Positions 1-64,000 of a DNA stretch of 64,000 nt are shown piece by piece. Each line of letters starts with the position of its first letter. Positions within the stretch are counted from its first letter, which is position 1. The stretch is from Streptomyces sp. NBC_01451. Lineage in GTDB: Bacteria > Actinomycetota > Actinomycetes > Streptomycetales > Streptomycetaceae. The stretch is from positions 9,672,001-9,736,000 of the forward strand of contig NZ_CP109479.1 in NCBI RefSeq assembly GCF_036227485.1. The letters run 5' to 3'. The notes under the pieces are model-generated. The model did no database searches and was not told the origin of the DNA. It saw only the letters and a list, made by a program, of their open reading frames with translations. Both the position numbers and the translations under genes were made by a program.

Positions 1-179
1 GCCCCGACGCGACGTTCGCCGCCGAACACCCCCACTCCGGGACGCAGGCGAGATCAGTGGTGGGCGGAGGGCAGCGCCGCTTCGCCGACGTCCGCGTGGG
101 AGGAGGAAGCCCGGCCCGTCGAGGTCGCGGCTCCGGTACCCGGAGCGAACCGGACACCGGGGCCGACCTGTGGGGTTGT

Positions 180-893
180 TCAGCCCGGGACCACGGCAAC
201 GGGGCAGGCGGCCCGGTGCAGGAGAGCGCGTACAGCCTCGTCCCATCGTGTACCGGGCCGTCGCCCCACCACGACCAGTGCGGCGCTCCCGGCGTGGTGC
301 AGCAGGGCCTGGGCCGGTGTGAAGAGAACGACGTCTTCGAACATCGGAACGTGCGGATACCTCTCGCGCCAGGGACGCAGCACGTCGGCCAGGAGCTGCA
401 CCTCGTGGTCCTCCCAGGTCGCGCGGTCCCTCTCCGGCACGCCGAAGGGCCACTCGGCGGCACAGGGCGGAAGCGACCAGGCGTGCACGACGTGCAGGAG
501 GGCGTGCCGTACCCGGGCGCTGTCGCAGGCGAAGTCGATCGTGTCGGCGGAAGGATCCCGGGCGTCCGTTGCGAGAAGGACCGTCCCGGAACCGTGTGCG
601 GGTGCGGTCCGGTCCGGAACGAGGACCAGGGGCCGGCCGGCCGCCCGTACGGTGTCGGCGAGCCGGAGGCCGAGAGGCCCACCAGCCGCGTCGCTGCCGC
701 GGGGGACGCCGTACACGATCATCTTCGCCTGCCCCGGTTCCGGCGGTGTGCCCTGGACCGTTCGCATCGGCAGACCGCGCAGCCGCGCCTCCCGCTCGGC
801 CCAGTCGACCGCGGCGCGGCTCGGTGCCGACGGGTCGGTACAGGCAAGAATCACCTGGCTCCGTCGTACGTTCAGCTCGTCTTGTGCCCCCAC
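180..893 (-). CDS. Universal stress protein, two Usp-like domains
   Basis: UspA-superfamily protein of about 237 aa, predicted soluble and nucleotide-binding. Seen: a first Usp-like half starting with the strand VILACTDPSAPS near residues 14-25, a second half starting VLLATDARDPSADT, and a C-terminal glycine loop and strand (VVVGRRPGT, then PVAVVPG). The GTG start at 893 has AGG six bases upstream; in-frame ATGs at 914 and 926 are alternatives. It overlaps the end of the upstream membrane-protein gene by about 22 bp, so the two are probably cotranscribed. Usp genes beside DevS-type kinases and flavohemoproteins belong to actinobacterial hypoxia/dormancy regulons; its membership here is inference. 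Confidence 0.85.
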   Translation of the reverse strand: MGAQDELNVRRSQVILACTDPSAPSRAAVDWAEREARLRGLPMRTVQGTPPEPGQAKMIVYGVPRGSDAAGGPLGLRLADTVRAAGRPLVLVPDRTAPAHGSGTVLLATDARDPSADTIDFACDSARVRHALLHVVHAWSLPPCAAEWPFGVPERDRATWEDHEVQLLADVLRPWRERYPHVPMFEDVVLFTPAQALLHHAGSAALVVVGRRPGTRWDEAVRALLHRAACPVAVVPG

Positions 894-1468
894 CGTGGTC
901 CTACCTGATCCCATTCCCTGCCCCATTCGTCCATGCGGCGCCGGTCGAGATGCCACCGGGCGACAGCTCCGCCACCGAACACCAGGCCGCCCAGGCCGGC
1001 CACGGCCGCGGCGCCCAGGAAGCCCGACTCGACGGCTGCCTCGGTGGAACTCGGTGGCGCGGCGGTGAGACGGCCCTGGCTGTCCTGCCACACCATGACA
1101 CCGGCTCCGGCCTTGAGACCGCTGTCCGCCAGGGTTCGGCCGGTACGGATCGAACCGTCGGGCGTCGTCCAGCGCACGGATGCCATCCGGCGATCGGAGG
1201 TTCCGCCGACGGCGGTGGCGCTGAGGGGGACGTCTTCGACGAGTACGGCTCGTACGGACTGCCGATCGGCGCGTTGCAGCGCGAACACCTCGTCCGCGGC
1301 ATGGAACGTCACCAGCCCGGCGATGCCGCCGCCCACGGTGAAGACCGTCCACACGGCCAGCACGACCCAGGCCTCGACGATGTCCTCGCGTCGACGCAGC
1401 GGATTGCTGCGCCACCGCCACATCCGTCGCTTCGTGTACTTGCCGCCACGGGGCATCGGTCCGGACAT
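872..1468 (-). CDS. Rv1733c-like membrane protein
   Basis: Integral membrane protein of 198 aa resembling the mycobacterial Rv1733c family, which belongs to the DosR dormancy regulon. Seen: a basic Arg/Lys/Trp-rich N-terminus with NPLRRRED, a first hydrophobic helix around residues 38-60 (VVLAVWTVFTVGGGIAGLV), a roughly 85-residue extracytoplasmic segment, and a second glycine-rich helix near residues 160-180. ATG 1468 follows a strong GGAGGAGGG ribosome site. Function is unknown for the family. The downstream Usp gene overlaps its 3' end. The family call rests on architecture and the NPLRRREDxxE-type N-terminus. Confidence 0.75.
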   Translation of the reverse strand: MSGPMPRGGKYTKRRMWRWRSNPLRRREDIVEAWVVLAVWTVFTVGGGIAGLVTFHAADEVFALQRADRQSVRAVLVEDVPLSATAVGGTSDRRMASVRWTTPDGSIRTGRTLADSGLKAGAGVMVWQDSQGRLTAAPPSSTEAAVESGFLGAAAVAGLGGLVFGGGAVARWHLDRRRMDEWGREWDQVGPRWGHKTS

Positions 1469-1871
1469 CGCCCTCCTCCTCGTCCTTGTCGTCCTCGTCG
1501 TCCTGACACTTCCGAAGATGACAGCCGAGGCCGTGCCGCGGCATGGGCCGACCGGGCGCCGACGCGGGTCCAGTCGGACCGGATCCACGGTCGGGAAGGG
1601 CAGGAGAAGGGGCCGGACGGCCCAGGCAGGGCGGATGATTACCGGACAAACTGAAAGCGCGGTGCAAAGCGCTCCGCTGGAAGTGCGGCGATGGGCCGTC
1701 GGTCGTCTGCGGCGCCGTCGTGGCTGGTCGCGCACTTCCCCGCGCCCCTTCGGGGCGCGGCCGTACCGCAGCGGACTTCGCCCCACTGCTCAGCCCGCAC
1801 TCCAAAGGACAGGGAGGAACGTCATCGCACAGCTGGTCACCCACACCCCTGACGAGAGGACCCGAGGGGCC
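1469..1871. other. Divergent intergenic region
   Basis: 403 bp between the membrane-protein gene and the XRE-PPOX gene; no convincing gene. It holds a short inverted repeat GGTCC-agtc-GGACC at 1567-1580 and a GC-rich hairpin at 1740-1760, described separately. It must contain the promoters of both divergent genes, but I cannot place -10/-35 boxes with confidence. Confidence 0.6.
1740..1760. repeat. Dispersed Streptomyces-type hairpin
   Basis: Perfect 9-bp inverted repeat CCGCGCCCC-ttc-GGGGCGCGG, preceded by GGCTGGTCGCGCACTTCCC. From memory, this context plus hairpin occurs at many intergenic sites in Streptomyces genomes, often at gene ends. Here it lies between two divergent genes, so it is more likely a dispersed repeat or leftover terminator than a working terminator for either neighbour. 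Confidence 0.6.
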
Positions 1872-2546
1872 ATGACCGAACAGACACAGGCGGGCGGGAC
1901 GCAGGGCCCGCCCGCCGGCGACCTGGGCCGTCGGCTGGCCGCACGCCGTGTTCAGCTCGGGCTGACACGTGAGGAGACGGCCGCCCGGGCGGGCATGGCC
2001 ACCAGCTATGTGACGCACCTGGAGCAGCACCCCGACGCCGCGCCCGGCCGAGGGGCCTTGATCGCGCTGGCGACGGCTCTGCGGACCACGGTCTCGGCAC
2101 TCACCGGCGGTGATGTCGATCTGCCACCCGGTCCCGGACGTGCCGGGTACGCTCCCCGGTTCACCGAGCTGAGCAAGGCGGAGTGCACGGAGTTGATGTC
2201 GACGCACGGTGTCGGAAGGCTCGCGGTGAGCACGGCGCTCGGGCCGGTGATCGTCCCTGTCAACTACAGCGTCGTCGAGGACACGATCGTCTTCAGAACC
2301 GCCCACGACGCGACGCCGTCGCTGGCGTCCGGCTGCCTGGTCGCCTTCGAGGTCGACCGGATCGACGACGCCTTCAGCCAGGGCTGGAGTGTGCTGGCGC
2401 GCGGGTACGCGCACACCGTGACGGACATCGGTGAACAGCGTCGGCTCGCGGAGCTGGCGTACAGCGAGCCTTGGGCCGGGGGTCGGCGCGACGTGTGGGT
2501 GCGCATCGAACCGTACGCGGTCACGGGACGCCGCATCGTGGTCTGA
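1872..2546 (+). CDS. XRE helix-turn-helix / PPOX flavin-binding fusion protein
   Basis: 224 aa. Residues about 17-75 form an XRE/Cro helix-turn-helix (LGRRLAARRVQLGLTREE, then ATSYVTHLEQ). Residues about 95-220 form a pyridoxamine-5'-phosphate-oxidase-like split-barrel flavin domain (MSTHGVGRLAVS, VPVNYSVVEDTIVFRT, VAFEVDRID). Such fusions are common in Streptomyces beside stress genes and probably act as flavin- or redox-responsive proteins; the ligand is unknown. The ATG at 1872 follows a GAGGGGCC stretch. The gene is convergent with hmp, and a hairpin at 2574-2605 separates them. Confidence 0.85.
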   Translation: MTEQTQAGGTQGPPAGDLGRRLAARRVQLGLTREETAARAGMATSYVTHLEQHPDAAPGRGALIALATALRTTVSALTGGDVDLPPGPGRAGYAPRFTELSKAECTELMSTHGVGRLAVSTALGPVIVPVNYSVVEDTIVFRTAHDATPSLASGCLVAFEVDRIDDAFSQGWSVLARGYAHTVTDIGEQRRLAELAYSEPWAGGRRDVWVRIEPYAVTGRRIVV

Positions 2547-2573
2547 ACCGGGCCTGGCCCAGGGTGGGTTGTC

Positions 2574-2605
2574 CCCGGGCGCGACGACGCCCCGTCTCGC
2601 CCGGG
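2574..2605. terminator. Bidirectional terminator-like hairpin
   Basis: Inverted repeat CCCGGGCG (2574-2581) / CGCCCGGG (2598-2605), in the 86-bp gap between the convergent XRE-PPOX and hmp genes. There is no T-tract, as is usual for Streptomyces terminators. Placement between convergent stop codons is the main support. Confidence 0.5.
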
Positions 2606-2632
2606 TGCATGCCGGGGTTGGCGCGGTGCGCT

Positions 2633-3847
2633 TCAGCCCGTGGTGCCGGGCAGCCACAGGTCGGGTCCGAAGACCTCGTAGCGGATGCGTCGTGCCGGAA
2701 CCCCGGCGGCGAGGAGCTGTCCGCGTACCTCGCGCATGAACGGCAGCGGGCCGCACAGGAAAACCGTGGCGCCGTCGGGGAGTTCCGTTCCGCTCAGGTC
2801 CATCAGGCCGGTCCGCGCGTCGGGTTCCTCCGGCCCGGGGCGCTCGTACCAGAAGACCGCCCGGGCGCCCCGCAGTTTCCCGACGAGGTCGTGTGTCTCG
2901 GCCCGCAGGGCGTGGTCTTCGGGCGAGCGGTCGGCGTGCAGGACCAGGACCGGGCGGATCGAGCGGAGGGCGGCGAGACGGGCCAGGATGCCGGTCATGG
3001 GGGTGCAGCCGATGCCGGCCGAGACCAGCACGACGGGTGTGGTGGAATCCATGGGGTCGTCGAGGAAGACATCGCCGAACGGCGCGGACAGCAGCAGTTC
3101 GTCCCCCTCTTGGACGCGGTCGTGCAACAGGGTGGAGACCTCGCCGTCCGGGGCACCGGCGTCACCCTCGACCCGCTTGACGGTGATCCGCCGCAGTTCG
3201 CCGCCCGGGTCCGAGGACAGGCTGTACTGGCGCAACTGGTGCACGCCGTCGCCCATGCGGACCCGGACGCTCACGTACTGGCCCGCGCGGGCCCGGGGCG
3301 CGTGTTCGCCGTCTGCCGGACGGAGCAGGAAGGACACGACGTCGGGGGTCTCGGTACGACGCTCGACGACCGTCCAGGGGCGCCAGATCCCGCCGGGCTG
3401 TATGCCCGCGTCCCGGTAGAGGAGGGACTCCCGGCTGATCAGGGCTCCGGCCATCAGCCAGTAGACCTCGTCCCAGGCGGCCGCCACCTCCGGGGTGACC
3501 GCCTCGCCGAGAACCTCGGCCATCGCGCCGAACAGGTACTTGTGCACGATCGTGTACTGGTCGTCCGTGACGCCCACTGCGGCGTGCTTGTGGGCGATCC
3601 GGGACAAAAGGGCGTCCGGCCGGGCGTCGGGGTTCTCCAGCAGGGCTCCGGCGAATCCGGCGATCGAGCCGGCCAGTGCGCGTCGCTGGACGCCGCTGGC
3701 CTGGTTGCCGCGGTTGAACATCCCGTCGAGCAGTTCCGGCCGGTCCTTGAACATCGTGGCGTAGAAACGGGTGGTGATCTCGTCGAGCGCTCCGGCCACG
3801 GCGGGCAGGGTGGCCCGTACAAGGGCGGCGGATTCCGCGGACAGCAT
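2633..3847 (-). CDS. hmp: Flavohemoprotein (nitric oxide dioxygenase)
   Basis: 404 aa, the usual length for Hmp. It oxidises NO to nitrate using O2 and NAD(P)H in the cytoplasm. Seen: globin domain at residues 1-135 with B10 Tyr29 (TRFYATMF) and proximal His86 in IAHKHAAVG; an FAD-binding ferredoxin-reductase domain with RQYSLSS; an NAD-binding domain with GIGCTPM and the C-terminal VFGPD. ATG 3847 has a perfect AGGAGG five bases upstream. It is transcribed divergently from a DevS-like sensor kinase across 366 bp containing two palindromes. NO/hypoxia control through that kinase is inferred. Confidence 0.95.
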   Translation of the reverse strand: MLSAESAALVRATLPAVAGALDEITTRFYATMFKDRPELLDGMFNRGNQASGVQRRALAGSIAGFAGALLENPDARPDALLSRIAHKHAAVGVTDDQYTIVHKYLFGAMAEVLGEAVTPEVAAAWDEVYWLMAGALISRESLLYRDAGIQPGGIWRPWTVVERRTETPDVVSFLLRPADGEHAPRARAGQYVSVRVRMGDGVHQLRQYSLSSDPGGELRRITVKRVEGDAGAPDGEVSTLLHDRVQEGDELLLSAPFGDVFLDDPMDSTTPVVLVSAGIGCTPMTGILARLAALRSIRPVLVLHADRSPEDHALRAETHDLVGKLRGARAVFWYERPGPEEPDARTGLMDLSGTELPDGATVFLCGPLPFMREVRGQLLAAGVPARRIRYEVFGPDLWLPGTTG

Positions 3848-4213
3848 GAAACCTCCTGGGCAACGCAAGGCAAGGCGAGGGAGAAGGAAACTGGGCAGTG
3901 GGCAGTGGGAAAGCAGCAAGTAGAGAAACGGGGGCGGTGACCGCTTCCAGCAGCGTCTCTTGTGAGTGGTGTTCCGTCCCAGGTCCTGTTGGTCCCTTCC
4001 TGGGACCGACCGGCCCAGGTCGGTCCGAGGCGTTCGACCGAGGGGCGCGGCACGTATGGGGGAGCGGTCCAGGCCGGCCACGGTGCGGAGGCACCGGGGT
4101 GGGTCCCGGATACTCGGCTCGATTCGTCGCCGTATTCTCCGGCCGACCACTACCGTGGCACGTGACCGGACCGCTGGGCGTCCGTGTGTTGAGGGGACCT
4201 GGAGGAACGCAGG
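3848..4213. promoter_or_regulatory. Divergent hmp / DevS-kinase control region with two palindromes
   Basis: 366 bp without a gene. Two nested inverted repeats are visible: GGTCCC-ttcct-GGGACC at 3991-4007, and a perfect 9-bp-arm repeat GGACCGACC-ggccca-GGTCGGTCC at 4003-4026. The outer GGACC/GGTCC arms recall the GGGAC/GTCCC halves of DosR/DevR sites, but spacing and core differ, so the binding protein is unknown. They lie about 150 bp upstream of the hmp start and 190 bp upstream of the kinase start, where one site could serve both genes. Confidence 0.55.
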
Positions 4214-5932
4214 GTGGAAACCCCGGAGGAGGCTCGCGTGCGGCTGCCTCAGTTGCGGCTGGACGAGCTGCTGGAGGAACTGCAGGCGCGGCTGGACGCG
4301 GCCCGTGGCACCCGGGACCGGGTGCACAGTCTGCTGGAGGCGGTGCTGTCGGTCGGCCGGGAGCTGGATCTGGAGCAGGCCCTGCGACGCATCGTGGAGG
4401 CCGCCGCGGTACTGGTCGACGCGGAGTACGCGGCGCTCGGCGTGATCGGCCCGGACGGCAAGCGTCTGTCCGCGTTCCACACGGTGGGGGTCGGGGAGGA
4501 GCAGATCGCGCGGATCGGCCCCTATCCCGAGGGGCACGGCATCCTGGGAGAGCTGATCCGCCACCCTGAGCCGCTGCGCCTGGCGAAGATCTCCGAGCAT
4601 GAGGCCTCGTACGGCTTCCCGGCGCACCATCCGCCGATGAACACCTTCCTCGGTGTCCCGATCCGGGTGCGCGACCAGGTCTTCGGCAACCTGTACCTGA
4701 CCGAGAAGCGGGGTGGCGCCCAGTTCGACGAGGAGGACGTGTCGGTCACGCTGACGCTCGCCGTGGCGGCCGGCGTCGCGATCGACAACGCCCGGCTGTA
4801 CGAGGAGTCCCGGCTGCGCGAACGCTGGCTGCGGGCGAACGCGGAGGTCACCCACAGCCTGATGTCCGGCGCTGAGCGCACCGAGGTCCTCGCGCTGATC
4901 GCCGAGCGGGCCGGCGAGATCACCGGCTCCGCCCTGGCGGCGGTCGCGCTGCCCATGGAGGACACCGGGTCACTCGCCGTGGAGATCGCTGTCGGGATGG
5001 ACGCCGAGGCGCACCGGGGCCTCGTGCTGGCCATGGACAAGAGTCTGATGGGGCTGGCGTTCTCCGGTGCCGCCCCCGTCACCAGCGTGGATGTCGGCCA
5101 GGACGAACGCATCTCCCTGGAGCCGCCGCGGTTCGGCGGGCTCGGCCCCGCCGTGGCCGTGCCCATCGGCACGGGCGACGCGGGCCCGCGGGGCGTGGTC
5201 CTGCTGGCGAGAAAGGTCGGTCAGGCGGTCTTCTCGGTGACCGAGACCGAGACCTTGCAGTCCTTCGCCGGACAGGCCGCCGTCGCGATGGAGCTGGCCG
5301 AACGCCGCAAGGACGCCGAGGCCGTCGCGGTCCTCATGGACCGGGACCGGATCGCACGCGACCTGCACGATCTGGCCATCCAGCGCTTGTTCGCCACCGG
5401 CATGACGTTGCAGAGCGCCGGCCGCTTCATCGAGCACGAGGAGGCCGCCGAGCGCGTGGTGCGCGCGGTCGACAACCTCGACGAGACCATCAAGATCATC
5501 AGATCGACGATCTTCGGCCTGCGTACCCGTGAGGGTGCGGGCGAGGCCGGCCTGCGGGCCCGTGCCGTGCGGGTGGTCGGGGAGGCGGCGCCGGTCCTCG
5601 GCTTCGCTCCCAGTGTCCGGATGGAAGGCCTGCTGGACACCGACGTACCGAAGGACATCGCCGACCATCTGGTGGCGGTGCTCTCCGAGGCACTGACCAA
5701 CATCGCCCGCCACGCCCGGGCGAGCCGCGCCGACGTACTCGTGGCCACGGACGGGCGCGAGGTACGGCTCTCGGTCACCGACAACGGGGTGGGCATCCCG
5801 GCCGACGGCCGCCGCAGCGGACTGCGCAACATGGCGGAGCGCGCCGAGCAACTGGGTGGACGGCTGGAGATCGGGAAGCCCGAGAGCGGCGGCTCCACCC
5901 TGCTGTGGCGGGTGCCGGCGCGGAAGCCGTAA
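4214..5932 (+). CDS. DosS/DevS-like GAF-GAF sensor histidine kinase
   Basis: 572 aa cytoplasmic kinase, close in layout to mycobacterial DosS/DevS. Seen: short N-terminal coil; GAF-A at about 50-195 with the HHPPMNTFLGVPIRVRD stretch that contains the heme-ligand histidine in DosS (here most likely His139); GAF-B at about 220-365; HisKA_3 box DRIARDLHDLAIQRL with His385; and a HATPase_c domain with LTNIARHARA and DNGVGI. By analogy it senses O2, NO or CO through heme and phosphorylates a NarL/LuxR-type regulator. No partner regulator is encoded in this window. GTG 4214 follows GGAGG at 4201. Divergent from hmp. Confidence 0.92.
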   Translation: METPEEARVRLPQLRLDELLEELQARLDAARGTRDRVHSLLEAVLSVGRELDLEQALRRIVEAAAVLVDAEYAALGVIGPDGKRLSAFHTVGVGEEQIARIGPYPEGHGILGELIRHPEPLRLAKISEHEASYGFPAHHPPMNTFLGVPIRVRDQVFGNLYLTEKRGGAQFDEEDVSVTLTLAVAAGVAIDNARLYEESRLRERWLRANAEVTHSLMSGAERTEVLALIAERAGEITGSALAAVALPMEDTGSLAVEIAVGMDAEAHRGLVLAMDKSLMGLAFSGAAPVTSVDVGQDERISLEPPRFGGLGPAVAVPIGTGDAGPRGVVLLARKVGQAVFSVTETETLQSFAGQAAVAMELAERRKDAEAVAVLMDRDRIARDLHDLAIQRLFATGMTLQSAGRFIEHEEAAERVVRAVDNLDETIKIIRSTIFGLRTREGAGEAGLRARAVRVVGEAAPVLGFAPSVRMEGLLDTDVPKDIADHLVAVLSEALTNIARHARASRADVLVATDGREVRLSVTDNGVGIPADGRRSGLRNMAERAEQLGGRLEIGKPESGGSTLLWRVPARKP

Positions 5933-6069
5933 GGGGCGGAGGTACACACTGTCCCCTCCACAGCCACGTGCAGGTGAACGGCCAACCACCCCTGGATGAA
6001 CCGCCGTTGGCACTCGGCGCCCCGTGCGAGCCGGCGCAGCCCACGACATCGTGAGCGCGGCGAGCGCGG

Positions 6070-6282
6070 TCAGTCGACGTAGTCGGCGATGAGGGCGGCG
6101 AATTCGTCCGGGGTGGCCAGCCGGATGCCCAGGGTTTCCGCCTTGGCGCGTTTGGACCCGGCGCCGTCGCCGGCGACGACCAGGCTGGTCTTCTTCGAGA
6201 CGCTGGAGGAGGAGCGGCCCCCGGCCCGTTCGACGAGTTCGTTCATCTGGTTGCGGCTGAGCTTCTCCAGCGCACCGGTCAT
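6070..6282 (-). pseudogene. ligA: 3' fragment of interrupted DNA ligase gene (BRCT part)
   Basis: 70 codons matching the C-terminal BRCT domain of NAD-dependent DNA ligase ([18 protein letters not shown], then [25 protein letters not shown]). It is the missing 3' end of the ligase at 16991-18907: joining the two flanks at GGAGCG reads [13 protein letters not shown], the normal family sequence. The first codon here was an internal Met in the intact gene. The inserted element places an AGGGAAGGAG stretch just ahead of this ATG, so a free BRCT peptide could be translated, but nothing shows that it is. Confidence 0.9.
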
Positions 6283-6312
6283 CGCTCCTTCCCTGATAAT
6301 TCTGTGAGTTCA
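6283..6312 (+). repeat. Left end of element: core plus terminal inverted repeat
   Basis: Core CGCTCC at 6283-6288, followed by TTCCCTGATAATTCTG and then GAGTTCA. Against the inward-read right end, the first seven bases are identical and the match continues in broken form (AA, TTC, CTG). Probably a recombinase binding arm. It lies 20 bp upstream of the AGGAGG site of the first recombinase gene, so it may also overlap that gene's promoter. Confidence 0.75.
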
Positions 6313-6332
6313 AGGGCTACAGGAGGCAGGGT

Positions 6333-7895
6333 ATGGACGAGTGGTGGGTGGTGTTCGTGCCGGATGAGGAGAGGTGGGGTTCGCTGCCGGAGGAGGGGGT
6401 GCTGGGGATTCAGGATCTGCCTGCGGCGGTGGCGGACATCGGGTTGCGGCCTGGCGACCCGATTTTTGTCCGGCCGGATTACACAGTGGACGCGGATCTG
6501 CTGACGTTCGTCCTGTCGCCCGCATTCCGGAAGCTGGAGCGCGAGAGCCGGCGGAACTACGCGACGGACATCCGGCTGCTGCTGAACTGGCTGTGGCGCC
6601 GGGGTCTCCCGTGGCGGCAGGCGACCGAGGGGGATCTGCAGGCCTACCAGGAGTTCCGGTGCAGGTCACCGCTCAATCCGGTCCGGGTGGGCGGCACGAA
6701 GTGGAACCGCGAGGCGGCAGCGCTGACCAAGCTCTACAAGTGGGGGAAAGTGTCGCCGCTGCCGGTGGACGCGAGCCGGGCGGAAGACCGGGCGGCGGAC
6801 GCTCGCAGTTCACGGGTGTCGTGGCTGACACCGCGGACGTGGGGCTTATGGCAGGACCTGGGGCTTCGGGGCCTGGCCCGGGACGGGTCACCGCTGCCAG
6901 GGTGGGACGCGCGGACGGAGCTGCGGAACACCTCGTTCGTGCAGTTCATGCTGAGCTCGGGGCTTCGCCGGCAGGAGTGCGGGGGGCTGCTGACATTCGA
7001 GGTGCCGTCGCAGGTGCTGCGTCACGGGCGGTACTGCCACGGCCGGGTCGCGAAGGCGCTGTCGCGGTCGAAGAGGGTTCGTACCTTCTACGCGTCGGTG
7101 GATTCGGTGCGGCAGGTCAGCTCCTACATGGAGTCGGAGCGGGCTTGGGCAGTGCAGCGGGCCAGGGAACAGGGCCGTTACGAGAAACTGTCGCAGCTGC
7201 GGCTGGTGACCGGGGTGACGCGGGAGCTGTCTCCGGTGGTGCACTGGGTGGACCGCGACGGGGTGGAGGGGCAGCGTGAGTTGGCCCTGCTGGACTGGCG
7301 TGAGCGGCAATGGCTGTTCACCGAGGGGCCGGAGGGTCCGGAGCCGGCGTGGTTGTGGTTGACCGAGCAGGGCCTGCCGATGCTTCCGGACCGCTGGAAC
7401 GCCGTGTTCAGGCTGGCGAACAAGCAGTGCGAGCGCACGCTGCTGACGCAGCAGGAACGGGAGGCGAAGCGCTGTCTGAGGCTGCCGGAGGTCCGCGGGA
7501 AGGTGCCGTACGCGACGCCTCACTCCACTCGGCATTCGTTCGCGCTCTACATGCTGATCACGCTGAACGAGCTGATGGACCGGAAGTACGGTCTGACGCC
7601 GGCCGAGCGGCGGGATTTCGCCCAGTTGTACGGGGACCCGTGGTGGCTGGTGAAGACACTGTTGGGGCACCGGGACGTGGAGACGACGCGGGAGCACTAC
7701 CTGACGCCGGTGACGCACCTACAGTTGGAATCGATCCTGGCGCTCGATGCGGATCGCGACGTGGGCGGGCGCAGGGACGACGAGGACGCGAGGGACATGG
7801 TCAGCCTGTTTGCGCAGCTGGCGAAGGCATCGGCGGGGATCCAGGACATCGACGTGCTGGTCGATGCACGGCCGGTCACACAGGAAGCGCTGTGA
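6333..7895 (+). CDS. Tyrosine recombinase 1 of the element (TnpA-like)
   Basis: 520 aa site-specific recombinase. Seen: an N-terminal SAM-like DNA-binding segment near residues 60-130 (SRRNYATDIRLLLNWLWRR); catalytic domain from about 170 with the first Arg in SSGLRRQECGG, the HxxR box in TPHSTRHSFALYM, and the C-terminal LLGHRDVETTREHY, which supplies the second His and the nucleophilic Tyr. The catalytic tetrad looks intact. ATG 6333 follows AGGAGG nine bases upstream. It overlaps the next gene by 4 bp (GTGA), starting a four-gene operon. In Tn554-type elements this protein performs strand exchange together with its partners. Confidence 0.9.
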   Translation: MDEWWVVFVPDEERWGSLPEEGVLGIQDLPAAVADIGLRPGDPIFVRPDYTVDADLLTFVLSPAFRKLERESRRNYATDIRLLLNWLWRRGLPWRQATEGDLQAYQEFRCRSPLNPVRVGGTKWNREAAALTKLYKWGKVSPLPVDASRAEDRAADARSSRVSWLTPRTWGLWQDLGLRGLARDGSPLPGWDARTELRNTSFVQFMLSSGLRRQECGGLLTFEVPSQVLRHGRYCHGRVAKALSRSKRVRTFYASVDSVRQVSSYMESERAWAVQRAREQGRYEKLSQLRLVTGVTRELSPVVHWVDRDGVEGQRELALLDWRERQWLFTEGPEGPEPAWLWLTEQGLPMLPDRWNAVFRLANKQCERTLLTQQEREAKRCLRLPEVRGKVPYATPHSTRHSFALYMLITLNELMDRKYGLTPAERRDFAQLYGDPWWLVKTLLGHRDVETTREHYLTPVTHLQLESILALDADRDVGGRRDDEDARDMVSLFAQLAKASAGIQDIDVLVDARPVTQEAL

Positions 7896-9633
7896 GCGGG
7901 CGCGGGCGGGGAAGCGGGCACCGGGCGGTCATGCCGCCGGCGGAGTTCCAGGCCACTCCACGGCTGGCCCCGGACGGGCTCGAGGTGACGGTGATCAACA
8001 AAGGCGGACATGCGCGGGTTTTCGACTTCGGTGAACTGAAGGTGCCGGTGCCCATGCAGCACTCGCTGGCGAGGACCTTCGCCGCCCAGTCCCGGACCTG
8101 GACCGGCCACGCTAGCGCGAATTCGTACTGGAACTCGGTTCTTGCATTCGACCGGTTTCTCGATGCGCAGGGTCACCCGGCTCAGGACTTGGACGAGTTG
8201 ACCTCGGCCACGCTGCGGCTATGGCGAAACAACCACAAGGAGACCGCCGGTGGCCGCAACTCCATGACACAGATGCGGACACTTCTGAAGCGGGACCGGC
8301 GGCTGGCGGTCGGCCTGGCCGCGGAGGAACTTGCCCGGCGTGTTCCGAGCCGAGGGCCGAGCAAACAGTCGTATGAGGGGCCGGAGCGGGAGCGGATGGT
8401 GTTGGCGGCGGAGCGGCAGTTCCGGGCTGCGCTGCTGCGGATCCGGGAGAACACGTTCCTACTGGAGCAATGGCAGGCAGCAGAGTTCACGGAGCGAAGC
8501 CGCGAGGGAAGGATCGGAGCGATCCTGGATCACCTGGCGAAGACCGGTGACGTCCCGCGCACGGTGCACGCCAGCGGCCAGTCATCGGTGACGAACACTG
8601 CTTTGCTGGGCGGGGCAGGAGCATTGGTGACGTGGGGCCGGCTCTTTCTGACGCGGCAGGAACTGACCGCGCTGGCAGTGATGTTGACCGACCGTTTCGC
8701 CTGGAACCTCTCGATGTTCGACCGCGTTCCCGTTCCGGTCAGGACGCCGTCCGCCGGAGAGGCGAGGACCATCACCTACCAGGTGCAGGTCGAGAAGCGG
8801 CGAGCCGGGGGCGGGCGGTGGTTCTCCATGGAGAACATCACCGACTCCGGCGCGGACTCACCGGGCCGACTGGTCACCAAGGCCCTGGAGGCCACCGCAC
8901 ACGGCCGCGCGCTGGCCGCCCGCCTGGCACCGGGCATCGATCTACTCATGGTCGCCCGCAGCCAGCAACCCAGCATGGCGGTCAACGACCTGGACCGGCC
9001 ACCCCGGGTCGGCCCCCTGGCCTTCGGAGTCTCCTACGACGACGGGAAGCGGTGGGGGCGGTCCCACGGGCTGGGCGGGTCCCCCTTCCAACGCAGCCGC
9101 CGCACCACTGTGACCCAGGAAGGCCGACCGCTCCAGCACAGCCGAGGCACGCACGAGAGCGTCTACGTGCTGCCCGACAAGAACGTCCAGAAGGCAGCCC
9201 GGAGCGTGATCGCAGCCGGTGCCGAGGAGGCCCTGCAGCGGGCCCGCGACACCACTTTCAAGGGTCGGCTGACCAACGCTGCCGACCCCGGCCACCAGGA
9301 GACCGCTACCACGGACTGCGCGGACGAGGAGACCAGCCCATGGCCCGCTCCGGCTGGGGGCTGCGGGGCGGACTTCCTGCTCTGTCTGGCCTGCCCGAAC
9401 TCGCGGGTTCACACCGGCCACCACCCACGCCTCGCCCACCTGCACCAGCAGTTGACGGCACTGCACTCCGCATGGCCTGAGGAGATGTGGCGCGGGCGCT
9501 GGGACAACCACCTGCAGCGGCTGGAGGACCTGCGCGACAAGGTCAGCTCCCTCGTCTGGGACGCCGCCCTGGCCCGTGTCACGGGCGCGGACCGCACCAT
9601 CGTCGATCTCCTGTTGAAGGGACAGCTCGCCCC

Positions 9634-9637
<4 letters not shown>
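7892..9637 (+). CDS. Recombinase-like protein 2 of the element
   Basis: 581 aa, second member of the recombinase trio, identified mainly by its place between two clear tyrosine recombinases with 4-bp overlaps on both sides. Seen: an N-terminal core-binding-like region around residues 60-130 (NSYWNSVLAFDRFLDAQ), a catalytic-like region at about 230-430 ending in QHSRGTHESVYVLPD, and a C-terminal segment with Cys/His spacing (CGADFLLCLACPNSRVHTGHH) that may bind zinc. The usual HxxR box and GH-Y ending are not obvious, so it may be structural or use a diverged active site. GTG 7892 has AGGAAG upstream; ATG 7931 is an alternative. Confidence 0.75.
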
Positions 9638-12197
<2,560 letters not shown>

Positions 12198-12389
12198 ATC
12201 GGAAGGCTTCGTGACAGGTGTCCTGGGCTCGGTGGCAACGAGATCCGGCATCGATCCGGGGGAAGTGTTGGAGAAAGTCGGTCGATGGTCCGCCCGCAGA
12301 TGGTACGGCGCTCCTCAGCGGACACAGCTCGATGCCATCAGACTACACAGACATTACCGCCAAGCTGGACGGACGCCACGAATGCGATC

Positions 12390-13595
12390 TTAGGGAGATG
12401 TCGTCCACTGATGAGCGGCTGGCCAAGTTATTGCGGCGGGAAGGTTCAGAAGCTCACCATCCCTGCCATCGCCGGAGGCGTACTTGACGACGGGATGCCC
12501 GTCTGAATCGGTACGGTCGAGGATGCCGTCGAACTGCACACAGCGCACCTCCCCCGCAGGCGACGTCACCGACGCGAACAAGGGAGTCAAGTCCGGGAAG
12601 GAGTCAGTTTCATCTACGAGCAGGATGGTCCCATCGACGATGGGGCGGTCGACGTGATGGGTGGCGGGTTGCGGAGTGGCTGTGCCGCGCACGAGAAGAG
12701 TATCGACTGTGTAGGCGGCGCCGTCGAAGCGCATACTCGTCGCTACCGTGAGGCCCAGTCTGAGGGTAGTGGTCGCACGGTGAGCGAAGCAGCGCAGCAA
12801 CCAGTCGATCGTGTCCCGGTCCGAGTTCTTGGGTGTTGCGCGGCCGTGGAAGATGTCGTTGCGGAGCTTCACCAGGGCGTCCACGGTGGTGCGAGAAGGA
12901 GTGTCCGGTGCGAGGGCTTGGACGGTCCGCTTGGCTGTTGCGTTGGTTTCGGCCTGTCGGCCCAGGGAAAAGGCGATATCACGCCACGTTCCCATGCTGG
13001 GCCTGTGCAGCTTACTCATAGCAAGGCCGGGGATGGGGTGAGGTCGAGAAGCGGCCATGCCGATACATGAGGCGAACCGCAGAATCGCCTCGATCGTATG
13101 GAGACCTTCGCTGACCTGAGTGTCAGTGGTCGTGGCTCGCAGGTAGCGTGCAAAGCGGTACGCAAGGGGAGTCGGAAGTTGTTCTGCCGCATTCTGGAGG
13201 GCTGCGGCGTTAGCTTCAGTGAGGAGCTTGGTACATGCGGGATGGAGCTGTTCTGCGGCGCTGTCCTTGTCAACCCAGTCAGCGGCGCCAAGACGCATAG
13301 CTTTAATAACCTGCGGTTTACCGCCTTCTCCAGACAGGACGAGCACCGGAATGTGGTTTTGAGCATTAGCTAGTTGCTCAAGGAGCCACAGGCCGCCCCA
13401 TTCTTCCGGGGGCATCTTCATGTCGACTAGCATCAGGTCGAAGGGTTGAGAACAAATCGCATCCCATGCTGCTTGGCCATCGGCCACATGCTGGATCTTG
13501 GCTCCAGCCGCCCGGAGAGAGCTACAGAATGTGCGTGCGACGTCGGGCTGGTCATCGGCGACGAGGATTCGGGTGCCAGACAGCGTGGTGATCAC
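12390..13595 (-). CDS. Response regulator: receiver plus HEPN-like domain
   Basis: 401 aa. Residues 8-125 are a receiver domain with acidic pair Asp14-Asp15, phospho-acceptor Asp58 (LMLVDMKMP) and Lys110. The usual DNA-binding output is absent. Residues about 140-285 are helical and carry LVKLRNDIFHGRA, an R-x4-H motif (Arg245, His250) as in HEPN RNases and RNA-binding HEPN domains, preceded by MGTWRDIAFSLGRQ. The last ~110 residues are unassigned. Its GTG overlaps the stop of the kinase gene by 4 bp, so the two are coupled. Codons such as ATT, AAA and GTT are more frequent than in flanking genes, suggesting foreign origin. Proposed role: effector released or activated by phosphorylation. Confidence 0.8.
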   Translation of the reverse strand: MITTLSGTRILVADDQPDVARTFCSSLRAAGAKIQHVADGQAAWDAICSQPFDLMLVDMKMPPEEWGGLWLLEQLANAQNHIPVLVLSGEGGKPQVIKAMRLGAADWVDKDSAAEQLHPACTKLLTEANAAALQNAAEQLPTPLAYRFARYLRATTTDTQVSEGLHTIEAILRFASCIGMAASRPHPIPGLAMSKLHRPSMGTWRDIAFSLGRQAETNATAKRTVQALAPDTPSRTTVDALVKLRNDIFHGRATPKNSDRDTIDWLLRCFAHRATTTLRLGLTVATSMRFDGAAYTVDTLLVRGTATPQPATHHVDRPIVDGTILLVDETDSFPDLTPLFASVTSPAGEVRCVQFDGILDRTDSDGHPVVKYASGDGRDGELLNLPAAITWPAAHQWTTSP

Positions 13596-16500
13596 GAAGT
13601 CTCCGTTAGTTCGGGTGTGGTCAGTGGAAGCTTGATTGTCCAGGTTGTGCCGACATCGGATGGGGTAGGAATCAGTTGGCCGCCCCGACGATGCAGCAGG
13701 GTCTGAGCGCCGAGGAGGCCCAGCCCGTTACCCCCTTGTTTAGTGCTATGAATTCGCGATCTACTCGTGAGGGCAATGGCGACGCTTGGGGCTAGCCCCG
13801 GCCCGTCGTCGGAAACCAAAATGACGGCTTCTTCCGCTGTGGCGGACCACGCGATCGTGAGGTAGCCGACGTTGTTCATCGCCTCGAGCGCGTTCTTAAT
13901 GAGGTTGTTGAGAACAGAGCGCAGAGCGGCTTCGCTGATGTCAACGTGTGCTTCCCTAGAAGCTTGCGGGCTGTTTATCGACACCGTCTTCGGGGTGTCG
14001 GCGAGGACGGCCCCGGTGAACGCGTGCAAGAAGGATCCCAGCTCCAAGGCATGGGAGGTTTGGTCGTCCCACAGCGATGCAGCCACTCGTAGCTGCTTGG
14101 CTTGGGCTTGGGCTTGGTCGAGGTGCTCGCTAGCCGTGACCTGATTTCGTAGCTTGCCCGTCCGCGTCGTGGCCGGCATTCCCTCGGCGACCCGCGCCGC
14201 GCTCACCTGATTCTTGATGTCATGGAGTAGATCGGCGATGGACTGGGCCAGAGGGTCGGCGGGCGGACGGAGCAAGAGGAAGGCCGCGGAGGTTAGCGGC
14301 CCGAACTTGGCTGGCAGGTCGGGATAGTTGATGACGACCTCCAGTCCGAACTGGGTGGCAGTCAGGCGCGTCGTGGGGGTGACCTGCGACCAGAGGGTGC
14401 AGAAACGCTCTAGCGCCCCATATCGGCTATTAGTATGCTCGATGCCGCCACTAATCCCCACCTTAAACGGGTGTGTGTCCAATGGGGTTACGGTGACCCG
14501 GGCCCCGTCGTGAAGAACCGCTTCGATCGCGGCGTCCAAGACGGCCCGTTCACGGCTGGCTATCACCGCATCACCCTGCAGGTGCTTCTCAGTAACCTCG
14601 AGATGGCCACGATGGAGAAGTTCCCAGTCAGATACCAACTCCCTCAATCGAACCGGTTCTGGGTCGCTACCGTAGACTCGATAGAGGGCACACAGAAGAG
14701 TGAGGTGCCTAAGAAGTGCTGCGTCGATCGCTGCGGGGTCCTCCACTTGATCGATAAGATTCAGGACGTCGGCGAGCTCGTCGTCTGGGGTGCGCGCAGC
14801 TGGAGCTTCTGAGGCTTCGTAAGCACGTCGAAATGTCTTCGTTAGTTCGCCGGCATCGATACTTCTACTGAAATTGCTTCCCAGAATTTCATCGGCATCG
14901 GCTGCCCATTTCGCCAGCACCTCGGGGGTGCCGGCCAAGTGCAGACCGAAGAATCGATGAGTACGCCACTTAACGGGGAAGCTGTCGCCGGTCTGAGCGA
15001 GGTGGGTCAAATGCTGGAGTACCAGGCGAGCCAGCTCTCGATCTTGTTGTGACGCCTCGGGCAGTTCCTGGGCTGGCCGAGGTTGCGCCAGCGCCTCGAA
15101 GACACGCAAAACACGGGCAGCAGCTTGCTGCCGCCCCTTCTTCCTTGATGTGCCCGAGTAATGTCCTTGCAGACGCAGCTCGGCACCCAAAGGCGCGCTT
15201 GTGATGGTAACGGTTGACCAGAAGCGTCGGTCATGGTCGGGTCCGATGACGACGTCATCAAAGCTCAGAGTGAGGAAAGCTGCGGAGCACCAGCGCTCGA
15301 GTGCCGAGGAGGGATCCAAGGCCGACGTATCAGCCACCAACGTGTGCCATGCCCCCTCCCACTCGGCAGGCCAAATAGGTCCAATCGTGTCCGGGTATTC
15401 CTTTGAGGCGTAGACAGCGCCGATGACAGCCTGGAAAGCGGTGGCGGCGATGTCTGTGCTGACTCCGACTTGCTCTTGGCCTGTACCTAACAGCAAGCCA
15501 GAGCTTATGCCGCTCCGCTCGAACGCCTCAGCGACCCAATCGTTGGGCACCGTCTTGACAGCCAGATCACTCGGAGGGGTTGAGAGTGCACGGAGGGCTT
15601 GCGTACGCGCACTCTCGAAGTTCAGCACCTGCGAACCCAAGAATGCCAAAGTCGTGTTGTCTCGCTGTCTCGCCCGAGTTATCCAGTAGCCCTTCTCGTA
15701 GCACCAGGAGGAGTGCATGAGAGCCTGGGACAAAAGCGGTCGAGCCGAGCCTGAAAGTCCGAAAAGTTTCTGTACGCGAGCCACAATTTGGCGGTGTTCA
15801 CTCTTCTCAGGTAGGTCACTCGTGGGCTGAACGGCGTTTGCAGGACTGGAGATCTGTGCACGCTGAACACTCGCCGGATGGTGCTGGACAAGGAAGTTGT
15901 AAGCGGCAAGGGAAGACGCGGCCCGCTTGCTTCTTCCGCAGCCTTCTGCGCAGCGTCCCCTTGAATCCTCAAGGGAAACCTTGTGCGTCAGTGCGTGGAC
16001 CGGGCCCGCTGCCGTCTCCCTGCGGCTGAGCACGTGCCCTTGTAGCTCTTTGCTGAGGATTTCATTCCAATTGGGATCAGCTCCGGAGGCTGCCAGGACA
16101 CTGCGTGTCAACTCGTGCAGCAACGATCGAGCAACGTCAGACTGGCCTGCCAAGTGCAGCACGCCAACTGTCTGAGTGAGTAGGGCGGCGGACACCTTCG
16201 GAGGCAGAATGGTCTCATCTACGAGCCCCACGCTGAGCAAGCACGACTGCCTTAGCCACGTCTGCCTGCCCGCCCAGTCAGCCAGTTTTGCGCGCGCTCC
16301 CGCTACGCGGTGGCTAAGCTTCCCTGCCGAATCTGAGGCGAAGGACGGGTAAGCGATCGACGCCATCTCCCGCGACACAAAGGTAGTACCCACGACTTCA
16401 AGTGAACTCAGGACGCCGACCGTCAGGTCCTTGTACTCTGCCTGATGTTCGTAGAGGTAGGAGCGGTGCATTAGTCCTACCGCGAGGGCACGCCGTATGT

Positions 16501-16633
16501 CGATGGATGGGCTGCGCAGGCCGGCCCCGGCTAGAGCTAGAACGGCTGGCGACTGCTCTGGAATCGGCTTAACACCACAATGCGTCAACACCCCGAGCGA
16601 CTCGCCGCCGCTACTTCCCGGCAAGCCAGACAT
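13592..16633 (-). CDS. Tandem dead RNase III/dsRBD-like sensor histidine kinase
   Basis: 1013 aa, no membrane segment. Module 1: RNase III-like at about 48-180 (MHRSYLYEH), then a dsRBD-like end (EGCGRSKRAASSLAAY, ~229-245). Module 2: RNase III-like at about 285-415 (MHSSWCYEK; LAFLGSQVLNFE; DIAATAFQAVIGAVYAS), then dsRBD at ~439-515 (DPSSALERW, GPDHDRRF, SRKKGRQQAAARVL). The catalytic acids of ERLEFLGD and of the later FEALIGA are replaced, so cleavage is unlikely; dsRNA binding is plausible. After a helical linker comes a kinase core with His804 (DLLHDIKNQ), Asn914 (NLIKNALEAM), DDGPGLA and GGNGLGLLG. ATG 16633 follows GGGGGAGG closely; an in-frame TTG at 16687 is an alternative start. Confidence 0.8.
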   Translation of the reverse strand: MSGLPGSSGGESLGVLTHCGVKPIPEQSPAVLALAGAGLRSPSIDIRRALAVGLMHRSYLYEHQAEYKDLTVGVLSSLEVVGTTFVSREMASIAYPSFASDSAGKLSHRVAGARAKLADWAGRQTWLRQSCLLSVGLVDETILPPKVSAALLTQTVGVLHLAGQSDVARSLLHELTRSVLAASGADPNWNEILSKELQGHVLSRRETAAGPVHALTHKVSLEDSRGRCAEGCGRSKRAASSLAAYNFLVQHHPASVQRAQISSPANAVQPTSDLPEKSEHRQIVARVQKLFGLSGSARPLLSQALMHSSWCYEKGYWITRARQRDNTTLAFLGSQVLNFESARTQALRALSTPPSDLAVKTVPNDWVAEAFERSGISSGLLLGTGQEQVGVSTDIAATAFQAVIGAVYASKEYPDTIGPIWPAEWEGAWHTLVADTSALDPSSALERWCSAAFLTLSFDDVVIGPDHDRRFWSTVTITSAPLGAELRLQGHYSGTSRKKGRQQAAARVLRVFEALAQPRPAQELPEASQQDRELARLVLQHLTHLAQTGDSFPVKWRTHRFFGLHLAGTPEVLAKWAADADEILGSNFSRSIDAGELTKTFRRAYEASEAPAARTPDDELADVLNLIDQVEDPAAIDAALLRHLTLLCALYRVYGSDPEPVRLRELVSDWELLHRGHLEVTEKHLQGDAVIASRERAVLDAAIEAVLHDGARVTVTPLDTHPFKVGISGGIEHTNSRYGALERFCTLWSQVTPTTRLTATQFGLEVVINYPDLPAKFGPLTSAAFLLLRPPADPLAQSIADLLHDIKNQVSAARVAEGMPATTRTGKLRNQVTASEHLDQAQAQAKQLRVAASLWDDQTSHALELGSFLHAFTGAVLADTPKTVSINSPQASREAHVDISEAALRSVLNNLIKNALEAMNNVGYLTIAWSATAEEAVILVSDDGPGLAPSVAIALTSRSRIHSTKQGGNGLGLLGAQTLLHRRGGQLIPTPSDVGTTWTIKLPLTTPELTETS

Positions 16634-16990
16634 GTGCCTCCCCCTGGCGTCGCACGGCACCGGGCCGCACGTCGACACACCGATCAACGCACTCTAGCCG
16701 CTAACGGTCGCGGATGCGCCGATCGCCCCCAACCCGGCTAGAGTGGCCGCTAATTGACGGATAGACACCCCTTCGCATCTCCTTGCGCCCAGGGCTTCCG
16801 CGTACACGCACAGCGTCGTTGCCCGCGCCAGACGCCATGTGGCCGAGGAGGCGGCCCGACGGGTGGCGACCTTTTAGCGCACATGCCGCATTTCTACGAC
16901 CTTCCCGCCCGGCCATCGGTCAACGCGCGCGTGGCGAGCACGTAGGCGTCCGGAACAGTATTGAGCCGTGCCCTGACAACTATGCTCCCG
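16634..16990. other. Right-end noncoding region of element
   Basis: About 357 bp between the kinase start and the truncated ligase stop; no gene supported. It should contain the cargo promoter: on the minus strand TAGAGT lies just before TTG 16687 and could be a -10 box, with no clear -35. CCCTGACAA at 16971-16979 resembles the terminal repeat sequence and is inverted relative to TTGACAGGG at 17022-17030, suggesting a second recombinase binding site. Confidence 0.45.
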
Positions 16991-18907
16991 TCACGCAGCC
17001 GCTCTGACTGAACAGAAGGACTTGACAGGGAACGCTCCGGTCACCACGACCGACATCCCGGTCAGCGGCCCACCCGTCGGCTCGGCGTCCTCGGCACTGC
17101 CACCGGCACCGTCGGCCCCGGGAGCGGGCGGGGTGGCGCCGGGCTCGGCCATGTTCACCCCGGTCGCGGCGAGTTCGTCGATGAGGGGGGCGAGTTCGGC
17201 CAGTTCGGCGACGATGGAAGGGGCCTTCTCGGTACCGATGCCCTCCACCTGCCGCATCGCGTCGGCGTCGGCGGCGCGGATGTTGTCCATGGTGGCGAAG
17301 TGCCGGGCGATACGGCGGGACATCGAACGTCCGGTGCCGCGTACCCCGAGCGCGCACAGCACCCGCGACAGCGGCTGCCGCTTCGCCGCGACGATCGCCG
17401 CGAGGAGATTGTCCGTACTCGTCTCACCCATCCGTTCCAGGCCCAGCAACTGCTCCCGTGTGAGGGCGAACAGGCCGGCGAGATCCTTCACCAGGCCGGC
17501 GTCGACGAGCTGGACGACGCGGGTGTGGCCGAGGCCTTCGATGTCGAGCTGGTCGCGCCCGGCGGCGTAGGAGAGCGCGGCCACCAGATGGCAGTTACGG
17601 CCGTTCTCGCACCGCCAGCGCTGCTCGCTCGTGTCGATGCCGGCTCCGCAGCGGGGACACACCTCGGGGAAGACGATGGGCTGCTCGTCCCCGGTGCGCA
17701 GGTGGGCGACAGGGGCTTCGACGCGGGGGATGACGTCGCCGGCGCGATGAACCATGACGTGATCGCCCAGACGCAGGTCACGGCGGGTGATGTCGCCGGG
17801 ATTGTGGAGCGTCGCGTAGGTGATGGTGGCGCCGTCGATCTCGACCGGTTCCAGCACGCCGCGCGGCGCGATGATCCCGGTGCGGCCCACGTTCCACTCC
17901 ACCGCCAGCAGCCGGGTGATCTTCTCCACGGCGGGGAGTTTGTAGGCGATCGCCCAGCGAGGGGCCCTCGACCCCGATCCGGCGGTCCGCTGATCGGCGG
18001 CGAGGTCGGCCTTGATGACGATCCCGTCGATCCCGAACGGCAACTCCGCCCGCAGCGCGGCGATTTCCTTCACGCGGGTCAGCACCTCCTCGACGGTGCC
18101 GACGGTGACGCCGGGCACGGCGGTGGTCGCTGTGGTGTTCACCCCGAGGTCGCCGGCCAGCGTCATCAGGTCGCTGTGCGCGAGCTCGCCCAGGCGCACG
18201 GTCAGCGCCGACCCGGTGCCGGGCGTGGCGAGCAGTCCGTACCCGAAGAACGTCATCGGCACGGTGTACGGGCGGTCCTTGGCGCGCAGGGTGCCTGCCG
18301 AGGCGCCGCGCGGGTTCGCGAACGGCGGTCCGCCGTGCGCCGTCCGCGCGGTGTTCGCGTACTCGAACTGGGCGTTGGTCATGAGGACTTCGCCGCGCAC
18401 TTCCACCGTCAACGGTTCGGCGAGCTCGGTCGGCAGGCCTTCGACGGTGCCGATGGCGTGCGAGACGTCCTCCCCGGCCGTTCCGTCGCCGCGCGTGACC
18501 AGCTGGGTGAGGCGGCCCCGGGTGTAACGGGCGGCGATCGCGAGACCGTCGAGCTTCGGTTCGACACTGAAGCGCGTGACGTCGCGGTCGATACGCCGGG
18601 CCAGCGACGTCGTCCAGGCGGTGAACTCCTCGGGGGAGAACACGTTGTCCAGGCTCAGCATCGCGGTCGTGTGCGGGACATCCCCGTCGACGGCGCCGCC
18701 GGCGACCTTCCCGGTCGGCGACTCGGGCAGCACCTCCTCGGGATGACCGGCCTCCCACGCCGCGATACCGCGCACCAGCCGGTCGTAGGCGTCGTCGTCC
18801 AGCACGGAGGTGCCGCCCGTGTAGTAGGCGGCCGACGCCTTTGTCGCGTCCTCGACCGCCTGCGCGTAGGCGGCGGCGTCCACGATCACTGCAGCTGGTG
18901 TTGTCAT
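16991..18907 (-). pseudogene. ligA: NAD-dependent DNA ligase, C-terminus lost to insertion
   Basis: 638 codons. It seals DNA nicks using NAD. Seen: Ia domain ([17 protein letters not shown]), adenylation motif with Lys118 ([10 protein letters not shown]), OB fold, zinc finger CPRC...C...C around residue 420, a helix-hairpin-helix region ([17 protein letters not shown]) and the first strand of BRCT (MSVVVTGA). There the frame enters the transposon and ends after 13 foreign residues. The rest of BRCT is at 6070-6282. The nick-sealing core is complete, so the product may keep activity. It is probably a second ligase, the housekeeping copy lying elsewhere. ATG 18907 chosen; ATG 18916 possible. 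Confidence 0.9.
17009..17038 (-). repeat. Right end of element: core plus terminal inverted repeat
   Basis: Read inward on the minus strand: core GGAGCG, then TTCCCTGTCAAGTCC and TTCTGTTCA. It pairs with the left end at 6283-6312. The ligase frame passes through the core into this end and stops at 16991-16993. Confidence 0.75.
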
Positions 18908-19260
18908 ACCCGTCATCCTGCCTGCCACCACTGACAATGCCCCCGGCCGGCCGAGTGCCGGGAAACGGCGAGGGCCCGCGGGGCATCGGCGGCGGTGCCG
19001 GTTGTCGTCCGGCGGTGGTTCCACAGCATCCTCTCGGCGGGTTCCCGGGTTGCTGACCTCGGCTTCCCAGGTCGCACGGCAAGGATCGGCGATGTCTTCC
19101 GCCGCCTGCCGGCGGGCGGATTGACAGCGGACTCCCCGTCAACTCCCAGCTTTCTCCCCGCGATTCCCCTGGCACGCCGGTCAGAGTCGATCCCGGCGCA
19201 CCCGGAGGGCGTGGGCGCGACCGGGAGCCGCCCCACCGACCCCCACCGCTCGAGGAATCC
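18908..19260. other. Divergent intergenic region
   Basis: 353 bp between the ligase and glycosyltransferase starts. No gene is convincing. A TTGACA at 19121-19126 points toward the glycosyltransferase but no good -10 follows at the right distance. GC-rich inverted stretches (CCGCCTGCCGGCGGGCGG near 19102) are present without clear meaning. Confidence 0.4.
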
Positions 19261-20538
19261 ATGACGCACACCAGCAGCACTCCGCCCATGGCCCGGCGTT
19301 TCCAGTCGGCGTCGCGGGCCGATGTCCCTGGCTCGACCACCACGCACACGCCGACCGTCGAGATCGTCATACCCGTCTACAACGAGGAACGGGCGCTGCC
19401 CGGCTGCATCCGCACCCTCCATGCCCGACTGCGTGACCAGTTGCCGTACCCCTGGCGGATCACCGTGGCGGACAACGCCAGTGTCGACAGCACCCTCGAC
19501 GTGGCCCGCGAGCTGTCCGAGGAACTGCCCGGTGTCGGCGTCTTCCATCTCGACCGCAAAGGCCGGGGCCTCGCGCTGCGCACCGTCTGGGCCATGAGCG
19601 ACGCGGACATCGTCGTCTACATGGACGTCGACCTGTCCACCGGTCTGGACGGACTGCTCCCGCTGATCGCCCCGCTGGCCAGCGGGCACTCCGATCTCGC
19701 CATCGGCAGCCGCCTCGCCCCGGGCGCCCGCACCGTGCGCGGCCCGCGCCGCGAGCTGATCTCCCGCTGCTACAACGCGTTGATCCGGCTCACCCACGGC
19801 GCCCGGTTCAGTGACGCCCAATGCGGGTTCAAGGCCGCCCGCACCGACGTGCTGCGCCCGCTGCTGGCCAGGACCGAGGACGACGCCTGGTTCTTCGACA
19901 CCGAACTGCTGCTGCTCGCCGAGCACAACGGCCTGCGCATCCATGAGGTCGCCGTCGACTGGGTGGAGGACGTCGACACCCGGGTGGACGTGGTCGGCAC
20001 GGCTACCGACGACCTCAAGGGACTGTGGCGCATGGCCAGGCTCAAGGCGTCGGGCGCCGCCCGTGTCCCGGTGCCGCGCCGCCCCCAACCCGCCGCCGAG
20101 CACCCGGACGCCGTCCTCGCCCCGGATGCCGCGCGCTCCCAACTCGCCTGGCAGATCGGCTGCTTCGTCCTCATCGGCATCGCTTCGACCGCCGGACAGG
20201 CTCTTCTGTACTGGCTGCTGCGCGGCTGGTGGCAGCCCGTCGCGGCCAACTTCGTCTCGCTCCTCGTGCTCACCCTGCTGAACACCGAGGCCAACCGTCG
20301 CCTCACCTTCCGCTACTCCGCGGACGGTGTCGGGGCGGGACGGGCGCACCTGGGCGCCGGTGCCCTGTTCGTCATCGGCTATCTCACCACCTCGGCAGCG
20401 GTCCTGATGTTCCGCGACGCCGTGCCGGACGCCTCGGCGGCTGCCGAGACACTCGTCCTCGCCGCCTCCTCGGTCCTGGTGACAACCCTCCGCTTCCTGG
20501 TGCTGCGACTGGCCGTTTTCCGCCGTCGCTCGTCCTGA
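19261..20538 (+). CDS. GT2 glycosyltransferase with C-terminal GtrA domain
   Basis: 425 aa. Residues about 35-270 are a GT-A fold of the dolichyl-phosphate sugar synthase type (IVIPVYNEERALPGCI, DNASVDSTLD, and metal-binding YMDVDLSTGLDG); it should transfer a sugar from a nucleotide donor to polyprenyl phosphate. Residues about 300-425 form a four-helix GtrA membrane domain (FVLIGIASTAGQALLYWLL ... VLMFRDAV), linked to flipping of lipid-linked sugars. It is first in an operon with a PMT/ArnT-like transferase 28 bp downstream that could use the lipid-linked sugar. The ATG overlaps the end of a GAGGAATCC stretch, giving a short spacing to the ribosome site. Confidence 0.9.
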   Translation: MTHTSSTPPMARRFQSASRADVPGSTTTHTPTVEIVIPVYNEERALPGCIRTLHARLRDQLPYPWRITVADNASVDSTLDVARELSEELPGVGVFHLDRKGRGLALRTVWAMSDADIVVYMDVDLSTGLDGLLPLIAPLASGHSDLAIGSRLAPGARTVRGPRRELISRCYNALIRLTHGARFSDAQCGFKAARTDVLRPLLARTEDDAWFFDTELLLLAEHNGLRIHEVAVDWVEDVDTRVDVVGTATDDLKGLWRMARLKASGAARVPVPRRPQPAAEHPDAVLAPDAARSQLAWQIGCFVLIGIASTAGQALLYWLLRGWWQPVAANFVSLLVLTLLNTEANRRLTFRYSADGVGAGRAHLGAGALFVIGYLTTSAAVLMFRDAVPDASAAAETLVLAASSVLVTTLRFLVLRLAVFRRRSS

Positions 20539-20566
20539 CCCCTACTCCCCGAGAGCGAACCCCACC

Positions 20567-22786
20567 ATGACCCCCACCACCGAGACGCACGCGGCCCCCG
20601 TCCTGCGTCTCCCCGTCACTAGCCGTGCCCTGCCACCCTGGGCGGCCCCGGTCGCCCTGGGCGCGATCCTGCTCCTGTCCGCGCTGCTGTACGGCTGGGC
20701 CCTCGGCTCGCTCGGCTGGGGCAACAGCTACTACTCGGCCGCCGTGAAGTCGATGGGCCGTGACTGGACCAACTTCCTGTTCGGCTCCTTCGACCCGGCC
20801 GGGGTCGTCACGGTCGACAAGCCACCGGCCGCGCTCTGGCCGCAGGTCCTCAGCAGCAAGATCTTCGGGATGCACGGGTGGGCGCTGATCCTGCCCCAGG
20901 TCGTGGAGGGTGTCGCCGGCGTGTTCGTGCTGCACCGCACGGTCCGGCGGTGGGCGGGCGAGGGCGCGGCACTGCTCGCCGCCCTGGTGATGACACTGAC
21001 GCCGATCACCGTCGCCATCAACCGCGACAACAACCCCGACACGCTGCTGGTGCTGTTCCTGGTCGCCGCCGCCTATGCGCTGACCCGCGCCCTGCAGACC
21101 GACTCGGGCCGGCGCACCACCTGGTGGCTGTGCGCGAGCGGGTTCCTGGTCGGCTGCGGATTCCTCACCAAGATGATGGCGGCCTGGATGGTGCTGCCGG
21201 CTCTCGCGGCGGCCTGGCTGGTGGGCGCGCGGGGGACCTGGCTCACGCGGGCCGGGCAGTTGCTGACCGCCGGTGCGGTGTGCGCGGTGTCCTCGCTGTG
21301 GTGGGTGCTGATGGTCGCCTGGTGGCCCGGTGAGAAGCCGTACATCGGCGGCAGCACCGACGGCGGCGCCTGGGACCTGGTGACCGGCTACAACGGGCTC
21401 GGCCGGGTCTTCGGCGAGAGCGCGGGCGGTGGCGGTGGCGGCATGGGCAACTTCGCCGGCGGCTTCGGTGGCGAGGCCGGGCTGCTGCGGCTGTTCAACG
21501 ACCAGGTGGCGGGCCAGATCAGCTGGCTGCTGCCGGTGAGCCTCGTGGCGATGGCCGTCGCGGTGACCGGTGCGGTGCTGCGTCGGCGCGGCAGCGGCTC
21601 GGCGGGTGAGGCCCTGGCGGGTTCGGGATGGGTGCTGTGGGGGACCTGGCTGCTGGTGTGCGGGCTCGTGTTCTCCACCCAGGAGGGAATCTTCCACCCG
21701 TACTACACCACTCAACTCGCCCCTGCTGTCGCGGCGTTGACCGCGGGACTGGCGACGGCGCTGGTGCGCGCCCACCGTGCCGGGGCGCGCTGGGCGCTGC
21801 CCGCCGGTGCCGGGACCGTGCTGGTCACCGTCAGCTGGGCTGTTGTCGTGATCCGCAGGGTGCCGTCCTGGCACGGGTGGCTGGCCTGGGTCGTACTCCT
21901 GGTGGGGCTGATCGCCGTCGGACTGCTGATCGCCGCGGGGCGGGCGGTGCGGCTGGTCCCGGTCGCCCTGGGCGGTGCGCTGCTGGCGGTCCTGCTCGCG
22001 CCGGGGGCGTGGGCGGTGACCGCGACCGGGTCCGGGTCGTCGATGGGCGGGGCGAACCCGATGGCCGGGCCCGCGACGACGATGTTCGGCGGAGGGAACG
22101 GCGGCAGGCTGCCCGAGGGGCTGGAGTTGCCCGAGGGGTTCGGCGGAGCCGGGTCGGGAACGCCCGGCGGGGCGTCGGGTGAACTCCCCGAAGGCATGCC
22201 CTCGGGGATGCCCACCGACATGCCCGGGATGCCCGGCGGGAGTGGCGGGAGCGGTGGCGGCACGGGATCCGCCGGGGGCTCGATGCCCTCCCTCCCGGGA
22301 GCCGGTGGCGGCTCGGGCGGCCGAGGTGGCTTCGGCGGGCCGGGCGGGGCCACGACGCTCACCGCCGACCAGCGCAAGATCCTCGACTTCGCCACCGAGC
22401 ACTCGGACGGACACCGCATCACCCTCGCGGTCGAAGGGGGAGCTCAGGGTGCGGCCACGTTCATCCTGGACAGTGACGCCACGGTCATCGGCATGGGCGG
22501 CTTCAGCGGCTCCGACAACGCACCCTCCGTGCGGCAGCTGCAGAAGTGGACCAAGGACGGCGAACTGCGCTACGTGCTCGGCTCCGGCTCCTCCGGCGGC
22601 CCGGGCGCCATGATGGGCGGCGAGGACGGCGCGGCCTCCCAGCGGTCGACCTGGATCAGCGGGCACTGCACCGAGGTGCCCGCGGAGGCGTACGGCGGCA
22701 CCAGCGGCTCCGACGACGGCGACTCCGCCGCGGGCGGCATCATGGGCCGTACCGGAACGACCTTGTACGACTGCGCCGCCAAGTAG
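20567..22786 (+). CDS. PMT/ArnT-like polyprenyl-phosphate-dependent glycosyltransferase
   Basis: 739 aa multi-pass membrane enzyme of the GT39/GT83 type, moving a sugar from a polyprenyl carrier to an extracytoplasmic acceptor. Seen: N-terminal helix (ILLLSALLYGWALGSL), a first extracytoplasmic loop with VTVDKPPAALW holding the family Asp and the YYSAAVKSM segment, then about ten hydrophobic helices up to residue ~485. Residues ~487-597 are Gly/Pro/Met-rich (LPEGMPSGMPTDMPGMP), followed by a compact C-terminal domain of ~140 residues with two Cys. A second glycine run (AGGGGGGMGNFAGG) lies near 285-300. Located 28 bp after GT2-GtrA and 30 bp before the regulator. Confidence 0.9.
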   Translation: MTPTTETHAAPVLRLPVTSRALPPWAAPVALGAILLLSALLYGWALGSLGWGNSYYSAAVKSMGRDWTNFLFGSFDPAGVVTVDKPPAALWPQVLSSKIFGMHGWALILPQVVEGVAGVFVLHRTVRRWAGEGAALLAALVMTLTPITVAINRDNNPDTLLVLFLVAAAYALTRALQTDSGRRTTWWLCASGFLVGCGFLTKMMAAWMVLPALAAAWLVGARGTWLTRAGQLLTAGAVCAVSSLWWVLMVAWWPGEKPYIGGSTDGGAWDLVTGYNGLGRVFGESAGGGGGGMGNFAGGFGGEAGLLRLFNDQVAGQISWLLPVSLVAMAVAVTGAVLRRRGSGSAGEALAGSGWVLWGTWLLVCGLVFSTQEGIFHPYYTTQLAPAVAALTAGLATALVRAHRAGARWALPAGAGTVLVTVSWAVVVIRRVPSWHGWLAWVVLLVGLIAVGLLIAAGRAVRLVPVALGGALLAVLLAPGAWAVTATGSGSSMGGANPMAGPATTMFGGGNGGRLPEGLELPEGFGGAGSGTPGGASGELPEGMPSGMPTDMPGMPGGSGGSGGGTGSAGGSMPSLPGAGGGSGGRGGFGGPGGATTLTADQRKILDFATEHSDGHRITLAVEGGAQGAATFILDSDATVIGMGGFSGSDNAPSVRQLQKWTKDGELRYVLGSGSSGGPGAMMGGEDGAASQRSTWISGHCTEVPAEAYGGTSGSDDGDSAAGGIMGRTGTTLYDCAAK

Positions 22787-22816
22787 CAGCAGCGGCAGAA
22801 CGGACGACACCTCACC

Positions 22817-23557
22817 ATGCCCGAACCGCCCGCCGCCCCGGCCCCGCACCGGCTCCTGGTGGTCGAGGACGACCCCGGTATCCGCATGCTGCTGGAGTCG
22901 GCGCTGCGACTGTCGGGCTACGAGGTCGCCGGTGCCGCCACCGGGCAGGAGGCCCTGCGGGACATCGAGGGCCTCCGCCCGGACCTCATCCTGCTGGACG
23001 TGATGCTGCCCGACCTGGACGGCCTCGCGGTCACCCGCACCCTGCGGGCGGCGGGCGTGCGGACACCGGTGCTGTTCCTCACGGCCCGCGGTGAGGTCAC
23101 CGACCGCATCGCGGGCCTGACAGCGGGCGGCGACGACTACGTGACCAAGCCGTTCAGCATCGAGGAGGTGCTGCTGCGCATCCGTGCCATCCTGCGCCGG
23201 ACGGACCCTGACCGTCCGCCGGACGCCGGGAGCGCCGACAGCGGCATCCTGCGCTTCGCCGATCTGGAGCTGGACGAGAACGCCCACGAAGTGCACCGGG
23301 CCGGCGAGTACATCCCGCTGTCTCCGACCGAGTTCAACCTGCTCACGTACCTGATGGAGAACACCAACCGGGTGGTGAGCAAGACCAAGATCCTCAATCA
23401 CGTGTGGGGGTACGACTTCGCGGGCGACGGACGGATCGTGGAGACGTACGTCAAGTACCTGCGCCGCAAGATCGACCGCTTCGACCCGCCCCTGCTGCAC
23501 ACCGTGCGCGGCGTGGGCTATTGCCTGCGTCTGCCTCGCGCCGGGGCGGACCAGTGA
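22817..23557 (+). CDS. OmpR/PhoB-family response regulator
   Basis: 246 aa. Receiver domain at residues ~12-125 with acidic pair in VVEDDPG, phospho-acceptor Asp61 (LILLDVMLPD) and conserved Lys (YVTKPFS); winged-helix DNA-binding domain at ~145-240 (LSPTEFNLLTYLMEN, VWGYDFAGDGRIVETYVKYLRRKI). It overlaps the sensor kinase start by 4 bp (GTGA) and is 30 bp from the mannosyltransferase gene, so the four genes form one operon. It probably controls envelope glycosylation genes, perhaps this operon itself; targets are unknown. Confidence 0.95.
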   Translation: MPEPPAAPAPHRLLVVEDDPGIRMLLESALRLSGYEVAGAATGQEALRDIEGLRPDLILLDVMLPDLDGLAVTRTLRAAGVRTPVLFLTARGEVTDRIAGLTAGGDDYVTKPFSIEEVLLRIRAILRRTDPDRPPDAGSADSGILRFADLELDENAHEVHRAGEYIPLSPTEFNLLTYLMENTNRVVSKTKILNHVWGYDFAGDGRIVETYVKYLRRKIDRFDPPLLHTVRGVGYCLRLPRAGADQ

Positions 23558-25125
23558 TCCGCGGTCGCCCCCGATCGCTGAGCGGCCGGCTCGTGTGGGG
23601 CGTCACCCTGCTGGCGGCGACAGCTGTCCTCACCGCGCAGACCATCGGGTTCCTGGTGTTGCACTCCTGGCTGCTCAACCGGGTCGACCAGCAGCTTCAG
23701 GGGTTCGTCCTCCCGGACCGAGCCTTCGCCGGCGGGGCCGGACTGCCCACCGGTCCGGCCCCGGACACCGTCACTCTGCCCTCGGACTTCCGGATCACCT
23801 TCTACGACGCCGCGGGCGGGGAGCGGGGAACCCTCGGCGGCGGGGAGGAGCCCGGCCCGGCGCTCCCGGCGCACACCGGCCGACTCCACCTGGAAAAGGG
23901 GCGGCAGGCCACCGTCCCGGACGAGTCGGGGGACGGCAACTGGCGGGTGCTGTGGAAGGACGGCGGTGTCGGCCGCACCACCTTCGTGGTCGCGCTGCCT
24001 CTCGACACCGTGGAGGGGGCCATGTCGAAACTGCTCGCCCTCAATGTGGCCGTCTTCGCGGTGGCCGTGGTCGGGCTGATCGCCGTCGGCCGGTGGGTTG
24101 TCCGCCTCGGCCTCCTTCCGCTGACCAGGATGGAACACACGGCTCAGGACATCACCGCGGGGGATCTGAGCGTGCGGCTGTCCGACACCGACCCGCGCAC
24201 GGAGACCGGCCGCCTCGGAACCGTACTGAACGACATGCTCGACCGCCTCCAACAGGCCCTGCGCGAAAGCGAGTTCTCGGAGGCCCGGCTGCGTCGCTTC
24301 GTTGCCGACGCCGGGCACGAACTGCGTACGCCCCTCACCTCCATCCAGGGCTTCGCCCAGCTGGCCCTGCGGCACCCGGACCGCCCCGCCGCACAGCGCC
24401 GGGAGGCCGACGAGCAGGTCGCCAGGAACGCGGAACGCATGAACCGTCTTGTCGACGACCTGCTCCTGCTGGCCAGACTCGACCAGGAGCCGGCCTACCG
24501 CACCGTCCCCGTCGACCTGCTGTCCATCGCGGCCGACGCGGTGAGCGCGGCGGCCGTACGGAGCGGGGGTGAGCACCGGGTGACCCTCAGCCCGCTCGAC
24601 CCGCAGGCGGGAGACAACGGAGACGCCGGGGAGCGCGCACTCGAGGTCGTGGAGACGGTGGGGGATCCGGACCGTCTGCTCCAAGTGGTGAACAACCTGC
24701 TGTCCAACGCGCTCGTCCACACGCCACCGGGCACTCCGGTCGACGTACGCGTCGGTACGGCCCGCGCGGAGGCGAGTACAGGGGGCACCGACCGCCCCGG
24801 CCGGGCCAGCGGCTCACCGCCGCTGACCGCGGGCACACCGATCTGCGTGATCGAGGTCGTGGACCAGGGGCCGGGACTCTCGCCGGAAGAGACCGAGCGG
24901 GTCTTCGAGCGCTTCTACCGCGTCGACCCGTCCCGCTCCCGTGACCACGGCGGCAGCGGCCTCGGCCTCGCCATCGCCACGGCGATCGCCCGGGGCCACG
25001 GTGGCCGCCTCGAACTCGATGCCGGAACGGGTCCCGGGTGCACGTTCCGCCTGGTGCTTCCGGCCAGGGAGCCGACCGCCACCCCGCTCGGGCGCTCGGG
25101 AAACGCGGCGCAGGCTGCCGGCTGA
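23554..25125 (+). CDS. HAMP-containing sensor histidine kinase
   Basis: 523 aa. Seen: transmembrane helix at residues ~12-35 (LVWGVTLLAATAVLTAQTIGFL), extracytoplasmic sensor of ~120 residues, second helix at ~155-178 (NVAVFAVAVVGLIAVGRWVV), HAMP linker (LLPLTRMEHTAQDITAG), phospho-accepting His in DAGHELRTPLTS, and ATPase domain with NNLLSNALVHTP, DQGPGLSPEE and GSGLGLAIA. Classical partner of the OmpR regulator it overlaps. GTG 23554 start. The signal sensed is unknown; wall or lipid-linked sugar status is a guess from the operon. Confidence 0.95.
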   Translation: MIRGRPRSLSGRLVWGVTLLAATAVLTAQTIGFLVLHSWLLNRVDQQLQGFVLPDRAFAGGAGLPTGPAPDTVTLPSDFRITFYDAAGGERGTLGGGEEPGPALPAHTGRLHLEKGRQATVPDESGDGNWRVLWKDGGVGRTTFVVALPLDTVEGAMSKLLALNVAVFAVAVVGLIAVGRWVVRLGLLPLTRMEHTAQDITAGDLSVRLSDTDPRTETGRLGTVLNDMLDRLQQALRESEFSEARLRRFVADAGHELRTPLTSIQGFAQLALRHPDRPAAQRREADEQVARNAERMNRLVDDLLLLARLDQEPAYRTVPVDLLSIAADAVSAAAVRSGGEHRVTLSPLDPQAGDNGDAGERALEVVETVGDPDRLLQVVNNLLSNALVHTPPGTPVDVRVGTARAEASTGGTDRPGRASGSPPLTAGTPICVIEVVDQGPGLSPEETERVFERFYRVDPSRSRDHGGSGLGLAIATAIARGHGGRLELDAGTGPGCTFRLVLPAREPTATPLGRSGNAAQAAG

Positions 25126-25615
25126 CCTTGGCCGTCCCTTCGGTACGTCTCGCCGTGCTCCTCACCCCAACTTCCGCGCGCGCAGCGGAACTTGCCGACA
25201 TCCATCGCATCTGCCGCGGGTCAGCTGTGAATCTCGCATGAATCACCCCGACTCCGTTGTTTGCGGAATCTTTGACGAATTCGATGATCTCTTGAATCGC
25301 CATCGGCGTGACCGGTTCGCATCCGTCGTCGTGCCCGCACAGGCGGCCGTGCCGCCTTCCGGTCAGGAGGCCATGTGTTACTGCCACCGAGGGGCCGGGA
25401 CCGGCTCCTCCCCGCCTTCCCTCCGAGCGGCGGGCCACGGTGCTCGCCGCGCGCCGGGATGCGGCATGCCTCCTATGCCGGATGGCCATGGCCGGCAGAC
25501 CGATTCACAGGAGCCACGCACTTCTGCGGCTCCACGGTCGCTGATTCACTCCCCGCCACAGCAACCTTCGATCCGATCGCCCCATGAACCGCTGTGGGGC
25601 GCAAGGGAGTTCCGC
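25126..25615. other. Intergenic region before secreted beta-helix gene
   Basis: 490 bp. No gene is supported, although the downstream frame stays open upstream. A weak hairpin TTCCGC-n7-GCGGAA at 25172-25190 could end the kinase operon. The middle part (about 25200-25330) is less GC-rich than its surroundings, as expected for a promoter, but I cannot name boxes. Confidence 0.4.
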
Positions 25616-27562
25616 ATGTCTGAAGTCACCCCCCACACCATGGAACCGGTCCGCGCGGAGCGTGGAGTGCCGATGCGGTCGCGGGTGCGGGCGCTGCTCG
25701 TCGTCGCGGGCGTCGTCGCGGCACCCGGGCTGCTCGCGCCGACCGCCGCCCACGCGGCGACACCGGCCGATGCGGCCGGCCGTAGGACCGTCGCCCCCGG
25801 CGAGATCTGGGAGGTCGCCGAGATCACCCGGCTCGACGAACTCGTCGTGCAGGACGGCGCCGTGCTCACCGCCCCGGAGGGGCACACCCTGACCCTGACC
25901 GTGGACGGCGTGGAGACCGGATCCGTCCTGGACGGCACCTACGGCTGGACGACCGTGATCGCCGCCGGCACCTACAGCGGCGACATCGTCCTCACCCCGG
26001 CCGTCGAGCACCTGGAGTCCTTCGCGGGCGCCACCTTCCACCTGCGGCAGGGCGTGTACGTCGGCGCCGGCGGTGTCGTCACCGAGAGCTCGGTGCTGTC
26101 GAGCGTACGGGGCGGGAGCCTCACCGACGCCCACGCGAGGAGCGTGTCCCTGACCTCCACGGGCGAGGCCTTCAACGGCTTCTTCGTCGCTGACGGAGCC
26201 CAGTACACCCTGGCGGACTCCCGGATCGCATTCGACGGCAACGGCCGCCTGGACTTCGCGAGTTACGGTGCCGCCGTCACCGGTGCGGGTGCGGGCACCC
26301 GGCTGGTCGTGGACGGCGCGGACATCGAGACCCGGGGTGTGGTGCGCACCGGCGTCATCGCCCGTGACGGCGCCAACGTGATCGTCAAGAACTCCCGCAT
26401 CCACACCCGTGAGGGCGTGCTGCCCGACGACTACGAGCCGGGCTTCGGCGCGAACATGATGTCGGTCCCGTGGATGCTCGGACTGTCCGGCAACGTCCGC
26501 GCCACCAACGTCCTCGGCGAGAACACCACGGCCACCTACCTCAACTCCTCCGTCTCCTCGGAGTCCTGGGGTGTGCTGTCCACCGACTCGGTACGCAACT
26601 CGCTGCTGGCCGCGATCAATTCCACCGTCACCGTCACCGGCGACTCCGGCTACGGGACCTACGCGGACGGCAGCGGCCAGCAGGGCATCTTCCTCGGCAC
26701 CCACTTCGACGTGGCCACCTTCGCCGCCATTTCCACCGGGGGCGCGATCAGCTTCACGGACAGTACCCGCGAGGGCGTGGCCACGATGAACAGCTACCTG
26801 CTCCTGGGACTGACCGAGCAGGAACTGGACGCGATCGAACCCAGGCCGTCGGTCGTCGACTCCCGCGGCTTCGGCGTGATGTGGCACAGCGGCGACGGCG
26901 GCCGGCTGGAGATCGGTGGTGGCACCCGCTTCACCACCGCCGAGACGATGTTCCTCGACAAGGGCAAGCGGGTCACGATCGTCGTGGACGGCTCCCAGGG
27001 CGCCGAACTGAGCGCCGGCAACGGCATCCTGGTACAGATCATGGAAACCGACGACCCCGGCTCCATGACCGGCGTGTACACCGAACCGGCCGGCGCCCCG
27101 GCCATGGACGCGCGCTTCGACACCGCCGCCGAACACACCGCGGACGCCCGTGCCTCCTTCGTCGACATCTCTCTGACAGGAGACTTCTACAACGCGATGC
27201 GTACCGGCAAGAACCTGATTCTCTCCTTCCGGCGCAGCAGCGTCGAGGGAGTTGTCTCCGCCTCCGTGTCCCGGCACGCCGTGCCCACCATCACCTCGGC
27301 CGAGTGGCGGCACATCAACCACGTCACCAACACCCCGCAGCCCGCGATCAACAACGGCGTGATCGTCAAACTGGCCGCCGGGTCGCGGTGGACGGTCACC
27401 GGCACGTCGTACCTGACACGCCTGGTCCTGGACGCGACGGCGACGGTTCAGGCCCCTCCCGGCAAGACCCTCGCCCTCACGGTGAACGGCACCCCCACGG
27501 CCCTCACCCCGGGCACCACCTACTCCGGGGCCCTCACCCTCACGGTCGCCCAGGGCGAGTGA
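25616..27562 (+). CDS. Secreted right-handed beta-helix-like protein, unknown function
   Basis: 648 aa. Signal peptide after a 19-residue leader: basic MRSRVRALLVV, hydrophobic core, and AHA cleavage site at about residue 47 (ATG at 25673 could be the true start). The mature part is rich in short Val/Thr/Gly/Asn turns with repeated DSR/NSR-type steps (YTLADSRIAFDG, VIVKNSRIHTRE, ISFTDSTREG), typical of beta-helix proteins. N- and C-terminal segments resemble each other (HTLTLTVDG...GTYSGDIVLT and KTLALTVNG...TTYSGALTLT), so they may be capping repeats. No catalytic motif recognised. GGGAG precedes ATG 25616; a terminator follows. Confidence 0.8.
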   Translation: MSEVTPHTMEPVRAERGVPMRSRVRALLVVAGVVAAPGLLAPTAAHAATPADAAGRRTVAPGEIWEVAEITRLDELVVQDGAVLTAPEGHTLTLTVDGVETGSVLDGTYGWTTVIAAGTYSGDIVLTPAVEHLESFAGATFHLRQGVYVGAGGVVTESSVLSSVRGGSLTDAHARSVSLTSTGEAFNGFFVADGAQYTLADSRIAFDGNGRLDFASYGAAVTGAGAGTRLVVDGADIETRGVVRTGVIARDGANVIVKNSRIHTREGVLPDDYEPGFGANMMSVPWMLGLSGNVRATNVLGENTTATYLNSSVSSESWGVLSTDSVRNSLLAAINSTVTVTGDSGYGTYADGSGQQGIFLGTHFDVATFAAISTGGAISFTDSTREGVATMNSYLLLGLTEQELDAIEPRPSVVDSRGFGVMWHSGDGGRLEIGGGTRFTTAETMFLDKGKRVTIVVDGSQGAELSAGNGILVQIMETDDPGSMTGVYTEPAGAPAMDARFDTAAEHTADARASFVDISLTGDFYNAMRTGKNLILSFRRSSVEGVVSASVSRHAVPTITSAEWRHINHVTNTPQPAINNGVIVKLAAGSRWTVTGTSYLTRLVLDATATVQAPPGKTLALTVNGTPTALTPGTTYSGALTLTVAQGE

Positions 27563-27582
27563 CCCACCAACCCCCTGGGTTC

Positions 27583-27612
27583 GGTCCGCGGCGGTGTCCA
27601 CCGTCGCGGACC
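27583..27612 (+). terminator. Terminator hairpin after beta-helix gene
   Basis: GGTCCGCGGCGG (27583-27594), loop tgtcca, CCGTCGCGGACC (27601-27612): 12-bp stem with one G-T pair, 20 bp after the stop codon. No T-tract. Confidence 0.7.
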
Positions 27613-27754
27613 GCGCCGCGCCGGAACCGGGTGACGACAGGCATCGTGACCCGGCGATCAAGCGGGGCAGCGGCTGACCCACTGACCGGCCGTCCGGCAC
27701 ACCTCCGGTGAGACACCTCCTGTCCCGCCGGTGCGCCCAGTGCTGTGACCGCTC

Positions 27755-27975
27755 AGGTTCGCCGGGTCGGCGGTCGTGGCGGTTGGATGTGCGGTGACGT
27801 CCGATCCGACCGCTGGAGGCGCGGTGGCCGAGCCCGTCCGTGTGCGCGGACCGACCGACCACGAGGGTCAGAAGCCGCAGCAGATCGTGCGCCGGGGCAG
27901 CACGAGTTCGGTGCGCTACCGGCGGGCGATGATGCCGCTGGCCTCCGCCGGAGGGGGCACCGGCAGCGGATGATC
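27755..27975 (+). pseudogene. IS630-type transposase, N-terminal remnant (left copy)
   Basis: About 220 bp encoding only the start of an IS630-family transposase (VTSDPTAGGAVAEPVRVRG, RRGSTSSVRYRRAMM). It closely matches, in inverted orientation, the longer remnant at 31290-31836; the clearest identity is 27755-27960 against about 31636-31836. It breaks off after LASAGG, before the helix-turn-helix region is complete. Not functional. With its partner it brackets the GlxA/oxidoreductase segment. Confidence 0.75.
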
Positions 27976-28027
27976 AGGCGGATCCCGGCCGGCCCGCGGA
28001 GCGGGTATGTGCGGCGCTGATGTGTCC

Positions 28028-29059
28028 TCAGACGCCCGCTTCCACCAGGTCGTCGGTATGGAAGGTGCGGCGGTAGGAGGCGGGTGAGACACCGAAGGCG
28101 GTGCGCATGTGGGCGCGCAGGGAGTTGGCGGAGCCGAAGCCGCAGCGGTGGGCGACCAGGTCGATGGACAGGTCGGTGGTCTCCAGCAACTGCTTGGCCA
28201 GTTCCAGGCGTTGCGCGGTGAGCCACTGCACGGGGGTCATGCCGACCTCGTCGCGGAAGCGGCGGGTGAAGGAGCGCAGGCTCATCCGGGCGTGCTCGGC
28301 CAGGCGGCTCAGGGAGAGGGGTTCGCCGAGGTGTTCCAGGGCCCAGGCGCGGGTGGCGGTGGTGGTGGCGACGGTGGGTTGGGGTACCGGGCGGTCGATG
28401 TACTGGGCCTGGCCGCCGTCCCGCCAGGGTGGGACGACGCACATGCGGGCGGCACGGTTGGCGGCGGCGGCGCCGTGGTCGCGGCGGATCATGTGCAGGC
28501 ACAGGTCGACGCCGGCGGCGACGCCCGCGGAGGTCAGGACGTCGTCGTCGTCGACGAAGAGGACATCCTCGTCGACCTTGACGCGGGGGTAGGCGCGGCG
28601 GAACTCGGGGGCGAGGTTCCAGTGCGTGGTGGCGGGCCGGCCGTCGAGGATGCCCGCGGCGGCCAGCACGTAGGAGCCGGTGCAGATGGACACCATGCGG
28701 GTGCCGGGCCGGATGCCGGCGATGGCCGCGGTGACCTCGGGCGGCAGCGGGCCGCCGCGGCCCAGCTCGGGCATGGCGTGCGTGGGCGGGACGATCACGG
28801 TGTCCGCGGCGGCCAGGGCCTCGGGACCGGCCGCGGGCTGCACGGTGAACCCGGCGTCGCTGAGGACCGGGGCGCCGTCGGCGGTGCAGACGGTGACCTC
28901 GTACAGCGGGCGTGAGTCGGCGTCCAGGACGCTGCCGAAGACGCGGGAGGGGATGCCGAGTTCGAAGGGCGGGACGCCGGGCAGAGCGAGGACGGCGATG
29001 CGGTGCCGCCGGGCCGCGTCGGCGCTCGGGTCGGTGCACGGCCACTGCGTCTCGCTCAT
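28028..29059 (-). CDS. GlxA-type transcriptional regulator (DJ-1/PfpI plus AraC domains)
   Basis: 343 aa. N-terminal DJ-1/PfpI-like domain at residues ~18-190 (IAVLALPGVPPFELGIPSRVFG; nucleophile-elbow-like SICTGSYVLAAAGIL) and C-terminal AraC-type double helix-turn-helix at ~230-335 (LSRLAEHARMSLRSFTRRF; VAHRCGFGSANSLRAHMRTAFG). In this family the N-terminal domain senses an unknown small molecule. Divergently transcribed from the oxidoreductase across 136 bp, a usual arrangement for a regulator and its target, so control of that gene is likely but unproven. Confidence 0.93.
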   Translation of the reverse strand: MSETQWPCTDPSADAARRHRIAVLALPGVPPFELGIPSRVFGSVLDADSRPLYEVTVCTADGAPVLSDAGFTVQPAAGPEALAAADTVIVPPTHAMPELGRGGPLPPEVTAAIAGIRPGTRMVSICTGSYVLAAAGILDGRPATTHWNLAPEFRRAYPRVKVDEDVLFVDDDDVLTSAGVAAGVDLCLHMIRRDHGAAAANRAARMCVVPPWRDGGQAQYIDRPVPQPTVATTTATRAWALEHLGEPLSLSRLAEHARMSLRSFTRRFRDEVGMTPVQWLTAQRLELAKQLLETTDLSIDLVAHRCGFGSANSLRAHMRTAFGVSPASYRRTFHTDDLVEAGV

Positions 29060-29195
29060 GGCCAGATCCTGTCACATAGTGGCCAGACGGCCAACATCAT
29101 GGTGGGGGCGGGTGCCGGATCGTGGACTGCGTCGCGCCGGGAAGGGCCCGGGCGGCCGGTATCCGATCAAGACGGAAAAGAGTGAGGCGGACAGC

Positions 29196-30122
29196 ATGCG
29201 TGCGGTGGTCGTGGAGCAGTGGGGCGGACCGGAAGTGCTCGTGGAGCGTGAGGTCGCCCGGCCCGAGCCGGGACTGAACGAGGTCCTGGTGCGGGTCCAC
29301 GCGGCCGGTGTGAACCCGGTGGACTTCAAGACCCGGGCCAGCGGGGCCCTGATCGAGTGGGGTGAGGTCCCGGCGGTCGGCTGGGACGTCTCCGGCACCG
29401 TGGAGGCCGTCGGGCCGGGCGTGGGGATGTTCCGCCCCGGGGACGAGGTGTACGGCATGCCGCTGTTCCCGCGGCAGGCCGGCGCCTACGCCGAGTACGT
29501 CGTCGCCCCGGCCCGCCACCTCGCGCCCAAGCCGGCGAACCTCACCCACGTGCAGGCGGCGGCGCTGCCGCTGGCCGCGCTGACCGCCTGGCAGGCGCTG
29601 GTGGACACCGCCGGGGTGCGCGCCGGTGAGCGGGTGCTGGTGCACGCGGCGGCCGGCGGGGTCGGCCACCTGGCCGTGCAGATCGCCAAGGCCCGCGGCG
29701 CGTACGTCATCGGCACGGCCAGCGCCGGCAAGCACGACCTGCTGCGGCAGCTGGGCGCGGACGAGGTGATCGACTACCGCACGGTCCGCTTCGAGGACGC
29801 CGTCGGGGACGTGGACGTGGTGCTGGACGGCCTCGGCGGCCAGAACGCCGAGCGGTCCCTGACGGTGCTGCGCCCGGGCGGCCGGCTCATCACCCTGCCC
29901 GGCCCCGACGACGTCCCCGCCGACGTCCCCGACCACGTACGGGCGGTGTGGATCCTGGTCGAGCCCGATCACCTGGGTCTGCGCGAGATCGCCGCCCTGG
30001 CTGAGCGGGGCGCGCTCACGCCCGTGGTCGAGACCGTCGTCCCGCTGGCCGAAGCCGCGAAGGCGCACGAGCTCGGCGAGCAGGGCCGCACCACCGGGAA
30101 GATCGTCCTGAGCGTCGCCTGA
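29196..30122 (+). CDS. NADP-dependent quinone oxidoreductase-like protein (MDR superfamily)
   Basis: 308 aa zinc-free medium-chain dehydrogenase/reductase. Seen: GroES-like N-terminal domain (MRAVVVEQWGGPEVL; VNPVDFKTRASG; GWDVSGTVEAVG) and Rossmann nucleotide-binding domain with HAAAGGVGHLAVQIAK and LGADEVIDY. It would reduce quinones or enones with NADPH, often for detoxification. ATG 29196 follows GAGGCGG. Divergent from the GlxA regulator and followed by a strong hairpin at 30174-30205. Confidence 0.92.
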   Translation: MRAVVVEQWGGPEVLVEREVARPEPGLNEVLVRVHAAGVNPVDFKTRASGALIEWGEVPAVGWDVSGTVEAVGPGVGMFRPGDEVYGMPLFPRQAGAYAEYVVAPARHLAPKPANLTHVQAAALPLAALTAWQALVDTAGVRAGERVLVHAAAGGVGHLAVQIAKARGAYVIGTASAGKHDLLRQLGADEVIDYRTVRFEDAVGDVDVVLDGLGGQNAERSLTVLRPGGRLITLPGPDDVPADVPDHVRAVWILVEPDHLGLREIAALAERGALTPVVETVVPLAEAAKAHELGEQGRTTGKIVLSVA

Positions 30123-30173
30123 CGCCGGACGCCCCTGCCGGGCCGGGTCGGCTGCGGGCAGGTGGAGTGGACT

Positions 30174-30205
30174 GGAGCCCCGGGACCGACCGGTCCCGGG
30201 GCTCC
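30174..30205 (+). terminator. Strong terminator hairpin, 14-bp perfect stem
   Basis: GGAGCCCCGGGACC (30174-30187), loop GACC, GGTCCCGGGGCTCC (30192-30205), 52 bp after the oxidoreductase stop. There is no T-tract; stem strength and position support a terminator. Confidence 0.75.
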
Positions 30206-30429
30206 GGGCGCGGCCGAACGGGACGGGGCGGACCTGCGGGCACGGCCGGACAGGACGGAACTGCGGCTCGGGGCTTCGGAGGGGTCGGGGCTGCGGCTCG
30301 CGGGGGTGCTTCGGTGACGGCTGGGGCGGCGGCTCGCGCGGGGGCGGAGGCAGGGCTGCGGCTCACGCCGGAGGGGTGTCTTCGGTGGTGGCCGGGGCCC
30401 GCTGCTGCCGGCAGGTGCTCGCGGCCGGT

Positions 30430-30889
30430 ATGTGGCACCGGGACCCTGTTCCTCTACGCCAAGACCAAGGGCGAACTCCTCCTGCTTGTGCAGAACGCCA
30501 AGTACGTCGAAGCGCTTGAGCGGGGCCGGGCGGACGCCGAGAGCGTCCCGGGAGTGCTGGACGCGGTGATGGCGATCGTCCGGCCGATCGTGGAGTGCAA
30601 CCGCGTCCAGATCGACAACGGACGCACCTACCTGCGAGAGATGGTCTTCGGTGACCCCGAGGAGCCCCGGCACGGCGCGGCACTCGCCGTCGTCGCGCAG
30701 ACCGAGGAGGCCATGGCCGCCGCGCTGCGCCGGGACGAACGGGTCACGGAGGGCGACGCCGTGACGCTGGCGCACATCGTGTCCGCCGTGACGTTCCTCA
30801 GCATGGCGGTGAGCGTGAACATGGCCTTGAGCGTCGAAGAGATCGTGCGTGACATCCGCAGGCAGGTCGACGTCCTGCTGCCTGACTGA
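30430..30889 (+). pseudogene. TetR-family regulator lacking its DNA-binding N-terminus
   Basis: About 150 codons matching a TetR/AcrR ligand-binding domain, beginning in the last helix of the helix-turn-helix (GTGTLFLYAKTKGELLLLV) and ending VDVLLPD. The first two and a half helices of the DNA-binding domain are missing in all frames; upstream DNA (30206-30429) is low-complexity GC-rich sequence (repeated GGGGCTGCGGCTCG-like stretches) with no gene. Probably a deletion remnant, consistent with the mobile-element debris around it. It could still produce a non-DNA-binding protein. Confidence 0.75.
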
Positions 30890-32000
30890 AGCGCGGCCGG
30901 CCTCAGGCCCACGCGGCCATCCGGGTAGTCCCCGGCTGCGGGACGGCCCGAATCCCCAAACAGCAGGTCAGCCGGCCGAAGCTGCCCATGCTGGCATGAC
31001 TGGACGGCTGGGGCAGCCGACCGGAGGGTTACCGCCACCGCGTGCCGCTGGGATTCCGGAAATTGCCCACTTACGTGGCGTCGAGTCCCGTCGCACAGTC
31101 CCTGTCCGCAGGGTTCCGGGTCGAGGCCCGTGTGGTGCGGTGAGAGTTGTGGGTCGCTTCAGCAGTTCAAGGGCGCCTTCGACGCGATGATGCCGTACTG
31201 GCGCGTCGTGCGTGGCGCAGGCGGCCAGGTCGGGGCGCTCGTAGGGCTGCCGGCAGACATGGCAGTCGTAGGTGACCGCCCCACCACTCGAACGACGACG
31301 CCCGGTCGTCCGTGGGCGCATCACGCCAGTCGTGCCTGCCTCGCGCGAACCACAGGAAGTCGAAGTACGTGCGCAGGTTCCGGACATGGGCGGCCTGGGT
31401 GTTCCATGGCGAAGACCTTGCGCAGTGACCAGCGGGTGAAGGGCTGGCCGAGCTTGGTCGGGCGGGTGGTGGCCGTCTGGACGACGAAGTCCACTTCGGC
31501 AGACTTGAGTTGGCGGGGACGGCCTCCCGCCCACCGAGACAGGCAGGCCAGGCCCTTCTCGTTGAACGCGTGGATCACATCCCGGACGGTGTCCTTGTCG
31601 GCCTGCACCAGCTGGGCGATCACCGGGACCCGGTTCCCGCCGGCCGAGGCCAGCAGCATCATCACCCGCCGGTAGGGCACCGAGCTCGTACTGCCCCGGC
31701 GCACGGTCTGCTGCAGCCTCTGCCCTTCCTGATCGGTCAACCTGCGCACACGGACGGGCTCGGCCACCGCGCCTCCAGCGGTCGGATCGGATGTCACCGC
31801 ACACGCAACCGCCACGACCGCCGACCCGGCGAACCTATGAGGTCGCAGCACCAGACGTGCTGTATCCCGCCGCGAGCAGTTGGGTGAAGAGCCGCTGTGA
31901 GTTTGGTAGAAAGCCCTTCCAAAGATCGCTTCGCCTGTCAGTCTCCATCCCGACCCGGATGTCATGTCCGGGATGAACGGATCGAAGACTGGAGCACCCC
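30890..32000. other. Mobile-DNA debris region
   Basis: About 1.1 kb with no intact gene. From right to left it holds the lower-GC upstream region of the NLP gene (31840-32000), a truncated IS630 transposase (31290-31836, minus), and a minus-strand tyrosine-integrase fragment overlapping 31290-31410. A segment at 30890-31150 shows nothing I can assign. Confidence 0.55.
31290..31836 (-). pseudogene. IS630-type transposase remnant fused to integrase scrap (right copy)
   Basis: Minus-strand IS630-family transposase start (VTSDPTAGGAVAEPVRVRR; then the helix-turn-helix part VIAQLVQADKDTVRDVIHAF; GGRPRQLKSAEVDF; LGQPFTRWSLRK), broken at about 31425 before the DDE catalytic domain. In another frame immediately downstream, 31290-31410 reads AAHVRNLRTYFDFLWFARG, like the N-terminal DNA-binding part of a tyrosine integrase. 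Two unrelated mobile genes have therefore been joined by deletion. The inverted partner of the IS630 part lies at 27755-27975. Confidence 0.7.
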
Positions 32001-32777
32001 TTGCCCCGAGCCGTCAGCAGCGGACGGACCTTCCGTCTCGCCAGAGCCGCCGCCGTCGCCGGCAGCGCCGTCGTCCTGACCGTCGCCCTGCCTTTCAGCG
32101 CCTCCGCAGGCGTCCTGCAGAATCTCCCCGAGAACGCGACCGCCTTCCAGAAGTACTTCGAGCCCGTGTACGACTACGACACGGACAGCTGCTACCCGGC
32201 CGCCGCCATCGACGCCGCGGGCAACCTCAACGGAGGCCTCAAGCCGACCGGCCCGGTCACCGGCGAGTGCCGCGACGGTCACCTCGGCCTTGCCAACACG
32301 TACTCGCGGGCCAAGTGCAACAACGGCTGGTGCGGGATCATCTACGCCAGCTACTTCGAGAAGGACGAGGCGTCCCCGGGCATCGGCCATCGCCACGACT
32401 GGGAATGCATGGTTGTCTGGGTCAAGGACGGCGCGGACACCCCGTCGTACCTGTCGGCCTCCGCCCACGGCGGCTTCAGCACTCACCCGATCGCCGATGT
32501 CCCGATGAGCGGCCAGCGCGTTGAAGCCGTCTACCACAAGGACGGTGTGAGCACCCACGCCTTCCGCTTCGCCAAGTGGGGCGAGACCCCGGAGAACGAC
32601 ACCGGCGCCTGGCACCAGGAGAACCTGTTGACCTGGGAAAACCTGGCCTCCAGCCTGCGGAACACCCTGAACGCCTCAGACTGGGGCGACGCGAACTTCC
32701 CCCTCCAGGACTCCAAGTTCGCCGACCACCTCAACAAGGCCAAGCCGAGCGACATCACGTTCGACCCCTACGCCTGA
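32001..32777 (+). CDS. Secreted NPP1/NLP family (necrosis-inducing-like) protein
   Basis: 258 aa. Signal peptide at residues 1-36 (ALPFSASA then GVLQN). The mature protein has the NLP signature heptapeptide GHRHDWE at 129-135, where family members bind a divalent metal, and four cysteines (64, 90, 106, 111). NLPs of plant-associated microbes damage plant membranes; many bacterial ones are not toxic, so activity here is unknown. TTG start at 32001 with GGAG six bases upstream. A clean terminator follows. Located next to mobile debris, which may mark acquisition by transfer. Confidence 0.9.
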   Translation: MPRAVSSGRTFRLARAAAVAGSAVVLTVALPFSASAGVLQNLPENATAFQKYFEPVYDYDTDSCYPAAAIDAAGNLNGGLKPTGPVTGECRDGHLGLANTYSRAKCNNGWCGIIYASYFEKDEASPGIGHRHDWECMVVWVKDGADTPSYLSASAHGGFSTHPIADVPMSGQRVEAVYHKDGVSTHAFRFAKWGETPENDTGAWHQENLLTWENLASSLRNTLNASDWGDANFPLQDSKFADHLNKAKPSDITFDPYA

Positions 32778-32794
32778 CGGGGTCGACCGGGGAC

Positions 32795-32821
32795 GGATCG
32801 CCCTGCTGAAAGGGGCGATCC
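32795..32821 (+). terminator. Terminator hairpin between NLP and ABC permease genes
   Basis: GGATCGCCC (32795-32803), 9-nt loop, GGGCGATCC (32813-32821), 18 bp after the NLP stop. It lies between convergent genes, so it may act both ways. Confidence 0.7.
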
Positions 32822-32935
32822 ATCCCTCCGGCAGGCGGCCTCGGCCACCATGGCGCCGGCTGTTCCGTACCCGTCCGGTCGGTCCGGTCGTTCGGGCGTC
32901 CGGTTTGCTCGGTGACGGGAGACGCCGGCGATACC

Positions 32936-33778
32936 TCAGCCCTTGACCGCGGAGCTGGCCACGCCTTGGACGAACCAGCGCTGGAAGAAGACGAAGACCA
33001 CCAGCACGGGCAGGACGAGCAGGACGCCGAAGGCGAGGATCTGGCCCCAGTCCGGGGGCTGTTGGCCCTGGAAGACACTGATCTCCAGGGGGAGCGGGCG
33101 CACCGAGGGGTCGGAGACCATCAGGACCGGCCACAGGAAGGAGCCCCACTGGATGAGGAAGGTGAGGATCGCGACCGAGGCGAACACCGGCTTCGACATC
33201 GGGACGATGATCGCGAAGAAGGTGCGCCAGGGGCCCGCGCCGTCCAGCCGGGCGGCTTCCTCGATGCTCGTCGGGATCTGCCGGAAGAACGTGTGGAACT
33301 GGTAGACGGAGAAGGCGTTGGCGATGAACGGCACCGCCTGGATGTAGGTCGTGTTGCGCTGGCCGTTGAACATGTAGAAGAGCGGGACGGCCACCGACTC
33401 GAACGGGACGAGCATCAGCAGCAGGACGAGGGTGAACAGGGCCCGCCTGCCGCGCCCCGTCAGCAGTGAAAGGCCGTACGCCGCCATCGAGTTGACGAAC
33501 AGGCCGCCGGTCACCACCACGAAGGCCAGCAGCACCGAGACACCCATGAACTGCCAGAAGTAGCCGGTGCTGTCGGAGTTGAGGCTGTCGAGGACGGCGG
33601 AGTAGTTGTCGAAGGACAGGTGGGTGGGCAGGAAGCCGGCCAGCCCGTTCAGGACCTCGTCGGACGGCTTGAGGCTGCCCAGGAACAGGTAGAGGGCGGG
33701 CAGTGCGAAGACGAACGCCAGAACGCCGAGGACGGTGTAGTCGAGGACGCGGCGGACAGGGGTGCGGGTCATGGCCAT
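32936..33778 (-). CDS. Carbohydrate ABC transporter permease (MalG-like)
   Basis: 280 aa inner-membrane permease of the CUT1 sugar importer family. Seen: six hydrophobic helices beginning LGVLAFVFALPALYLFLGSL, and the EAA loop that contacts the ATPase (EEAARLDGAGPWRTFFAI). It begins 3 bp after the stop of the MalF-like partner. No ATPase gene is present; Streptomyces CUT1 importers commonly share the MsiK ATPase encoded elsewhere. Last gene of the importer operon. Confidence 0.93.
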   Translation of the reverse strand: MAMTRTPVRRVLDYTVLGVLAFVFALPALYLFLGSLKPSDEVLNGLAGFLPTHLSFDNYSAVLDSLNSDSTGYFWQFMGVSVLLAFVVVTGGLFVNSMAAYGLSLLTGRGRRALFTLVLLLMLVPFESVAVPLFYMFNGQRNTTYIQAVPFIANAFSVYQFHTFFRQIPTSIEEAARLDGAGPWRTFFAIIVPMSKPVFASVAILTFLIQWGSFLWPVLMVSDPSVRPLPLEISVFQGQQPPDWGQILAFGVLLVLPVLVVFVFFQRWFVQGVASSAVKG

Positions 33779-33781
33779 CGG

Positions 33782-34774
33782 TCAGTCCTCGTTGTCGGGC
33801 CGGACGAGTCGGCGCTGGACGATCGTCAGGACGAGGACGATCAGGAAGAACACGACGGTGATCGCGGACGCCTGGCCGACGTTGTTCTGGTCGAAGGCGG
33901 TGGTGACGGCCTGGTACATCACCGTGCGGGCGGCGTCCTCGGCGAGTCCGCCACCGCGGATGAGGATGTACACCTGGTCGAAGATCCGGAAGGACATCAC
34001 CGAGGTCAGCAGTGCGACGAAGACGAGCGTGCCGCGGATGCCGGGCAGGGTGACATGCCGGAACTGCTGCAGGCGACCCGCACGGTCCAGTTCGGCTGCC
34101 TCGTACAGCTCGCCCGGGATCTGCTGAAGGCCGGCCAGCAGGATGACCATCTGGAAGCCGACGCCCTGCCACACCGACAGCACGATGATCGAGGCCATCG
34201 CGGTGGCACTGTCGCCGAGCCAGTCGAACGCGCCCCAGTTGCCGAAACTCACCGTGTCCAGCAGGGAGTTGAGCATGCCCTGCTCACTGCGGGCGAGGAT
34301 CAGCCGCCACACCACGGCGACCAGTGCCATCGGGAAGACCACCGGCATGAAGAACAGGGACCGGAACAGACCGATGGCCTTGAGCTTACGGTTGAGGAGG
34401 ATCGCGAGGCCGAGGGCGAGACCTGTCTGCAGCGGTACGACCACCGCGGCGAAGGTCAGGTTGTTCAGCAGCGCGCGCAGGAACGGGCCGGACTGGTCGG
34501 GGTCGGTGAACAGGCGCCGGTAGTGCTCCAGGCCGAAGAACGAGGGCTCCAGCGGGGAGCCGAGCCGCACGTTGTAGAAGGAGAGTACGACGGCGTAGCC
34601 GAAGGGGATGCCGACGAACGCGATCAGCCCGCCGACGGCCGGGGTGGCCATGAGCAGTCCGTGCAGCCAGTCCCGGTTCTTGCGCCCCGCCCTCGGGGGC
34701 TCTGCGGACGGCCGCCCGGAGGAGGCCTGTGCCGCGCCCGGTGCCGCGGGGTGCGCGGGTTCCACGGTTTTCAC
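33782..34774 (-). CDS. Carbohydrate ABC transporter permease (MalF-like)
   Basis: 330 aa. Six to seven membrane helices (LLMATPAVGGLIAFVGIPFGYAV ... FFLIVLVLTIVQRRLV) and an EAA loop (YEAAELDRAGRLQQFRHV). The N-terminus is a Pro/Ala-rich cytoplasmic tail. GTG 34774 is chosen, with AAGGA about 11 bases upstream; an in-frame ATG at 34807 is possible but lies close to the binding-protein stop (34841). It pairs with the MalG-like permease immediately downstream. Confidence 0.92.
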   Translation of the reverse strand: MKTVEPAHPAAPGAAQASSGRPSAEPPRAGRKNRDWLHGLLMATPAVGGLIAFVGIPFGYAVVLSFYNVRLGSPLEPSFFGLEHYRRLFTDPDQSGPFLRALLNNLTFAAVVVPLQTGLALGLAILLNRKLKAIGLFRSLFFMPVVFPMALVAVVWRLILARSEQGMLNSLLDTVSFGNWGAFDWLGDSATAMASIIVLSVWQGVGFQMVILLAGLQQIPGELYEAAELDRAGRLQQFRHVTLPGIRGTLVFVALLTSVMSFRIFDQVYILIRGGGLAEDAARTVMYQAVTTAFDQNNVGQASAITVVFFLIVLVLTIVQRRLVRPDNED

Positions 34775-34840
34775 GGGTGTGGGTCCTTTTCCTGACGGGG
34801 CGGGCACAGCGTGTCGCGTGCCCGCCCCGGCCGTCGGTTC

Positions 34841-36184
34841 CTACGGGATCTTGTAGCCGGCGTTGTCGGAGTAGTCCTGGTCGATGGCGCGGGCGGCCTT
34901 CTCCAGGGCCGACTTCGGATCCGTACCGCTGTAGATCGAGTTCAGGGCCTGGGAGAACTTCGCGGTGACCGTGGGATATCCGGCGGTCACCGGACGGGTG
35001 ACGGCGACGCAGGACTCGCTGATGTCGCGGTCGCCGCACGGCTTGGCGAGCTGGTCGGCGAAGAGCTGGAGCGGACCGCCCTCCTTGTACAGCTCACTCT
35101 TGGCGAGCGTGGACTTGGTGCCCGGGACGGAGCCGTTGGCCTTCGTCATCGCGCCGACGTTGGTGTCGTTGAGGAGGTAGTCCAGGAAGGCGCCCGAGGC
35201 CTTGGCGTTCTTGGTGCCGGCGCCGATGCCCCAGGCCCAGGAGCCCTGTCCGGTCTTGGGACCGTTGCCGAAGTCGGGCAGCGGCAGGACGACGAGGTCG
35301 TCGCCGAGGGCCTCGCTGTAGGCGGGGTACGTCCAGTTGCCGACCCAGCTCAGCGCCACCCTGCCCTTGGCGAAGGCGTTGCCGTCGGTGTTGGCGTCGA
35401 CGTACGCCTTCCAGGACTGGAAGGTCTTCATCGCCGAGACCACCGCCGGGCTGTCGAGGGCGCCCTCGGCCTTGCCGTCCTTCAGCAGGGCACCCCCGGC
35501 CGACCAGACGATCGGGGAGAAGCCGTAGGTGCCCCACTCCGAGGCCAGACCGTACTGCTCGGAGACATCGAGAACCTTGCCGTCGGTGTCCTTGGCCTTC
35601 AGCGCCCGGAGCGCGGCCGTGAACTCGGCGGCGGTCCAGTCGTCGGACAGGCCCGTCGGGTACTTCACACCGGCCGCGTCCAGCAGCTTCTTGTTGCCCC
35701 ACACGCCGAGGCCGGAGTCGAACATGCCCAGGCCGTAGTGCTTGCCGTCGATCTCGCCCTGCGCCTTGACGGCGTCGGTGGCGTTGTCGAGGGTCTTGGC
35801 GGAGACGTAGTCGTCGAGCGGGGCGAGTTTGCTGTTGTAGACGAAGCTGGCCATGGTCGGGCCGTCGAACTCCATCACGTCCGGCAGCTCGGAGGAGCCG
35901 GTGGCGGTGATGGTCTTGGTGTAGTCGTTCTCGGGGATCAGCTTCAGCTCGGCCTTGATGTCGCTCTGCGACGAGTTGAAGGACTTCACCGCGTTCTGCA
36001 GCGCGGTGGCCTCGCTCGCCTGACCCTGGTGGGCCCAGACGCTGATCGTCCCCTTGCCGCTGCCCTCCTCGGCGGAGGCGTCACTGCCGCCGCCTCCGCC
36101 GCAGGCGGCCAGCCCGACCAGGGGCAGGGCGAGGGCCAGACTCGTACAGACCGTGCGACGGAACCTTCTGCTTCCGGCGTTCAT
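34841..36184 (-). CDS. Sugar ABC transporter substrate-binding lipoprotein
   Basis: 447 aa solute-binding protein. Lipoprotein signal with lipobox LVGLAAC (lipidated Cys28) followed by a Gly/Ser spacer. The mature part is of the maltose/oligosaccharide type (GTISVWAHQGQASE; WSAGGALLKDG; VALSWVGNWTYPAY; FLDYLLNDTN). It captures an oligosaccharide and delivers it to the two permeases encoded downstream. ATG 36184 has GGAGG eight bases upstream. It lies 128 bp after the LacI repressor gene, with which it may be cotranscribed. Substrate probably beta-fructoside or related, judging from the GH32-like neighbour. Confidence 0.93.
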   Translation of the reverse strand: MNAGSRRFRRTVCTSLALALPLVGLAACGGGGGSDASAEEGSGKGTISVWAHQGQASEATALQNAVKSFNSSQSDIKAELKLIPENDYTKTITATGSSELPDVMEFDGPTMASFVYNSKLAPLDDYVSAKTLDNATDAVKAQGEIDGKHYGLGMFDSGLGVWGNKKLLDAAGVKYPTGLSDDWTAAEFTAALRALKAKDTDGKVLDVSEQYGLASEWGTYGFSPIVWSAGGALLKDGKAEGALDSPAVVSAMKTFQSWKAYVDANTDGNAFAKGRVALSWVGNWTYPAYSEALGDDLVVLPLPDFGNGPKTGQGSWAWGIGAGTKNAKASGAFLDYLLNDTNVGAMTKANGSVPGTKSTLAKSELYKEGGPLQLFADQLAKPCGDRDISESCVAVTRPVTAGYPTVTAKFSQALNSIYSGTDPKSALEKAARAIDQDYSDNAGYKIP

Positions 36185-36312
36185 GGACGGTGCCTCCGTG
36201 CTGGGTGAGGTTCGGGTACTCGGCGCTTCGGGGTGCGCGGGCGTGGAGTGTGGGTGTGGTGGGGTGTGGGGTTCGAAGGGACCCGTGGGGGTGCCTGACG
36301 GACGGCCGGGGT

Positions 36313-37338
36313 TCACAGGGGACTTCGGGGGCTCGGCGGGGCGGTGGTCTCCCGCAGCACCAGGTTGATGGGCATCCGCACCTGGCCCGTCGGCGCCGGT
36401 TCGGCATCCGGCCCGTCGAGCTGCCGCAGCAGCAGCCGGGCGGCCTCCGAGCCCTGCGCCGGCACCGGCTGGGCGATGGTGGTCAGGCCGATGACCTCGG
36501 CGAGTTCGTGGTCGTCGAAGCCGATCACGGACACGTCGTCGGGCGCCCTCAGCCGATGCCGGCGCAGGGCACGCAGCGCGCCCATCGCCATCTCGTCGGA
36601 CTGGGCGAACACCGCGGTCGGCGGACGGGAGACGGCGAGCAGCTCGGTCATCGCCCGCTCGCCGCCCTCGACGGTGTAGCCACCGTCCGCCTCCAGCGCC
36701 GGGTCGTGCGCGATGCCTGCCTCGGTCAGCACGTCCAGGTATCCCTGACGGCGGGCGATCGGGGTGGTCCAGTGCAGCGGCTCGCTCTCCCCGGAGATCA
36801 TGCCGATGCGCCGGTGACCGAGGTTGACCAGGTGTCGTACGGCGCTGGTGGCACCGGCGTGGTCGTCGATGCCGACCACGGTGAAGCCGTCCCGGGCCCC
36901 GCCGACGGTGGTGGCCAGCGGCACTCCGAGGGAACGCAGTGCCTCTTCCTCCTCCAGGTCGGGGATGAGCAGCGAGAGGACGGCGTCCACCCGCTTGCGC
37001 ACCGGCAGCCTGGTGAAGAAGCGTTTGCGTGCGTCCGGCGAACCCAGGTTGTACAGCAGTACGTCGTAACCGGCCGCGCTGAACACCGTCTCGGCCGCGT
37101 CCAGGACCGTGCCGAAGAACCAGCGGCCGATGTGCGGGGCGACGACCCCGATGGTGAAGGTGCGCCCGCTGGCCAGGCTGGAGGCCGACCGCGAGGCGGT
37201 GTAGCCGAGCTGGGCGGCGACGGCCGCGATCTGCGCCCGTACCTCGTCGGAGACACCCGGCCGGCCGCGCAGCGCGCGGGACACGGTGGATGCGGAGACC
37301 CCGGCGACGCGGGCGACGTCGGTAATGCTGACCGTCAC
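36313..37338 (-). CDS. LacI-family transcriptional repressor
   Basis: 341 aa. N-terminal helix-turn-helix at residues 4-50 (SITDVARVAGVSASTVSRAL) with the hinge, then a periplasmic-binding-protein-like sensor domain (TFTIGVVAPHIGRWFFG; VVGIDDHAGATSAVRHLVNLG; VFAQSDEMAMGALRAL). It should repress the importer and the divergent glycosidase until the sugar inducer is present. Two palindromes in the 180-bp divergent promoter region (37360-37373 and 37413-37426) are good operator candidates, the second being of LacI type. Confidence 0.95.
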   Translation of the reverse strand: MTVSITDVARVAGVSASTVSRALRGRPGVSDEVRAQIAAVAAQLGYTASRSASSLASGRTFTIGVVAPHIGRWFFGTVLDAAETVFSAAGYDVLLYNLGSPDARKRFFTRLPVRKRVDAVLSLLIPDLEEEEALRSLGVPLATTVGGARDGFTVVGIDDHAGATSAVRHLVNLGHRRIGMISGESEPLHWTTPIARRQGYLDVLTEAGIAHDPALEADGGYTVEGGERAMTELLAVSRPPTAVFAQSDEMAMGALRALRRHRLRAPDDVSVIGFDDHELAEVIGLTTIAQPVPAQGSEAARLLLRQLDGPDAEPAPTGQVRMPINLVLRETTAPPSPRSPL

Positions 37339-37359
37339 GGCTTCTTCCTCCCGTCGGTT

Positions 37360-37373
37360 TCACACCGGTGTGA
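37360..37373. promoter_or_regulatory. Palindrome TCACACCGGTGTGA in divergent promoter
   Basis: Perfect 14-bp palindrome, 22 bp upstream of the LacI start. It could be an operator for this LacI protein or for another regulator; the sequence differs from the CGCAA-type site nearby. Confidence 0.55.
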
Positions 37374-37412
37374 TCTGTGGGTGACGAGACCGTAAACCCG
37401 ACCTGGTTGTTG

Positions 37413-37426
37413 CGCAAGCGTTTGCG
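37413..37426. promoter_or_regulatory. LacI-type operator candidate
   Basis: CGCAAGCGTTTGCG, a 14-bp palindrome with one mismatched pair and a central CG, the classic form of LacI/GalR operators. It lies about 93 bp upstream of the GH32-like start and 75 bp upstream of the repressor start. Confidence 0.65.
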
Positions 37427-37518
37427 TTCAGTTTTACTGGGGCCGATTCTCAAGCGAGACCTTCGAGGTCAATGCTCAGCGCATGCGTTTGAGCGCTGCG
37501 AGCCGACAGGAACTGTGC

Positions 37519-38868
37519 ATGCGATACGCCCCGCCCGGCCTCTGCGTGAACGACTTCGCCCTGCTGCGCGACGACGACGGCACCTATGCCGTACTGCACC
37601 TCCAGGGCCCTTGGACCGCCGAGTTCGACCACCTGCGGATGGAGACCTCCTACGGCCGGGCCACCTCCACCGACCTGGTCTCCTGGCAGCCCCGGGGCAC
37701 CGCGTTCGGCAACGGCCTGCCCGGCCGCTTCGACCAGCAGGCCGTGTGGACCATGCACCCCGTGCGGCACGGTGACGGAATGGCCATGTTCTACACCGGC
37801 GTCCTCGGCCTCACCCCCGGCGGCTGGCCGTTGCAGTCGGTCGGTCTCGCGTACTCCGACCGCACCGACGGCACCGGCTGGCGCCGCCACGGCACCGGGC
37901 CCGTCGTCGAGGCGGACGCGCGCTGGTACCGCACCGGTGAACGCATGGGCTGGCGCGACCCGTTCGTCGTGCGCGACGACGAGTCCGAGGGCTGGGTCAT
38001 GGTGGTCTGCGCCGCCGACGCCGCACTGCCCGTCGAGGCCGGCGGGTGTGTCGCCTGGGCCACCTCCGACGACCTGGAGCACTGGACCGTCCAGCCGCCG
38101 CTCATATCCCCGGGCGACGTCGACGAGTTGGAGTGTCCCGTCCTGGAGCGCCTCGACGACGGCAGCTGGCTCCTGCTGGGCGCCATCGGCGCCACGCGTG
38201 GCTTCGAGGCGTGGACCGCGCCCCGTCTGCGGGGCCCGTGGACCCGCCGCGGTCCCCTCGGCCCGAGCGGCTCCTACGCCCCCCGCGTCGTCCACGCCCC
38301 CGACGGTTCCCGCGTCGTGCTGCACACCACGCCCCGACGGGTGAACCTCACCGACTCCGGCGAACGCTGCCGCGGCATGCTCGCCCAGCCCAAACTCCTG
38401 GTCGCCTCACCGGACGAGGCGCCCCGCCTGGAATGGTGGCCCGGCCTGAACGCCTGGCTCGGCGAGGAGACCGAACGGGCCGCACTGCACGCGGTGGGCG
38501 ACCTCGCCCTCACCGGCCGGGTCGAGATCACGCTGCGCACCGACACCCCGGACGGCGACCGGCCCGCCCTTCTCGTCGGCTGCGACGGCGAGAACCTCTG
38601 GATCACCGGCCCGCACGGGGACCGGCTGGGCGAAACGGTACTGACCCGACCCGCCGCGACCCTGCGCATCCTCACCATCGGCGAGTACGTCGAGGTCTAC
38701 GCCGACGGCGTCTTCGTCCTCACGACCCTGTGCTACTCCGGCCACGCAGCCCCGTGGACCGCAACGTCGAAGGGCCGTAGCCGCACCGTTCCCGTACGCC
38801 CGGTCCGCCTGCCCGACCCCGACCGCGACGACGCCTCGGCCATCTGGCCCGGTCCTTCCCCCGGCTGA
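37519..38868 (+). CDS. GH32-like glycosidase (beta-fructosidase clan), cytoplasmic
   Basis: 449 aa, no signal peptide. Five-bladed-propeller enzyme of clan GH-J, judged from three ordered motifs: VND with nucleophile candidate Asp12 in place of WMNDPN, WRDPF at 145-149, and LECPV at 204-208 with acid/base candidate Glu205. The N-terminal blade motif is shortened compared with canonical invertases, and a C-terminal beta-sandwich of ~130 residues follows. It would cleave a fructoside taken up by the adjacent ABC importer. ATG 37519 follows AGGAA; an upstream ATG at 37483 is less well placed. Confidence 0.85.
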   Translation: MRYAPPGLCVNDFALLRDDDGTYAVLHLQGPWTAEFDHLRMETSYGRATSTDLVSWQPRGTAFGNGLPGRFDQQAVWTMHPVRHGDGMAMFYTGVLGLTPGGWPLQSVGLAYSDRTDGTGWRRHGTGPVVEADARWYRTGERMGWRDPFVVRDDESEGWVMVVCAADAALPVEAGGCVAWATSDDLEHWTVQPPLISPGDVDELECPVLERLDDGSWLLLGAIGATRGFEAWTAPRLRGPWTRRGPLGPSGSYAPRVVHAPDGSRVVLHTTPRRVNLTDSGERCRGMLAQPKLLVASPDEAPRLEWWPGLNAWLGEETERAALHAVGDLALTGRVEITLRTDTPDGDRPALLVGCDGENLWITGPHGDRLGETVLTRPAATLRILTIGEYVEVYADGVFVLTTLCYSGHAAPWTATSKGRSRTVPVRPVRLPDPDRDDASAIWPGPSPG

Positions 38869-38904
38869 TTTCGAGGTGCGACCGCGCCACCCGCTCACCG
38901 TCCT

Positions 38905-38981
38905 GGCAGACGGCAGACGGCAGACGGCAGACGGCAGACGGCAGACGGCAGACGGCAGACGGCAGACGGCAGACGGCAGAC
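38905..38981. repeat. Tandem 7-bp repeat, 11 perfect copies of GGCAGAC
   Basis: Eleven uninterrupted copies (77 bp) followed by one degenerate unit (GGCACAC) that runs into the terminator stem. Noncoding, 37 bp after the GH32-like stop. Being identical copies, it probably varies in length between strains. Confidence 0.97.
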
Positions 38982-38983
38982 GG

Positions 38984-39037
38984 CACACCGCCCGTCGCCG
39001 GGACCGGTCATGGACCGGTTCGGCGACGGGCGGTGTG
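38984..39037. terminator. Bidirectional terminator, 17-bp stem
   Basis: CACACCGCCCGTCGCCG (38984-39000) and its exact complement at 39021-39037. The 20-nt loop contains two ACCGGT hexamers that can extend the pairing. It lies between convergent glycosidase genes. Confidence 0.85.
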
Positions 39038-39057
39038 TGGCGGTGCGGTGGCGCAGG

Positions 39058-41061
39058 TCAGTTGAGGGTCCACTGCTGGTTGGTCTGGCCGTTGCACGTC
39101 CACAGGAGCAGCTTGGTGCCGTTGGTGGTCGCCGCCAGCTCGGCGTCGAGGCACAGGCCCGACAGGTCGTTGGTGATGGTGCCGCCAGAGTTGACGGTCC
39201 ACTTCTGGTTGGTGCCGCCGGTGCAGTCCCAGATGATGACCTTGGTGCCGTTGGTGGTGCCGGCGCCGTCGGCGTCCAGGCACTTGTTGCCGTAGACGAC
39301 GAGCTCACCGCGTGAGGTCTGGGTGAAGGTCTCGTTCTGCCCGCCGAAGCAGTCCCACAGAATGGCCTGGGAGGCGTCGGTGATGGTGTTCTTCTCCAGG
39401 CCGACGCAGCGGCTGGAGGCGGCGCCGACCAGGGTGACGCCGTTGGTGCCAGGGATGGCCTGGACGCGGATCGCGTCGATGTCGGGCGTGGTGCTGCCGG
39501 AGACCGCCGCGAAGCGCACGGTGTTGGTGCCCTTGCCCAGGTGCGCCAGGACGGACACCGTGCGATAGGTCGTGGCCGAGCCGGTCGGCGGGAAGGCGAC
39601 GACCTGGCTGTACTGCCCGTTGACCTGGATGGTGGCCTTGCGGGCTGTGCTGCCGCCGTTGGCGTAGGTGATGTCCACCAACTTGGTGCCGGCCGCGCCG
39701 GTCGTGACGGAGCTGAAGGTGGGCGTGGTGGCGGTGGTCGTGTCCTCGTAGGTCGAGCCGGCCGCTTCGGTGCCGGAGACGGTGAGCAGGACGGCGTCGT
39801 TCGCCGGCACGGTGGTGGAGTAGCTCGTGGCGTAGGAACCGGCGTCGGTGGCGGTCCAGGCGTTGCGCACCGACGCGGAGGCGCTGGTCAGGCCGAGGTC
39901 GGCCCAGCGTACGGTCATGGACGCCGAGGAGGATGTGCGGTTGAGCAGCAGCACCGCGCGCTTGCCCGTGCCGGCCAGGACCTTGCCGTACACCTGGAGG
40001 TTGCGGGTGTCCTCGGCGACCTTGACACCCTGCAGCCCGCGCGGGTCCTGGTCGATGGCGACGACCTCGCGGTTGGTGAGGATGTCACGGGTGGTGGTGC
40101 TCATCGTGGCGAGGTTGTTGCCGGCCAGCAGCGGGGCACCGGAGATCGCCCACAGGCCCATGTGCAGGCGGTTCTGCGCGGCGCTCAGACCGCTCATGCC
40201 GACCATCAGCATGTCGGGGTCGTTGTAGTAGCCGGTGTGCTGGGCGGCCGGGTGCAGGCCCCGGTCGAAGTTGGTGAGCATCATGCCGGTGGTCGCGGTC
40301 TGGCCCCACAGGATGACGTCGGTGCTGGTGCGCCACAGGTCGCCGTAGCCGGAAGCCCAGTTCCACGGCAGTCCGGTGCCCCACTCGCAGAAGGACAGCA
40401 CGAGCTTGTGGCCGGTCACGGCGGTGGCGGCCTCATTGGCGGCGGCGATCGCCTTGTATGTCGTCTCCGGGTCGAGGCCCTCCACCTTGCCGCCGCACCA
40501 GTCGATCTTGACGTAGTCGAAGCCCCAGCGCTGGAAGGTCTCCAGATCCTGCTGGTAGTGGCCCTCCATACCGGTGTTGGGGGCCGCGGCGCGGGTGGTG
40601 GGGTAGTAGTAGCCGCAGCCGTTCTTGCCGGCGTCGGTGTAGATCCCGGCCTTGAGGCCCTTGCTGTGGATGTAGTCGGCGACGGCCTTCATGCCGGACG
40701 GCCACAGGCCCGAGTCCACGGTGATGGTGCCGTCGGAGGCGCGGTCGCCCTGCCACCAGCCGTCGTCGAGGTTGACGTACTGGTAGCCGGCCGCCGCCAT
40801 GCCGGAGGAGACCAGAGCATCGGTCTGCTGCTTGATGACGTCGAAGTCGATGCTGCTGGCGAAGCTGTTCCAGGACGCCCAGCCCATCGACGGCGGGGTG
40901 ACCGCGGCCTGGGTGGTACTGACGGCGGCGGGCTCGGTGGCCGGCGACACGGATGGATCGCGGTCGGCCACGGCCGTCAGGCCGGCCAGAGCGAGAGCGA
41001 GGGCGAGGACACGCACGGTGACGCGTCTGGCCCAGCCGCGCGCGGCGAGGGGGTACGACAT
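39058..41061 (-). CDS. Secreted GH27 alpha-galactosidase with C-terminal carbohydrate-binding domains
   Basis: 667 aa. Signal peptide at ~1-32 (VRVLALALALAGLTAVA). GH27 barrel at residues ~55-340: PPSMGWASWNSF, nucleophile Asp187 in YVKIDWCGG, acid/base Asp283 in YYNDPDMLM. Then a beta-sandwich, a CBM35/NPCBM-like segment (~430-535: STYEDTTTATTPTF ... DIDAIRVQAIP), and a ricin-type CBM13 (~540-667) with QxW-like repeats (GTNQKWTVNSG; QTNQQWTLN). It removes terminal alpha-galactose from plant oligo- and polysaccharides outside the cell. AGGAAAGG lies upstream of ATG 41061. An inverted repeat about 145 bp upstream may be its operator. Confidence 0.93.
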   Translation of the reverse strand: MSYPLAARGWARRVTVRVLALALALAGLTAVADRDPSVSPATEPAAVSTTQAAVTPPSMGWASWNSFASSIDFDVIKQQTDALVSSGMAAAGYQYVNLDDGWWQGDRASDGTITVDSGLWPSGMKAVADYIHSKGLKAGIYTDAGKNGCGYYYPTTRAAAPNTGMEGHYQQDLETFQRWGFDYVKIDWCGGKVEGLDPETTYKAIAAANEAATAVTGHKLVLSFCEWGTGLPWNWASGYGDLWRTSTDVILWGQTATTGMMLTNFDRGLHPAAQHTGYYNDPDMLMVGMSGLSAAQNRLHMGLWAISGAPLLAGNNLATMSTTTRDILTNREVVAIDQDPRGLQGVKVAEDTRNLQVYGKVLAGTGKRAVLLLNRTSSSASMTVRWADLGLTSASASVRNAWTATDAGSYATSYSTTVPANDAVLLTVSGTEAAGSTYEDTTTATTPTFSSVTTGAAGTKLVDITYANGGSTARKATIQVNGQYSQVVAFPPTGSATTYRTVSVLAHLGKGTNTVRFAAVSGSTTPDIDAIRVQAIPGTNGVTLVGAASSRCVGLEKNTITDASQAILWDCFGGQNETFTQTSRGELVVYGNKCLDADGAGTTNGTKVIIWDCTGGTNQKWTVNSGGTITNDLSGLCLDAELAATTNGTKLLLWTCNGQTNQQWTLN

Positions 41062-41203
41062 GGAGAGCCTTTCCTGATCAGTACGCGATGCGGGAAGTCG
41101 CGTACTGCCGGTCTGTGGTGGTGGGGCAGCCGCGGAAGCGGTCCGCCGGCACGCCCCGACCACATGGACGGCGCTGCCCGCGACGGCAAGCGCTGGTCGA
41201 CAT

Positions 41204-41220
41204 ACCGAACGCGGTTCGGT
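41204..41220. promoter_or_regulatory. Operator-like inverted repeat upstream of GH27 gene
   Basis: ACCGAAC-gcg-GTTCGGT, perfect 7-bp arms, in the 254-bp gap between the phosphatase-fold gene's stop and the GH27 start. Form and size suit a TetR- or GntR-type dimer; no such regulator gene adjoins. Confidence 0.5.
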
Positions 41221-41315
41221 GATTCGGTCAGAAGGTAGGGCGTGGCCATGCACGCGTCAATGACCTCGTCCATCATTGGTGAAGTCTGTGCGCACAGGCC
41301 ACGCCAGCCGGTCGC

Positions 41316-42656
41316 TCAGCGCTGGGTGTAGATGAAGCCGATCTTGTCGACCTCGTCGCCGGAGCGCCCGTGGAACCCGGCGATCTGCCAGCCCGTCGGC
41401 GCGGTGCGGGTCACACAGTCGGAGGTGGTGGTGCCGCCGGCCAGGGTCCGGCCGAGGTTGGTCGTGAACTTGGCGTAGAAGATCCTCGTGCGGTCGTCCT
41501 TGACTCCCTGGCACAGGTACGCCGTCGTCACGTACTCGGTGCTGCCCAGCGTCAGCGAGGACGCGGTGCCGCCCGTTCCGCCGTGGGCGAGCGTGGTGCC
41601 GTTCGCCAGGGTCACGCTCAGCTGGTCGACCCGGGAGCCGGCGCGCAGCGCGAGGGTGGTGGCGCGGGCGCCCGCGGAGACACTGTCGATGTCGTTGTAG
41701 TAGTCGCCGTGCGGGCCGCCGAACTGGTCGCTGAGCTGGAAGGCGGCGTTGCGCGACCAGGTGAAGCCGGCGGTCAGCGGGTCGTGGTCGGAGAGCATGA
41801 GCCCGGCGTCCGTGAGGAACTTGGAGTGCTCGTTGTTGTAGGACGTGGCGTTGAGCGAGACGAGCTTGCTGCCGCGGTAGAGGATCTTGTCGACGACCTC
41901 GCAGGTGTTGGGGACGGTCGTCCCGGTCTGGTCGCAGACCAGCGCGTCGCTGCCCTTGACGGGTGCGACGCCCCCGCGGATCAGCTGGACCCAGGCGTCG
42001 GTGAGGCCGTTGGCGGCGGCGAACTCGGCGATGGTGTCGCCGGAGCGGGTGTAGCGGGTGTTGGTGTCACCCATGACCACGACGGCATTGCCGGCCGAGT
42101 GACTGGCGATGAAGTCGCTGAGCTGGCTGAGGTTGTCGGCGCGGGCCACGAGGTCGTCGTCGTTGGTGCCCGCGTTGGTGTGCAGGTTGTAGAAGTCGAC
42201 GTAGACGCCCTCGGCGAGGCGCTCACGCATGAAGGTGAAGCCCTTGGGGGTGAGGCAGTCACCGGAGCCGTAGGTGCAGGAGTTCCAGCCAACCCGCTCG
42301 AAGTCGTCCTCGTCGTAGGCGATCTTCGACAGTGTGTTGAGGCCGCTGCCGATTCCGGCGCCGCCGCTGGTCGCGGTGCGGTAGGCGTGCGCGGTGTCGG
42401 CCGCGTAGAGGTAGGAGTGGTAGTTGAAGTCCTCCTGGACATTGACGATGTCGTACGGCGCTATGCGCTGGCCGATCGTCGTGGTGCTCGACTCGCGGGG
42501 CGTGGGCGCGCTGGAGATGGCCTCGGGCAGGCCTGCCACGTTGTAGCTCAGGACGCTGAAGGTGCCCGAGTCCGCGGCCGAGGCGGGCGGAGCGGCCACG
42601 GTGAGCCCGCCGAGAACGGCGGCGCCGACCGCAAGGCCGGCGAAGAGTCTGCGCAT
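41316..42656 (-). CDS. Secreted endonuclease/exonuclease/phosphatase-fold protein with jacalin-like domain
   Basis: 446 aa. Signal peptide at 1-27 (GLAVGAAVLGGLTVAAPPASA). Residues ~32-295 are a sphingomyelinase/DNase I-type fold with family motifs: FSVLSYNVAGLPE, metal-binding Glu in NVQEDFNYH, FYNLHTNAG, VMGDTNTRY and LSDHDPL. Residues ~305-446 resemble a jacalin-like lectin domain (GGPHGDYYND; GWQIAGFHGRSGDEVDKIG). It probably hydrolyses a phosphodiester (phospholipid or nucleic acid) outside the cell after binding a glycan; the substrate is not determinable. ATG 42656 has AGGAG about 12 bases upstream. Confidence 0.88.
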   Translation of the reverse strand: MRRLFAGLAVGAAVLGGLTVAAPPASAADSGTFSVLSYNVAGLPEAISSAPTPRESSTTTIGQRIAPYDIVNVQEDFNYHSYLYAADTAHAYRTATSGGAGIGSGLNTLSKIAYDEDDFERVGWNSCTYGSGDCLTPKGFTFMRERLAEGVYVDFYNLHTNAGTNDDDLVARADNLSQLSDFIASHSAGNAVVVMGDTNTRYTRSGDTIAEFAAANGLTDAWVQLIRGGVAPVKGSDALVCDQTGTTVPNTCEVVDKILYRGSKLVSLNATSYNNEHSKFLTDAGLMLSDHDPLTAGFTWSRNAAFQLSDQFGGPHGDYYNDIDSVSAGARATTLALRAGSRVDQLSVTLANGTTLAHGGTGGTASSLTLGSTEYVTTAYLCQGVKDDRTRIFYAKFTTNLGRTLAGGTTTSDCVTRTAPTGWQIAGFHGRSGDEVDKIGFIYTQR

Positions 42657-43478
42657 GGGGGAGTGTCTCCTGTGGAGGGAAAGCGGTTGCTGTAGGGACG
42701 TGGCGAAAGTTACCGCCGGTCACCCCAGGTTTGTCGAGGGGTTGGGCATGGATTCACAGGAGTCGCCGCCTGTGTACGGAGGGGGTTTGGTTCCCTGCCG
42801 GGTGCCGTTCACGGCAGGGAATACTTGCTCGGTGTGCAACTGGCCCTGCCCGGCGGTCTCATGGGAGACCGGCGGGCGTACGGCCCTTCCTGGCCCGGCA
42901 GTTCGAACACGCGGCACGCACCCGTGCCGGCTCCCCGGGGATGACGGACGGCACGGTTCCGCGCCGGGGTCGGGAGGGGAACCGGTGTCGACATCCGAGG
43001 CAAGGAACCCTTTGCGCCGGGCGCTCGCGAACGGCTGGGAGACCGTGAGTGGGGTGGCGTGCCGCTATGTGGTGTAGCGGATCAAGGCGCCGGAATCCGC
43101 AGGTCATCGCCTGATCGGCGCGGTTCGGGACCGCGTATGGCGGTGACGACAGGTCAGCCGCTGCGCGACCCGGGAGCCGTGTCCCATGGGGTGGCCGACG
43201 CACGGCTTACCGGAACCCGTCGAGCAAGGTCGATTACACCACGAAGCGGGACACGACCGTGAGTGGCAGCTGCGTACGCGGTGGGGACGGGTCCGCAGGC
43301 CAACGGCAGCCGGTCACCGGTCAACCGGGCAACCGACCCTCGCGGGCACTGAAGGACCGGGAGAGGCATCGGCTCGTGCGGGGACTCGGCCGTTCGGCCG
43401 GTGTGTGCGGCTGACCGTGTTGCCACAAGTGGCCTTTCGGCTGATCCCGTCGCGCCGGTGGAAGGTTAGTGTCGCGCC
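42657..43478. other. 822-bp region without a supported gene
   Basis: No reading frame here looks like a real protein. It holds a clear hairpin TTCCCTGCCG (42791-42800) / CGGCAGGGAA (42812-42821) and an imperfect one around 42848-42876 (GGTCTC-atgg-GAGACC core). Base composition is slightly less biased than in neighbouring genes, suggesting decayed or regulatory DNA. Confidence 0.5.
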
Positions 43479-44687
43479 GTGGATCTCCTGAGCAGCGTGC
43501 GCGCCCTCGGCGCGCGTACCGGACCCGGTGACCGTCGGCGGAGCCTGCTGACTGCGTTCGGCATAGTCCTCCTGTTGCTGGCGGCAGCCGTGGACCTGCT
43601 CATCGCCGGCGTCGACGGCCGTTCGCGATGGCCTCAGCTGGTGGTACTGCCGATAAGTCTGGCGATGCTCCTCTGGCCCGCCGCCCGGCGGCCGGCATGG
43701 CTCACCGTGGCGGTGCGCGCCGCCGTGCCCGCGGTCCTCTCCGGCGCGGTGACGGCGACTGTGTTCCTGTCCGGTCGGGAGGCGCTGTCCGGACCCGGAG
43801 AAGTCGCGATCCTGCTGTGCCTGCTCCTCCTCACCGTGCGTGACAGTCCTGTGCGGTGGGCGGTGGTGTGCGGCGTGCTGGACGCCGCGGCGGTCCTTGC
43901 GCTGCCCTACAGACAGGCTTTCGGCGCATCGTCGGTCAACCCGTTCCAAATGCTCCTGCCGGTCTGCGCGGTGGCGGGACTCGCCGGGTACCTGCGCGTG
44001 CTGGACCACCGCCGCCGCGTGGCGGTCACCGAGACCCAGCGGGCCGAACGCCTCGCCATGGCGGCCGACCTGCACGACTTCGTGGCCCACCATGTCACCG
44101 GGATCCTCGTGCAGACGCAGGTGGCCCAGCTCCTGGCCACGTCGGACCCCGAACGACTGAACGCGATCCTGAAGGACGTGGAGCGCTCCGCCACCGAGGC
44201 ACTGGCCTCCATGCGCCGCACTGTCGGCCTGATGCGCGAGGTCCCGGAGGACGGGACCACCGGCCGGCACCCGGCGGGCGATCTGGCCGCGCTTCCCGAA
44301 CTGGTGGAGGGATTCGGCGGACCTGCCGGTCCGAAGGTCGTGCTGCACCGCGATCCCTCGGTGCCCGACGGTCTGCCCCATGAGGTGCAGGCGGCTGCCT
44401 ATCGGGTCGTACAGGAGGCACTCACCAACGTGCGGAGGCACGCCGCCGACGCCACCGAGGTGAGCGTCGGCCTGGCCCACGACGGCTGCGCGCTGGAGGT
44501 GACGGTGCGCGACGACGGCAGCGGCGGTACCCGGCTGCCGCAGGCCGCGCGCGGCGGCGGCTTCGGTCTGGTCGGGCTGACCGAACGCGTCACCGCGCTC
44601 GGCGGCGAACTGCGCACGGGCCCCCGCTCCGGGCGCGGGGGCTGGGAGGTCACCGCGACCCTTCCGGCGGAGAAGGCATCGAGGTGA
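43479..44687 (+). CDS. NarL-type sensor histidine kinase, orphan
   Basis: 402 aa. About five membrane helices in residues 22-175 (LLTAFGIVLLLLAAAVDLLIAG ... LLPVCAVAGLAGYLRVL), HisKA_3 box with His199 (MAADLHDFVAHHVTGILVQ), and an ATPase domain with QEALTNVRRHAADA, DDGSGG and GFGLVGLTERV. These kinases normally precede a LuxR-type response regulator, but the following 370 bp contain none, so the pair has been separated or the regulator lost. GTG start at 43479. Confidence 0.92.
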   Translation: MDLLSSVRALGARTGPGDRRRSLLTAFGIVLLLLAAAVDLLIAGVDGRSRWPQLVVLPISLAMLLWPAARRPAWLTVAVRAAVPAVLSGAVTATVFLSGREALSGPGEVAILLCLLLLTVRDSPVRWAVVCGVLDAAAVLALPYRQAFGASSVNPFQMLLPVCAVAGLAGYLRVLDHRRRVAVTETQRAERLAMAADLHDFVAHHVTGILVQTQVAQLLATSDPERLNAILKDVERSATEALASMRRTVGLMREVPEDGTTGRHPAGDLAALPELVEGFGGPAGPKVVLHRDPSVPDGLPHEVQAAAYRVVQEALTNVRRHAADATEVSVGLAHDGCALEVTVRDDGSGGTRLPQAARGGGFGLVGLTERVTALGGELRTGPRSGRGGWEVTATLPAEKASR

Positions 44688-45059
44688 CCGTCCCGGCACG
44701 CCCGGCACGCCCGGCACGCTGCCGGGGACGGGACCGACAGCGTGCGGCAACGCCGGGCCTGACCGTGCCGCCGACACCCCGTAGAAGGCACGGATGCCGA
44801 GCAACAGCCCTTCGTTCGGGGCAAGTTCGCCCGACAGGGAGGCGCGGGCGAAGACGAGGACGTTGCCCTGGACCATCCGCAGCCGTCCGAACAGGTCGTC
44901 GGGAGCACCGATGCCGGAGAACCGGCACCCGCGTCACCAACCCGCCTGCCACCAACCGGCCTATCACCAACCCACCTGCCGGGAAGGGCCTGCGCCGGTG
45001 CGCGCGCACTGCAGGCGCAGGCCGTTTCCGCGGGCGGGGCGTGGCCGCGCGGGAGCTGT
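44688..45059. other. Intergenic region with short repeats
   Basis: 372 bp. Contains three tandem CGGCACGCC-type units just after the kinase stop (44694-44720) and three imperfect 15-bp repeats starting CACCAACC (44935, 44950, 44965). A minus-strand stretch near 44795-44905 reads protein-like (MVQGNVLVFARASLSGEL) but is short, preceded by a stop and without homologue I recognise. Confidence 0.4.
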
Positions 45060-46274
45060 CTACTCGGGCAGCGGCAGGTGGCCGATCACCTTCTCGCCCA
45101 CCGCTGCGGACATCCGCAGGGCCTTGTACCCGTAGTCCCGCATGGCCTCTTCGTAGGCGCCTATGCCGTCCACGACGTTCTTCTCACCCCGCGCGGCGGC
45201 GATCAGTTCCCCGCCGAGAACGTGTGCGTCACGCAGCGCGGTGTTGGCACCGATGCCACAGGACGGGCTCATGGCATGGATCGCGTCGCCCACCACGGTC
45301 ACGTTCGAGGGCTCCCAGGCGTCGACGGGCACACAGCTGCGCAACGTCAGCGCCTGCACCGTGGCGGTGTCCCACAGCCGGACCGTCTCCACCAGGGCCG
45401 GATGCCAGGAGGCCACGCGTTCCAGCGCGTATGCCTTCAGCTGCTCGGGAGTGGCGGTGAACAGTTCGGCGTCGGGCATCATCAGGCTCTCCACCGAGTT
45501 GAAGATGCTCAGCGCGTAGTTCCTGGTGGCTTCGTCCTGGAAGTCCGGGTCCTGTTCCTTGATCAGCGGAGAGCCGGGGTTGCTGCGCTCCAGGGGGCCG
45601 AGTGTGAGTCCGGTCCACTGGGCGTCGTAGGCCAGGGAGAACGCGTTGAACAGCTCCTGCGGCAGCTTGGCCTTGGTCTCCTCGGTGATGGGGACCTTCG
45701 CGGCGATGTGGCGGGCGGCCAGGTCGGCGACCTTCACCTGAGGCAGCCTCTGGGCCCGTACGCCGGAGTTGATGCCGTCCGCGGCGATGAGCACGTCGGC
45801 CTCGACGCTCTCCCCGTCGTCCAGGAGCACGGTGACGGTCCCGTCGGGGTTGGAGCGGTATCCCGTGACCTTGGCCCCGAAGTGGACGACCTTCTCCAGG
45901 CCGAGGTAGAGGATCCGTCGCAGTGTCGAGCGGCACACCACCAGGTGCTCGGGGATGTCGGTGGGTACCCCGGTGCCTTCGGTTGCGGACTTGTCGCGGC
46001 CCGGGCGGAGGTTGAGCTGCTCGTCGAACAGCAGCATGTCGTCGTTCGGCATGCCGGAGGTCGCGAGGAACAGCTCCCACAGCCGCGGTTCCAGGGCCGC
46101 GTGCAGGGCGGAGGTGCCGGTGGAGTTGATGTGGATGCGGTATCCCGCCTCGCGGGCGGCGATGCCGGTGTCACGCTCGTAGACGGCGACGTCCAGACCG
46201 TGCCGGTGCAGATAGTGGGCCAGGGCCATCCCGGCAAGACCGCCGCCGGCGATGACAAAACGTGTCCCAGACAA
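45060..46274 (-). CDS. FAD-dependent aromatic-ring monooxygenase (PHBH fold)
   Basis: 404 aa group A flavoprotein hydroxylase. Seen: N-terminal FAD loop VIAGGGLAGMALAHYL, the DG motif (IAADGINSG) and the second FAD motif GDAIHAMSPSCGIGAN. It uses NAD(P)H and O2 to hydroxylate an aromatic or polyketide-like substrate. TTG start at 46274 is chosen because GGGAG lies six bases upstream and the FAD fold begins at residue 5; upstream in-frame codons encode no sensible sequence. Adjacent catabolic genes (dienelactone hydrolase, cupin, extradiol dioxygenase) suggest it prepares the ring for cleavage. Confidence 0.88.
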   Translation of the reverse strand: MSGTRFVIAGGGLAGMALAHYLHRHGLDVAVYERDTGIAAREAGYRIHINSTGTSALHAALEPRLWELFLATSGMPNDDMLLFDEQLNLRPGRDKSATEGTGVPTDIPEHLVVCRSTLRRILYLGLEKVVHFGAKVTGYRSNPDGTVTVLLDDGESVEADVLIAADGINSGVRAQRLPQVKVADLAARHIAAKVPITEETKAKLPQELFNAFSLAYDAQWTGLTLGPLERSNPGSPLIKEQDPDFQDEATRNYALSIFNSVESLMMPDAELFTATPEQLKAYALERVASWHPALVETVRLWDTATVQALTLRSCVPVDAWEPSNVTVVGDAIHAMSPSCGIGANTALRDAHVLGGELIAAARGEKNVVDGIGAYEEAMRDYGYKALRMSAAVGEKVIGHLPLPE

Positions 46275-46443
46275 AAGTACTCCCAGTGCAATTGGATTCG
46301 TACGAGGGAGCACACTGGGCCTCTCCGGAGGAGAGGAATATTGACACAGCCGGACGTGAAAGTGAAAGGCTGTGCCCCGGACTACCGACCGGGACGCAAT
46401 TTTGTGTGCAATGGAGTTGTTCACCGGAATTTCACCGGTGGGA

Positions 46444-46464
46444 GCGGGCCGGGTTTCGGCCCGC
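46444..46464. terminator. Hairpin between dienelactone hydrolase and monooxygenase genes
   Basis: GCGGGCCG-ggttt-CGGCCCGC, just downstream of the dienelactone hydrolase stop. The T-rich run (CTTTTCTTC) lies on the plus-strand side, so on the minus strand it is a stem without T-tract; still a likely end for the hydrolase transcript. Confidence 0.5.
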
Positions 46465-46481
46465 GGCTTTTCTTCAGCGCG

Positions 46482-47237
46482 TCAGAGCGCGCGCCCGAAG
46501 AGGTCCAGTAGCGCCGCCCAGTGGCGTTCCGCGGCTTCGGGATCGTAGGCGGCGGTGTCCGCCTGGGTGAAGCCGTGGTGTGCGCCGGCGTACACCTCGC
46601 AGTGGTGGTGTACGCCCGCCGCGTCGAGGGCCTCGGTCAGACGCTCGACCTGTTCGGGCGGCAGTGCCCGGTCCTGGTCGGCGTGGCCGAAGTACAGCTC
46701 GGCCTTGATGCGGTCGGCGAGCAGGTGCGGGCTGTCCGGCGCGGTGGAGGCGAGGTTCGCGCCGTGGAAGCCGGCCGCGGCGGCCACTCGGTCCGGATAG
46801 GTGCCCGCCGTGCGCAGCGCCAGACCGGCACCCATGCAGTAGCCGGTGACACCGACCGGCCCGCTCCTGGCCATCGGCCATTCGGCCAGCCAGCGCAGAT
46901 AGGTGTCGGCGTCCCGCATCGTCGACTCCGGTGTCAGGGACTGGATGATCGGCCCGAGCTGCTGGAAGAGTTCCGGGCGCTCGGCCGGGTTCACGAAGTC
47001 CGGCAGGTCGATCACCGGTGCCCGTCCGTGACGGTAGAAGACGTTGGGCACCAGGACCACGTACCCGGCCGAAGCCAGACGGTCGGCCATCTTCTTCAGA
47101 TGCGGGCGCAGTCCGAAGGCGTCCATGTAGAGCAGAACGGCGGGAAACGGGCCTGCCCCCTCCGGGTGCACCAGGTAGGCGTCGGCAGTGCCGTCCCGTG
47201 TCGTGATGTCCACAGTCGTTCCCTGCGCAGTACTCAT
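46482..47237 (-). CDS. Dienelactone hydrolase family protein
   Basis: 251 aa alpha/beta hydrolase. Catalytic triad visible: Cys134 in GVTGYCMGAG, Asp in FGHADQDRALP, His in AGAHHGF. Family members open dienelactones or other lactones and esters in aromatic degradation. ATG 47237 has GGGAGAGG upstream. The 318-bp upstream region contains two small palindromes (ATCCCC-tat-GGGGAT at 47289-47303, GATCG-cag-CGATC at 47334-47346) that may bind a regulator. Confidence 0.92.
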   Translation of the reverse strand: MSTAQGTTVDITTRDGTADAYLVHPEGAGPFPAVLLYMDAFGLRPHLKKMADRLASAGYVVLVPNVFYRHGRAPVIDLPDFVNPAERPELFQQLGPIIQSLTPESTMRDADTYLRWLAEWPMARSGPVGVTGYCMGAGLALRTAGTYPDRVAAAAGFHGANLASTAPDSPHLLADRIKAELYFGHADQDRALPPEQVERLTEALDAAGVHHHCEVYAGAHHGFTQADTAAYDPEAAERHWAALLDLFGRAL

Positions 47238-47555
47238 ACGCACCTCTCCCTGTCTTTTGATCTGTCTTTTGAATGGAAATCGATGAATATCCCCTATGGG
47301 GATGATTCGGCATGACGGCTGGGACCGACAGTTGATCGCAGCGATCGAGTTTAGCGCGTGCGCGGGCCCTTGTGGCGACCATAGGGCGAGTGACACTTGC
47401 CCCATTCGAAAGTCTTGACGCGGCCCGGGAAACCTGGTCAGGCAATTCCGGAATTGACAGAAAGCGTGAAATCTGCTCACCGGAAAAGGTCTGGATTGAG
47501 TTTGCCCGGATTCGCGCCCGTCGGTGCGAGGAGGGCCGCGGCGATCGCCGGTCAC
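47238..47555. promoter_or_regulatory. Upstream region of dienelactone hydrolase with two palindromes
   Basis: 318 bp, noticeably less GC-rich than the genes. Inverted repeats ATCCCC-tat-GGGGAT (47289-47303) and GATCG-cag-CGATC (47334-47346) lie 52-110 bp upstream of the hydrolase start, in operator position. No gene seen. Confidence 0.5.
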
Positions 47556-47960
47556 TCAGCCCATCTGGTCCTCGGCCGAAAGGTGTTCCACCGTCCTGCC
47601 GGTTTCGGTGAACGTCCGCGTCACGTGCCCGGACGAGTACACCCACAGGATGCGCAGCGGGCAGTCGCCGATGTTCCGGAACAGGTGGGGGAGGGGGGAG
47701 GGGACGTAGGTGGTGTCGAACCGCTCCAGCCTGGTCACTTCACCGTTCACCACCACCTCCGCCTCGCCCTCCAGGATCGTGACGTGCTCGTCGCAGTTGT
47801 GCGAGTGCAGCGGCGCTCCGGAACCGACGGGGTAGACGCTCATCCCGCTGGTGATGAGGTTCTCCCCGCCCGCCGAGGACGTGGTGATGAGCGGTGTCGT
47901 CAGGACGGCGCCGCCGCGGTCCAGCCGGGGTACGGACGCGGCCTTGATGATGGTGGTCAT
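47556..47960 (-). CDS. Cupin-domain protein
   Basis: 134 aa single-domain cupin. Seen: first metal-binding box [24 protein letters not shown] (described in part: two His, then Glu) at residues ~46-70, and second box with PHLFRNIGD at ~90-100. Small cupins of this type bind a metal and act as dioxygenases, isomerases or sensors in aromatic catabolism. ATG 47960 preceded by AGGAACC. Transcribed away from the CMD-family gene with 213 bp between them. Confidence 0.85.
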
Positions 47961-48173
47961 CCCTGGTTCCTCTCCAGTCCACGGTCGTGCGTCGGTCGAC
48001 ACTAGGGCGCGCCCCGGCTCTTGGATGCCCTCTGGCGTGCAGCTTTACCTTGCGCTCCTGGAGGGGTCGGCAACCCCGGACCCGGCTGTACGGTCACCTG
48101 GCACCCCACGGCGTCGCGTTCCGCACCTGTGGGCGCCCGCAACGTGCCGGGAAGAAAAGGCAGGTATCGCCTC

Positions 48174-48761
48174 ATGAGGCTCCCCGTTCTCACCGAAGAG
48201 GAAATGACCGAGCGGCAGCGGGAGCTGGCCGCCCGGATCGCAGGCCGGCGTGGTGCCGTCCGCGGTCCGTTCCGGGTCTGGCTGCACAGCCCGGAGATGT
48301 GCGAACGCGCCGAGTCCCTCGGCGCCTTCGCCCGCTTCGACTGCAGCCTGCCCGGGCATCTGCGCGAACTCGCGCTCCTGATGGCCGCGCGGAACTGGGA
48401 CGCGCAGTACTCCTGGAACGCCCACGCGCACCAGGCGATCGCGGCCGGCATTCCGGAGGGGGCGGTCAAGGCCATTGCCGAGGGGCGCGAAGCCGTCTTC
48501 GGCAATGAGGCCGACCAGGCCTTCTACCGCTTCTGTCACGAAGTCCTCGACCAGCACTTCGTCTCCGACGCGACCTTCGCCGCCGCCCTGGAGCACTTCG
48601 GGTCCAAGGGGCTGGTCGACACCATCGGGGCGCTCGGCAACTTCACCATGCTCGGCATGTGCCTGAACACCTTCCAGGTGGATCTCCAGCCCGACCGCGA
48701 GCCTCCCTTCCCGGACATCCGCGGCTTCGGACGCGTGGTCCCCGACGGGGACCGGCCGTAA
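48174..48761 (+). CDS. Carboxymuconolactone decarboxylase (CMD/AhpD-fold) family protein
   Basis: 195 aa, all-helical CMD fold (MAARNWDAQYSWNAHAHQAI; AGIPEGAVKAIAEGREAVF; LGNFTMLGMCLNTFQVD). The Cys-x-x-Cys of AhpD is absent, so a decarboxylase- or hydrolase-like role is more likely than a peroxidase role. Related proteins sit in protocatechuate and other ring-cleavage pathways. The ATG is at 48174; a GGAAGAAAAGG stretch lies upstream. Confidence 0.88.
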   Translation: MRLPVLTEEEMTERQRELAARIAGRRGAVRGPFRVWLHSPEMCERAESLGAFARFDCSLPGHLRELALLMAARNWDAQYSWNAHAHQAIAAGIPEGAVKAIAEGREAVFGNEADQAFYRFCHEVLDQHFVSDATFAAALEHFGSKGLVDTIGALGNFTMLGMCLNTFQVDLQPDREPPFPDIRGFGRVVPDGDRP

Positions 48762-49054
48762 GGATGCCACCCCGCACCGAACCGGGCCCGAGAGCGCGGG
48801 AACTCGCTGCCGCGCCGCAACAGGACACCGGCCGTGTCCCCGATGGTTCGGGTACGAGACCTCTCCGGGCGTCTCTCCGGGAGATCCGGCGGGGAGGTCG
48901 CGCCCAAGGGCGTGGATCTCGGCCCGTGGCGGTGTCCGCCGGCCCGACCTCGGACGCCGTCGGGACGGGGGCAGTCCGGCTCCGCGCCGACGGTGCGCCG
49001 AGCAGCCTTCACTCCGGCACCGCGTGAGCGGGAGGAAGTACCCCGGGAGGAAAC

Positions 49055-49966
49055 ATGGATCGCTTGCTTCTCATGCACAGCTTCGTCACCGTCGCGCAGG
49101 TCGGCAGCTTCAGCGGAGCCGCCAAGAGGCTGGGCTCCTCCGGCTCGCTGGTGTCCCGGCATGTCGCCGAACTGGAAAGACATGTGGGTGTCCGCCTGGT
49201 CAACCGCACGGCCCGGTCGGTCAGCCTGACCGAACCGGGCCACCGGTACGCCGAATTCGCCGCACGCATCCTGGAGGAGATCGACGCCGAGGACGCCGGG
49301 ATCGCCCAGCTTCACGATCGCGCCGAAGGGGCGTTGAGCATCATCTGCCCCAAATGGATCGGAAGCCTGGATCTCGGGGATGCCATCGCCGCCTTTTCCG
49401 TGGCTCATCCCAGGATTCACGTCCGCTTCGAACTCGGCGGAATGTCCGACAGGACCTATGACTTCCTGGACAGCGGATTCGACATCGCCTTCCACACCCG
49501 GGATCTGCGTGATTCCAGCGTCCGACTGAAGAAAATCGCCTCGCTGCCCTTCGTGCTGTGCGCGTCGAAGGAATACCTGGACCGCAAGGGGCCGCTCACC
49601 GAGCCCCACGGCCTCACCGGCCATGACTGCCTCGTGCACGTCAACGACCCCGTCTGGCGCATCGGACACGGCCCCGCCTCCACCCTGCACAAGATCCACA
49701 ACGCCGCGTTCTCGTCGAACTCCTACCTGGCCCTGCAGAAGGCGGCAGTGCACGGACGCGGCATCGCCCTGCTCCCGCAGCGGCCCGTCTACGACGACCT
49801 CATGTCCGGTGCGCTGGAGGTCCTGCTCCCCGGGCTCTCCGTACCCGACCGCCCGCTGTACGCGATCCACGGACCAGGTCAGGCCAGTCCGCGGAAAGTC
49901 ACCGTTTTCCTCGACTTCCTGACCGAGTGGTTCTCCGGAAATCCGATACCGGCCATCAGCAGGTGA
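49055..49966 (+). CDS. LysR-family transcriptional regulator
   Basis: 303 aa. N-terminal winged helix at residues 1-60 (MHSFVTVAQVGSFSGAAKRL; SLVSRHVAELERHVGVRLVNR) and periplasmic-binding-protein-like effector domain (LSIICPKWIGSLDLGDAIAAF; HVRFELGGM; GRGIALLPQRPVYDDL). It is the only clear regulator inside the catabolic cluster, directly upstream of and codirectional with the ring-cleavage operon, so it most likely activates it in response to a pathway intermediate. GGGAGGAAAC precedes ATG 49055. Confidence 0.93.
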   Translation: MDRLLLMHSFVTVAQVGSFSGAAKRLGSSGSLVSRHVAELERHVGVRLVNRTARSVSLTEPGHRYAEFAARILEEIDAEDAGIAQLHDRAEGALSIICPKWIGSLDLGDAIAAFSVAHPRIHVRFELGGMSDRTYDFLDSGFDIAFHTRDLRDSSVRLKKIASLPFVLCASKEYLDRKGPLTEPHGLTGHDCLVHVNDPVWRIGHGPASTLHKIHNAAFSSNSYLALQKAAVHGRGIALLPQRPVYDDLMSGALEVLLPGLSVPDRPLYAIHGPGQASPRKVTVFLDFLTEWFSGNPIPAISR

Positions 49967-50008
49967 GCAGACCGGGCCAGGCCATGGCTCCGGCCGGCCG
50001 ACAGATTG

Positions 50009-50025
50009 TGCAAGAAACGTTTGCG
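50009..50025. promoter_or_regulatory. Inverted repeat upstream of extradiol dioxygenase operon
   Basis: TGCAAG-aaacg-TTTGCG, 124 bp upstream of the dioxygenase start, also containing palindromic AAACGTTT. A similar site, CGCAAG-aacag-CTTGCG, lies upstream of the amidohydrolase gene (59286-59302). A shared pathway regulator is possible. Confidence 0.45.
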
Positions 50026-50148
50026 ATGCCTGCGTCGCGCATCTATTGAGGTCGCCCGAGCCGCGATTTTACGATCACCGACACCGGCAGCCGAGGGCCG
50101 GTGACCGAATGAGACCCGCGGCGTGAGCTGCGACGAAGCGAGGAATCC

Positions 50149-51069
50149 ATGGGAATCCAGAGAATCGAATCGGTCACCTACAGCGTGGACGACCTCGGCA
50201 CCTGCGTCCGGTTCTTCGACGACTTCGGCCTGTTCCTCGTCGAGAGGACCGACGAGCACGCGGTGTTCGAGACACTCACCGGGCAGAGCCTGCACCTGGA
50301 CACCCGCCCCGGCCCGTCGCTGCCGCCCCCGCTGGAGGAAGGCCCCACTCTGCGCGAGGTGGTGTGGGGCGTCGACACCGGGCAGGAACTCCAGCGGCTG
50401 GTCGCCGCGGCAGGGCGCGACCGCACGGTCCGAGCGAGCGCCGACGGCGTCCACCACACCGTCGACGGGACCGGCTTCGGGGTGGGTCTGACCCTGGCCC
50501 GGCCGAAGCCGGCATCCGTCACACCGCGGTCCGCCAACACGCTGGGCAACATCGACCGCTGGAACACCGCCCTGGAGCCGATCACCCGGGTGCGCCCGCT
50601 GCGCATGTGCCATGTGGCGCTGAACATCCCGAAGGAGGGCAGGGAGGAGGCGTTCGCGTTCTACATCGAGCGCCTCGGCTTCCGGCCCACCGACGTGGTC
50701 GAGCCCATGGGCGTGTTCATGCAGGCCCCGGGCGACGAGGACCAGCACACCATGCTGCTGTGCCACCGCCCCGACCGGGCGGGCATCAACCACATCGCCT
50801 ACGAGGTGCCGGGCTTCGACGACGTCGTCGAGGGCGGCAACCACATGATCGACAAAGGCTGGCGGGAAGCACGCCGGCTCGGCCGACACACCGTCGGCTC
50901 CAACGTCTTCCGCTTCCTGCATGCCCCCTGCGGCGGCCGGGTCGAGTACGCCGCCGACATGGACCGCGTCGACGACGCGTACGGAACCCGCGTGCACGAG
51001 ACCACCCCGCCCCACCACATCTGGGCGCTGCGCACCAACCGCGACCAGCAGGACGCCCCCGCCTCCTGA
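50149..51069 (+). CDS. Type I extradiol ring-cleavage dioxygenase (VOC family)
   Basis: 306 aa, two VOC modules like catechol 2,3-dioxygenase/BphC. The C-terminal module has the metal triad His155 (MCHVALN), His215 (INHIAYEV) and Glu266 (GGRVEYAAD), matching the spacing of type I extradiol enzymes (about H146, H209, E260). It should cleave a catechol-like ring next to the hydroxyls using Fe(II) or Mn(II) and O2. First gene of an operon with aldehyde dehydrogenase, FAH hydrolase, second VOC protein, alpha/beta hydrolase and others, the set expected for meta-cleavage. Confidence 0.92.
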   Translation: MGIQRIESVTYSVDDLGTCVRFFDDFGLFLVERTDEHAVFETLTGQSLHLDTRPGPSLPPPLEEGPTLREVVWGVDTGQELQRLVAAAGRDRTVRASADGVHHTVDGTGFGVGLTLARPKPASVTPRSANTLGNIDRWNTALEPITRVRPLRMCHVALNIPKEGREEAFAFYIERLGFRPTDVVEPMGVFMQAPGDEDQHTMLLCHRPDRAGINHIAYEVPGFDDVVEGGNHMIDKGWREARRLGRHTVGSNVFRFLHAPCGGRVEYAADMDRVDDAYGTRVHETTPPHHIWALRTNRDQQDAPAS

Positions 51070-51098
51070 ATCCCCCAAGCCTGAGAGGGCATCCAGCC

Positions 51099-52547
51099 AT
51101 GACCACCGACCACGGCTACCCCGCCGTCCGCATGTACATAGCGGGCGAGTGGTGCCAGGGCGGAGCCGGACGTACCGCCCCGATCGTGAACCCGGCCACC
51201 GGGGAGACGATCGGCGAGGTACCGCTCGCCACCACCGCCGACCTCGACCGTGCCCTCGATGCCGCAGCCGAGGGCTTCAGAGTGTGGCGCGGCACCCCCG
51301 TCGCCCGGCGCACCGCGATCCTGCACGCCGCCGCCGACCTGCTCACCGAGCGCGCCGCCGAGATCGGCCGGACCATGACCCTGGAGCAGGGCAAGCCGCT
51401 GGCCGAGGCGACCGGCGAGGCCCGGCGGGTCGCGGACACGCTGCGCTGGCACGCCGACGACGCCCGGCGCGCCTACGGCCGCGTCATTCCCGCCGAACCC
51501 GGCACCTTGCTCACCGTGCGCCGCGAACCGGTCGGACCCGTCGCCGCCTTCGTGCCGTGGAACTTCCCGGCGGGCGGGCCGATGCGGAAGATCTCCTCGG
51601 CCCTGTCCGCCGGATGTTCGATCGTCATCAAGGCCTCGGAGGAGACCCCGGCCACCGCGATGGAGCTGGTGCGCTGCTTCGCGGACGCCGGGGTCCCGGC
51701 CGGGGCGCTGAACCTCGTGTTCGGCGAGCCGGCCGAGGTCTCCGCGCACCTGATCGCCTCGCCGGTCACCCGCCTGGTCGCCTTCACCGGCTCCGTGCCT
51801 GTCGGCAAGCTCCTCGCCGCCGCGGCCGGCAAGGTGATGAAGCCCTCCCTGATGGAGCTGGGCGGCCACGCCCCGGTGATCGTCTGCGCGGACGCCGACC
51901 CCGTGAAGGCCGCGCGCAGGGCCGCCCGGGCGAAGTTCGTCAACGCCGGCCAGGTCTGCACCTCACCGAGCCGTTTCCTCGTCCACGACAGCCTCACCGA
52001 GGAGTTCACCGCCGAGTTCGTGAAGGCCGCCGAATCCCTCGTCGTCGGAGACGGACTGACGGAGGGCACCACCATGGGGCCGCTGGCCAACGAGCGCCGG
52101 CTGAAGTCCCTGGAACGGCTCACCGCCGACGCCGTCGCCCGCGGCGCCAAGATCCTCACCGGCGGCGAGCGCCTTGACCGCCCCGGGTACTTCTTCGCGC
52201 CGACCGTCCTGACCGAGGTGCCCGAAGACGCGGAACTCCTCCACGAGGAGCCGTTCGGCCCGGTCGCGCCCATCATGCCGTTCACCGGCCTCGACGAGGC
52301 ACTGCGGACGGCGAACGCGCTGCCGTACGGCCTGGCCGCTTACGGGTTCACCGACTCCGCGGCGACCGCCGAGAGGCTGTCGGCCGAGCTGGAGGCCGGG
52401 ATCCTGTCGATCAACCACTGCGGTGGCTCCGTCCACGAGGCACCCTCCGGAGGTGTCAAGGACAGTGGCTACGGCCGTGAGGGCGGCCCGGAGGCGCTGG
52501 ACGCCTACCTGGTCACCAAGCGGATATCCCACCTGCTGGCCCCATGA
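51099..52547 (+). CDS. NAD(P)-dependent aldehyde dehydrogenase (semialdehyde type)
   Basis: 482 aa. Catalytic Glu in SLMELGGHAPV and Cys in FVNAGQVCTSPSRF; cofactor region FVPWNFPAGGPMRK and FTGSVPVGK. In a meta-cleavage pathway it would oxidise the ring-fission semialdehyde to an acid. It starts 29 bp after the dioxygenase and overlaps the FAH gene by 4 bp (ATGA). A second aldehyde dehydrogenase lies at 56575-58041. Confidence 0.94.
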   Translation: MTTDHGYPAVRMYIAGEWCQGGAGRTAPIVNPATGETIGEVPLATTADLDRALDAAAEGFRVWRGTPVARRTAILHAAADLLTERAAEIGRTMTLEQGKPLAEATGEARRVADTLRWHADDARRAYGRVIPAEPGTLLTVRREPVGPVAAFVPWNFPAGGPMRKISSALSAGCSIVIKASEETPATAMELVRCFADAGVPAGALNLVFGEPAEVSAHLIASPVTRLVAFTGSVPVGKLLAAAAGKVMKPSLMELGGHAPVIVCADADPVKAARRAARAKFVNAGQVCTSPSRFLVHDSLTEEFTAEFVKAAESLVVGDGLTEGTTMGPLANERRLKSLERLTADAVARGAKILTGGERLDRPGYFFAPTVLTEVPEDAELLHEEPFGPVAPIMPFTGLDEALRTANALPYGLAAYGFTDSAATAERLSAELEAGILSINHCGGSVHEAPSGGVKDSGYGREGGPEALDAYLVTKRISHLLAP

Positions 52548-53314
52548 GGTACGCGCGAGTCTCGGTGGGCGGGCGATCGGTGTGGGGCCGGGTGCGGGAG
52601 ACGGACGTCGAGCTGCTGTCCGGCTCGCCGATCGACGGTGACCCGGATGTCCTCGGCACCGTCCAGCGCGACTCGGCCGTCTGGCTGCCGCCCGTCGTCC
52701 CGCCCGTGTTCTACGCCGTCGGCATGAACTACCCGCGGCACATCAAGCACGCCGGTGCCGCGGTCCCGGACCGCCCCGAGGTCGGGTACCGGGCCAACAA
52801 CGCGCTCACCGGCCACCGTTCGCCCATCGTCAAGCCCGCTGATGTGGAAGGGCGGTTCGAGGCCGAACCCGAACTCGTCGCCGTCATCGGCCGGACGCTG
52901 CGGCACGCGACGTACGAGGAAGCGCGCGCGTCGATCTTCGGCTGGACCATCGGCAACGACGTCAGCGCCCGCACCTGGCAGCACCAGGACCGTTCGTTCT
53001 GGCGCAGCAAGAACAGCGACACGTTCAAGCCCATGGGGCCCTGGATCGAGACCGACGTCGACGCTCTCGCGCAGACCACCACGCTTCGCCTCAACGGCGA
53101 GGTCCGCGCCGAATTCCCCACCGGGGACATGGTGTTCGACCCCTTCGACCACCTCGTCGAGATCACCCGGCACATCACCGTGCATCCGGGCGACGTGCTG
53201 TGGATGGGCGCCGAGTCCACGTGCCAGATCGCCCCCGGGGACACCGTCGACGTCGAGATCAGCGGCATCGGTGTGCTGTCCAACCCCGTACTACTCGAAG
53301 GAAGTCAGTCATGA
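52544..53314 (+). CDS. Fumarylacetoacetate hydrolase family protein
   Basis: 256 aa FAH fold with metal-binding acidic residues (RFEAEPELVAVIGR; FGWTIGNDVSARTWQ) and C-terminal VDVEISGIGVLSNPV. FAH-family enzymes in meta-cleavage pathways act as 2-hydroxy-dienoate hydratases, oxalocrotonate decarboxylases or acylpyruvate hydrolases; which one cannot be told here. It is translationally coupled on both sides: ATGA overlaps with the aldehyde dehydrogenase before it and the VOC gene after it. Confidence 0.92.
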   Translation: MRYARVSVGGRSVWGRVRETDVELLSGSPIDGDPDVLGTVQRDSAVWLPPVVPPVFYAVGMNYPRHIKHAGAAVPDRPEVGYRANNALTGHRSPIVKPADVEGRFEAEPELVAVIGRTLRHATYEEARASIFGWTIGNDVSARTWQHQDRSFWRSKNSDTFKPMGPWIETDVDALAQTTTLRLNGEVRAEFPTGDMVFDPFDHLVEITRHITVHPGDVLWMGAESTCQIAPGDTVDVEISGIGVLSNPVLLEGSQS

Positions 53315-53682
53315 GCAGTGAGCCCCGCTACATCCATCACGTCAACTTTCCCACCACCGATCCCGACCGGACCGCCGCCTGGTACACCCAGGTCTTCGGG
53401 ATGAAGCGGATCATGCCCAAGTCCAACACCCGTGTGGTGCTGATGACCCGGGGCAACTTCGACCTGCACTTCACCCCGGTCGAGGAGATGGAGCGTATGG
53501 CGCCCTACCACTTCGCCGTGGAGGTCGACGACTGGGACGACTTCCTCGCCCATCTCCAGGAGCTGGGCATCCGGCACACCCGTCCCATCCAACGCCCGGA
53601 GAACCAGTCCAAGTTCTGCTACATCCACGACCCCGACCACACCATGATCGAACTGGTCTGGCACGGCAAGCGCCCCAACTGA
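53311..53682 (+). CDS. Small VOC/glyoxalase-fold protein
   Basis: 123 aa single VOC domain with likely metal ligands His in YIHHVNFPTT, His in PYHFAVEVDD and Glu in HTMIELVWHG. May be a second dioxygenase, an isomerase or a lyase acting on a ring-cleavage intermediate. ATG overlaps the FAH stop by 4 bp; the next gene starts 26 bp later. Confidence 0.88.
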   Translation: MSSEPRYIHHVNFPTTDPDRTAAWYTQVFGMKRIMPKSNTRVVLMTRGNFDLHFTPVEEMERMAPYHFAVEVDDWDDFLAHLQELGIRHTRPIQRPENQSKFCYIHDPDHTMIELVWHGKRPN

Positions 53683-53708
53683 CATCGCCTGTACAGGAGT
53701 TCACTCCC

Positions 53709-54512
53709 ATGCCTATTGCCGACTCCGACGGCACCTCCCTCTACTACGAGCGCCACGGCAGCGGTCCGGCGATCCTGTTCGTGCACGGCAGCGGCGGGCA
53801 TCATGCCGCCTGGTGGCAGCAAGTGGCCGCCCTGCGGGACGAGTTCACGGTCGTCACCGTGGACCTGCGCGGCTTCGGCAACTCAGATGCACCCACCCCT
53901 CCGGACTCGTCGACGCCCGAGTTCGACGGCCAGGACTTCCCCTGGGACATCGTCGCCGTCCTCGACCAGGAGGACCTGACCGATGTGATGCTCGTCGGCC
54001 AGTCCATCGGCTCCGTCGCCGCGCTCCGCGCCGCCCTGCTGCGCCCCGAACGGGTCGGCTCGGTCGTCCTCGGACACTCCCTGGGCGGCATCAGCCACCC
54101 CGAACTCAAGGAGCTCGCCGCCGCAGACCGGGCCGAGGCCGTCAAACTCCCCGTCATCGACCGCCTGCTCACCCGGCGGTTCCAGCGGGAGCGGGCCGAT
54201 CTCACCTTCCTCTTCCAGCAGATGGGCACCTTCAACGTCGCGAAGATGGCCGACCTGCGCAACCTCGACACCGGCGGCCCGACCCTGGAGGACATCCAGG
54301 ACGCGGGCGTCACGGTCGCCTTTCTGGCCGGCGAGAAGGACGCGGTGCTCAGTGTGAAGACCGTGACCCGCGCCCACGAACTGCTGCCCGGCTCGCGCCT
54401 GGAGATCGTCACCGGCGCCCCGCACTCCATGTACTGGGAGGTCCCCGACCGGTACAACGCGGCCGTCGCCCACCTGCGCCGCACCCTCACCGCACCTAAG
54501 GAAGCAGCATGA
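53709..54512 (+). CDS. Alpha/beta hydrolase
   Basis: 267 aa. Oxyanion-hole HG (LFVHGSGGHH), nucleophile Ser in LVGQSIGSVAAL, Asp in FLAGEKDAVLS, His in GAPHSMYWE: complete triad. Resembles C-C hydrolases that split meta-cleavage products and epoxide-hydrolase-like enzymes. ACAGGAG lies upstream of the ATG. Overlaps the GlcG/HbpS-like gene by 4 bp. Confidence 0.92.
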   Translation: MPIADSDGTSLYYERHGSGPAILFVHGSGGHHAAWWQQVAALRDEFTVVTVDLRGFGNSDAPTPPDSSTPEFDGQDFPWDIVAVLDQEDLTDVMLVGQSIGSVAALRAALLRPERVGSVVLGHSLGGISHPELKELAAADRAEAVKLPVIDRLLTRRFQRERADLTFLFQQMGTFNVAKMADLRNLDTGGPTLEDIQDAGVTVAFLAGEKDAVLSVKTVTRAHELLPGSRLEIVTGAPHSMYWEVPDRYNAAVAHLRRTLTAPKEAA

Positions 54513-54985
54513 CCAGCCTCACCCTCGACGCCGCGGACGCGATCATCGACGCGGCCCTGAAGCACGCCCTGTCCGGCGGAAAGGCGGTGAGCGTCGCCGT
54601 CGTGGACACGGGCGGCTTCGTCATCAGCGTCCGCCGCGCGGACGGGGCTCGTCCGCTCACCCCCGACATCGCGCGCGCCAAGGCCTACACCGCCGCCGTG
54701 ATGCAACGGCCCGGCAGGATGCTGAAGAAGTGGCAGGAGACCCAGCCTGTCTTCTTCTCCCAGCTCTCCCAGCTCCCCGGCGCGGCCCTGCCGATCATGG
54801 CCACCGAGGGCAGCGTCACCATCAAGAAGGACGGCGAGATCATCGGCGGCCTCGGCATCGCCGGCGGCACCGCCGACGAGGACCAGCAGATCGCCGACGA
54901 GGTCCTCGAATCCCTCGGCTACGAGCTGGAGTTCGCCGCCTGGGGCGTCGCGGGCACACCGGCCACGCCCGGAAAGGACGTCTGA
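54509..54985 (+). CDS. GlcG/HbpS (DUF336) family protein
   Basis: 158 aa, typical DUF336 fold: ADAIIDAALKHALSGG, VVDTGGFVISVRR, IARAKAYTAAVMQRP, GGLGIAGGTADEDQQIADE. Members are found in glycolate, diol and aromatic catabolic operons and include the heme-binding HbpS of Streptomyces; enzymatic role unclear. No signal peptide, so cytoplasmic. Coupled to the hydrolase before it (ATGA) and only 3 bp before the MetE-like gene. Confidence 0.9.
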   Translation: MTSLTLDAADAIIDAALKHALSGGKAVSVAVVDTGGFVISVRRADGARPLTPDIARAKAYTAAVMQRPGRMLKKWQETQPVFFSQLSQLPGAALPIMATEGSVTIKKDGEIIGGLGIAGGTADEDQQIADEVLESLGYELEFAAWGVAGTPATPGKDV

Positions 54986-54988
54986 GCC

Positions 54989-56020
54989 ATGGCGGACACG
55001 TTCAACTACCGCATCGACCACCACGGCAGCCTGGTCCGCCCCGCCGAGCTGGCCGCGGCCCGCGCCTCGGGCGGTGACCCGCAGGCCCTGCTGGACGCAG
55101 AGCTCCGCGCCGTCCAGGAGGCCGTGGCGTACCAGCGCAAGCTGCGTTCCACCGTCGTCACCGACGGCGACTTCCCGCGCGAGGACTTCCGCAGCGCCGT
55201 CCTCGACGCCGTCTCCGGCTTCCGCCGTACGGACGAGACGGGTGCCGACGGACTCACCCGCTGGGTGGCGGAGTCGCTGCCCAAGGCCAACGGCCCGCTG
55301 CTCGCGGACTGGGCGGCGCGCCTCGCCGAGCTGACGGTGATCGCGCCGAAGGCGTCGCTGCCCTCTCCCGCGTACCTCGCCGCCACCACGTTCCGGCCCG
55401 GCCTCGGCCCGGCCTCCGCCCGTGAGCTGGGCGAGGCACTCGCGGAGATCATCCACGCGGAGATCGAGCTGCTGGTCTCCAGGGGAGTCCGTCTGATCCA
55501 GCTCAACAACCCTCTCCTGCTGGCCCAGTTGGCCACCGACCCGGCCGACCCGGGCGCGCTGTCCTTCGAGGACGCGCTGGCCGTCGACGCGCTGGCGGTA
55601 CGGCCGGGCGAGCGCCAGGAGGGTGTACGGATCGGTGTGGCACCAGGCTGGGCGGCGCCGGTGGCGGTGGACATGGCCCGCGCCGAAAAGCTGTACGGCG
55701 CGATCGCCGCCGACCGCTGGGTCCTGCCGTTCGACCAGGGGACGGAGGCCGAACTCGACCTCGTCAGGGCGCTGCCCGAGGACCGGGACGTGTGCCTGGG
55801 CGTCGTGGACGCGACCGTGCCGCAGCTGGAGGATCTCGACACGGTGATGGCCAGGATCGACGCGGTCGGCGAGTTCAAGGACCTGGAGGACGCGGCCGTG
55901 TCCCCGTCCCGGGGCTTCGCCGACGTGGCGGGCCGGCCGCTGCTGAGCGCGGAGGCGCAGCGCGGGAAACTCGTGCTGGTGGAGACGGTCGCCCGGTATG
56001 TCTGGGGCAACGAGTTCTGA
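54989..56020 (+). CDS. MetE-fold (UROD/MetE-like) protein lacking zinc ligands
   Basis: 343 aa, equivalent to the C-terminal barrel of cobalamin-independent methionine synthase (MADTFNYRIDHHGSLVRP; VVTDGDFPREDF; ELLVSRGVRLIQLNNPLLL). The zinc ligands of MetE appear replaced: the HxC segment reads IGVAPGW, and the terminal Cys-Gly-Phe reads SRGF. Also the usual IDEP reads LNNP. It is therefore unlikely to make methionine; homologues in catabolic clusters may transfer methyl groups or cleave C-C/C-O bonds in other ways. Codirectional with the hydrolase and GlcG-like genes, last of this block. Confidence 0.85.
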   Translation: MADTFNYRIDHHGSLVRPAELAAARASGGDPQALLDAELRAVQEAVAYQRKLRSTVVTDGDFPREDFRSAVLDAVSGFRRTDETGADGLTRWVAESLPKANGPLLADWAARLAELTVIAPKASLPSPAYLAATTFRPGLGPASARELGEALAEIIHAEIELLVSRGVRLIQLNNPLLLAQLATDPADPGALSFEDALAVDALAVRPGERQEGVRIGVAPGWAAPVAVDMARAEKLYGAIAADRWVLPFDQGTEAELDLVRALPEDRDVCLGVVDATVPQLEDLDTVMARIDAVGEFKDLEDAAVSPSRGFADVAGRPLLSAEAQRGKLVLVETVARYVWGNEF

Positions 56021-56056
56021 CGGCGAAGGGGCCGGGAATCCCGGCCCCCGACCGGT

Positions 56057-56344
56057 TCAGATCGACTCGGCGAACGTCACCGACCGATCCGTCAGCAGCG
56101 GCCACGTCGTCTTCACGATCAGCTCCTGGAAGTGCTCGGCCGCCTTGTGGGCCTCGAATCCGGCCTGATCGGTGTATCGCTCGTAGAGGAGGAAACCGCC
56201 GGGCTCACCGGTCACGGTGTGTACCTCGTACATCAGGTTGGCCGGCTCGGTACGGGTCGCCTCCTGAGCCTTCAGCAGCGCGGCCCGGACCGTGGCCTCG
56301 TCGGTGGGCGCGCAGCGGTAGTGGGCGATGACTGTGCAGGCCAT
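56057..56344 (-). CDS. ABM-family quinol monooxygenase-like protein
   Basis: 95 aa dimeric alpha+beta barrel of the antibiotic-biosynthesis-monooxygenase type (YRCAPTDEATVRAALLKAQ; GFLLYERYTDQAGFEAHKAAEHF). Homologues oxidise quinols or act as small cofactor-free oxygenases, suited to handling hydroxylated aromatics. The only minus-strand gene in this part of the cluster, convergent with the MetE-like gene (36 bp gap) and divergent from the second aldehyde dehydrogenase. Confidence 0.88.
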   Translation of the reverse strand: MACTVIAHYRCAPTDEATVRAALLKAQEATRTEPANLMYEVHTVTGEPGGFLLYERYTDQAGFEAHKAAEHFQELIVKTTWPLLTDRSVTFAESI

Positions 56345-56574
56345 GTCTGTGTCTCCTCGGCTGTGTCAGGGGTCCCGGCGGCGTCGCACATGCCGTCCGG
56401 CCCGCAGATTCCAGCACGGATCAGGTGCCCGCCGACCCCGCGCACGGCGCAAGCATTGAGTGCCCCAGAGGGGCTGGTGGCCCGCTCCCACATGGTGTTT
56501 TGTCGCATCCGGCCCGCATGGCCGTTGTGAAGTACAGCCCGCGTCAGCGCGGCGGACGAAGGAAGTGAACTTTC

Positions 56575-58041
56575 ATGCGCACGGTGGAAATCCTCTCCGG
56601 CGGGGAGTGGGTCACGACCGGGGAGTGGATCGACGTCCACGACCCGGCCGACGTCCGCACCCCGATCGTCCGCGTCCCCGCCCTCGCCGCCAAGGACGTC
56701 ACCCGGGCCTACGACCACGCGGCGCGCGGTTTCGCCGTCTGGAAGCGCACCAGCCCCTTCGAGCGGTCCCGGATCATGACCGACGCGGCCCGGCTGATCC
56801 GCGAGCGGGCCGACGCCGTCGCGGCCGACGTCACCGCCGAGAACGGCAAGACCTTGGCCGAGGCCCGGGGTGAGACTCTGAAGGCCGCCGACTTCCTGGA
56901 GTACTACGCAGGGCTGGCGCGCCAGGGCTACGGCACCCTCCTGCACGACGTGCGCCCGAACCACCGTACGCACACCCAGCGCGAGCCGATCGGCGTGATC
57001 CTGGTGATCAGCCCGTGGAACGACCCGCTGATCACCCCGGCCCGCAAGCTCGCCCCGCTCCTGGCCGCCGGCAACACGGCCGTGTTCAAGCCCGCCACCG
57101 AGACCCCGGTCTCCGGACTGCACTTCGCGCGCGCCCTGCACGACGCCGGACTGCCCGCCGGTGTGCTGAACGTCGTGACGGGCCGTACTGCCGAGATCGA
57201 GGAGGCGCTCCTGGACGACTCGCGGATCGCCGGAGTCACCTTCACCGGCTCCAACTCGGTCGGAAACCGCATCCGGCGGCGCCTCGCCGACCGCAACGTC
57301 CGCTTCCAGGGCGAACTCGGCGGCAAGAACGCCTCCGTTGTCCTGGCCGACGCCGACCTGCCGGCCGCCGCGAAGGCCGTCGTGGCAGCGGCCTTCGGCC
57401 AGGCCGGACAACGGTGCACCGCCACCAGCAGGGTGATCGTCGAGCGGCCCGTGTACGCGGAGTTCACCCGGCTGCTGGTCGCCGAGGTCGAGACGCTGAA
57501 GGTCGGGCCGGGCAGCGATCCGTCGACCACCCTGTGCCCGCTGTCCAGCCCCAGGCAACGGGACTCCGTCCTCGCCGACATCGGCCGCGCGGTCGAGCAG
57601 GGCGCCACCGTCCTCACCGGCGGCCGTGCGGACACCGAGGGCGAGCGCGTGCACGGCTGCTACGTGCGGCCGACCGTGCTAGCCGGTGTCACCCCCGACA
57701 CGGCCGTCTGGCGCGAGGAGGTCTTCGGCCCGGTCCTCGCCGTCCGCGAGGTCGACGACTTCACCTCCGCCGTCGAGGCCGTCAACGACTCCGGCTTCGG
57801 GCTGGCCGCCGCCGTCTTCACCCGCGACCTCGCCCGCGCGTACCGCTTCGCGGACGAGGCCGAGTGCGGGCAGGTCGCCGTCAACACGACCACCACCGGC
57901 TGGGACGTGCACCTGCCCTTCGGCGGGTTCCGCGACTCCGGCACGGCGTACAAGGAGCAGGGCGACGAGGTCCTGCGGTTCTCCACCCGCGTCAAGACGG
58001 TGGCGGTCCACTTCGGCGCTCCGGAGCAGACCGGTGCCTGA
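56575..58041 (+). CDS. Aldehyde dehydrogenase (second)
   Basis: 488 aa. Catalytic Glu in QGELGGKNASV and Cys in GQAGQRCTATSR; cofactor region VISPWNDPL and FTGSNSVGN. About as related in form to vanillin/benzaldehyde-type enzymes as to semialdehyde ones; substrate not determinable. It starts a second plus-strand operon and overlaps the oxidase gene by 8 bp. A half-site CGCAAG at 56448-56453 lies in its upstream region. Confidence 0.93.
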   Translation: MRTVEILSGGEWVTTGEWIDVHDPADVRTPIVRVPALAAKDVTRAYDHAARGFAVWKRTSPFERSRIMTDAARLIRERADAVAADVTAENGKTLAEARGETLKAADFLEYYAGLARQGYGTLLHDVRPNHRTHTQREPIGVILVISPWNDPLITPARKLAPLLAAGNTAVFKPATETPVSGLHFARALHDAGLPAGVLNVVTGRTAEIEEALLDDSRIAGVTFTGSNSVGNRIRRRLADRNVRFQGELGGKNASVVLADADLPAAAKAVVAAAFGQAGQRCTATSRVIVERPVYAEFTRLLVAEVETLKVGPGSDPSTTLCPLSSPRQRDSVLADIGRAVEQGATVLTGGRADTEGERVHGCYVRPTVLAGVTPDTAVWREEVFGPVLAVREVDDFTSAVEAVNDSGFGLAAAVFTRDLARAYRFADEAECGQVAVNTTTTGWDVHLPFGGFRDSGTAYKEQGDEVLRFSTRVKTVAVHFGAPEQTGA

Positions 58042-59251
58042 CGAGACCGTGGGCGTCGTCGGGGCGGGCATCGTGGGACTGGCCACGGCCCGCGAGATCA
58101 CCCTGAGGCGGCCCGGCACCCGGGTCGTGGTCTTCGAGAAGGAGCGTGAGGTCTCGCTCCACCAGACCGGCCACAACTCGGGCGTCGTCCACGCCGGCAT
58201 CTACTACGCCCCCGGCAGCCTGAAGGCCGGCCTGACGGTCCGCGGTGTGTCCCTGCTGCGTGAGTACTGCCAGGACCGCCGGTTGCCGTACCAGGAGATC
58301 GGCAAGCTGGTCGTCGCCGTCCGCGACGACGAACTCGGCCGTATGAACAGCCTCTACGAGCGGGCCAGGAACAACCACGTACCCGATCTGAGGAAGATCT
58401 CCCAGGAGGAGATCCGCGAGCTGGAGCCGAACGTCGGCGGAGTCGCCGCCCTGCACTCCCCGCGCACCGCGATCACCGACTACCCGGCGATCGCCCGCGC
58501 CTTCGCCCAGGACGTGACCGGCTCCGGCGGCGAGGTGAGGCTCGGCTTCCCGGTCACCGGCATCACCGACGTGCCCGGCGGCATCGAGGTGGCCTCCGCG
58601 CGGGAACGCGTCCGGGTGGACCGGCTGATCCTGTGCGCGGGCCTGCAGTCGGACGTGGTGGCGAGGCTGGCGCAGGACGGACGGGAGCCGCGGATCGTCC
58701 CGTTCCGGGGCGAGTACCTGCTGCTCAGGCCCGGGAGGACCGACCTGGTCCGCGGTCTGGTCTACCCGGTGCCGGATCCGCGCTATCCCTTCCTCGGCGT
58801 GCACTTCACGCCCCGCGTCGACGGCTCGGTGGAGGTCGGCCCCAACGCGGTCCTCGCCCTGGCCCGGGAGGGCTACACCCGCACCCGTGTCTCGCCGAGG
58901 GACCTCCTCGGTCTCGCCGCCTACCCCGGCACCTGGCGGATGGCCGCCCGGCACTGGCGTACCGGTGTCCGGGAGTACCGCGGCTCGTTCTCCCGGACGG
59001 CCTTCATGAAGGACGCCAGGCTGTACGTCCCCGGCGTCGGCGTCCAGGACGTCGTGCGCGGCGGAGCGGGCGTCCGCGCCCAGGCACTGGACCGCGACGG
59101 CACCCTCGTGGACGACTTCCGTATCCACCGGGCGGGCCGTGTCACCGCCGTACGCAACGCCCCCTCGCCGGCGGCCACGGCCGCCATGGCGATCGCCGAG
59201 CACATCGTGCACGCCGCCTTCGAGGACGCGCCCGCGACCCGGCACCCGTGA
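58034..59251 (+). CDS. FAD-dependent 2-hydroxyacid oxidase (LhgO-like)
   Basis: 405 aa DAO-family flavoprotein, closest in form to L-2-hydroxyglutarate oxidase: dinucleotide loop VGVVGAGIVGLATAREI, GHNSGVVHAGIYYAPGSLKA, YPVPDPRYPFLGVHFT and the C-terminal VGVQDVVRGGAGVRAQA. It oxidises an L-2-hydroxyacid to a 2-oxoacid with electrons to the quinone pool or O2. In this context a hydroxyacid from ring breakdown is plausible. GTG 58034 overlaps the aldehyde dehydrogenase stop. Confidence 0.9.
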   Translation: MPDETVGVVGAGIVGLATAREITLRRPGTRVVVFEKEREVSLHQTGHNSGVVHAGIYYAPGSLKAGLTVRGVSLLREYCQDRRLPYQEIGKLVVAVRDDELGRMNSLYERARNNHVPDLRKISQEEIRELEPNVGGVAALHSPRTAITDYPAIARAFAQDVTGSGGEVRLGFPVTGITDVPGGIEVASARERVRVDRLILCAGLQSDVVARLAQDGREPRIVPFRGEYLLLRPGRTDLVRGLVYPVPDPRYPFLGVHFTPRVDGSVEVGPNAVLALAREGYTRTRVSPRDLLGLAAYPGTWRMAARHWRTGVREYRGSFSRTAFMKDARLYVPGVGVQDVVRGGAGVRAQALDRDGTLVDDFRIHRAGRVTAVRNAPSPAATAAMAIAEHIVHAAFEDAPATRHP

Positions 59252-59285
59252 ATTCGGGGAACGCCCTGCTCACAGCGCACTTTCC

Positions 59286-59302
59286 CGCAAGAACAGCTTG
59301 CG
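59286..59302. promoter_or_regulatory. Inverted repeat upstream of amidohydrolase operon
   Basis: CGCAAG-aacag-CTTGCG, perfect 6-bp arms, 109 bp upstream of the amidohydrolase start in a 159-bp gap. Resembles the site at 50009-50025. Confidence 0.5.
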
Positions 59303-59410
59303 CCTTTGGGGACTCCGCAAGGACGCGCTGCCCGCCTAGCGTTCCTTCGTACCCCCCACCCTCCATCCCCACCCCCATCCCACTCCCGTGTAGAGAAAGA
59401 GGTTCGGGAC

Positions 59411-60271
59411 ATGTTCGTCGTCGACACCCAGATCCACATTTGGCTGGAGGAGACCCCGGACCGCCCCTGGGTCCCGGGCGCGCGTGAGCGGATCCGGCTG
59501 AACGGCCACCGTGAGGACCCCTTCTCGTACGAGGAGGCCCTTGAGCTCATGGACGAGGCCGGCGTCAACCGCGCGCTGATCCTGCCGCCGTCCTGGGAGG
59601 GCGACCGCATCGACTACGCCCTGAAGGCGTGCGAGGCGCACCCCGACCGCTTCGGCATCATGGCGCGCATCCCGCAGAACAAGCCCGAAGAGGGCAAGGC
59701 CATGCTCGCGGACTTCGCGCAGAACCCGCACGTCAAGGGCACGCGGCTGACCTTCCACCGGCCGATCGACCGCAACTGGATGATCGACGGCACCAACGAG
59801 TGGTACTGGCCGATCGCCGAGGAACTGCGCATCCCGACGATGGTCCACGCCCCGATCTGGAAGCGCGAGCTCGGCGAGATCGCCGCCAAGCACCCCGAGC
59901 TGAAGATCATCATCGACCACATGGGCATCATGGCCCGCTGCGTCGACGACGCGATCGGCTACTGGGTCCAGGAGACCGCCGACCTGGCCGTCCACCCGAA
60001 CATCTACGTCAAGGTCTCGGCCCTGCCGGGCTACTCCACCCAGCCCTTCCCGAACAACAACATCCAGAAGTACGTGCGCGAGATGGTCGACAAGATGGGC
60101 CCGCAGCGCTGCTTCTACGGCACCGACATCACCCGGCTGCTCGGACACGGCATCACCTACACCGACACGATCGAGCAGTTCACCAAGCACTGGGACTTCA
60201 CGCCCGAGGAGCTCGAATGGATCATGGGCCGCGGCATCTCCGAGGTCCTGAACTGGCCGGTCGAGGGCTGA
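59411..60271 (+). CDS. Amidohydrolase (TIM-barrel, lactone/PDC hydrolase type)
   Basis: 286 aa, Amidohydro_2 family like 2-pyrone-4,6-dicarboxylate hydrolase (LigI) and ACMSD. Seen: N-terminal strand VVDTQIHIW in which the first His of the metal-binding HxH is Gln; TMVHAPIW; KIIIDHMGI; and RCFYGTDITR with the conserved Asp. Loss of one metal ligand fits the metal-independent LigI-type enzymes or a changed mechanism. Likely opens a lactone formed from a ring-cleavage product. Starts a third block, with TPP enzyme and Ldh downstream. Confidence 0.88.
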   Translation: MFVVDTQIHIWLEETPDRPWVPGARERIRLNGHREDPFSYEEALELMDEAGVNRALILPPSWEGDRIDYALKACEAHPDRFGIMARIPQNKPEEGKAMLADFAQNPHVKGTRLTFHRPIDRNWMIDGTNEWYWPIAEELRIPTMVHAPIWKRELGEIAAKHPELKIIIDHMGIMARCVDDAIGYWVQETADLAVHPNIYVKVSALPGYSTQPFPNNNIQKYVREMVDKMGPQRCFYGTDITRLLGHGITYTDTIEQFTKHWDFTPEELEWIMGRGISEVLNWPVEG

Positions 60272-60284
60272 GGAACCACACGCC

Positions 60285-61994
60285 ATGACAGACACCGGCA
60301 ACACACCGGGCATTGACGGCGGTGATGCCTTCGTATCCGCCTTCGACGCCGTCGGCGCCGACCACCTCTTCTGCGCGTCGGGGTCCGAGTGGGCCCCCGT
60401 CTGGGAGTCGCTTGCCCGCCGTCACCGCGACGGCGGGAGCGCCCCGCGGTACCTGGACCTCACCCACGAGACGGTGGCCGTCGGCATGGCCACCGGCTAC
60501 GGACTCCTCAGGCGCCGCCCGCAGGGGGTTCTGCTGCACGCGGCCCCCGGCCTGCTCCAGGGCTCCATGGCCGTGCACGGCGCGCTCCTGACCGGCGTAC
60601 CGATGGTGGTCGCCTCCTCGGAGTCGACCACGTACGGCGACGGCCCCGGGCCGGACCCGGGCGGACAGTGGTACCGCAACCTGTCCATCGTGGGCGGCCC
60701 GCAGGGCGTGGCCCAGCCGTTCACCAAGTGGTCGAACGAGGCCGCCAGCGTCGACACCCTGCCCACGATGATCACCCGGGCTGCGGAGCTGGCCTGGCGG
60801 GCCCCGGCGGGACCGGTGTACCTGAACATCCCGCTGGAGACCCTTCTCGAGGAGTGGGACGGCCGCCAGGCGAAGCCCGTCGTCGCGCCGGGCTCCACGC
60901 ACAGCTCTCCCGACGAGGTCGACGCCGTCGCCCAGATGATCCGCGAGGCCGCCAACCCCGTCGTCGTCACGGAGACCGCGGGCCGCGAGGACGGCGGCTT
61001 CGAGGCACTTCTCGCCTTCGCCGAGGCCTGGAACATCCCGGTCGTCGAGCCCGACTCGGCGGTCTGCGGGAACTTCCCGCGCGCCCATCCGCTGCACGCG
61101 GGCAGCGACATCGGACCCTGGCTGGACGAGGCGGACCTGATCCTCCTGGTCAACTGCCGGGCCCCGTTCTACCCGCCCAGCAGGCGCCCCGCGAAGGCAC
61201 AGGTCGTCGTCATCGACGAGGTCCCGCAGCGTCCGCACGTCGTCTACCAGGTGCTGTTCGCCGACCGGTACCTGGAGGGCAACGTCGCCAACACGCTGCG
61301 CCAGCTCGCCAAGCGGGCCACAGGCCTCGACGTGGCGGCCGTCACCGCCCGGCGCTCGGCGCAGGAGGAACGGCACGCCGACGAGCAGGCCGCGATCGCC
61401 GCCGCCGAGGCGGGAGCGGCGCGGGCCGAGGGCATCGACCCGGTGCTCGTCGCCGCGACCCTGCGCACGCTCCTCGACGGGCAGGACGGCATCGTCGTCG
61501 ACGAGACCATCACCCACAGCCGCGTGGTCAAGCGCCATCTCCGCACCGACGCCCCCGACTCGTACTTCTACGTGCAGGGCGGCCTCGGACAGGGCATCGC
61601 GGTCGCACTCGGCGTCAAACTCGCCGCCCGGGAGCGCCCCGTGGTGCTCACCATCGGCGACGGCGCCTTCGCCTACAACCCGGTGATCCCGTCGTACGAC
61701 GCGTCCAGGACGTATCAACTCCCGCTGCTGATCGTCGTGTTCAACAACCGCGTCTACAAGTCGATGAACCTCAACCACCGCAGGTTCTACCCCGAGGGCG
61801 CGGCGGCCGAGACCGGCGAGTGGCTGGGCACCGACCTGCACCGGCTGCCGCGCCTGGCGGCTTTCGCCGAGCCGTTCGGCATGCACACCGAGACCGTCGA
61901 CGCCCCCGACTCCCTCGGTCCCGCCCTGGAGCGCGCGCTCAAGGCCGTGGCGGACGGCACCACCGCCGTCGTCGACGTCCTCGTCACCCGCTGA
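60285..61994 (+). CDS. Thiamine pyrophosphate-dependent enzyme (ALS/BFD type)
   Basis: 569 aa with three-domain TPP fold: N-terminal PYR domain with catalytic Glu in LTHETVAVGMA, central domain, and C-terminal PP domain with the GDG...NN cofactor motif (LTIGDGAFAYNPV ... IVVFNNRVY). Relatives include acetolactate synthase and benzoylformate decarboxylase. In the cluster it could decarboxylate a 2-oxoacid or join or split a C-C bond. It starts 13 bp after the amidohydrolase, in the same operon. Confidence 0.9.
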   Translation: MTDTGNTPGIDGGDAFVSAFDAVGADHLFCASGSEWAPVWESLARRHRDGGSAPRYLDLTHETVAVGMATGYGLLRRRPQGVLLHAAPGLLQGSMAVHGALLTGVPMVVASSESTTYGDGPGPDPGGQWYRNLSIVGGPQGVAQPFTKWSNEAASVDTLPTMITRAAELAWRAPAGPVYLNIPLETLLEEWDGRQAKPVVAPGSTHSSPDEVDAVAQMIREAANPVVVTETAGREDGGFEALLAFAEAWNIPVVEPDSAVCGNFPRAHPLHAGSDIGPWLDEADLILLVNCRAPFYPPSRRPAKAQVVVIDEVPQRPHVVYQVLFADRYLEGNVANTLRQLAKRATGLDVAAVTARRSAQEERHADEQAAIAAAEAGAARAEGIDPVLVAATLRTLLDGQDGIVVDETITHSRVVKRHLRTDAPDSYFYVQGGLGQGIAVALGVKLAARERPVVLTIGDGAFAYNPVIPSYDASRTYQLPLLIVVFNNRVYKSMNLNHRRFYPEGAAAETGEWLGTDLHRLPRLAAFAEPFGMHTETVDAPDSLGPALERALKAVADGTTAVVDVLVTR

Positions 61995-62028
61995 CCGCCG
62001 ACCTCTGACACAGGAGGCTTCCACCGTC

Positions 62029-63105
62029 ATGACCGACACACCCCCCAAGCCGGACAAGGTCCGGGTCCCCGCCGAGGACCTGCGCGCCTTCTCCGCCGAG
62101 CTGCTCGAAAAGGGCGGGCTGAGCCCCGAGCACGCCCGCACCACCGCCGACGTGTTCGTCTGGGCCTCGCTGCGCGGCGTGGACTCCCACGGCGTCGGGC
62201 GCGTCACCGCCTACCTGGAACTGCTCGCCAAGGGCGTGGCCAACGCCCGGCCGCGCATCCAGGTCGAGTCCAGCACGCCCGCCACCGCCGTCCTCGACGC
62301 CGACCGCGCCCCCGGTCCGGTGGCCCTCACCATGGCCGCCGAGGAAGCGGTGCGGCGGGCCCGGGAGACCGGGATCGCCTCCGTGGGAGTACGGCAGACC
62401 GTGCACACCGGCGCCATCGGCTACTACGTCTCGAAGATCGCCGAACAGGGCCTGGTCGGCCTCGGCTTCGTCGCCGGCATGCCCAACATGGGCTACACCG
62501 GCGTCAAGGGCGCCGCCGTGGCCACCAGCCCGCTCGCCGTCGCCGTACCCGCCCGGGACCACGCACCGCTGCTGCTCGACATGGCCACCGCCACCATCGC
62601 GCTCGGCAGGATCCGCCAGGCCAGGGCGAGCGGCACCCCGCTGCCCGAGGGCGCCGCCGCGACGGAGGACGGCACGCCCACCACCGACCCGGAGAAGGCG
62701 GTCATGCCCCTTCCCCTGGGTGGTGCCAAGGGTTCCGGCATGTCCCTCGCCTTCGAACTGCTCACCAGCGTGCTGGTCGGCGCGCCGATCCTCGCCGCGT
62801 TCCACTCGGACGACCCGAAGGGCCGCAAGCACCGCCAGAACGCCCTGCTCATCGCCCTCGCCCCAGCGGCCTTCGGCGACCCCGGCACCTTCACCGCGGA
62901 CGCCGACGCCACCCTCGGCACCCTCAAGGGGCTCCCGGTCGCGGACGGGGCGGACGGCGTGTACTACCCCGGGGAGCGCAGCGCAGGCCTGGCCGCGCTA
63001 CGGGCCGCACAGGGAGTACCGGTGGCGCCGAAGGTCTGGCGCGAACTGACGGAGAGCGCAGCCAAGTTCGGAGTCACCCCACCGGAGCCCGCGCCGGACA
63101 TGTGA
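62029..63105 (+). CDS. Ldh-family NAD(P)-dependent 2-hydroxyacid dehydrogenase
   Basis: 358 aa malate/L-lactate dehydrogenase family (not the Rossmann LDH): family signature RGVDSHGVGRVTAYLE, TGAIGYYVSKIAEQ, GGAKGSGMSLAFELLTSVLV. It reduces 2-oxoacids or oxidises 2-hydroxyacids with NAD(P). Complements the LhgO-like oxidase and TPP enzyme in hydroxyacid/oxoacid handling. ACACAGGAGG lies upstream of the ATG; 34 bp after the TPP gene. Confidence 0.92.
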   Translation: MTDTPPKPDKVRVPAEDLRAFSAELLEKGGLSPEHARTTADVFVWASLRGVDSHGVGRVTAYLELLAKGVANARPRIQVESSTPATAVLDADRAPGPVALTMAAEEAVRRARETGIASVGVRQTVHTGAIGYYVSKIAEQGLVGLGFVAGMPNMGYTGVKGAAVATSPLAVAVPARDHAPLLLDMATATIALGRIRQARASGTPLPEGAAATEDGTPTTDPEKAVMPLPLGGAKGSGMSLAFELLTSVLVGAPILAAFHSDDPKGRKHRQNALLIALAPAAFGDPGTFTADADATLGTLKGLPVADGADGVYYPGERSAGLAALRAAQGVPVAPKVWRELTESAAKFGVTPPEPAPDM

Positions 63106-63202
63106 CCGGCCGGCGTACTCGCACATCTCAGATGGTCTGGACCCTGCGGGCCCATGGCCGCACAGCCCGACAGCCCAAGCCCCACGAACGGGAGGATCAC
63201 CC

Positions 63203-64000
63203 GTGGACACCACCGAAGTCCAGCGCGCCACCTACGAAGCAGTCCTGCGGCTGAAGGACGCCCCCTTCGTCACCCAGCGGCCGGCGTACTTCAGCCCTGC
63301 CGCGGCGGCCCAGGCCGTGAGCAACAACCTTCAGGCCTACGGTCACTTCGCCCAGACCCTGCTGCCTCTGGAGTACACCGGCTGGATCGACGAGTGCGGT
63401 GCGCACGTCGCTTCCTGCTACATAGGCGACTGGTCGCCGCTGCACAAGCTCGTCGTCCGGGGAAGCCAGGCGCGGGCCTTCCTGGCCTGGCACGGCATGA
63501 GGGACCTGGCACGCTTCGAGGCCGGACAGATCAAGCATCACGTCCAGCTCGACGAGAACGGCTGGGTGGCGTCCGAAGGGGTCCTGTGCCACCTGGGCGA
63601 GGAGGAGTTCCTCTACACGGCCGGCAGCGGGGACTGGCTGCTGTGGCAGTTGAGCCAGGGGAGCTGGGACGTGGAGATCGAGGACGTCAGCCCCGAGCTG
63701 TTCATCTTCGGCATCCAGGGTCCGGCGGCCCTGGACACCATGGAGAAGCTGACCGGGGAGAGCCTGCGGGACATCGCCTTCTGCCGCAGCCGGACGGCCG
63801 ACGTCGCCGGAGTCCCCGTGCGTGTCCTGCGTACGGGCATCTCCGGCGAACTCGGCTACGAACTGCACGGTCCGGTCGGGCATGCCAACGAGGTCTGGTC
63901 GGCCGCGGTCGAGAGCGGCGGTCAGTTCGGGATCCGTCAGCTCGGCTTCCGGTCCCAGCCCGTCCAGCACATCGAGGCGGGCATCGCCACGAACGGCCTC
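63203..64000 (+). CDS. GcvT-like aminomethyltransferase/O-demethylase family protein (partial)
   Basis: First 266 residues; the gene runs off the window. Fold of the glycine-cleavage T-protein/THF-dependent demethylases: RPAYFSPAAAAQAV, GWIDECGAHVASCYIGDWSPL, FIFGIQGPAALDTMEKL, RTGISGELGYELHG. Family members such as LigM and DesA remove methyl groups from methoxyaromatic acids onto tetrahydrofolate; whether this one does so is inferred from its place in an aromatic cluster. GTG 63203 preceded by GGGAGG. Confidence 0.85.
   Translation, partial: MDTTEVQRATYEAVLRLKDAPFVTQRPAYFSPAAAAQAVSNNLQAYGHFAQTLLPLEYTGWIDECGAHVASCYIGDWSPLHKLVVRGSQARAFLAWHGMRDLARFEAGQIKHHVQLDENGWVASEGVLCHLGEEEFLYTAGSGDWLLWQLSQGSWDVEIEDVSPELFIFGIQGPAALDTMEKLTGESLRDIAFCRSRTADVAGVPVRVLRTGISGELGYELHGPVGHANEVWSAAVESGGQFGIRQLGFRSQPVQHIEAGIATNGL

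Follow-up and report, generated by a model that had tools for sequence, protein, structure and literature searches.

For many bacterial defence systems it has still to be learned how infection is recognised. In OAS–RNase L and in type III CRISPR systems with Csm6/Csx1, RNA sensing leads to activation of a HEPN/KEN RNase via a nucleotide second messenger, and Detocs has a receiver-effector layout. The sections of the Detocs literature used here describe a three-gene system, the best-described type of which uses a PNP that cleaves ATP (PMC11249213). For HEPN domains, the excerpts of PMC3710099 on which we draw give as hallmarks an Rx4-6H motif that closes helix 3 and has N, D or H following the R, and an acidic residue in helix 2 that is typically part of an Ex3[KR] motif; domains in which Rx4-6H is intact are treated there as predicted RNases, many of them in conflict systems, and a cyanobacterial (Lyngbya) fusion of HEPN, RNase III and dsRBD is reported.

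The cassette analysed here lies in the window, by which we mean the whole stretch of 64,000 nucleotides of Streptomyces sp. NBC_01451 DNA under study, and consists of a sensor histidine kinase gene with two degenerate RNase III-like modules followed by a response regulator gene with a HEPN-like output domain. On balance we read it as an RNA-triggered abortive-infection system, in which a dead RNase III sensor kinase would control a regulator that is likely a HEPN RNase. The two genes and their domains are:

13592-16633, minus strand: sensor histidine kinase, 1013 aa, ATG at 16633
16091-16504, minus strand: RNase III-like module A, residues 44-181, degenerate
15881-16069, minus strand: dsRBD 1, residues 189-251
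15338-15802, minus strand: RNase III-like module B, residues 278-432, degenerate, with Q401 at the E117 position
15089-15313, minus strand: dsRBD 2, residues 441-515 (from the structure model; pairwise hhalign of dsRBD 1 vs dsRBD 2, E 1.6e-8)
14264-15076, minus strand: middle domain, residues 520-790, common to the kinases and the stand-alone sensors
14069-14254, minus strand: dimerisation and phospho-acceptor helices, residues 794-855, with H804-D-I-K-N-Q
13622-14041, minus strand: HATPase_c catalytic domain, residues 865-1004 (Pfam 49.5 bits, cut-off 26.4)
12390-13595, minus strand: response regulator, 401 aa, GTG start, with receiver, HEPN-like domain and C-terminal beta domain
13239-13574, minus strand: receiver domain, residues 8-119, with D14, D15, D58, S88 and K110
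12762-13178, minus strand: HEPN-like domain, residues 140-278, with E169-x3-R173 and R245-N246-x3-H250
12393-12755, minus strand: C-terminal beta-rich domain, residues 281-401 (from the structure model)

The original prediction had described two coupled genes with a 4-bp overlap, a complete kinase core (HDIKN with H804, NALEAM, DDGPGLA and GGNGLGLLG), an intact receiver (D14, D15, D58 and K110) and an R-x4-H motif in the regulator (RNDIFH, R245 and H250), and all of these were found in place. The stop codon of the kinase gene and the GTG start of the regulator gene share the overlap GTGA, and a 4-bp overlap together with a GGAG ahead of the regulator start was present in 12/12 pairs compared, the window and two plasmid loci included. 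These 12 pairs comprise L008, the kinase of which perhaps lacks its first residues at a contig edge, and were taken without L006 (cut) and L045 (divergent). The window kinase has the phospho-acceptor histidine, N box and G boxes of two-component histidine kinases; H804, D805, K807, N808 and Q809 were invariant in a 17-row kinase alignment, and H804, N910, N914, D942, G944, G946, G968, G970 and G972 were found in 12/12 pairs. The same holds for D14, D15, D58, S88 and K110 of the receiver (12/12 pairs), which provide the acidic pair, phospho-acceptor aspartate, S/T and lysine expected of a response regulator. At the level of sequence, the phosphorelay residues are intact, and it is a conserved feature that the two genes are paired and overlap. 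Kinase and regulator identities were correlated (Mantel r 0.967, 12 pairs), as is expected from shared descent alone.

The claim that the sensor carries two RNase III-like modules, each ending in a dsRBD, was borne out by Pfam, by profile matches and by the structure model. In the window kinase, Ribonucleas_3_3 matched residues 300-411 (42.4 bits, cut-off 35) and dsrm matched residues 210-248 (21.2 bits, just below the cut-off of 23), and among 17 family members (Pfam E up to 0.1) these families and HATPase_c were detected in 17/17, 15/17 (best E 5.9e-11) and 16/17 proteins, respectively. NCBIfam RNaseIII matched over two stretches with 70 bits, which is below its full-length cut-off of 166. 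Positions 50-244 of the family profile matched the solved RNase III of M. tuberculosis (E 3.7e-13) and positions 273-446 that of T. maritima (E 5.5e-11); the profile also matched the dsRBDs of TARBP2 and others, and when run against the bacterium's own genome it retrieved the host RNase III gene. Modules A and B are homologues of one another (E 3.4e-12 in a pairwise hhalign comparison). Structure prediction of the sensor part gave the anticipated folds, with alpha-beta-beta-beta-alpha dsRBDs at residues 189-251 and 441-515, so that an RNase III fold followed by a dsRBD is indicated by both sequence profiles and model. The two modules were packed as an intramolecular dimer in the predicted kinase structure, matching Dicer/Drosha; the pTM of this model is 0.52, and the domain arrangement of the kinase is for this reason uncertain. 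Bacterial RNase III has one catalytic domain per chain, and a two-module chain therefore favours Dicer in a fold comparison.

The acidic catalytic residues of both modules had been proposed to be replaced, which is the case for all five positions in module B and for four in module A, where E41 is still E. Aligned with the host RNase III, the positions E38, E41, D45, D114 and E117 are S, E, T, A and T in module A and T, A, S, T and Q in module B of the window kinase, so that the metal-binding set E41, D45, D114 and E117 reads E, T, A, T and A, S, T, Q, respectively. Across the 17-row alignment, no row had all four metal-binding residues together in either module. The E117 position of module B was Q in 17/17 rows and its D45 position S in 16 rows, with A in the remaining one, and D114 was kept as D in 6/17; in module A, E was found at the E117 position in 0/17 rows, and E41 and D45 were each kept in 4/16 of the rows reaching them (P0005 is without the first motif of module A, which leaves 16 rows for that stretch). 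An active double RNase III was rejected as an explanation, since metal-binding residues are missing or incomplete in both modules, and so was an E117Q exchange common to both, as only module B has it and the invariant Q154 of module A sits one place further on. According to the part of PMC6121014 used here, the E117Q exchange in E. coli RNase III abolished Mg-dependent cleavage and left dsRNA binding uncompromised, and with the equivalent change in the S. meliloti enzyme one site was still cut with manganese. Given the residue losses and the behaviour of E117Q in E. coli, both modules are therefore most likely non-cutting and, by analogy, may still be able to bind RNA. As modelled, the two modules are predicted to fold together in one chain as in Dicer/Drosha and to form a single RNA-binding clamp that would have lost the ability to cut.

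Secondary structure of the middle domain (residues 520-790) hints at a degenerate kinase-like core. A comparison with the active kinase core by hhalign did not confirm such a second kinase (probability 1.8); the domain had no family match, and a profile search of the PDB gave one match with an E of 0.85.

The predicted receiver-HEPN architecture of the regulator held in its hallmark residues and model helices and fell short in its Pfam score. The regulator has an Rx4-6H motif with a polar residue after the R, and the Ex3[KR] motif falls in a helix of the model (mean pLDDT 90.0, pTM 0.91), with both E169 and R173 within helix 157-182; R245 lies within helix 232-249, H250 follows immediately after it, and the next helix spans 257-277. 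R245, N246, H250, E169 and R173 were invariant in a 32-row alignment with a mean column identity of 57%, in which some rows are near-identical. The Pfam HEPN score of the window regulator was 11.8 bits, below the curated cut-off of 28.4, which is the threshold of one family model and not a defining feature of the HEPN superfamily. Among the 32 members (Pfam E up to 0.5), HEPN_RiboL-PSP was matched by 22, HEPN_MAE_28990 by seven and HEPN_Swt1 by two, with a best E of 9.4e-4. A sequence profile of the HEPN domain searched against the PDB returned no HEPN entry, and the lists from fold searches with the regulator were filled by receiver domains and were thus uninformative on HEPN. The sub-threshold Pfam match and the lack of a structural match in the fold or PDB searches would suit a system that sequesters RNA through an RNA-binding or dimerisation output and has no RNase, a reading to which we give little credence because the five residues are invariant at 57% mean column identity and are of the kinds that the sections of PMC3710099 cited above link to catalysis by HEPN RNases. 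From its residues, the output of the regulator is likely a HEPN RNase. The C-terminal domain has a conserved FDG and W (F355, D356, G357 and W397 invariant in 32 rows).

For an RNA-triggered abortive-infection system built from these parts, we propose that the clamp would hold double-stranded or structured RNA from a phage and the kinase would thereby be released, that H804 would be phosphorylated and its phosphate passed to D58, and that the phosphorylated receiver would pair or free the HEPN domains. The R245/H250 site could then cut cellular or phage RNA, and growth would halt before phage release. Beyond the presence of RNA-binding-type domains, we infer every one of these steps.

To place the cassette among other genomes, homologues were collected by a protein search, which gave 10 kinase and 26 regulator matches (query counted in each), and by a peptide-pattern scan of genome contigs, which gave 10 loci, all with a kinase directly upstream (that of L006 is cut by the contig end). 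P0003 and P0013 were dropped as the window's own proteins, and H6, a second Rhodococcus plasmid with match coordinates as in H5, was left out; alignment A3 leaves out P0006 (short) and P0008 (frame broken near its end), and alignment A4 leaves out P0017, P0018 and P0038 (partial) and the regulator of L008. The regulator was present in 6/392 Streptomyces genomes (E up to 1e-40) and, at E up to 1e-25, in 3/394 genomes of the class, the bacterium's own genome being counted in both. One of the latter three, from another actinobacterial family, has a divergent pair with the same apparent architecture (L045:767-5105); its tblastn identities were 43% for the receiver, 27% for the HEPN part, 36% for the kinase core and 27% over 94 residues for the first dsRBD part, and by eye its translation contains module B, an RNDLAH motif and Q at the E117 place.

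Homologous pairs were not confined to housekeeping loci: most adjoin transposase, integrase or plasmid genes, and their carriers vary, including plasmids (L031, L032) and IS-rich contigs such as L004. Around the pairs, 89 ORFs of at least 120 aa were called, of which 23 were set aside by eye, most being apparently spurious antisense calls; the remaining 66 were scanned together with five from L031, giving 71 neighbour proteins, which do not include the L031 recombinases. Among the matches listed, transposases were the commonest recognisable neighbours: in the Pfam scan (E up to 1e-8, 25 of 63 families listed), DDE_Tnp_1 was found in seven proteins and CHAT in two, and further transposase and integrase-core families were among the matches listed. 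PADLOC (E up to 1e-10) matched seven families in the 71 proteins, with one protein each. At L005, an AbiJ_NTD3-protein kinase fusion, scanned apart from the 71, adjoins the pair on the opposite strand (11475-13838; Pfam 178 bits) and has PD-T4-6-type kinase matches in PADLOC. A NACHT-like protein precedes the pair at L009 (25.7 bits, cut-off 26.7), and on the plasmid L031 a TPR-CHAT protein lies upstream and recombinase genes downstream; PADLOC (E up to 1e-4) matched neither the NACHT-like nor the CHAT proteins of these two loci. PADLOC 2.0.0 matched the window kinase to no family and gave the regulator weak matches in the receiver region (best E 7e-4), no Rfam match was obtained, and searches of phage records and of viral contigs yielded no relative. 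The pair is clearly linked to mobile DNA; its link to defence genes, which are few (the AbiJ-kinase, the NACHT-like protein and two CHAT proteins), is at most suggestive.

A search of plasmids revealed relatives that are restricted to the RNase III/dsRBD half plus the middle domain and stop before the kinase core. A profile built from four of these stand-alone forms retrieved 72 proteins, mostly from Streptomyces and about 930-980 residues long, many of which are annotated as 'putative dsRNA-binding protein'. The stand-alone form was present in 3/121 Streptomyces genomes, where two further matches were the kinase, and Q401 was kept in 4/4 plasmid stand-alone forms aligned. Stand-alone sensors were located at:

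L042, 7829-10891: ahead of a class I pAgo with Aga, with a UvrD helicase nearby
L043, 7988-10960: among TmtA, class II pAgo, Aga and pPIWI_RE genes
L035, 6452-9277: immediately ahead of genes for a DNA methyltransferase and a helicase, interpreted as type III R-M
L036, 6197-9028: about 2.5 kb ahead of DUF1819, DUF1788 and brxC genes, the DUF1819 and DUF1788 genes being BREX genes
L033, 6392-9322: no recognisable defence gene in annotation or ORF calls, as also at L034 and L044

Four of the seven stand-alone loci looked at thus lie beside defence-type genes, and the defence-island link is stronger for these relatives than for the pair's own neighbours. Because the stand-alone form occurs next to genes of Argonaute, BREX and R-M type, we take the sensor half to be a component for pattern recognition that can likely be reused. 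These loci bear on the alternative that the cassette is a stress or plasmid-interference regulator, the kinase sensing structured RNA of host or plasmid and the HEPN domain tuning RNA turnover with no cell death. Such a role would fit the place of transposases as the commonest of the recognisable neighbours listed, the few PADLOC matches, the rarity of the cassette, the occurrence of sensor relatives on plasmids and the lack of relatives in phage records or viral contigs; we regard it as unlikely, given the defence-type genes at the four stand-alone loci and the prediction, in the excerpts of PMC3710099, that HEPN domains with an intact motif are RNases, many of conflict systems. As a reading of the domains, the dead RNase III/dsRBD sensor kinase with its receiver-HEPN regulator survived the sequence and structure tests made here, and no outcome named as refuting the original prediction was observed. 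An immune role and a dsRNA trigger are proposals, for which the HEPN score below the Pfam cut-off and the small number of direct defence neighbours count as limits. The Dicer-like tandem, the stand-alone sensors and the GInt-like carrier go beyond what the original prediction had noted. A bolder version, which we put forward tentatively and hold to be somewhat less probable than not, is that of a Dicer-shaped bacterial alarm, in which dead tandem RNase III modules would recognise foreign dsRNA and a phosphorelay would unleash the HEPN RNase, with the same module acting on its own as an RNA sensor next to prokaryotic Argonautes and BREX.

The original prediction had also placed the two genes as the only cargo of a transposon. 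They are indeed the sole cargo, but the carrier (6283-17038) looks like a GInt-type tyrosine-recombinase island and not like a DDE transposon. Its features are:

6283-6288: left 6-bp direct repeat CGCTCC, at the junction with the 3' part of ligA
6333-7895, plus strand: ginA-like tyrosine recombinase, 520 aa (NCBIfam 31.8 bits, E 8e-8; cut-off 279)
7892-9637, plus strand: ginB-like gene, overlapping the recombinase gene by 4 bp, named by position (no Pfam or NCBIfam match)
9634-11790, plus strand: ginC-like gene, 4-bp overlap, named by position (no Pfam or NCBIfam match)
11787-12197, plus strand: small protein of 136 aa, called ginD-like from its position and size, overlapping the ginC-like gene by 4 bp
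17033-17038: right 6-bp direct repeat CGCTCC, at the junction with the 5' part of ligA

The cassette sits between the end of the four-gene operon (6333-12197) and the interrupted 5' part of an NAD-dependent ligase gene, the 3' part of which (BRCT tail) lies at the far end of the operon. Joined at the CGCTCC core, the flanks read ...VVVTGAMTGALEKLSRNQ..., and the intact ligase of genome G011 reads ...VVVTGAMTGPLEKLSRNQ..., which is the same reading; comparison with this intact ligA favoured the 6-bp core over repeats considered at 6271-6280 and 17033-17042. The island also shows short inverted ends (TTCCCTG), and the GC content of the cargo is 60.6% vs ~71% in the flanks. The island splits the BRCT end of the ligase gene (window 6079-6288 and 17033-18900), and the genome contains a second, full-length ligA-type gene with a 736-residue open frame. 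As described in parts of PMC5385486, GInt islands have a ginABCD operon at one end followed by cargo, insert site-specifically and are bounded by short direct repeats. The island fits this description in layout: a four-gene operon at one end precedes the cargo, and the insertion, presumably site-specific, is bounded by short direct repeats. Here the repeat is a 6-bp core, and a recombinase match is confined to the first protein. The island is likely mobile. Being its sole cargo and two tightly overlapping genes, reminiscent of a toxin-antitoxin layout, the cassette might be an addiction or maintenance module of the island, with a HEPN toxin that is restrained by the unphosphorylated receiver and punishes loss of the element. 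This we consider very improbable, as a kinase of 1013 residues that bears a sensor of RNA-binding type is far bigger than addiction needs and the pair was found on different carriers (plasmids L031 and L032; IS-rich contigs such as L004).

Taken as an RNA-triggered abortive-infection system, the cassette can be set beside several known systems. In titles and abstracts, with subscription papers and bioRxiv preprints thinly covered, we found no report of this combination of sensor, signal and effector. The likeness to Detocs would lie in a two-component pathway with a toxic enzyme as output; the cassette differs in having two genes and in combining a sensor of tandem RNase III type with an effector that is HEPN-like, and membership of Detocs was rejected on the grounds of two genes instead of three and of a HEPN-like output with no PNP family match. 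If the reading is true, defensive phosphorelays would be extended to RNA sensing; the trigger, RNA that is double-stranded or structured, would be concrete and testable, and the output would be cleavage by the HEPN domain. Each module is homologous to bacterial RNase III and has the same order of RNase III and dsRBD, whereas the window sensor is tandem, catalytically degenerate and apparently a sensor. With Dicer, Drosha and DCL3 it shares two RNase III domains in one chain together with dsRBD, in the same predicted arrangement; in contrast to these, the window protein is bacterial, is fused to a histidine kinase, has its own dsRBD for each module, has lost most metal-binding residues and has no helicase or PAZ among its Pfam matches. 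It would represent a Dicer-like single-chain tandem RNase III used in bacteria for recognition only, which would bear on the origin of RNA-based pattern recognition. The closest published neighbour that we found is the Lyngbya fusion, in which, as far as the excerpts of PMC3710099 describe it, an RNase III/dsRBD part is likewise linked to a HEPN part; that protein is one chain with both nucleases predicted to be active, whereas here two proteins would be connected via a phosphorelay and the RNase III part is degenerate. With OAS–RNase L and Csm6/Csx1 the cassette would share RNA sensing that ends in a HEPN/KEN RNase, here with phosphotransfer as the signal, and in the bolder version it would be a phosphorelay counterpart of OAS–RNase L in which a histidine-aspartate relay replaces the nucleotide messenger.
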